A DNA stretch of 27,944 nt from a virus: the IMG/VR virus record IMGVR_UViG_3300031669_000191, positions 1 to 27,944 of that record; one strand, given 5' to 3'. A program made the position numbers and the translations under genes. The notes beneath the pieces were generated by a model. It ran no database searches and was not told where the DNA came from. It saw only the letters and a program-made list of their open reading frames with translations. Each line of letters opens with the position of its first letter. Position 1 is the first letter of the stretch. This document shows positions 1 through 27,944 of the stretch, piece by piece.

Positions 1-744
1 ATAGGCACTAAACCCGTTTATAAACTAACTCTAGATGGGATAAAGCTTCATAGTGATATTGGAGAATATTTTAGAGCATTGTCAATTTTTCCTGGTTTAC
101 CTTCTAAGAATGAAAGATGTATCTTTGGAATAGACTTAGGCTATACAGAACCAACTGCTATTATAATATTAGTAGAGGATTCCGTAGGGAGGTTACATTT
201 CCATGGAAGAATTAAACTAAATAAAGTTAATTACTATATTCAAGAGAAGATTATAGACTGGTTGGACACTAAATTTGAACCTATGATAATAGGAATTGAT
301 GAGGGTTCTGCTGGAAAAGCAGTAATTCCAAGATTAAAAGAACATGAGGAGTTTATCCATAAAGACTTTGCTAAAAAGATTATTCCCATAAACTTCTCAT
401 CTAATATTGTTTTAGGAACTGATTCAGAGGGGAATGAAATTAAAAGTAAAACAAAACCTTTTTCTGTTGGAGTATTACAAAATTATACTAACAATCATAA
501 GATTGTATACTCCTCTACAGATTTAGAGATGATAACAGAATTAGAAAGAATGACTTATTCTAAAACTCCTACTGGAGATATCGTATATAGAACTTTAACT
601 CAGACAGGAGGTAAGAAGGGAGAAGACCATTTCACTGCTGCTTTATTATGTGGAGCATTAGCATATTATTTGGAAGTAGAGAGTTTGGATTTTAGAGCAA
701 GAAAGAAAAAACTAGCCAAAACACAATGGTTTATAGGTGGTTAA
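1..744 (+). CDS. Terminase large subunit, C-terminal nuclease part (5' end outside window)
   Basis: The reading frame is open from base 1 to the TAA at 742-744, so the gene begins upstream; the ATPase half is not in the window. The visible part has the RNase H-like nuclease pattern of large terminases, which cut concatemeric DNA during head filling. A first acidic strand reads FGIDLGYTEPTAI (Asp codon at 133-135). A second reads IIGIDEGSAGKA (Asp-Glu at 298-303). A final helix motif reads GEDHFTAALLCGALAYY (Asp at 625-627, His at 628-630). These three clusters match the metal-binding acidic triad expected for the family. The next gene, a portal, starts one base after this stop, the normal packaging order. 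A TTG at 79 could be called as a start by software, but the sequence before it is in frame and protein-like, so I treat this as a truncated gene. Confidence 0.88.
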   Translation: MGTKPVYKLTLDGIKLHSDIGEYFRALSIFPGLPSKNERCIFGIDLGYTEPTAIIILVEDSVGRLHFHGRIKLNKVNYYIQEKIIDWLDTKFEPMIIGIDEGSAGKAVIPRLKEHEEFIHKDFAKKIIPINFSSNIVLGTDSEGNEIKSKTKPFSVGVLQNYTNNHKIVYSSTDLEMITELERMTYSKTPTGDIVYRTLTQTGGKKGEDHFTAALLCGALAYYLEVESLDFRARKKKLAKTQWFIGG

Positions 745-745
745 G

Positions 746-2239
746 ATGAAAGAAGAAACTGCTGATATAAAAGAAAAGAAAATAAAACACGCATTTTCAG
801 CTACATATATGAATACATGGGGAGGACTAACTAATTGGAGTCCTGAAGATGTAGATAAATTAGATGTAGATGATATAAATAAATATTGGAAGGTAATAGA
901 AGAGTGTAGATTCTATTATAAAAGAGACCCAATAGCTTCAACTGTAGTAAATAAATTAGTTGAAATAGCAATAACTGATCTACAGTTGGAACAAAATAAA
1001 CTCTCTGATAATGAATTTAGACTCTTTGAACGTCTCCTACCAAGATTACAAGAATTCTCAGAATCTTGTGCCTTAGAGTTTCTAGTAACTGGATTAGTAG
1101 TTCCAGAAATTAAGTATAATTTACTTACACAAGATGAAGTTAAAAAATTGGGAGTTAAAAAGAAAAGTACATTATCACTTCCAACTAAAATGTGGCTACG
1201 TGATCCTACAACTATTAAAATAAAATCTCCACTTGTAGGAGGAGATATATCTTATTTTGTAGTTCTTCCAGAAGAGCTAGTACATTTTATCCAAACTAAA
1301 GGTAGATATCCAGATGGAACTCTTGATGAAGAATTGTATCAAGAGATCGTTAGAGATTACCCTGAATTTGTAAAAGCTGTGGAAGATGGAAATAAAGAAC
1401 TTCTCTTAGAAAATGATTTAATTATCCGAAGAAGGGTAATTACTGGTACAGAATTCCCAATTCCTTATCTATATTCTGCATTAGAATCTCTTAAACATAA
1501 GAGGAATATTAGAAGGATGGATTATGCAATTGCTGCTAGAATCATAGGAGCTATCCAACTCTTTAGATTAGGAGATAAAGATTTTCCTATAACAGAAGAT
1601 GATGAAGATGCTTTTGAAGATATAAGACAGCAAATGACATGGAGAAACTCTGGAGAAAGGGACATAGAAAAGATATTCCAATTGTTTGCTAATCATACTT
1701 TACAGATTGATTGGATTATGCCAGATGCTAAAGCCCTTTTAGATGAGAAAAAATATGCTGAGATAAATCAGGATATTTTCTTCGCTTTAGGGTTTCCTAG
1801 AATTCTTACTACTGGTGAAACAGAACGTTCTCAATCTTCTGATCCAGATTTTGCAGTTATTTCTCCTACTAAGACTATGGAGAGTATGCAAAGAAAGCTT
1901 ATTACAATTGTAGAAGATATTGTTTATAACATATCTGATAGAAATGGATTTAAAGATGTACCAACTGTTTCCTTTGGGAGGATTAATCTTAACAAGTTAG
2001 AAGACTTTACTAATGCTTGGGTTCAGTTATATGAAACTGGAAATCTTTCTAGAGAGACATTTGTAGGAGCATTTGGATATGACTTCAATGAGGAAATTAA
2101 AAAGAGAAAACAAGAGGAGGACCTCTTAGAAGAGTTGGGAGTTCCTGCGTATGCACCAGTTCCTTTCTCTCCTCAACCAGAAAGTCCCAATAACACTCAA
2201 GAAAAACCAAAAAATACACCTAAAAATTCTGATAAATAG
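746..2239 (+). CDS. Portal protein
   Basis: This 497-residue protein is the likely dodecameric portal, the DNA channel at one capsid vertex and docking site for terminase and the neck. The length is typical of siphovirus portals. The position directly after terminase and before a maturation protease is diagnostic. The C-terminal half has portal-like features: a helical stretch beginning YAIAARIIGAIQLFRLGD, an acidic segment, then NQDIFFALGFPRILTTGE (around residue 340-360), which resembles the loop seen before the long C-terminal helices in portals. The tail is Pro/Asn/Lys-rich and probably disordered. I chose the ATG at 746 because AGGTGG at 735-740 lies 5 bases upstream; a GTG at 737 would overlap that ribosome site. 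The family assignment rests on context plus motif resemblance, not on an alignment. Confidence 0.82.
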   Translation: MKEETADIKEKKIKHAFSATYMNTWGGLTNWSPEDVDKLDVDDINKYWKVIEECRFYYKRDPIASTVVNKLVEIAITDLQLEQNKLSDNEFRLFERLLPRLQEFSESCALEFLVTGLVVPEIKYNLLTQDEVKKLGVKKKSTLSLPTKMWLRDPTTIKIKSPLVGGDISYFVVLPEELVHFIQTKGRYPDGTLDEELYQEIVRDYPEFVKAVEDGNKELLLENDLIIRRRVITGTEFPIPYLYSALESLKHKRNIRRMDYAIAARIIGAIQLFRLGDKDFPITEDDEDAFEDIRQQMTWRNSGERDIEKIFQLFANHTLQIDWIMPDAKALLDEKKYAEINQDIFFALGFPRILTTGETERSQSSDPDFAVISPTKTMESMQRKLITIVEDIVYNISDRNGFKDVPTVSFGRINLNKLEDFTNAWVQLYETGNLSRETFVGAFGYDFNEEIKKRKQEEDLLEELGVPAYAPVPFSPQPESPNNTQEKPKNTPKNSDK

Positions 2240-2277
2240 GGTAAATAAAAGGCTAAACGGTGTTTTTGGAAGATTTT

Positions 2278-2286
2278 TGGTATAAT
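2278..2286 (+). promoter_or_regulatory. Extended -10 promoter upstream of the head genes
   Basis: The sequence TGGTATAAT is a perfect extended -10 element (TGn followed by TATAAT at 2281-2286) for a vegetative sigma-70/sigma-A holoenzyme. No convincing -35 hexamer lies 16-18 bases upstream, which is acceptable for extended -10 promoters. Expected transcription start is about 2291-2294, giving a leader of roughly 50 bases before the protease start at 2341. It lies in the only gap between the portal and head genes, so it could give the capsid block its own transcript. Confidence 0.55.
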
Positions 2287-2290
2287 ATAG

Positions 2291-2341
2291 ATGAGTGAAT
2301 ACGGTTGCATATATACAGATTCTATAATTAGAGGTATTTAA
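2291..2341 (+). CDS. Possible 16-residue leader peptide
   Basis: An ATG 5 bases after the TATAAT opens a 16-codon frame whose TAA (2339-2341) overlaps the ATG of the protease gene as TAATG. The product would be MSEYGCIYTDSIIRGI. Translation would need a leaderless or nearly leaderless message, because the predicted RNA start lies at or within a few bases of this ATG and no ribosome site can precede it. The overlap with the next start would allow translational coupling. The frame is short enough to occur by chance, so this is a weak call. Confidence 0.2.
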   Translation: MSEYGCIYTDSIIRGI

Positions 2342-3354
2342 TGAAAAATGCTTTTAAGATAAATACTGACATAGAATTAATACAAGATAAGGACACTGCT
2401 GGTGAGGCATTCGCCTCTATCAGTTTAAATCCTTTTTATCAATGGGCAAAGATTGTCGTTACTGACAATAAACCTAATGCGAATAAACACAGGATTCCAC
2501 AAAGTGAGTTTGTTAATCTCACTAATACAGGTATCTTTGCTCCAGTTAAAATGGCTGAGTCCGAAATTTCTCCAGGACATGATAAAACAACTGGTAAACC
2601 AATTGGTACAATTACACAGTTTGCAGTAGAAGGGAACCGACTAATAGCTCTATCTGCACTTTGGAAAAAAGAACGTCCAGATGATATAAATCTGTTAAAA
2701 GAAATGTATTTAAATGGAAAACCTCCACAAGTTTCTTGGGAGGTATCTTATGAAAAAGAGCAAGAAGAGGATGATGGTGTTACGGCACTGCTCGGCACAA
2801 CCCTTACTGGACTTGCAGTTGTATCAAATCCAGCTTATGTTGGTAGGACTACTTTTGTTGCAATGTCCTCGAAAGATAATAATGAAGAAGAGGAGGCTGA
2901 TTCCGTGGATGAATTAGAAAAAGCTAAAACTCGTATTGCAGAAATGGATATCGAACTAGAAACACTTAAGGAGCAGTTGAAAGCTAAAGAGGACTATGAA
3001 GATTTAAAAGCGGAGCTGGAGAATCTCAAAGAATTCAAAGCTGAAATTGAACGTCTAGAGCAAGAGATAGAATTAATTGCGAAAATAAAAGACAAGTTTG
3101 ATGAGGCTGGCGTTGAAAAAGAAGATGCCTATTTTAGTGAGAATAAGAAACTGCTCTTAGGTCTAGATGCAAATGCGTTAGACTTTATGATACAGGAAAT
3201 GGTGTCTTTTGCTGCAAAGCAATCACAGGCATCTATAGAAGATGATAATCCAAAAATTCCTGATTTTAAAGGTAAGAAACCTGTTAAAATGACTCCTAAG
3301 GAGTTGGCAGACGGTTTACGTGATGTTGATGAAAATAAACGTAAGCAAAAATAA
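2341..3354 (+). CDS. Capsid maturation protease fused to coiled-coil scaffold
   Basis: This 337-residue protein looks like a prohead serine protease followed by a scaffold. Residues 1 to about 175 carry the protease-like part: a His in SEISPGHDK (H80), a Ser in the strand PPQVSWEVSYE (S132, with S136 as alternative), then LTGLAVVSNPAYVGRT, which matches the conserved 'L-x-G-hydrophobic-S-x-V-x-N/R-P-A' end of phage prohead proteases. Residues about 185-250 are Glu/Lys/Leu heptad-rich coiled coil, and the tail is basic (ENKRKQK), as expected of a scaffold that binds capsid subunits. The major capsid protein two genes on is only 301 residues and has no obvious N-terminal scaffold domain, which fits a separate scaffold here. 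GAGGT at 2331-2335 is 5 bases from the ATG. The gene sits directly behind the 2278-2286 promoter. Confidence 0.75.
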   Translation: MKNAFKINTDIELIQDKDTAGEAFASISLNPFYQWAKIVVTDNKPNANKHRIPQSEFVNLTNTGIFAPVKMAESEISPGHDKTTGKPIGTITQFAVEGNRLIALSALWKKERPDDINLLKEMYLNGKPPQVSWEVSYEKEQEEDDGVTALLGTTLTGLAVVSNPAYVGRTTFVAMSSKDNNEEEEADSVDELEKAKTRIAEMDIELETLKEQLKAKEDYEDLKAELENLKEFKAEIERLEQEIELIAKIKDKFDEAGVEKEDAYFSENKKLLLGLDANALDFMIQEMVSFAAKQSQASIEDDNPKIPDFKGKKPVKMTPKELADGLRDVDENKRKQK

Positions 3355-3380
3355 TTTTATAAGTAGGAGATAATTAAATC

Positions 3381-3953
3381 ATGGAAATTAATCACTACGG
3401 CGATACCCTTTTGGGGCTTGTTGCTCAAGAAAACATCGTTGAAGGTCGTATGATTTTGCTGACTACAAATGTTCACTCTCGGAACTTTGGTAGTCAATCT
3501 GACCTTCCAGGAGCTAAACTTCCTGATGATGCTACTGAGTCTACAAGAGCTAAATTTTGTGTAGCGTTTGAGCAAGACAACCGTTCCCTGCCAATCTATC
3601 AACCACACCCCGCCTATTCTTGGGCTTTAAGGTATGGATTCGATCAAGATGCTAATGCCCCATTTGAGGCTGAAGTTTATCTTACACATCCTGGGGTTCA
3701 GGAAGGTCAAACAATTCCATCCGGTCAGGGTGCAGTAGGAATTGGTGATGAAAGTATTCTCACTGTTCCTTCTGGTGCATATGTCTATAGTGCTGAGATA
3801 GAAGTTCCTGGCGCTTATCTAGATGTTTGTAATACTGATGAAGACGGTGCTGATGAGGCTGGAAAACTTAAAGTGGGAACAACGCACCCCGTTGCTGAGG
3901 TTGTTAGATACAACGATACAACTAACCGCTTGACCTTCAGAATCTTTGAATAG
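3381..3953 (+). CDS. Head decoration-like protein
   Basis: This 190-residue protein is placed between the scaffold/protease and the major capsid gene, where many siphoviruses encode a capsid-stabilising decoration protein. The sequence is beta-rich with conserved-looking turns: LVAQENIVEGRMILLTT near the start, NRSLPIYQPHPAYSWALRYG in the middle, and IPSGQGAVGIGDESILTVPS, which resembles the 'strand, Pro-Ser-Gly, strand' pattern of decoration-type virion proteins. It ends with a strand reading TTNRLTFRIFE. There are no membrane segments and no catalytic motif. AGGAG at 3365-3369 lies 11 bases from the ATG. The capsid gene follows 14 bases after the stop, so the two are probably co-translated. 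The function is inferred from position and fold impression; a minor structural role is the alternative. Confidence 0.55.
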   Translation: MEINHYGDTLLGLVAQENIVEGRMILLTTNVHSRNFGSQSDLPGAKLPDDATESTRAKFCVAFEQDNRSLPIYQPHPAYSWALRYGFDQDANAPFEAEVYLTHPGVQEGQTIPSGQGAVGIGDESILTVPSGAYVYSAEIEVPGAYLDVCNTDEDGADEAGKLKVGTTHPVAEVVRYNDTTNRLTFRIFE

Positions 3954-3967
3954 GAGGTATAAGAAAA

Positions 3968-4873
3968 ATGAATGAGAATGAACTTAATACTGCTGTAGCT
4001 GAGCTATTTAAAGCTGGTGATAGGGATGCTTTAGCAGAAATGATCGTAGAGTATATTCAACCAAATCATATTACAGTTGATTTTGTGAGCATGTTGTTAA
4101 ATGCACGTTCACTTAAGCCTGGAGATAGTTTGGTGAAGAAACTCAGAAAAGGTATTGAAGTTCGTACATTAGTTCCTGGTTCGATTCACTTGTCTAGTGA
4201 AGTTACTGTAACTGATCGTGTGAACTATATTCTTGATGGGTCAGACGTTAAAGTGACTTACAATGAATGGGAAATGGAAAACGGTGAGATTGGTACGGTT
4301 GGCGAGATACAACGAGAGATGCTTGCCAAACTAAAAGATAGTTTTCAAAACAAAGTATTCACAGCCCTATCCACAATATGGAGTGCTGTTAATACTCCAG
4401 ATAACTATGTAGCTGTTGGTGGTACTATTACAGCTGAGGTACTTGAAGCTGCTATTGATAGAATAAATCAAACAACTGCTGGTGTGAAGGCTGTTATAGG
4501 TGTCAGGTCTGCTATGACCCCAATTACTAAGTTTGGTGGTTTTTGGAGTGATGGGACTAATGTTGGTTATACAGAAACAGCATTAGAAGAAATCCGAAAC
4601 AAGGGTTATCTTGGCAAGTATTACGGTGCTGATCTACTCATGTTAGACCAAATTTGGGATAACTTTGAAGATGTAAATGCACTATTACCTACAGACAAAA
4701 TTCTAGTTATTGGAGAGAATGTTGGTGAGTTTATTACTTATGGGGATGTAAAAACTAAAAACTATAGCGATATGAGACCCACGCCTCCACAATGGTTCTT
4801 AGAGCTATATCAGCAATTTGGTTTGCTAATATGGGCTGCTCAAGGAATTTATGTGATAGGTGATCTCAGCTAA
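3968..4873 (+). CDS. Major capsid protein (HK97 fold)
   Basis: This 301-residue protein is the best candidate for the shell subunit. It follows protease/scaffold and decoration genes. It has the expected HK97-like plan: an N-terminal arm, a long helix around residues 106-131 (GEIQREMLAKLKDSFQNKV), an A-domain-like alternation of strands and helices, and a C-terminal end with MRPTPPQWFLELYQQFGL and GIYVIGDLS. The length suits a mature subunit without an attached scaffold, consistent with the separate coiled-coil scaffold upstream. Its ribosome site is one of the strongest in the window (AGGAGGT at 3952-3958, 9 bases from ATG), as expected for the most abundant virion protein. A stable hairpin follows the stop. 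Codon use is less AT-extreme than in the neck genes, consistent with high expression. Confidence 0.78.
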   Translation: MNENELNTAVAELFKAGDRDALAEMIVEYIQPNHITVDFVSMLLNARSLKPGDSLVKKLRKGIEVRTLVPGSIHLSSEVTVTDRVNYILDGSDVKVTYNEWEMENGEIGTVGEIQREMLAKLKDSFQNKVFTALSTIWSAVNTPDNYVAVGGTITAEVLEAAIDRINQTTAGVKAVIGVRSAMTPITKFGGFWSDGTNVGYTETALEEIRNKGYLGKYYGADLLMLDQIWDNFEDVNALLPTDKILVIGENVGEFITYGDVKTKNYSDMRPTPPQWFLELYQQFGLLIWAAQGIYVIGDLS

Positions 4874-4893
4874 ACAATATAACTTTCAGTTTT

Positions 4894-4956
4894 TGGGGGT
4901 GGTTATGGCTTATTATTTAATTTATTGGATTAACTTTTATTGCCTATCCACCCCCA
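4894..4956 (+). terminator. Hairpin after the major capsid gene (partial terminator or RNA-stability element)
   Basis: TGGGGGTGG at 4894-4902 pairs perfectly (9 bp, mostly G-C) with CCACCCCCA at 4948-4956. The 45-base loop can extend the stem with AT/GGC against GCC/AT, and holds a small TTAAT/ATTAA hairpin. The run after the stem (TTTGTATT) is a poor U-tract, so this is more likely an attenuating terminator or a 3' end stabiliser than a full stop. It separates the capsid gene from the next gene, which has its own strong ribosome site AAAGGAGG at 4965-4972. Confidence 0.5.
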
Positions 4957-4978
4957 TTTGTATTAAAGGAGGATTAAA

Positions 4979-5479
4979 ATGGATGTCTCTACTTATGGAC
5001 TAATGCAGACCAATAAACCAATCAGGTCTTACATTAAAACAATATTAGGAAAGGTATTTGTAAATGTTCTAAACCCCTTTACAGATTCTATAGAGGGACG
5101 GATTTTAACAGGTGATCCTAGAAAACATCTTAATGGGTCAATAATAGATGTATGGTCAGAAAAGGAAGATGTCTACCTAAGAAATGCTAATCAAAAGCAT
5201 TTTGAAGAGGGATATATAATTCCTTATGTCAGAGAAGATAAAGAGCAAACTGAAGAGGAACATCTAAACACTTTAAATGATGATGAAGTTGAGAAATTAT
5301 TGAAGAGTAAGTTTTTTACTCTTAGCAATGCAGTAAATAAAATGACAGCCGTTGCTCCTATTTATAGGACATTAGAGATGGCTAAAGATATGGAAAAGTC
5401 TGAAAAAATTATAAAATTTTTAGAGGGAAGAATTTCTGAAATCCAAATGAAGGAATATGAACTCCCTGAAGAAGATTAA
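4979..5479 (+). CDS. Hypothetical protein after the capsid gene
   Basis: I do not recognise this 166-residue protein. It has an N-terminal beta-type region (GKVFVNVLNPFTDSIEGRI, then SIIDVWSEKEDVYLRN), a linker of acidic residues around 88-105, and a helical C-terminal half (AVNKMTAVAPIYRTLEMAKD and EKSEKIIKFLEGRISEIQMK) that could form a helical bundle or oligomer. It is highly charged, has no cysteine pairs and no membrane segment, so it is probably soluble or virion-associated. The ribosome site is strong (AAAGGAGG, 6 bases from ATG) and the gene lies between the capsid gene and two surface proteins. A small head protein or capsid-assembly factor is a reasonable guess from position only. 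Confidence 0.6.
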   Translation: MDVSTYGLMQTNKPIRSYIKTILGKVFVNVLNPFTDSIEGRILTGDPRKHLNGSIIDVWSEKEDVYLRNANQKHFEEGYIIPYVREDKEQTEEEHLNTLNDDEVEKLLKSKFFTLSNAVNKMTAVAPIYRTLEMAKDMEKSEKIIKFLEGRISEIQMKEYELPEED

Positions 5480-5490
5480 AAAAGAATTAT

Positions 5491-6456
5491 ATGGCTATTG
5501 ATGAAAATAATAGGATAGAAGTTGTTCTTCCAGATGACACAATAATAGGTGCTATTGATGGTACAGTCATAGCAGATGTTACAGGTCAAGGTGACGTTCC
5601 TATTACATTAGATTCTGAAGTGGTCGATGTTGATGCAACCGGTCAGGGAGACATTCCAATTACACTCGATTCCGAAGTTGTGGATGTTGATGCAACAGGT
5701 CAAGGTGATATACCTGTAACATTAGATTCTGAAGTGGTTGATGTTGATGCTACTGGTCAGGGTGATATTCCAATCACATTAGATTCTGAAGTAATTACTG
5801 CTGATATAGCAACTATAAGCAATATTGTTCCACAATTTGATGACACCGATAAACAGGCTATAAGTCTGTACGCTAAAAATATTATCGCTGGTGATACCCC
5901 TCTAGTGAGTTCTGACTGTGGTGGGCTAAAGACCATGAGTTCTCGCCACTGGCACATGCACAACGGAAACATGTTCACAGCACACATAGACCAAGCTGTG
6001 ACGAACATTGGTGAAATGACTGTTATTGCTTTCAATACACCAGCGACAGGAGAGATTCACTTATGGATCACAGCGTCTTCAACACACGTCGCAGAATTGT
6101 ATCTGTATGAGAACCCAAGCATAGACGTAGACGAAGGCGTAGACCTAACACCTATAAACCGCCGTAGAATTGTACCAATACCAACTTCTGTGCTGTCAAC
6201 TATAGAAACTGCGCCAGAAGTAGGTAAGGTAACGTACTTCTTGGAAGCAGCAGCAGATACGGCGAACATTACCACGACCACAGAAATTGACCATACACCC
6301 CTAATTGGTGGTGAGGGAAAAAAAGCGTTGGGCGATAATGCTGACGAACGGTATGGATATATCCTTGCTACTTCACAGCAATACGCTGTTGTGTTGAAGA
6401 CTGGCACAGACGATGATGCCACACATCACTTAGCGTTGTTATGGATTGAGAGATAA
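5491..6456 (+). CDS. Virion surface protein with N-terminal tag, four 19-residue repeats and an outer domain
   Basis: This 321-residue protein has three parts. Residues 1-20 (MAIDENNRIEVVLPDDTIIG) are nearly the same as the start of the protein at 6521. Residues 27-102 are four tandem 19-residue repeats of the type DATGQGDIPITLDSEVV. Residues about 115-321 form a beta-rich domain that begins with SRHWHMHNGNMFTAH and ends with a strand HHLALLWIER, a type I associate with phage structural proteins. The likely picture is an anchor, a spacer stalk and an outward-facing head, as in head fibres. The ribosome site is weak (AAAGAA before the ATG). The part encoding the outer domain has clearly higher G+C (about 43-45% in lines counted by hand) than neighbouring genes, suggesting separate acquisition. 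A receptor or carbohydrate role is possible but not shown. Confidence 0.6.
   Translation: MAIDENNRIEVVLPDDTIIGAIDGTVIADVTGQGDVPITLDSEVVDVDATGQGDIPITLDSEVVDVDATGQGDIPVTLDSEVVDVDATGQGDIPITLDSEVITADIATISNIVPQFDDTDKQAISLYAKNIIAGDTPLVSSDCGGLKTMSSRHWHMHNGNMFTAHIDQAVTNIGEMTVIAFNTPATGEIHLWITASSTHVAELYLYENPSIDVDEGVDLTPINRRRIVPIPTSVLSTIETAPEVGKVTYFLEAAADTANITTTTEIDHTPLIGGEGKKALGDNADERYGYILATSQQYAVVLKTGTDDDATHHLALLWIER
5569..5796 (+). repeat. Four tandem 57-bp coding repeats
   Basis: Four in-frame copies of a 57-base unit encode variants of DVDATGQGDIPITLDSEVV. Copy 1 (5569-5625) is the most divergent (starts IADVTGQGDVP). Copies 2-4 differ mostly at third codon positions, so selection has kept the protein repeat while the DNA drifted. 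Such a block can change length by recombination and probably sets stalk length. Confidence 0.85.
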
Positions 6457-6480
6457 ATAGAATATTCGATCTAAACCAGG

Positions 6481-6500
6481 AAATTTTGGTACTAAAATTT
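6481..6500 (+). other. Weak AT-only hairpin between the two surface-protein genes
   Basis: AAATTTT (6481-6487) pairs with AAAATTT (6494-6500) across GGTACT, followed by TTATA. All seven pairs are A-T, so stability is low. It lies in the 64-base gap between two related genes and may be a weak RNA-processing site or chance in AT-rich DNA. Confidence 0.2.
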
Positions 6501-6520
6501 TTATAAAGTAGAGGAACTAG

Positions 6521-7060
6521 ATGGCTATTGATAGTGAAAATAGAGTAGAAGTTGTACTTCCAGACGATACAATAATAGGCACTATTACTGATGCAGTTAC
6601 AGTTTCTAGATCGGGGACTGCAATTCTAGCATCATCGCCTGTTTCGGCAGGGACTATTTATACAGCTGGCGACAATCTCGGTGGATTACTAACGTTCACT
6701 AATGCTGCAAAGGTAGTTGGTGGTGGCGGTAAAATAATGGGCGTTATAATTACAGATGATGCCGGACAAGATGCGGACACAGAATTATGGTTGTTTGATA
6801 GAACATTCACAGCCGGAGTAGATAACGCTCCTTGGTCTCCAGTCGAGGTTGAACTACATAATTTGGTTGCTATCATAAGCACTAAAGAGAGTTCCCAAGG
6901 CTGGATTGATGCTGGTACGCCGAGTGTATGTGATATTGAAGTAGCCAGACGCTTTAATTGTATTGGAACAAGTCTATTTGGTAGACTAGTAACACGGGGA
7001 ACACCAACAGAAGTAGCGATTGATGATATTAGAGTTCGTTTAATGTTGAGTCAAGATTAA
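6521..7060 (+). CDS. Second virion surface protein sharing the N-terminal tag
   Basis: This 179-residue protein starts MAIDSENRVEVVLPDDTIIG, a near copy of the first 20 residues of the protein at 5491, at both DNA and protein level. It lacks the 19-residue repeats. The rest is a beta-sandwich-like domain (YTAGDNLGGLLTFTNAAKVV, DADTELWLFDRTFT, then a final strand DIRVRLMLSQD), a type often seen among phage structural genes. The shared start suggests that both proteins attach to the same virion site, with different outer domains. GAGGAA at 6511-6516 serves as the ribosome site. The outer-surface role is inferred from the shared tag and from gene position after the capsid gene; a head decoration protein is the simplest reading. 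Confidence 0.58.
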   Translation: MAIDSENRVEVVLPDDTIIGTITDAVTVSRSGTAILASSPVSAGTIYTAGDNLGGLLTFTNAAKVVGGGGKIMGVIITDDAGQDADTELWLFDRTFTAGVDNAPWSPVEVELHNLVAIISTKESSQGWIDAGTPSVCDIEVARRFNCIGTSLFGRLVTRGTPTEVAIDDIRVRLMLSQD

Positions 7061-7064
7061 GACA

Positions 7065-7589
7065 ATGGCAACTTATGATTTAGACAACTTAATCCCTATC
7101 TTAAGATTAAAGATTGGTGATATAGATGATACAGCTTATAGATATCCAGATGAATGGCTTTCCATAGCCTTAATAGCTGGTGCTGATAATTTAAGTAAGT
7201 GGATGAATTTTAAATATCTATTAGACGATTCTAATCTAATTTATAGGAATCCTAATTCATCTACATTTATCTTTGATGAGGATACCTATGGAGTCCTCGA
7301 ACCTGGGATTTCCATGATTTTTGTGATCATGGCTGCTTATATTATCTTAGAAGGAAGTTTGGAAAACTCAGCTTGGGATTATGTAAGTTGGAAAGATGCT
7401 GAAATTTCTTTTTCTAATTTAGAATCTTCTAGGGCTAGAAATAGAATTCTAGAGAGTCTATGGCAAGAACTCTTAGCTAATATAAAACCTCCTACAAAGA
7501 GATTAGCAAGAGCACTAAAAAACTCATTGCCTGGATATTTACAAAACCAATATGAAACAGGAGAACCATCACGGAAAATAAATAAATAA
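7065..7589 (+). CDS. Head-tail adaptor/connector candidate
   Basis: This 174-residue, mainly helical protein has the N-terminal pattern DNLIPILRLKIGD...YRYPDEWLSIALIAGADNL, the kind of start found in phage head-tail adaptors that bind below the portal. It continues with a central hydrophobic helix (ISMIFVIMAAYIILEGSLEN), a charged helix ending in SRARNRILESLWQELLANI, and a basic tail. The order capsid, surface proteins, adaptor, then closure protein is the usual siphovirus order. The start lies 5 bases after the previous stop with only a weak ribosome site, suggesting coupling. The assignment uses the N-terminal pattern and context. The hydrophobic helix probably packs inside the bundle rather than spanning a membrane. 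Confidence 0.55.
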   Translation: MATYDLDNLIPILRLKIGDIDDTAYRYPDEWLSIALIAGADNLSKWMNFKYLLDDSNLIYRNPNSSTFIFDEDTYGVLEPGISMIFVIMAAYIILEGSLENSAWDYVSWKDAEISFSNLESSRARNRILESLWQELLANIKPPTKRLARALKNSLPGYLQNQYETGEPSRKINK

Positions 7590-7598
7590 GGAGATACA

Positions 7599-8765
7599 AT
7601 GAAAAAAAGGGTACTTTTTTGGGGCGATGCAATCGCTTCGACTGGCTTTGCAACAGTGTTACATAATATTATAGGAAATTTACCTAAAAGAAGTTTTGAT
7701 AGACACCAGTTAGGAATTAATTATAAAGGCGATCCTCATGATTATGATTGGAGAATATATCCAGCATTAATTGGAGGAGATTATTTAGGACTAAATCGTA
7801 TAGCTGAGTTTGCAACATTAAAACCAGATGGAATTTTTATACTAAATGATGTTTGGGTAGTAGGAAGATTTCTTAAAAAGATAAAAGAAACTTGGAAAAA
7901 TATTCCACCTATAGTTGTTTATTTTCCAGTAGATTCAATAGACTTAGATTTAGATTGGTTTAAAGATTTCGATATTGTAAAGAAAATAGTAGTCTACACT
8001 AAGTTTGGATATAACGAAGTTAAAAAAATTATTCCCAATTCTGAGATTGAAATTATTCCACATGGAACAGACACATCAATCTTTTATAAAAAATTTGAAA
8101 CTAGAGAAGAAGCTAAAAAATTATTGTTTCCCAATCAAGATTTAAAAGAATCTTGTATAGTTTTGAATGCTAATAGAAATCAACCAAGAAAAAGAATAGA
8201 TTTAACCATACAAGCTTTCTCCATATTTGCTAAAAATAAACCTAAGGATGTTAAATTATATCTCCATATGGGTATAAAAGATATGGGGTTTGATATCCTA
8301 AAGTTATGTTACCGTTATGGAGTAGATGAAAGATTAATAATTTCTAATACTAAAAAAATTAACCAATCAGTACCTATAGAAAAATTAAATTTAATTTATA
8401 ATGCAGCGGATATAGGTTTAAATACTGCAATAGGGGAGGGTTGGGGACTCGTAAACTCTGAACATGCAACTACAGGAGCACCACAAATTGTGCCAAATCA
8501 TAGTGCTCTTACTGAAATATATAATGACTCTGGTTTATTAGTGCCAATATTTCAATGGCTTACAAATCCAGATACTTTAACAGTTAGTGGGTATGTTCAT
8601 CCGGTAAATGTAGCGAATAGGTTAGAAGAACTTTACCAAAATAAAGAATTATATAATGAATTGTCTAAAAAATCATTAGATAAATGGACAGATGAGAAAG
8701 CATCTTGGGAATACATAGTTAAAAACCAATGGGTCCCTCTATTAAAAGATGCCTATAAAGTTTAA
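7599..8765 (+). CDS. Glycosyltransferase, GT-B fold (GT4-like)
   Basis: This 388-residue protein has the two-domain plan of retaining GT-B glycosyltransferases that move a sugar from a nucleotide-sugar donor. The N-terminal domain opens VLFWGDAIASTGFATVLHNI with a glycine-containing loop. The middle has IIPHGTDTSIF (about 152-162) and a basic RNQPRKRID segment (193-201) placed where GT4 enzymes bind donor phosphates. The C-terminal donor site has YNAADIGLNTAIGEGWGLVN with an E-x7-E pair (E280 and E288), the hallmark of GT4-type enzymes. There is no signal peptide or membrane segment, so it is cytoplasmic. The full length is intact, with a good ribosome site (AAGGAG, 5 bases from ATG). It stands between neck genes, an unusual place. 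The substrate is unknown: a virion protein, a host wall polymer or phage DNA are all possible. Confidence 0.85.
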   Translation: MKKRVLFWGDAIASTGFATVLHNIIGNLPKRSFDRHQLGINYKGDPHDYDWRIYPALIGGDYLGLNRIAEFATLKPDGIFILNDVWVVGRFLKKIKETWKNIPPIVVYFPVDSIDLDLDWFKDFDIVKKIVVYTKFGYNEVKKIIPNSEIEIIPHGTDTSIFYKKFETREEAKKLLFPNQDLKESCIVLNANRNQPRKRIDLTIQAFSIFAKNKPKDVKLYLHMGIKDMGFDILKLCYRYGVDERLIISNTKKINQSVPIEKLNLIYNAADIGLNTAIGEGWGLVNSEHATTGAPQIVPNHSALTEIYNDSGLLVPIFQWLTNPDTLTVSGYVHPVNVANRLEELYQNKELYNELSKKSLDKWTDEKASWEYIVKNQWVPLLKDAYKV

Positions 8766-8767
8766 CT

Positions 8768-8983
8768 ATGGATACTATAACATTAGACCCTACTTTATTT
8801 GGACCAATAGTTATACTCATAAGGATAACTTTTGATGGCGAGGTCTATCATGAATTTTTAAATGCTTCTGTAGCTGTTTGTGAATTACTAGATAGTCCTG
8901 AAAATGGAGAATTTTATTATAGAGGTTGGATAAACTGGAATCTTGAAAAAATAAATTCTAGAAATTGGGATACATCACCATGA
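8768..8983 (+). CDS. Small hypothetical protein
   Basis: This 71-residue protein starts 3 bases after the glycosyltransferase stop, and its own TGA overlaps the next ATG (ATGA at 8980-8983), so it is translationally linked to both neighbours. It begins with a beta-type segment (PIVILIRITFDGEVYHEFL) and ends rich in Trp, Asn and Tyr (YYRGWINWNLEKINSRNW). I do not recognise it. The tight coupling and intact frame support a real gene. Position suggests a neck component or an accessory of the glycosyltransferase. Confidence 0.5.
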   Translation: MDTITLDPTLFGPIVILIRITFDGEVYHEFLNASVAVCELLDSPENGEFYYRGWINWNLEKINSRNWDTSP

Positions 8984-9420
8984 CTACAATAACCTTTCCA
9001 GAAGATACCGAATCTACTATAGATTCAATAAGAGATGCTATAGGTAGAGAAACAGAATGGCATACAGTTACTTTATCTGGATGTTCAGAATGTAGTCTAG
9101 ACCCCATTACTAATACATCAACAGATTCCTTCTGTACAGTTTGTAGTGGAGTTTATTGGATACCTACTTATGAGGTAGTAATTATTTCTGGACATATTAC
9201 TTGGGGATTTTCTGAGCAATTAGGATGGGTATCTGGTGGTCAATTAGCAGAGGGAGAATGTAGAGTTCAAATTAAATACACAGTAGCTAATCTTGGTGTG
9301 GTTGAAAATGCTAAAAAGATATTTGTTGATGGAAAAGAAATGCAAATAGAAAAAAAAACATTAAGAGGAGTTAAGAATATTAATAGAATATTAATAGACT
9401 TGATTGAAAAGGAGAGTTAA
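8980..9420 (+). CDS. Head-closure-like protein with a Cys4 metal site
   Basis: This 146-residue protein has CSEC (C35, C38) and CTVC (C52, C55) separated by DPITNTSTDSF, followed by SGVYWIPTYEVV. This is a zinc-ribbon-like Cys4 site of the kind seen in some phage head-closure or head-tail joining proteins, where two CxxC pairs flank an Asp-Pro loop. The rest is beta-rich (TYEVVIISGHITWG, CRVQIKYTVAN) with a helical end. Its place between the adaptor and tail terminator fits a protein that seals the packaged head. I chose the ATG at 8980 because it overlaps the preceding stop as ATGA; a TTG at 8965 is in frame but has no ribosome site. Metal binding is inferred from the cysteine spacing alone. 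Confidence 0.55.
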   Translation: MTTITFPEDTESTIDSIRDAIGRETEWHTVTLSGCSECSLDPITNTSTDSFCTVCSGVYWIPTYEVVIISGHITWGFSEQLGWVSGGQLAEGECRVQIKYTVANLGVVENAKKIFVDGKEMQIEKKTLRGVKNINRILIDLIEKES

Positions 9421-9666
9421 ATGGAAGACCTAGATATTAAGGGATTTAAAAAGACTGGTGTAATAATGCAGGGATTTGATATCCTTGATGTTGTAGCTTT
9501 TATAGGAAGATTAACTAAAAGATACCAAGCAGTTCTACTATCAAATGTAGAGGAAATTTTAGGTAACAGTCATAAAGACTACCCCCAAATAAGAAAGTTA
9601 ATCTTAGACTCTAGTAATAATTTTTCTAGGGCGGTTGTTAGTGAGATATTTGGCGAGATTGAGTAA
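9421..9666 (+). CDS. Small hypothetical neck-region protein
   Basis: This 81-residue protein starts immediately after the preceding stop (TAAATG) and ends overlapping the next start (TAATG at 9664-9668). It is mostly helical, with a hydrophobic stretch FDILDVVAFIGRLTKRYQAV and a second helix PQIRKLILDSSNNFSRAVVSE. It has no catalytic or metal-binding motif that I recognise. GGAGAG at 9411-9416 can serve as the ribosome site. Perfect packing between two neck genes supports a genuine gene; the function is unknown. Confidence 0.5.
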   Translation: MEDLDIKGFKKTGVIMQGFDILDVVAFIGRLTKRYQAVLLSNVEEILGNSHKDYPQIRKLILDSSNNFSRAVVSEIFGEIE

Positions 9667-10757
9667 TGGTTGATTGGGATATTGGTGAGCCTTATCTAGA
9701 TAATTTAGGAAAAAACCTGGAACTTTTGAAAGACAAAGTTGAAGATGCTGGTAGATTAAAAGATAGGGCAGAGGTTAAAAAGGTTGCAAGTAAAGCAGCA
9801 CTTGTTTTAGCTATGGATGATATTCTAGCAGGAGAAGAAGGAAGATCAATAGCTACAAAAGTTTTAATTGAATCCGCTTTAAGAGCTTGTGTAAAAACTG
9901 GAGAATATGATTATCCACCATTTACAAGTAAACTAACAGCAGCTATTATAAATCATGGTACTAGATTGTTTGGAATTAGTATTGCAGATAAGAGTATTAA
10001 AGTAGACCTATTTCCGTTAGGACACGCTGATCAATGGATAGCTGCCGCTAATGTAACTAGATTAAAATTTCAAATAGGGGATGCTAGAAAAGCTCAAAAA
10101 CCAATTAAGGGTATGCAAGCTTCTCTACAATTCTGGATGGAAAAGATTTATAAACCAGCCAGAGAGGGTCAACCAGAGCCAGAAAAAAAGAAAGAACGGG
10201 CTTATTTATCTCCTGAAATGGAGAGAATGGGAAAACTACTTAAACCAAAAGTATCAGCAGACCGACAAGAGAAATATGATAAAGTTATTAAAGATAGATT
10301 AAGCCAGTTTTCTAGTAAAGAGGCTCCATTTTGGCAAGTGATTAATTATGGAAATGCGACAGTTGGACATGGAGGCAAGTCTATGCCATATCCACTGTTT
10401 GAACCAACTCACTTTGTTGATGATGCTAGTAGAATTTTAACTAGTTTATTTAGAGAATCAATTAGTATCTGGACACCAAAAGTAGAAGATGCTCTTTATA
10501 AGTCAATGGTCAAGGATGTAGAAGTAGAAGCAGAGGGGAGAACTGAGCAAGAATATGTTCAAGAAGTAGTTAGAATTATAAATGAAGAGACTAGGGAAAT
10601 TGAAGCCGGAAAAGGTCCAAAAGCTATTGGTACAAAAACTGAAACAAGGATTAAAGCAATAGATAAGCTTTATGGATTGTACACAACAAAAACAGGGGTA
10701 CATCGTAGAGTTCAAGGAGAAGGTGGTAGATTTATCAGGGATACATTAAATATATAA
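9666..10757 (+). CDS. gp10-like neck or tail-completion candidate, enlarged
   Basis: This 363-residue protein starts by TAATG overlap with its neighbour. The first 140 residues are helical and charged (beginning VDWDIGEPYLDNLGKNLELL). The segment APFWQVINYGNATVGHGGKS, followed by PYPLFEPTHFVDDASRIL, resembles the 'pre-C-terminal' part of HK97 gp10-like tail-completion proteins, where a Pro-rich turn precedes a helix. Such proteins are usually about 110-180 residues, so this one would have large helical insertions or extra domains; residues 170-230 are strongly charged and may be a coiled coil. It is placed just before the tail terminator, the expected slot for a neck protein. The call is tentative; an unrelated minor head or tail protein is the alternative. 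Confidence 0.4.
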   Translation: MVDWDIGEPYLDNLGKNLELLKDKVEDAGRLKDRAEVKKVASKAALVLAMDDILAGEEGRSIATKVLIESALRACVKTGEYDYPPFTSKLTAAIINHGTRLFGISIADKSIKVDLFPLGHADQWIAAANVTRLKFQIGDARKAQKPIKGMQASLQFWMEKIYKPAREGQPEPEKKKERAYLSPEMERMGKLLKPKVSADRQEKYDKVIKDRLSQFSSKEAPFWQVINYGNATVGHGGKSMPYPLFEPTHFVDDASRILTSLFRESISIWTPKVEDALYKSMVKDVEVEAEGRTEQEYVQEVVRIINEETREIEAGKGPKAIGTKTETRIKAIDKLYGLYTTKTGVHRRVQGEGGRFIRDTLNI

Positions 10758-10768
10758 TAGGAGATCAT

Positions 10769-11224
10769 ATGCTTAGAGAGAGAAAAGAGGACTTATCAGT
10801 TTATTATTTTATTGTGGATTTATTTGCCGATATTGGCGATTTTCTCAACATAGTTGATGGTTTCCCAATGGAAGGTTTAGAATTACCAACCTTAGCAATA
10901 GATGCTAGAAGTATTGATACAGCTAAGTGGGAGCTAGGCAACCGTACCCGTGTACAATTTAGAACCTGGTATATAGACGTATTCGCTAAAAATAAAACTC
11001 AAAGAGATGAACTTGCTTATCGGCTTTTAAATGGATTGGAGGCTTGCATACCTGTGTATGATTATGATGAAGGATTTCCTCCAGATGTAAGCCCAACTGA
11101 GTTGGGATGTCTAGAAGTAGAAGATTTAAAGTTAGAGATTATCTTAGTTTTCCCCGAATTAGTAGATAAGTTATATTACAGAGCAACCGTAGCATTCGTG
11201 GCAACTTATAATCAATTAACTTAG
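10769..11224 (+). CDS. Tail terminator-like protein
   Basis: This 151-residue protein has the alpha/beta pattern of siphovirus tail terminators, which cap the tail tube and join it to the neck. A central strand-helix unit reads RTWYIDVFAKNKTQRDELAY, like the 'strand, charged turn, helix' core of these proteins. It is followed by LKLEIILVFPELVDKLYYRA and a final strand ATVAFVATYN. The length is normal for the family. It directly precedes the tail-tube gene, its usual place. AGGAG at 10759-10763 lies 5 bases from the ATG. Confidence comes from the combined position, size and fold pattern. Confidence 0.6.
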   Translation: MLRERKEDLSVYYFIVDLFADIGDFLNIVDGFPMEGLELPTLAIDARSIDTAKWELGNRTRVQFRTWYIDVFAKNKTQRDELAYRLLNGLEACIPVYDYDEGFPPDVSPTELGCLEVEDLKLEIILVFPELVDKLYYRATVAFVATYNQLT

Positions 11225-11237
11225 GAGGCTTTAATAT

Positions 11238-12422
11238 ATGGCGAAACGACTCGCAATCCCTTCAGAGGAACTTAAATTAACTATTGTTGGTATTTTTGAT
11301 GAACTTGATGTCACAAGAGTTCAAAGACTAACAATTAATAAGGATGTTCCTTCTACCGATGTTTATGAAATCGGTAATAACCAGATGGTAGGAGTTACAA
11401 CTGATGCCGCTAATGTTACATTAACATTTAGTGTGTTTGATGTTGGTATTAGAACTTTTGCTGTGTTATCAGGTAATGATCCAGATGACTATCCTGCTGA
11501 TGGTGCTGATATCGCTGATTTGGGAGAAGTAGACGCTATTCTTTATGTAAAGAGTGCGACTGTCGCTGACTTTGCTAAATCTGCCCACGCTCATAGATTA
11601 CAGGTAAGAGACTTTACTTTCAATTATTCTGTTGATGCTGAATCTTCAGAGGATTATACTTTGATAGGTTCATCTAGTAGGTGGTTCAAGAATGATGTTA
11701 TGGTAGATAGGTTTACTGAAGGAACAACTTCATTCTCTCTTAGTGAGACCCCTATTGTGCTTAATAATGGCAATTATGGTCTATCTGTAATTCTTGATGG
11801 AGAGTATCTTGAGGAAGTAGCTGTTGCTCCTGCAACTGGTGAATACAGAATCGTAGATACTACATTAACAACGTTTGACACAAGAACAGAACAAGTTCTT
11901 GTTGTTTACCATGCTAATCCTGCTGGTTCAGCTTGGAGTTATGTATCCGATACTAGCTCTCCTGCTGCTACTAAGGGACGTGATGTAACCATTGTAATCG
12001 TTGCGGAAACTATCCCTAGAGTACAATCAGTTACCATCAATGGTACACTAAATGTCCAACCTGTTAGTGAAATGGGTAATGCAAATATTGTTGGCTATCA
12101 GAGCCAAACTCCTGCTGTAGATGGTACTTTAACCGTATTTGATACAGACACTGAATTACTTGATCTTTTGTTATATGGATCAATAGATTCTGGTGCAACT
12201 GAATTTGAATTCGGTGTTGAATGCGTTGCATCTGGTGTAGACCTTGAAGTTCAGATTTACGATCCTTGTGATGACGAATCAATCTTAAAGACCGTTTATA
12301 TTCCGGAGTTAATACTTACTGGAGATAGTTATACTTCAACAGTAAATCAAAATGCCCAACATACATTCAACTGGAAGTCTAACACTGCTCAAATTGTAGT
12401 GTATAGTGGTGCAAAACCTTAA
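11238..12422 (+). CDS. Major tail tube protein with duplicated tube domain
   Basis: This 394-residue protein is the likely tail-tube subunit. It lies between tail terminator and tail chaperones and has a strong ribosome site (AGGAGG at 11223-11228). It contains an internal duplication. Residues about 26-79 (VTRVQRLTIN, DVYEIGNNQMVG, LTFSVFD, FAVLSG) align with about 259-314 (IPRVQSVTIN, PVSEMGNANIVG, GTLTVFD, LLLYGS). Later strands correspond too (AILYVKSA with EVQIYDPC). Between the copies, about 160-255, sits an extra beta segment (SFSLSETPIVLNNGNYGLSV onward). Most siphovirus tube proteins have one such domain and form hexamers. A doubled subunit could form trimeric rings with the same pseudo-sixfold symmetry, as known for phage T5 pb6. 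The stop is followed by a strong hairpin, as expected for a highly expressed gene. Confidence 0.72.
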   Translation: MAKRLAIPSEELKLTIVGIFDELDVTRVQRLTINKDVPSTDVYEIGNNQMVGVTTDAANVTLTFSVFDVGIRTFAVLSGNDPDDYPADGADIADLGEVDAILYVKSATVADFAKSAHAHRLQVRDFTFNYSVDAESSEDYTLIGSSSRWFKNDVMVDRFTEGTTSFSLSETPIVLNNGNYGLSVILDGEYLEEVAVAPATGEYRIVDTTLTTFDTRTEQVLVVYHANPAGSAWSYVSDTSSPAATKGRDVTIVIVAETIPRVQSVTINGTLNVQPVSEMGNANIVGYQSQTPAVDGTLTVFDTDTELLDLLLYGSIDSGATEFEFGVECVASGVDLEVQIYDPCDDESILKTVYIPELILTGDSYTSTVNQNAQHTFNWKSNTAQIVVYSGAKP

Positions 12423-12464
12423 AAATAGAATAGATTTTTAGCCATTTGGTAAAGGAGTAGTTTT

Positions 12465-12508
12465 AAGGGGCTATAGGGGCGAATAATTTCGCTCATCTAT
12501 AGCTCCTT
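12465..12508 (+). terminator. Strong hairpin after the tail tube gene
   Basis: AAGGGGCTATAG (12465-12476) pairs with CTATAGCTCCTT (12497-12508) over 12 bp with one G-U pair. Two more T residues follow (12509-12510), so the 3' arm ends in TTTT. The loop carries its own GCGAA/TTCGC stem with a TAAT tetraloop, giving a two-stage hairpin. It resembles a rho-independent terminator with a short U-tract, probably leaky, reducing read-through from the tube gene into the chaperone and tape-measure genes. The next gene has its own ribosome site (AAAGAGGAG at 12517-12525). Confidence 0.6.
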
Positions 12509-12531
12509 TTACATATAAAGAGGAGTTTATA

Positions 12532-13239
12532 ATGGAATCAATAGATAAAAATGACGTGGATATTAGTAGATTATTTCAATGGAAGAAAAAAGTTAGCATA
12601 GAATTTATGGGCAAAACATTAAATGCCTATTTAAGAATCATAGGAGATGCTGAGACAAATAGAGCTAGAGTATTTGCTTTACGTAAATCAGCAGAAATGA
12701 GGAAAATTCTTAGGGATAAAGATTCTGATGAGAAACTAGCTTATCTTCCAGAAAGTGGAGTTGTACGAAAGGAAGAATTAATACAAGGTTTATTAGTTCT
12801 TTATACTAAAGATGCTGGAAATGAAGCTGTTAGGAGTCTAAAATATAATCTTCCTACCGAACCTAAAGCTGATGATAAATTAGAAAAACATGAGGATTAC
12901 CAAGAAAAAATAGACGACTTCCCTCAATGGAGAGAAGATGCAATTAAAGAATTTATAACTGATAGAGTTAAGCAGTATGAAGAAAAACTATTAAATAAAG
13001 ATTATGATGAAATATATGAAGAATACATTCATAATTTAATAGACCAAATATGTGAATTAGAAATGCTAACTAAATATAGAGAGATGTGTGTATTTTATGC
13101 TACTTATAAAGATGAAGACTTAACTGAAAAAGTTTTTAATGAGTTTGAGGTATTAGAAAATCTTCCTAAAGATGTTAAAAGTCAATTAATTGGCGAGTAT
13201 AACTCATTAGAGATTAGTGGAGAAGACCTAAAAAAATAG
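12532..13239 (+). CDS. Tail assembly chaperone (gpG-like, zero-frame product)
   Basis: This 235-residue protein lies between the tail tube and tape measure, the usual site of the tail-assembly chaperone that keeps the tape measure soluble and recruits tube subunits. Its N-terminal part (VSIEFMGKTLNAYLRIIGDA) is beta-type, and the rest is helical and very acidic/basic, typical of this role; sequence conservation in the family is low. The gene ends CTA AAA AAA TAG, so its last sense codons form the slippery heptamer A AAA AAA in the correct phase for a -1 slip. Ribosomes that do not slip stop here and make the short form; those that slip make a 330-residue long form ending at 13523. The position and frameshift signal together make the assignment convincing. 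Confidence 0.7.
   Translation: MESIDKNDVDISRLFQWKKKVSIEFMGKTLNAYLRIIGDAETNRARVFALRKSAEMRKILRDKDSDEKLAYLPESGVVRKEELIQGLLVLYTKDAGNEAVRSLKYNLPTEPKADDKLEKHEDYQEKIDDFPQWREDAIKEFITDRVKQYEEKLLNKDYDEIYEEYIHNLIDQICELEMLTKYREMCVFYATYKDEDLTEKVFNEFEVLENLPKDVKSQLIGEYNSLEISGEDLKK
13230..13236 (+). promoter_or_regulatory. Programmed -1 frameshift site A AAA AAA
   Basis: Seven consecutive A residues lie in zero-frame phase A|AAA|AAA, immediately followed by the TAG stop at 13237-13239. This fits the X XXY YYZ rule for tandem slippage. A stop codon next to the slip site is known to favour slippage. Downstream, GAGTAAC (13244-13250) can pair with GTTACTC (13299-13305), beginning 7 bases after the slip site, and AGCTA (13238-13242) can pair with TAGCT (13255-13259), allowing a pseudoknot-like fold. 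Confidence 0.7.
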
Positions 13240-13523
13240 CTAGGAGTAACGCAATAGCTCACTTGTGGTCTATTACAAAAGAGCTAAAAGTTCCTCTAGT
13301 TACTCAAATCACACAAATAGAGGACATACCTTATACGGTATCATACGTTGTAAGAAAGAGACAACAAGTGGATAATATTAATGAACTTCCAGAAGAAAAA
13401 CGTCCTCCTGAACTAATGATTTGGGATGGTAGCGTAGATGAATTAAACGAATGGATTAATAACACTCTTTCTGGAAAACGAAAAAGTACCGCAGATATTG
13501 TTATAGATAATGTAGAGGGCTAA
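13236..13523 (+). CDS. Frameshift extension of the tail chaperone (T part of G-T fusion)
   Basis: This frame is in -1 register to the preceding gene and continues from the slippery A run without a stop: after the slip the next residues are IARSNAIAHL, then WSITKELKVPLVTQITQIED onward. The fused product would be 330 residues (235 plus 95). The frame has no ATG; the earliest usual start is a TTG at 13263 whose nearest AGGAG (13242-13246) is 16 bases away, too far for efficient initiation. The frame is closed upstream by TAG at 13215-13217, before the slip site, so entry by frameshift is the simplest explanation. The T extension in lambda-like phages contacts the tube subunit. The TAA at 13521-13523 ends one base before the tape-measure ATG. 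Confidence 0.7.
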   Translation: MARSNAIAHLWSITKELKVPLVTQITQIEDIPYTVSYVVRKRQQVDNINELPEEKRPPELMIWDGSVDELNEWINNTLSGKRKSTADIVIDNVEG

Positions 13524-13524
13524 T

Positions 13525-16500
13525 ATGGCTAACGATCTTAGTAAATTAACTCAAGATGTAAAAAATACACAATCAGAAGTAGATATTTTAAAGGGTAAGA
13601 TAGTTGAACTTACCCAAGCCCTTGAACAACTTCTACTTACTGCTTCAAAATCTGGTGGAATTGCCACACCTGCTGGACTAGAAGCTAGTAAACAACGTGT
13701 GTTGGAAGACCCTGAGAAATGGGGTGGTAGGACTGGTGGTGGTTCTAGAATACGAATCAAAGAAGAAGCAGAAGAAATAAGAAAACAAGCACAAGCAGTT
13801 AATAATGTATCTAAAGAGTGGAGAGAACAATCTACCCTTTTGGATAGAGTAAAAGGTCAGTTAAAAGAATTACAGAAAACACCAATTCAATTAGACCTTG
13901 ACATTACTAATGCACAACAAAAATTAGATAATCTTAGAAAATTAATACGACAGGCTCAGGCTGAACTAAAAGACCTTGCATTTGGTTCAGGTGGTCAAGT
14001 AATGAGACCTAGTGTAGGTAGTGATGATCCAAGTAAGTATAGAGTTCTTACAGATAAACAAATTGATAAAAGTTGGGGAGGAGAAGATGCAGAATCCTTT
14101 AAAAAGTCTGCACAAAGTATTAGAGATAAAATTGCTGCTTTAAACGATTTACAAAAAGAGGAAAAAGAACTAACCTCTACATTTGAAGAGAGGGCAGAAG
14201 CCCAACGAGAATTAAATAAAATTCAAGATGCAGAGAATGCTGAGAAAAGGGTTGCTGATATTGCACAAGAAGTTTCTCAGGAGAAAGAACTAACTGGTGC
14301 AATAAGGGAACAGACACAAGCTCGTCAAGAATTAGCTCAAGAGAGGAAGAGGGTAAGGGACACACTTCCTCCATCCCCTGATGAATTAATGGATGGATTG
14401 GGTACGGGACCAAAAGGTACAAAAGAACAAAGAATTTTTAGTGAAGATGAGGGACTCAAAGCATTAGCTGGACAAAGTAAAGAGGCAGAGGTAGCAGCCA
14501 AGAGTTTGCAAGTAGCAATAGAGAATGTTAATAAAGAAATTGGTAAATATGGCGATAGCGTTACTGGACAACAGACATCCATAAGGCTTTTAGAGAATGG
14601 ACTTAGACAATACGATACTACAATAGTAACTGCTGGTGGAGCTACTCGTAAGTTTACTCAATATTTAGATGAAAATAATAGAATTTTAACTAAAGCCCAG
14701 GTAGAGGCTAGAGAAACTGCGGCTGCTGCTAAAGAACTAGCTACTGCATTCAAAAATGCTGATGCGGCTAGATATGATATTGCAGCTAAAGCTGCAGCAA
14801 AAGCTGGATTTGATCCAGAGAAAGATTTAAAAGATGTATATACCCAACATCCATCCGGAGTAAGTTTCTTAAAATATGAAATGGAGGATGGTATGGGAGT
14901 AACCCAAAAGTATGAGGTAGTTCTAGATAAGTTTGGTAAAGAATTAAATAGAACTAACAGACGACTTTTGGGTTTTGCGGAATCTGTTAAAAAGAATACA
15001 ATTGAGTTAATTAAATGGTCAGTTGGTGTTACATTAGTTTATGGTACTTATTATAAATTTCAGCAATTATTAGAAACAGCTATAGATAATCAATCTAAAC
15101 TAGCCGTTGTTGCAGTTACTTTGGGTAATGCCCAAAGAGATTTAAATGACATTTTTGATGATGCGGCTAAAGTAGCATTATTAACTGGTGAAAGTATTAA
15201 TGCTGTATTAGAGACTTATACATACGCTTATAGAGCAGTTGGTGCAATTGCCGATCCAATGATAAGAACTGCTAAAGCAAATCAATTATTAACAGATGCT
15301 ACTATCCTTAACAAACTATCTTCATTAGATGCAGCCTCATCTATTGATGTGTTAGCAGGTTCTTTACGACAGTTGCAAGGTCCAGCTATGACTGTGGGAG
15401 AGGCATTTGATTATGGTACTGATCTATTAGATAAATGGGTAGTAACTACAAGAAATGCTAATGTTGATTTAGCTACATTAGCCACAGCTTTTTCAGTAAC
15501 TGCTGAGAGTGCAATGAATGCGGGTATGTCTGTAGAGGAATTAAATGCTGTTATTGCCTCATTAGCAGAAAAAATTGGTGGTTTAGGAGGAAGAGAAACT
15601 GGTAATGCAGTAAGAGCATTAATTGGTGGTGTTTACCAAGAACAAGCTACCACTATTTTAGCTAAGTATGGTATTGCTGTGAAAGATACTGCTGGACAAA
15701 TGAGAGACTTCTTAGAAATCTCTAGAGATATCTATGAATTATACGACCAAGAAATTATTTCAGCTAGTGAATTAAATAAAATTGGTTTAGTATTGGGTGG
15801 TGGAGTTAGACGTGGGCAGCAATATGTAGCCTACTTATCAGATTTTGGCAATGTTTTGGAGATAGTAGAAAAGCAGTCAAATTCCTCTGGAGCATCTCAA
15901 CAAGCTCTCGGAATTATAATGGATACACTCCAAGTTACATTAACTAAATTAAGTAACTCTGTTCAAAACCTTGCACAAACAATGGGAACTGAGGGAGGAT
16001 TACTAGGAGCAGCTAATTCAGTTCTAAAGGTGATGACATTTTTAGTAGATACAACAGAACAACTTGTATCTCTATTTGGTAAATTAACACTTCCAGCTGC
16101 ATTACTTGGGTTAGGTGCTGGTTACTTTAGTTTAGGTGGGTCAATAGGACAGGCTAAACGTGCTGATTTTGCTGGTAAAATAGGTAGTGGTACTCAAAAT
16201 ATGATGGGTGGAATGATGGGAATGCTTCCATTTTTCCAAAAATCAGACCTTCAAAATATAAAACCTGTAGTTGGTTCAGATGGAAAGATAAGTCATTTCC
16301 AAAAAGTCCCAACTGGTCTTATTGCTCTTCCTCCTGGTGTATCTATGGGCGGGATACAAAAAACAGGAGCACAAACGATCCCTGCACGTGCAGGAGCATT
16401 TATGCAGCAGAACTATTGGGGAATGATGCCTGGTGCATTAGCTGCTGTAAGTAGAGTGGGAGAAGAAGATTATGCTGGTGCTGGAATAACCATGGCTGCT

Positions 16501-18948
16501 ACTATTGGTGGAGCTTTAGTAGGAGGACCTTGGGGAGCGTTATTTGGTACTATGATTGCAGAAACATTTATAGCAGGGATGAGAGATGCTGAAGCTGATC
16601 TAACTGATATATTAGTTTCTCCATTACAAGAGTATACAGAAGAGGAGAAAGGAGTAGTAGAGCTATCTGATTTAGAGGCAAGACGAAAAATAAATACAGA
16701 AGCAGTCTTAGCAGAAGGAACGATTCCAATATTAGGTTTGCTTGATACATTCGTAAATAATATGAATGCTAAGATTTTTCAAGCATTTGGAGCAGAAGGT
16801 GCTCCCATATATGGTCAACCAACTAATCTTTTTGAAAAGCCAGAAAAACTTGGTTATATAAAACCAGGTGTAAAAGTAGATGAGATGGCTCTAATGTATC
16901 TAGAGTTAGAAGCAGCTAGATATGATGCATTGAAGAAGTCTGGAAGAGCACTTAATGATGCTACCAAAGCAAGACATCAAGAAATTCAAGTTTTAATAGA
17001 AGAAGCAAAACTATTAAGTTCCAGATCATTAGACCCAATCTCAATAGATAAATCTACTTTTTCTATAGAAATGAAACGACTTAATGAAGATTTTGGAGGT
17101 TATCTCAATGACCTATCAGTAGGATTTCAAAAGCAATTACGTACTCAAGTGACAGAAGGAGAAATCCCTACTAAAGAATTTACAACAGGTCTTGAAACTG
17201 CTCAAGGTGCTAGACCTAACGTTCTTGCAATACAAGCAGCATTATCAATTGCATCAGGAATTGCTGAAATGAGGGGTGAGGGAGAAAAGATACCTATAAC
17301 CAAAAAGAACATGGAAGAGTTTTTTAATTTAGTAACTGAGGCATCTCCAGATGTTGTTACTACCCTTACACAAATGACCACTAAAATAGTTGACCTTTCA
17401 GCAGGATTAGATTCTTTAGAGGGATTGGATGTAACTGCTACAGTAAATATAGAAGGAATAGATTGGACTAGGGAACAATTAGAGGATCAAATAATAGAAA
17501 CTCTTAAAGATATACCGATTTATGCCGAGTTTGCTAAAGATGCATTAGAAGACATGGCAATGGCTAAAATTCCTCAACCTCAAATGGTTATGACAGGATT
17601 TGAAGATCGAACTACCGCACAAATGGATATGGTAATTCAGAAAGCTAGGGATTTACAAGACGAACAATTAAAAGCCATATATCAAGCCGATCCTACAGAT
17701 GAAATGGGTATAGATTGGTATGAATGGCAAACAAAACAAGCTGGAGATGCTCAACCTATTTTCGTTTATTTAGGTGAATTAATGGGATATCATATGGCAA
17801 AGGGACTTCTTGGTACAGAATACCTAAATCAAGCTCTTGAAGATTTAGTTAATTCAATGCAAATTCCTGATTTAGAATTTGGATATCAATTTCTTGATAC
17901 AACCCAAGCCCAAATGCAAACTATAATGCCACAATATGAGGCGATAAGACAATCTATTCTATCTGCTGGTGGAAAATCTGAAGAATCTGCATTACTAACA
18001 TTTTTTAGTAATTCTTCTAGTCCAGTTTATATGCAAAAAGATTGGACAATTATACAGTTTCTATTAGGTCAACTTCTAAAAACAGAACAAAATGCATTAA
18101 AAACAAATAGAGACCAGCTAAAAGCCGCAGAGAAGCAATTGGAAGGCATTTATAACCTCCCTGGTGGAGCCAGTTTTTATGTGCCATTTGATGCCTATGC
18201 TATGAAGTATAAACCAGAGGAAGAAGGTGGTATTCCAGATTTTGAAATACCAGTTCAAGATTTTCAGATTGCAGTTGATAAATTTGGAAGTATATTAGAT
18301 CAATATAAGAATTATAATGTAGAGGCTATTCAATCTCTTGTAGGTGTATTTGAGTATATGGAAACTCAATTTGATAAGAATAGACCAACTCAACCAAAAA
18401 CCTATGATGTAGAGGCTATTCAATCCCTTGCAGGTATGAAATTTCCTGAAGAACCTATTGATACAAATGTTTTAAATATTGGAGATATACTTATGACTGC
18501 TGGTGGAAATCTTTTAGAAAATATAGTAACAGCCCTGACAAAAACTTTTGAAGTATTCTTTCCACCGAAAACTGAAGAATCAACTTCTGCTGAGGATGCA
18601 AAAACCATCAAAACCTATGACGTAGAGGCTATTCAATCTAGTCTATCTCCTTTAACATCTAAACTTAGTGAACTTGTATCCCAATTAACCCTTCAAAATA
18701 AGCAAGGTCTCGGAAGTACTGAGTTTGATCTAGCAGAAACTCTATCTGGAGGGGCAATTACTTTGTCAGATATTAACTTCACAACTCCAGATGTTTCTAC
18801 TAAACTATCAATGAATGTAGATGTGAGAACCACACTACACCTTGATGGACAGGAAATATGGGATTCTATTAAAGATTATGCCCGTACAGACCTAGTTAAT
18901 TATGGTGGAGTAGCTGGATCAGCTAGTGCGAATTACACATTTGCATAA
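13525..18948 (+). CDS. Tail tape measure protein
   Basis: At 1807 residues this is one of the two largest class of proteins here and sits directly after the chaperones, the standard tape-measure position. It sets tail length and leaves the tube during DNA injection. Residues 1 to about 480 are charged coiled coil (many Glu/Lys/Gln heptads). Residues about 515-815 resemble the conserved tape-measure core (NAGMSVEELNAVIASLAEKI, GGRETGNAVRALIGGVYQEQ, VLGGGVRRGQQYVAYLSDFG). Hydrophobic, possibly membrane-inserting segments occur near 490-510 (WSVGVTLVYGTYY), 855-875 (PAALLGLGAGYFSLGG) and 965-1017 (Ala/Gly-rich, including ATIGGALVGGPWGALFG). The C-terminal third has three YDVEAIQS-type repeats. 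At the usual 0.15 nm per residue, the tail would be about 270 nm. GAGGG at 13515-13519 serves as ribosome site. I see no lysozyme or peptidase motif. Confidence 0.85.
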   Translation: MANDLSKLTQDVKNTQSEVDILKGKIVELTQALEQLLLTASKSGGIATPAGLEASKQRVLEDPEKWGGRTGGGSRIRIKEEAEEIRKQAQAVNNVSKEWREQSTLLDRVKGQLKELQKTPIQLDLDITNAQQKLDNLRKLIRQAQAELKDLAFGSGGQVMRPSVGSDDPSKYRVLTDKQIDKSWGGEDAESFKKSAQSIRDKIAALNDLQKEEKELTSTFEERAEAQRELNKIQDAENAEKRVADIAQEVSQEKELTGAIREQTQARQELAQERKRVRDTLPPSPDELMDGLGTGPKGTKEQRIFSEDEGLKALAGQSKEAEVAAKSLQVAIENVNKEIGKYGDSVTGQQTSIRLLENGLRQYDTTIVTAGGATRKFTQYLDENNRILTKAQVEARETAAAAKELATAFKNADAARYDIAAKAAAKAGFDPEKDLKDVYTQHPSGVSFLKYEMEDGMGVTQKYEVVLDKFGKELNRTNRRLLGFAESVKKNTIELIKWSVGVTLVYGTYYKFQQLLETAIDNQSKLAVVAVTLGNAQRDLNDIFDDAAKVALLTGESINAVLETYTYAYRAVGAIADPMIRTAKANQLLTDATILNKLSSLDAASSIDVLAGSLRQLQGPAMTVGEAFDYGTDLLDKWVVTTRNANVDLATLATAFSVTAESAMNAGMSVEELNAVIASLAEKIGGLGGRETGNAVRALIGGVYQEQATTILAKYGIAVKDTAGQMRDFLEISRDIYELYDQEIISASELNKIGLVLGGGVRRGQQYVAYLSDFGNVLEIVEKQSNSSGASQQALGIIMDTLQVTLTKLSNSVQNLAQTMGTEGGLLGAANSVLKVMTFLVDTTEQLVSLFGKLTLPAALLGLGAGYFSLGGSIGQAKRADFAGKIGSGTQNMMGGMMGMLPFFQKSDLQNIKPVVGSDGKISHFQKVPTGLIALPPGVSMGGIQKTGAQTIPARAGAFMQQNYWGMMPGALAAVSRVGEEDYAGAGITMAATIGGALVGGPWGALFGTMIAETFIAGMRDAEADLTDILVSPLQEYTEEEKGVVELSDLEARRKINTEAVLAEGTIPILGLLDTFVNNMNAKIFQAFGAEGAPIYGQPTNLFEKPEKLGYIKPGVKVDEMALMYLELEAARYDALKKSGRALNDATKARHQEIQVLIEEAKLLSSRSLDPISIDKSTFSIEMKRLNEDFGGYLNDLSVGFQKQLRTQVTEGEIPTKEFTTGLETAQGARPNVLAIQAALSIASGIAEMRGEGEKIPITKKNMEEFFNLVTEASPDVVTTLTQMTTKIVDLSAGLDSLEGLDVTATVNIEGIDWTREQLEDQIIETLKDIPIYAEFAKDALEDMAMAKIPQPQMVMTGFEDRTTAQMDMVIQKARDLQDEQLKAIYQADPTDEMGIDWYEWQTKQAGDAQPIFVYLGELMGYHMAKGLLGTEYLNQALEDLVNSMQIPDLEFGYQFLDTTQAQMQTIMPQYEAIRQSILSAGGKSEESALLTFFSNSSSPVYMQKDWTIIQFLLGQLLKTEQNALKTNRDQLKAAEKQLEGIYNLPGGASFYVPFDAYAMKYKPEEEGGIPDFEIPVQDFQIAVDKFGSILDQYKNYNVEAIQSLVGVFEYMETQFDKNRPTQPKTYDVEAIQSLAGMKFPEEPIDTNVLNIGDILMTAGGNLLENIVTALTKTFEVFFPPKTEESTSAEDAKTIKTYDVEAIQSSLSPLTSKLSELVSQLTLQNKQGLGSTEFDLAETLSGGAITLSDINFTTPDVSTKLSMNVDVRTTLHLDGQEIWDSIKDYARTDLVNYGGVAGSASANYTFA
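18310..18639 (+). repeat. Three spaced YDVEAIQS repeats in the tape measure
   Basis: The motif (N/T)Y(N/D)VEAIQS occurs at residues 1596-1604, 1626-1634 and 1697-1705 of the tape measure. The first two are exactly 30 residues apart and the third is 71 further. The DNA copies are also alike (the core TAGAGGCTATTCAATC occurs in all three), suggesting fairly recent duplication of a small unit near the C-terminus. Confidence 0.7.
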
Positions 18949-18958
18949 GGAGTAAATT

Positions 18959-19321
18959 ATGCCTTGGACTTATAATAGTATACGTATCTATGTAAACGAA
19001 CTAAATGATACCGATATACAGGAAGTAGCTAAACTTACTCCATTTGGTGGAGGAAGTATTTACCATGTATTTGGTTATCAAGACCCTGCTACAAAAATAT
19101 CTGGTATCATAGTTGGATTAGATGATAGAGATTCTTTACGTGCTTGTAAAGAAGATGGTGGTATCTATGAATTAGATACTCCTTGGGGGGTGTGGTGTAG
19201 TGGTTATCTAAAGCAACTGACCAGTAAATTACAGAATTCATATTGTCAGACCATGAGAGCAGATTTACCTGATGATTCTCCAGTATTTGTAGTTGAATTG
19301 GAGATATATAACGAGGAGTAA
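18959..19321 (+). CDS. Small tail-tip protein, unknown
   Basis: This 120-residue protein lies just after the tape measure, where distal-tail or baseplate wedge proteins are usually encoded. It is beta-rich: WTYNSIRIYVNELND at the start, SIYHVFGYQDPATKISGIIV in the middle, then TPWGVWCSGYLKQLTSKLQ and a closing strand VFVVELEIYNEE. The strand-turn-strand pattern could suit a small ring protein of the tail tip. It has three cysteines without CxxC spacing. AAGGAG at 18947-18952 is 6 bases from the ATG. The stop overlaps the next start as TAATG, so the two are coupled. I cannot name a family. Confidence 0.5.
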   Translation: MPWTYNSIRIYVNELNDTDIQEVAKLTPFGGGSIYHVFGYQDPATKISGIIVGLDDRDSLRACKEDGGIYELDTPWGVWCSGYLKQLTSKLQNSYCQTMRADLPDDSPVFVVELEIYNEE

Positions 19322-20367
19322 TGGGAAATCCTTCTAAAACTTTAAGTGCTACTATAACTGGTGTTGATGTAAATAAAAAAACATCAGTTAACATATCTAA
19401 TTCACATGATTCTGCCGTAGCAATAGCTACTATTTCTTGTACAAATACTTCTCTAGAAATAGGAGACCCTATTATAATAAACTTAGGTTACACAACTGGA
19501 GTTGTAAAGGTATTTGAAGGTTATGTTAAAAATGTTAATTATGATGTACCAAATGGATTATATGCAATAACTTCTCATGATAAAATGGTTAGAGCAGTAG
19601 ACTTCTTTATGGTTTCAGAAAGTGCAGAAGACCCATTTACTTTTAACAACATGTCTGGTGAGGATTTAGTTCAATGGGTTTTAGAAATGAGTGGGCTAAC
19701 AAGTTTTCACCTAGATGAAACCTATTTTACATTTGCAGTTCATCATGATGGAGAGTTTAATGTAGTAAGTTCGTACGACTATGCTAAAAATATATCTAGA
19801 ATCTTAGCTTGGAATTTATGGATGGATGAGAATGGAGTTGTCCAATTTACAAATAGAAAACCCTTTCCAATGGATGGTTCTTTACTCCAACCAGGAGACC
19901 CACCATTTGGCATAAATGACGCATCAGGTATTTCCCTAACTGATGATGATATCCTTAGTATAGGATTAAACAAACATGAGAGAGACTTAAGAAACAAGGT
20001 AGTTGTTTATGGGTCAGAAGCTATAAGTGCTAATTCTTCGAGTGCAACTTCTTATAATCCTTTAACCGATGCCTACGAACAGGTTCTTCCGATTGATTAT
20101 TACAAAACATCCGTTTTAGCTTCTCCCATAATTACTGATCAAAACTTTGCACAAGATGCTTGCGATTATAACTTATCTTTATTAAATAGGATATCAGTTG
20201 AAGTTTCAATAAGTATAGAAGGAAACCCAAATCTACAGTGTAGAGATTGTGTTAATTTAAATCAAACTACTTTAGACGCTACTGCAAATAGGTTATGGTA
20301 CATTTATCAAGCAGAACACAACTGGAGTAGCCAAGGCTATTTAACAACTATGACTTTAAGAATTTAA
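19321..20367 (+). CDS. Baseplate/tail-hub-like protein
   Basis: This 348-residue protein has the plan of phage tail-hub proteins (gp27/gpD type). An N-terminal barrel-like part contains LEIGDPIIINLGYTTGVVKV and FEGYVKNVNYDVPNGLYAI. A middle domain has DLVQWVLEMSGLTSF and ISRILAWNLWMDENGVVQF. A C-terminal part begins LNKHERDLRNKVVVYGSEA and ends with strands including RLWYIYQAEHNWSSQGYLTT. The order 'GD-strand, channel domain, LRNKVVVYG barrel' is typical of hubs that plug the tube end. It shares architecture with the first 310 residues of the following gene. It starts by TAATG overlap with the gene before. No enzymatic domain is visible. The call is from pattern and location. Confidence 0.55.
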   Translation: MGNPSKTLSATITGVDVNKKTSVNISNSHDSAVAIATISCTNTSLEIGDPIIINLGYTTGVVKVFEGYVKNVNYDVPNGLYAITSHDKMVRAVDFFMVSESAEDPFTFNNMSGEDLVQWVLEMSGLTSFHLDETYFTFAVHHDGEFNVVSSYDYAKNISRILAWNLWMDENGVVQFTNRKPFPMDGSLLQPGDPPFGINDASGISLTDDDILSIGLNKHERDLRNKVVVYGSEAISANSSSATSYNPLTDAYEQVLPIDYYKTSVLASPIITDQNFAQDACDYNLSLLNRISVEVSISIEGNPNLQCRDCVNLNQTTLDATANRLWYIYQAEHNWSSQGYLTTMTLRI

Positions 20368-20368
20368 T

Positions 20369-23300
20369 ATGATTGAAATACTTCATAATACAACAGATAT
20401 AACAAGTTTAGTTATATCCTATTCTAGAACACAAGAGATATGCTCTGGAACAGGAACTCTTGATATTGTATTATCAAATGAGGGAAGGTCTTATTCTGTT
20501 TGGGATGTTATTGAATTATCTGAAGATGGGACTAAAAAGGGTGAATATTTCATAACAGAGACAGATGATGATAAGAATACTGGCACTACATTAATAAATG
20601 CTCAGGATGGTTCTAAAAAATTAACAGATTATTATGTTGATGAGGTTTATGAAGTTGAATCAGATACATATACACGCCCACTAATCACCATGTATTTAGA
20701 CTTAGCTGGTGTTTCCTATTCATTTACAGCAGGAAATGGGGTTCTTATAGGTGCAGGAGCTTCCTTTGGAATGGGAAGTGCATATGAAAATATTATGACT
20801 TTGCTTCAATATAGTGGTTGGTATATGTATTTCAATTCGGTTAATACTTGTATCATAGGTAAATTGGCAGTTAACCCAAGTGGTGCTGAAGAAATAACAG
20901 ATGCTACTATTCTATATATAAAAAAGCATAAAAATGATGATATGCTAAGAAATAAAGCAGTAGTATGGGGAGGTAGTGCATATCCAGAAGGAGGGATGGT
21001 TGGTGTAAGTAAACAAGTCCATACACCTTGGAATTATGATAGAAATGATTTAAGAGCAGTTGTTATATCTAATGGAAATATTAGAGATTATCCCTCTGCC
21101 AATTTAATGGCTAATAAATTAATACAGGAATTTGCTAGAATAACTATAGAAAAAGTAATAAACATAGCCGGTCCAACCACACTTTCTATAGGAGATTATG
21201 TAAGCATAGATTCTAAATGGTGGAGAGGTTCTGGACTAATAACTACTAATGCAGCTTCGTTTAGTGCAAATGATGGATTTCTAACTAATATTGTTTTGGA
21301 TCAAAGATGTCCACGATTGTTTGGTTTTTGGAAAAAATATCCCGATCCAGAAGACCCAACTGATTTTGATTATATTTATGTTGGTACTAATGGAGCAGGA
21401 GTGCGAAGAAAACAAATTAGTGATATAATTTGGAGCAATTATTCAGAAGGTCTTGAAAATTTATCCATTATAGATTTATTTGTTAAAGATGGAACAGTCG
21501 TATGTGTAGCAGAAGATGGATACTTATATATAAGAACAGAGAAAGAATTATCTTGGACTAAATACTCTCATGGAAATTTAATAGGAACAGGTGAAGCATC
21601 CTATTTAGAAGAAGATATACAGGCAGTAGCTTGTTCAATTAATAGCGAGGGAGTTGTTATTTGTGGATATAATTCCTCACCTGATGCATGGGTAATAGGA
21701 ATAAATAATGAGGGAAACCAAGTTTTTGTAGATCAAGTTCAATATACACCCCTTGGAGGAGGAGATTTAGTAACAGATGTTACCATATTTGATTTAGAAG
21801 CTTATAATTCTAATACTAATGTTATTACAACCGCAGGATCACTTCAAGCAGAAGGATATAGAGCACGCCAAAGTACCAGGATGACCGCCTATCCTACTAG
21901 TACTTCCACTGGTACTTTTACTATTGGAGATGATTCCAATATAGTATCTACTTTAGGAGAGGGTGGTTTATATGATTATCGAGAAGAAGATATTGATCCA
22001 GAATCTGTTACTTTTCCAAGTGGTATTACTCCATTAATAGATAAATTTGGAAGTAATTACATGTTTGCATTTAGCATTGCTGATGCATGGTGTACTTGTT
22101 CTAAAATAAATTTAAGTACTCTTGATGTAGAAACACATACTTTTTTATATCCTCCTGAAATTCTTGGTTATCCAGCTTTAGGAGGAGGAGTGAATGCAGT
22201 TTATCAAAGGGATGAAAATAGTTTTGCTATTATTACTTCTGGATATGATAGCCCATATTCACTTGTTTACGGATTTGAATACACATTTGGAGAGACAGTA
22301 CATCCAACCGCATATTTAATGGGAAGACTTACTGGTGGAAGTGTAATAGATTATACTTTATTAGGAAATACTGTTTTAATAAGACACGATGGAGAATGGG
22401 ATGAAGAAACTCAAACTCCACCCCATATGGCTGCAATGAGTAGACTGTGGACTTATAATCTAGATTCTTTCTCTGCATTCGCTTATGTTTTTAATTCAAT
22501 TTCAGAAACATCATCTATAGATGGAAATGATAGTCAATATTGGCAAGAACTTCTATATGGTACTCCTATGACTGCTATGATGCCAGGTCCAAATTCTGCA
22601 ACATTCACAACTTTATGGACAAAATTATGGCAATGGCACTGGACTCCTCCTCCCCCCTATCAATATTTCTTTCAAGATGCAATTAAAATAGTACATCAGA
22701 GTTTTGTAGTAACAAAAGATTCTGATAGTGAAAATGTTACTATATTTATGGGAGGAGAAATTATAGATGAATATTACACTAAAGAAAATGATAGACGTAT
22801 TGATGAAACTATAAATAGAGCTGGATTGACTGCTGGTGGGGGGTGCATGATGCAGTTCGATATAGTTGATAGAGAAGATGATACACCATCTGGTATTGAA
22901 TATGCCCATCGTATCTATTCATTTAATCAAGATGGTATCAGAGTTGGAAGAATGGCAACTTATAAAGGAGTAGAATGGGGTACTGCTTGGACTGACATTT
23001 ATGCAGGAACATATTATCATTTTGGAGTAAGTGGGAAATTTTATGAACCTATTTGGCTTTCATTATATACAGAAGGTACTGATAAATATATCATTTTTAG
23101 GAATTTAACAAACGCTACCTATAGAGTAAAATGTTATCCAAATTACATTACAACAACTTTAGGAACTGAAGCGGAGGTTGGCTCATTAAGTTTTGCCTAT
23201 GTATTTGATGACAATGATCGTACTATTTATGTTAGAGGAAAAGATAGAACTTTTGCTAGTGTAAATGCATTATTTGGATTTAGTCTTGTTGGTGGAGAAT

Positions 23301-23974
23301 GGAAAATAACTAAGGAATTTATTACAGGACATACTTATACAAGTCCTAGTCTTTTAAGAGAATTTGTAATTGTCCTAGTAAGTGGAACAACTTATAGGCT
23401 TATAAAAGGATTTCCAGTTGGACCACCTAGCAATACATTAGCTCATGTTATTGGTGAAAGTTTTGAGGCAATTCATGAACCTGGAGGAAATCCTACTGTA
23501 GAAATTAGCAAAGGTTCTCCTATAGAAGTTTATCATAAAGCAGGTGTTTTTGCAACAGATAGTGCATTCTTATACCAAAATTCTTTTCCAACTATATCTG
23601 GATGGTCAGAAATAGAATCAGCAATACCAATACACGATTTAAGAGTTTTTGATATTATTGACCCGACTACATTTACTATAGCTAGTGGATATATAGGAGA
23701 TGAATTACGTTGGGTTGGGGTGGCAACAACTACTAATCTTAAAGCTTTCCCAACATCTTTATCTGGTGATCCTATTACAATTGCTGAGTTTGATGGTACT
23801 GTCACTCATTTTGAAACAACAAACTATAATGAAAACCCTTATCTTTTTGTGGCAATATCGGGTAGTGGGGCAGGTTTTTGGCAACGTAGCCAAGATGGGG
23901 CTGAGTTTGAAGAGTATTCTCTTGGATTACCATCTGAGCATGTAACAATTATCAGGGCAGACGATAGGATTTAA
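20369..23974 (+). CDS. Hub-like protein fused to a large propeller-like tail-tip domain
   Basis: This 1201-residue protein starts one base after the previous stop. Residues 1 to about 310 resemble the preceding hub: a barrel-like start (WDVIELSEDGTKKGEYFITE), an ENIMTLLQYSGWYMYFNSVN segment, then LRNKAVVWGGSAYPEGG and TTLSIGDYVSIDSKWW, parallel to LRNKVVVYG in its neighbour. From about 325 to the end the sequence is a long run of short strands and Trp/Tyr-Gly turns, for example DYIYVGTNGAGVRRKQ, VVCVAEDGYLYIRTEKELSW and FVAISGSGAGFWQRSQDG. This pattern is typical of beta-propeller or sialidase-like repeats, often used for glycan binding at tail tips. No Asp-box catalytic set is obvious, so a binding role is more likely than an enzyme. 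The protein probably sits at the tail tip. Confidence 0.55.
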   Translation: MIEILHNTTDITSLVISYSRTQEICSGTGTLDIVLSNEGRSYSVWDVIELSEDGTKKGEYFITETDDDKNTGTTLINAQDGSKKLTDYYVDEVYEVESDTYTRPLITMYLDLAGVSYSFTAGNGVLIGAGASFGMGSAYENIMTLLQYSGWYMYFNSVNTCIIGKLAVNPSGAEEITDATILYIKKHKNDDMLRNKAVVWGGSAYPEGGMVGVSKQVHTPWNYDRNDLRAVVISNGNIRDYPSANLMANKLIQEFARITIEKVINIAGPTTLSIGDYVSIDSKWWRGSGLITTNAASFSANDGFLTNIVLDQRCPRLFGFWKKYPDPEDPTDFDYIYVGTNGAGVRRKQISDIIWSNYSEGLENLSIIDLFVKDGTVVCVAEDGYLYIRTEKELSWTKYSHGNLIGTGEASYLEEDIQAVACSINSEGVVICGYNSSPDAWVIGINNEGNQVFVDQVQYTPLGGGDLVTDVTIFDLEAYNSNTNVITTAGSLQAEGYRARQSTRMTAYPTSTSTGTFTIGDDSNIVSTLGEGGLYDYREEDIDPESVTFPSGITPLIDKFGSNYMFAFSIADAWCTCSKINLSTLDVETHTFLYPPEILGYPALGGGVNAVYQRDENSFAIITSGYDSPYSLVYGFEYTFGETVHPTAYLMGRLTGGSVIDYTLLGNTVLIRHDGEWDEETQTPPHMAAMSRLWTYNLDSFSAFAYVFNSISETSSIDGNDSQYWQELLYGTPMTAMMPGPNSATFTTLWTKLWQWHWTPPPPYQYFFQDAIKIVHQSFVVTKDSDSENVTIFMGGEIIDEYYTKENDRRIDETINRAGLTAGGGCMMQFDIVDREDDTPSGIEYAHRIYSFNQDGIRVGRMATYKGVEWGTAWTDIYAGTYYHFGVSGKFYEPIWLSLYTEGTDKYIIFRNLTNATYRVKCYPNYITTTLGTEAEVGSLSFAYVFDDNDRTIYVRGKDRTFASVNALFGFSLVGGEWKITKEFITGHTYTSPSLLREFVIVLVSGTTYRLIKGFPVGPPSNTLAHVIGESFEAIHEPGGNPTVEISKGSPIEVYHKAGVFATDSAFLYQNSFPTISGWSEIESAIPIHDLRVFDIIDPTTFTIASGYIGDELRWVGVATTTNLKAFPTSLSGDPITIAEFDGTVTHFETTNYNENPYLFVAISGSGAGFWQRSQDGAEFEEYSLGLPSEHVTIIRADDRI

Positions 23975-23975
23975 T

Positions 23976-26900
23976 ATGCCAAATTATTATAGATTTGAAC
24001 AGCAATTTTTCCAATATTTCCAAAATTTGGAAAGAAATATTAAGGCTATGCCTCTCTATTTAGGTGCAGGTAGCGGTGCTGGAGGTACTATTGTTGGACA
24101 ACTTCCACAAATTAGGGTTTCATATGACTACGAAGAATTAGCCACTAATACTACATCTGGAGCACCTAGTTTATTAGATAATCTTAATCATATTAGATAT
24201 GATATAGAAACACTACAAGATGCTTATCTAAGTGGATCAGGCTCTGGAGCAGGATTAACCCAAGGTCATATTATTTATGATGAAGAAATTGAATTAACAC
24301 AAAGAGAGAAATTAACTTTAAGTGGTGCAGGAGTTACTATTGTTGATAATGAATCTAATGATTCAACTGATATATTCTTAGAATCTGTTCTATCATTTCC
24401 TGAGCTAACAGATACTCCTAGTGGGTCTTATGTAACAGAATCTGGTAAATATATAAAAGTTAATTCAGATGGAACAGAATTAGAATATGGAACTCCTCCA
24501 GTATGGGGAAATACAATTTTAAGGTTGGATGGTGAAGGGGAAGTTACTGAACAATACGATGCTGATGAACCTGGATTAAGAAGTGCTTTAGATGATTCAG
24601 CAAGTGGAGATGTTATATTATTACCACCAAAAACAATTACAATAGTCAATGATGGCATAATAGCAAATGGTACAGGTGCTTTAGTTGTTCCTGATGGTGT
24701 TTGTATTAAAGGAATGGATAGAGAAAAAACAGTAATCTATGCTGATATTTCTACTGCAACAGCTAGTAGTAGGTGTTTAATCTTTATGGAAGGTAGTTCT
24801 GATCTAGACAATTTAACTGTTAATTACACTAGAAGTACAAATGCTGGACATCTTGCCTATGCTATTTATAGGACAATAGATTCGGGATCAAATACTGGTG
24901 TTACTTTTGCAGATGTAACGGTTGTAGCAACTGGAGTACGTGTAAGTGGAGTACATGCACAAATTTATAACGACTCAAATAAAATACGTGTACCAGTTGA
25001 TAATTGTTGTTTTATGGTATACGGTGGGGCTGGTTCATTAAATAAATTAAAAGGGTATTCTAGTACTGGTCGTGAGCCAATTATTATAAGAGATAGTGTT
25101 TTTTATACTGATGATTCTTCTGTAGAAAGTGGAACAACTTCTGTAACTATATATGGATTAAAAGTAGAAAGTAATAGTTATGTAGATAATAAAATAATAT
25201 TAGAAAATTGTAGAACTTATTCTCATATAACTGACCCATTTAATGAATATATTTATACACGTTCTTACGGATTATTTGGAAGTGATTTTAATTATACTCT
25301 AAATAATTGTACATCTTTTGCAATAAGTGATAGTGATTGTAGTTATGCAGGAGCACTTGGTATAAATATTACTAATTATTCCACATTAGGTGGAAAAATA
25401 AATGACTGTATTGCAATTGCTACATCAAATGCAACATTAATAGGAAATGAGACCACAGACTATGTTACCTATCCTACATATGGACTCTCACCTGGAAGTT
25501 CTATTGTAGAGGGTGGTTATTTTGAAGGTATTGATAATAATGTAGGTAAGGCTTTAGGTATTCATCTTTCTTTATCCGATGCCTATATTTATAATACAGT
25601 AGCTAAGGGTGATGATGGAGATATTTACATTTATAGGGCTAATTATGTTTATCTATATGGATGTCAATATGATACAATAACTAAACATAGTGCTCCCCCA
25701 AGTGGTTCACAAACCGTAGTATATTTACAGGGGGATAGAAGTGCATACGGAGTAGAAGATTATCATGCATCAGATATAGAAAATGATATTTTAACCAGAC
25801 ATTTACCTCTACCGACTATTTCTGGCTATGTTGCTGTATCCACAGGAAGCAAATGGATATTAGATCAAGTAAGTGGGGCTGGTGGGGGAGTAGATACTTT
25901 TCTAGAATTAACTGATGCACCTTCTTCATATGTAGGAGAGGGTAATAAAATAATTGCAGTTAAGAACACAGAAGATGGGTTGGAATTTATAGTTCAAAGT
26001 GGTGCTGGTTCGGGGGCTGGTGCAAGTACTTTATTAGAACTAACAGATACTCCTTCCTTATACACTGGTGAAATTGGGAAAGTTTTAGTAGTGAATGAAA
26101 CTGAAGATGGTATGGAATTTACTACTATGAGTGGAGCAGGGGCTTCTGAATTTATAGAACTAATAGATACACCTTCTAGTTATGCAGGTCAAGCTGGTAA
26201 GTCTGTGGTGGTTGCTTCTGGTGAGACTGGATTAGAATTTACTGCAATAAGTGGAGCAGGAGGAGCTTCAGATTTTGTGGATTTGGGTGATACCCCATCT
26301 AGTTATTCAGGAGAAGGTAATAAATATTTAGTTGTTAGTAATGAAGAAGATGCAGTTGGATTTACAAATTTACCTGCTGACTTAATAAGCGGAGCAGGAA
26401 CAGATAAATACATTGCCGTCTTTAATGGTCCTACATCTATTGCTGGCGATAGTGGTCTCCAGTGGGATGGAACAATACTAACAATCAACTCTGGATTGAT
26501 TGTTAATGAGGTTGGTGATGACGTAGATAGTAGGTTTGAAGGCAGTACAGATGAAAATCTATGGTATTTAGATGCTGGAAATAACAGGATTGGCATTGGA
26601 ACTCCAAGCCCTGCACACTCCCTTGATATTCAACAAGTTTGGGGAGCATTACGTGTTAAATCTACAACCGCCACCAACATGGCACAGATATATGCTTCTA
26701 ACGCAGCAGGAGGTGGAACACAGATTGCTAAAGAAGGCAGTGCGGGTGGTCATGCGCTTACTGGTTCAATTCCATATGCATCAATTTTAGCTACAAGCGG
26801 TAATTATCCTCTCCAGTATGGTATTGATAACGTAATTGTATCAACATGGTATAAAGATCATAGAATCGGTTTTGGATTAGTTCCAACCGCAAACATGGAA

Positions 26901-27902
26901 GGATTGTCAATTGAAGCAGGACTTTTAACTCTTAAAGAGAGAGCAACTCCAACCGCTGATGCTAACTACGGGAAAATATATACAAAAGATGATAATGATC
27001 TCTATTTTCAAGATGGAGAAGGGGTAGAGCATAATGTTAGTAGTGGTGCTGGAGGAGGAGTTGATACTTTCCTGGAATTAACTGATACTCCAGCAGATTA
27101 TACAGACCAAGCAGGTAAATATACAATAGTTAATGAAAGTGAAGATGCACTAGAATTTGTCACTCTTAGTGGATATGTTGATACCTTATTAGAATTAAAT
27201 GACACACCTGCCACTTATAGTGGAGCTAGTGGACAATCCTTAGTAGTAACTTCAGGAGAAGATGGAATTGAGTTTGTTACTATAAGTGGTGGTGGTGGTG
27301 TAGAAACCTTCTTAGAATTAACTGATACTCCTGCGGACTATACAGATCAGGCAGGTAAAGTTGTTGTAGTTAATGTAGGTGAAGATGCACTAGAGTTTGT
27401 TGAACCTTCAAGTGGAGGATCAGTTTCAACCTTATTGATATTTACGGCATTACATGCCGAATTACCAGCTACTAATTTTGCTACATTTGATACTAGAAAC
27501 CTGCACGCTGTTTTAGATTTTGATGATACAACTGATGAATCAGCGATTTTTTCTGCGATCCTACCACGATCATATGCAGAAGGTGGACTTAAAGTTTGGA
27601 TTCATTTTTGTATGGAAACGGCTACCTCAGATAATGTGATCTGGAATGTTGCATTTGAAAGGATAGGAGAAGTTCTAGATATTGACGGGGATAGTTTTGC
27701 AGCTGCTCAATCATCTGGTGCAATAACTGTACCTGGAACGTGTGGATTGGTTGAAATGTCTAGTATTTCATTTACAGATGGAGCACAAATTGATAGTTTA
27801 GAGGCAGGAGAAGGCTTCCGCATGATGGTAACTCGTGATGCTACCACAGATACAGCAGCGGATGATGCAGAAATTCTCTACATTGAGATCGAGGCAATAT
27901 AA
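23976..27902 (+). CDS. Modular tail fibre/spike with beta-helix and TDTP repeats
   Basis: This 1308-residue protein is built from modules. Residues 1 to about 140 form an N-terminal attachment part with Gly/Ser-Ala linkers. Residues about 178-615 look like a right-handed beta-helix of the pectate-lyase/tailspike type (RSALDDSASGDVILLPPK near its start, then many short strands with Asn/Cys turns such as IILENCRTY and YTLNNCTSF). Eight repeats of FLELTDTPxSYxGxxGKxxVVN type occur: one at 141-171, four at 642-796 and three at 1032-1141. Between the last two sets lies a domain with NRIGIGTPSPAHSLDI. Residues about 1149-1308 form a beta-rich end domain (NLHAVLDFDDTTDESAIFSA to EILYIEIEAI). The likely role is host recognition, perhaps with polysaccharide binding or cleavage by the helix; I see no confident catalytic residues. 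Its stop overlaps the next ATG. Confidence 0.7.
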   Translation: MPNYYRFEQQFFQYFQNLERNIKAMPLYLGAGSGAGGTIVGQLPQIRVSYDYEELATNTTSGAPSLLDNLNHIRYDIETLQDAYLSGSGSGAGLTQGHIIYDEEIELTQREKLTLSGAGVTIVDNESNDSTDIFLESVLSFPELTDTPSGSYVTESGKYIKVNSDGTELEYGTPPVWGNTILRLDGEGEVTEQYDADEPGLRSALDDSASGDVILLPPKTITIVNDGIIANGTGALVVPDGVCIKGMDREKTVIYADISTATASSRCLIFMEGSSDLDNLTVNYTRSTNAGHLAYAIYRTIDSGSNTGVTFADVTVVATGVRVSGVHAQIYNDSNKIRVPVDNCCFMVYGGAGSLNKLKGYSSTGREPIIIRDSVFYTDDSSVESGTTSVTIYGLKVESNSYVDNKIILENCRTYSHITDPFNEYIYTRSYGLFGSDFNYTLNNCTSFAISDSDCSYAGALGINITNYSTLGGKINDCIAIATSNATLIGNETTDYVTYPTYGLSPGSSIVEGGYFEGIDNNVGKALGIHLSLSDAYIYNTVAKGDDGDIYIYRANYVYLYGCQYDTITKHSAPPSGSQTVVYLQGDRSAYGVEDYHASDIENDILTRHLPLPTISGYVAVSTGSKWILDQVSGAGGGVDTFLELTDAPSSYVGEGNKIIAVKNTEDGLEFIVQSGAGSGAGASTLLELTDTPSLYTGEIGKVLVVNETEDGMEFTTMSGAGASEFIELIDTPSSYAGQAGKSVVVASGETGLEFTAISGAGGASDFVDLGDTPSSYSGEGNKYLVVSNEEDAVGFTNLPADLISGAGTDKYIAVFNGPTSIAGDSGLQWDGTILTINSGLIVNEVGDDVDSRFEGSTDENLWYLDAGNNRIGIGTPSPAHSLDIQQVWGALRVKSTTATNMAQIYASNAAGGGTQIAKEGSAGGHALTGSIPYASILATSGNYPLQYGIDNVIVSTWYKDHRIGFGLVPTANMEGLSIEAGLLTLKERATPTADANYGKIYTKDDNDLYFQDGEGVEHNVSSGAGGGVDTFLELTDTPADYTDQAGKYTIVNESEDALEFVTLSGYVDTLLELNDTPATYSGASGQSLVVTSGEDGIEFVTISGGGGVETFLELTDTPADYTDQAGKVVVVNVGEDALEFVEPSSGGSVSTLLIFTALHAELPATNFATFDTRNLHAVLDFDDTTDESAIFSAILPRSYAEGGLKVWIHFCMETATSDNVIWNVAFERIGEVLDIDGDSFAAAQSSGAITVPGTCGLVEMSSISFTDGAQIDSLEAGEGFRMMVTRDATTDTAADDAEILYIEIEAI
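24396..24488 (+). repeat. TDTP repeat, first copy, before the beta-helix
   Basis: A single 31-codon unit starting FPELTDTPSGSYVTESGKYI and ending TELEY matches the repeats found later in the same gene. It sits immediately before the beta-helix, so this unit is used as a connector on both sides of the helix. Confidence 0.65.
25899..26363 (+). repeat. Four TDTP repeats with SGAG linkers
   Basis: Four units of about 30 residues follow the pattern FLELTDxPSSYxGxxxKxxxV...EDGLEF. They are separated by Gly/Ser-Ala linkers such as SGAGSGAGAS. Copies begin FLELTDAPSSY, LLELTDTPSLY, FIELIDTPSSY and FVDLGDTPSSY. They form the shaft after the beta-helix. Confidence 0.75.
27069..27398 (+). repeat. Three TDTP repeats before the C-terminal domain
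   Basis: Three units begin FLELTDTPADY, LLELNDTPATY and FLELTDTPADY. The first and third share the string FLELTDTPADYTDQAGK exactly, so they are recent copies of each other, with a more divergent unit between them. Confidence 0.75.
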
Positions 27903-27944
27903 TGTCTAAAGGTGTATTTTCAACATCAAATCACTATTATGGAA
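27902..27944 (+). CDS. Start of the next gene (cut by window end)
   Basis: An ATG overlapping the preceding TAA (TAATG at 27900-27904) opens a frame that continues to the window end as MSKGVFSTSNHYYG. The same overlap style is used for several genes here, supporting a real start. Only 14 residues are visible, so nothing can be said about function beyond likely co-translation with the fibre gene. Confidence 0.5.
   Translation, partial: MSKGVFSTSNHYYG

Follow-up and report, generated by a model that had tools for sequence, protein, structure and literature searches.

A conserved RNA stem at a probable −1 frameshift site between putative tail-chaperone frames of uncultivated tailed phages

Frameshifting in tail-chaperone genes is widespread, and the RNA signals involved are mostly deduced from a single sequence. 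In phage lambda and its counterparts among other long-tailed phages, two overlapping frames (G and G-T) lie between the tube and tape-measure genes, an XXXYYYZ slip site stands shortly before the first frame ends, and a −1 shift leads into a short C-terminal domain (PMC5009743); the locus described here has the same layout, with a predicted shift. G-T frameshifts of −1 in the same gene pair have been described in the haloarchaeal tailed viruses HCTV-1, HCTV-2, HCTV-5 and HVTV-1 (PMC5009743), and a cluster of HK97-like tail chaperones gave 6-7% frameshifting in reporter cassettes (PMC3711429). The usual spacer between a slip site and its structure is 5-9 nt (PMC7618472).

The window, i.e. the whole stretch of DNA that was analysed, is IMG/VR virus record IMGVR_UViG_3300031669_000191, a linear environmental phage sequence of 27,944 bases (Table 1). 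An earlier note, made from the letters of this sequence, had proposed a programmed −1 frameshift joining two tail-chaperone frames between the tube and tape-measure genes. The frameshift is strongly supported by the comparative evidence below.

Table 1. Features of the putative chaperone locus and its neighbours in the window
Feature	Position	Strand	Details
Probable tail tube (major tail) gene	11238..12422	+	394 aa; weak PF18906, phrog_985, position
Terminator-like hairpin, tube-chaperone intergenic	12465..12508	+	AAGGGGCTATAGG / TCTATAGCTCCTT, then T-rich
Ribosome site of the zero frame	12520-12525	+	GAGGAG
Zero-frame product, putative gpG-like tail assembly chaperone	12532..13239	+	235 aa; TAG 13237-13239; conserved, 68 aligned sequences
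Slippery heptamer	13230..13236	+	A AAA AAA in 70/72 distinct sequences, A AAA AAC in 2/72
−1 frame, putative gpT-like domain	13236..13523	+	95 aa after slip; KKIARSN... conserved from slip, 67 aligned sequences
Slip-to-stem spacer	13237..13243	+	7 nt
Stem 5' arm	13244..13250	+	GAGTAAC; its GTAAC is the family-wide 5' arm
Predicted inner hairpin, inside the stem	13255-13260 with 13281-13286	+	UAGCUC/GAGCUA; from the minimum-free-energy fold
Usual family 3' arm site (+45 to +51)	13281..13287	+	degraded to GAGCTAA; alignment
Candidate second helix (would form an H-type pseudoknot)	13292-13298 with 13318-13324	+	TCCTCTA/TAGAGGA; p = 0.07, not established
Stem 3' arm	13299..13305	+	GTTACTC; window-specific partner, perfect 7 bp
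Tape measure protein gene	13525..18948	+	1807 aa; PF10145 PhageMin_Tail 3.5e-11, above cut-off

Gene order, predicted products and host

The two frames lie between the tube and tape-measure genes, as in pairs of the G / G-T type. The tube gene matched PF18906 (Phage_tube_2) weakly, below the Pfam cut-off (E = 0.008), and the PHROGs virion structural protein family phrog_985 at 3e-4; in relatives, the same cassette is preceded by genes 52-63% identical to it. The order of tube gene, two frames and tape-measure gene is repeated in a distant relative (L118). Elsewhere in the window, a glycosyltransferase-like gene (judged by eye) lies at 7599-8765 within the head-tail structural module, and L118 has one in the corresponding position (620-1909). 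The coding sequence at 5491-6456 contains a tandem repeat (5581-5792) of 3.7 copies of a 57-base unit, GQGDIPITLDSEVVDVDAT, the unit being a whole number of codons.

The zero frame terminates CTA AAA AAA TAG, and thus reads as the earlier note stated, with A AAA AAA in phase and a stop as the next codon. From the slip, the −1 frame gives KKIARSNAIAHLW... and runs to TAA at 13521-13523, immediately ahead of the tape-measure gene, for a predicted fusion of 330 aa. No significant match for either frame was obtained from PHROGs, Pfam, PDB sequences or two fold libraries, even with 67-68 aligned sequences; the best match to a chaperone family was phrog_19026 ('tail assembly chaperone'), reached by 3 of 68 sequences at E = 0.028. 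The predicted model of the zero-frame product has a mean pLDDT of 91 and consists of a beta hairpin followed by helices, and the −1 domain is modelled as helical (pLDDT 80); PDB and BFVD fold searches with both models yielded no significant match, and no relative of either frame was found among named phages. Of the name given by the earlier note, tail chaperone pair, the part based on gene order and frameshift architecture stands, and no recognisable protein family adds to it. It is from this order and architecture that we infer the identity of both products as tail assembly chaperones.

In 60 of 71 sequences, against 15.6 in shuffles, the gap between the tube and chaperone genes holds a stem of 9 bp or longer whose 3' side is rich in T, and the chaperone start lies a median of 24 bases further on. 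The letters of the stem vary among relatives and the pairing is maintained; a stricter consensus scan did not find it. The hairpin has the appearance of a leaky terminator or of an mRNA end, which would reduce the expression of the chaperone and tape-measure genes relative to tube, and it may set the ratio between them. L006 carries a GIY-YIG-like homing endonuclease gene (7263-7976, translation judged by eye) as an insert between these two genes.

The host is probably bacterial. DnaB was found in 14 of the 16 phage records of the group and MCM in none; no bacterial DNA polymerase III alpha was found either. Two relatives come from genome bins, L117 being a Parcubacteria MAG contig and L118 a Bathyarchaeota MAG contig with a syntenic phage module. 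The −1 domain was present in only 1 of the 257 searched genomes of the class of L118, and the phage records of the group encode DnaB, not MCM; on both counts this bin assignment is doubtful, and an archaeal host was set aside.

The slippery heptamer among relatives

Relatives were found by scans with the tube protein and with alignments of both frames, which gave about 100 loci from viral contigs and the two from genome bins. The slip site is covered by 115 loci including the window (72 distinct sequences at 95% identity), and the in-phase heptamer is kept in every one of them; the four loci lacking it are contigs that end before the site. The two A AAA AAC sequences (L095 and L114) still carry an XXXYYYZ heptamer. 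Search patterns were degenerate back-translations of the peptide, and loci retrieved through other patterns carry the same heptamer, so that its conservation is not a search artefact. Other lysine codons of the zero frame are AAG in 30% of cases, and the 49.8 kb of coding sequence upstream contain A7 only 23 times. The heptamer is thus in the right phase and selected at synonymous sites, as expected of a frameshift signal, and it is conserved close to where the first frame ends, the −1 frame being open, as in G / G-T pairs. Relatives that had lost the heptamer while keeping an independent start for the second frame were sought, and none was found among these loci.

The stop of the zero frame may follow the heptamer at once or come up to 19 codons later. 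It directly follows the slip in 30 of 72 sequences, with 16 changes of this trait over the tree. Nor is ATA enriched at the slip, where it accounts for 28 of 70 isoleucine codons, compared with 270 of 565 elsewhere. The immediate UAG of the window is therefore incidental and was rejected as a component of the signal. A dnaX-type signal was also rejected: dnaX has an upstream Shine-Dalgarno-like stimulator (PMC3711429), whereas in the 72 sequences of this family upstream Shine-Dalgarno matches were not enriched, whether of at least 4 bases (24 sequences vs 27.5 expected) or of at least 5 (2 vs 8.6 expected).

The downstream stem and its crossing helices

In most relatives, the tenth base after the heptamer begins a 5' arm, G[UC]AA[UC]G[CG], encoded by Ser-Asn-Ala/Gly codons (AGY AAY GCN), leaving a spacer of 9 nt. 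Its partner lies at different places in different clades: at +45 to +51 (GCRTTRC) in clade 1 (47 sequences), at +57 to +63 with the same 5' arm in clade 2 (14 sequences) and at +34 to +40 in clade 3 (8 sequences). The 3' arm thus ends at +51, +63 and +40 in the three clades, and at +69 in the window.

Covariation was searched for by scanning all column pairs from −45 to +110, with ranking among mostly paired columns. The top two pairs were 11-50 (z = 10.3) and 14-47 (z = 12.8), all of whose positions are third, synonymous codon positions. Among the 47 sequences of clade 1, pair 11-50 is UA in 23, CG in 18, UG in 4 and other in 2, and pair 14-47 is UA in 24, CG in 17, UG in 1 and other in 5. 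The phi coefficients were 0.79 and 0.86, against 0.21 and 0.30 for the crossed partners (11-47 and 14-50); as the crossed partners lose the link, shared or correlated base composition was ruled out as its cause. On a tree built from the zero-frame protein with the stem columns excluded, there were at least 10 switches of pair 11-50 and at least 11 of pair 14-47. In phylogenetically independent pairs of sequences, either both sides change in concert or only one does, and changes in opposite directions are almost absent (4.2:0 and 5.4:0, vs 1.4:0.7 and 1.6:1.1 for the crossed partners), the sign tests on these pairs alone being too small for significance (median p of 0.125 and 0.06). In L100, a UCU serine codon goes with a compensating change to C10-G51. 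Fold energy compared with synonymous-codon shuffles had a mean z of −1.8 at the site and of −0.2 to −0.5 at seven control places. No double change was seen in the 8 rows of clade 3, whose stem hence adds no covariation. RNAalifold reported no structure for clade 1, although the explicit pair count and the scan detect the stem, and this miss is likely due to the 10-25% of rows that lack some of the pairs.

As about 70 diverse relatives show, the downstream stem is an evolutionarily kept RNA feature, and it is very probably kept in order to control the frequency of slippage. Covariation places a conserved 3' structure 5-9 nt past the slip in the family; for the window, the corresponding evidence is that of a single sequence.

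In the window, as in its nearest relatives (L004, L006, L008 and L012), the canonical 3' arm has been lost. The earlier note had pointed to the complementarity of GAGTAAC and GTTACTC after a 7-nt spacer and had allowed that a 7-bp match might occur by chance. The complementarity is perfect, and the best stem starting 5-13 nt past the heptamer exceeds those of synonymous-codon shuffles (p = 0.017), which speaks against chance; the 3' arm is not conserved at that position in relatives and shows no covariation above shuffles. The minimum-free-energy fold of 13240-13310 has −17.6 kcal/mol, and the window fold energy gives z = −2.9 against synonymous shuffles. With dinucleotide shuffles z was −3.1 for 13240-13310 and −3.95 for 13237-13310, and only −1.75 when upstream sequence was included (13200-13310). 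Of the 3' stimulatory structure proposed by the earlier note, the 5' arm is that of the covarying family stem and the exact partner is lineage-specific. The only near copy found, L002, encodes an identical protein and has the same reading around the site; L004 has no significant stem (p = 0.59 vs synonymous shuffles). Five relatives (L006, L008, L009, L012 and L019) have a hairpin of 8-9 bp in a shifted register, pairing +15 to +22 with +33 to +40 (GCAAUAGC/GCURUUGC type, 14 nt from the slip), which in close relatives replaces the lost canonical stem.

The loss of the canonical 3' arm in this subclade and the lack of conservation of the new partner can also be taken to mean that no specific stem acts in the window phage, the frameshift being real, the 7-bp match fortuitous and the heptamer with its adjacent stop sufficient, all the more as an A_AAA_AAA of another gene shifted at about 10% in a cassette test (PMC3711429). 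Such a reading is possible and is the most serious competitor, and we still consider it doubtful: the window stem uses exactly the 5' arm of the family and stands out from the shuffles in both stem and fold energy, and the partner moves within the family, as its 3' arm takes three other positions there. We infer that the stem acting in the window is 13244-13250 with 13299-13305.

The stimulator could instead be a full H-type pseudoknot, formed by this stem and a crossing helix. The earlier note had put forward a helix of AGCTA (13238-13242) and TAGCT (13255-13259); the letters are as given, and the helix, starting 1 nt after the slip, is not conserved. The best helix between spacer and loop was indistinguishable from chance (p = 0.13), and covariation analysis of both helices proposed there found nothing above shuffles in relatives. 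The AGCTA/TAGCT pseudoknot was consequently rejected as a family feature, no crossing helix being conserved or covarying. Helices from the loop to downstream sequence are over-represented, with 9 of 47 at p < 0.05 where control geometries give 2-5, and 7 of 47 at p < 0.01 where they give 0-2. Strong ones are seen in L016 (12 bp), L010 (11 bp), L061 and L063 (6 bp each), and the window has its own candidate (Table 1). In the covariation scan, no crossing pair ranks alongside the stem pairs, and the crossing helices differ in position and are absent from close kin, all candidates for the second helix of an H-type fold being limited to some lineages. A pseudoknot as the stimulator is thus unlikely, and the crossing helices may be real local elaborations in some lineages.

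Proposed mechanism and comparison with known systems

With high confidence, we propose that a ribosomal −1 slip on A AAA AAA yields a gpG-like protein and a gpGT-like fusion, and that the 3' stem stimulates this slip. Most ribosomes translating 12532-13239 would halt at the TAG and release the gpG-like chaperone of 235 aa. With tRNA-Lys in both the P and A sites on the heptamer, a minority would slip back by one base, read AAA AAA ATA and continue to 13523, producing the gpGT-like fusion of 330 aa. At that moment, with the two tRNAs still on the heptamer, the ribosome would meet the stem-loop 7-9 nt downstream at its mRNA entrance, which would raise the slip rate; this spacing fits the usual one, which supports stem-stimulated tandem slippage of two lysyl-tRNAs. 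By analogy with lambda, the short form would coat the tape measure protein, and the long form would recruit tail-tube subunits through its C-terminal domain; the ratio of the two forms would matter. As in the HK97-like cluster, shifting of a few percent would be expected in the window phage.

The fusion could also arise by transcriptional slippage, the polymerase stuttering on A7 and a fraction of the mRNAs, with one extra A, encoding the fusion in frame with no need for a ribosomal shift. Homopolymeric A runs can slip during transcription, and a review and a survey deal with both routes for poly-A sites (PMC5009743, PMC3711429). At this locus, the run is of exactly seven A in 70 of the 72 sequences, never longer and always in the phase for ribosomal slippage, whereas transcriptional slippage is named for An with n > 7 (PMC3711429); two lineages are reduced to A6C and yet retain the ribosomal heptamer, and a conserved stem at ribosomal spacing would go unexplained. 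This route is improbable.

Contrary to the earlier note, which gave the −1 frame no ATG, there is one at 13416-13418, about 60 codons past the slip and too late to encode the domain; the sole earlier start-like codon, TTG 13263, was rightly said to lack a usable ribosome site, having no Shine-Dalgarno at normal spacing. That these two codons make the −1 frame a separate gene, or that it is a remnant, with no programmed shift in either case, is scarcely credible, since the conserved protein begins exactly at the slip (KKIARSN), ahead of any start codon, the −1 frame runs continuously through the slip with no start codon between its preceding stop and the slip in any of the 72 distinct sequences, and relatives share 37-61% identity in the −1 protein, which is thus translated.

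About 70 natural variants amount to a well-resolved frameshift element with synonymous covariation, in which it becomes testable which part (heptamer, stem position or stem strength) sets the protein ratio, and which shows how the partner strand of a stimulatory stem can be relocated under continued selection on the protein. The slip site and gene order also provide a handle for annotating tail chaperones that family libraries do not recognise. We lean towards regarding these stems as an undescribed family of frameshift-stimulating stem-loops with a relocated 3' arm, which would act together with the upstream hairpin in setting the ratio tube : G : G-T : tape-measure. If this is true, three codons (Ser-Asn-Ala/Gly) hold the 5' arm in place, the 3' arm has been shifted several times inside the coding sequence, the stem persists while its partner changes position, and the family spans a large group of uncultivated tailed phages. 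Rfam gave no match in the window, and no tail-assembly frameshifting with a covarying stem-loop was found in a search of the open literature, which takes in few subscription journals.

Compared with known chaperones, the pair of the window has no sequence or fold match found. Its slip site is A AAA AAA where lambda has G GGA AAG. The lambda slip site is not known to have a 3' stem of this kind, unlike the family described here with its covarying stem. Bacterial insertion-sequence and dnaX −1 frameshift sites, with an A-rich heptamer and a 3' stem-loop or pseudoknot, resemble the family in having a hairpin a short distance from such a heptamer. Among the haloarchaeal viruses, HCTV-2 slips on A_AAA_AAC (PMC5009743), the variant found in L095 and L114; the hosts of the present group look bacterial. 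The HK97-like cluster shares the proposed role and, so far as the searches show, belongs to a different protein family. The frameshift is thus ordinary in kind, and what is new relative to these systems is an unrecognised protein family and a covarying, relocating stem at the slip site.
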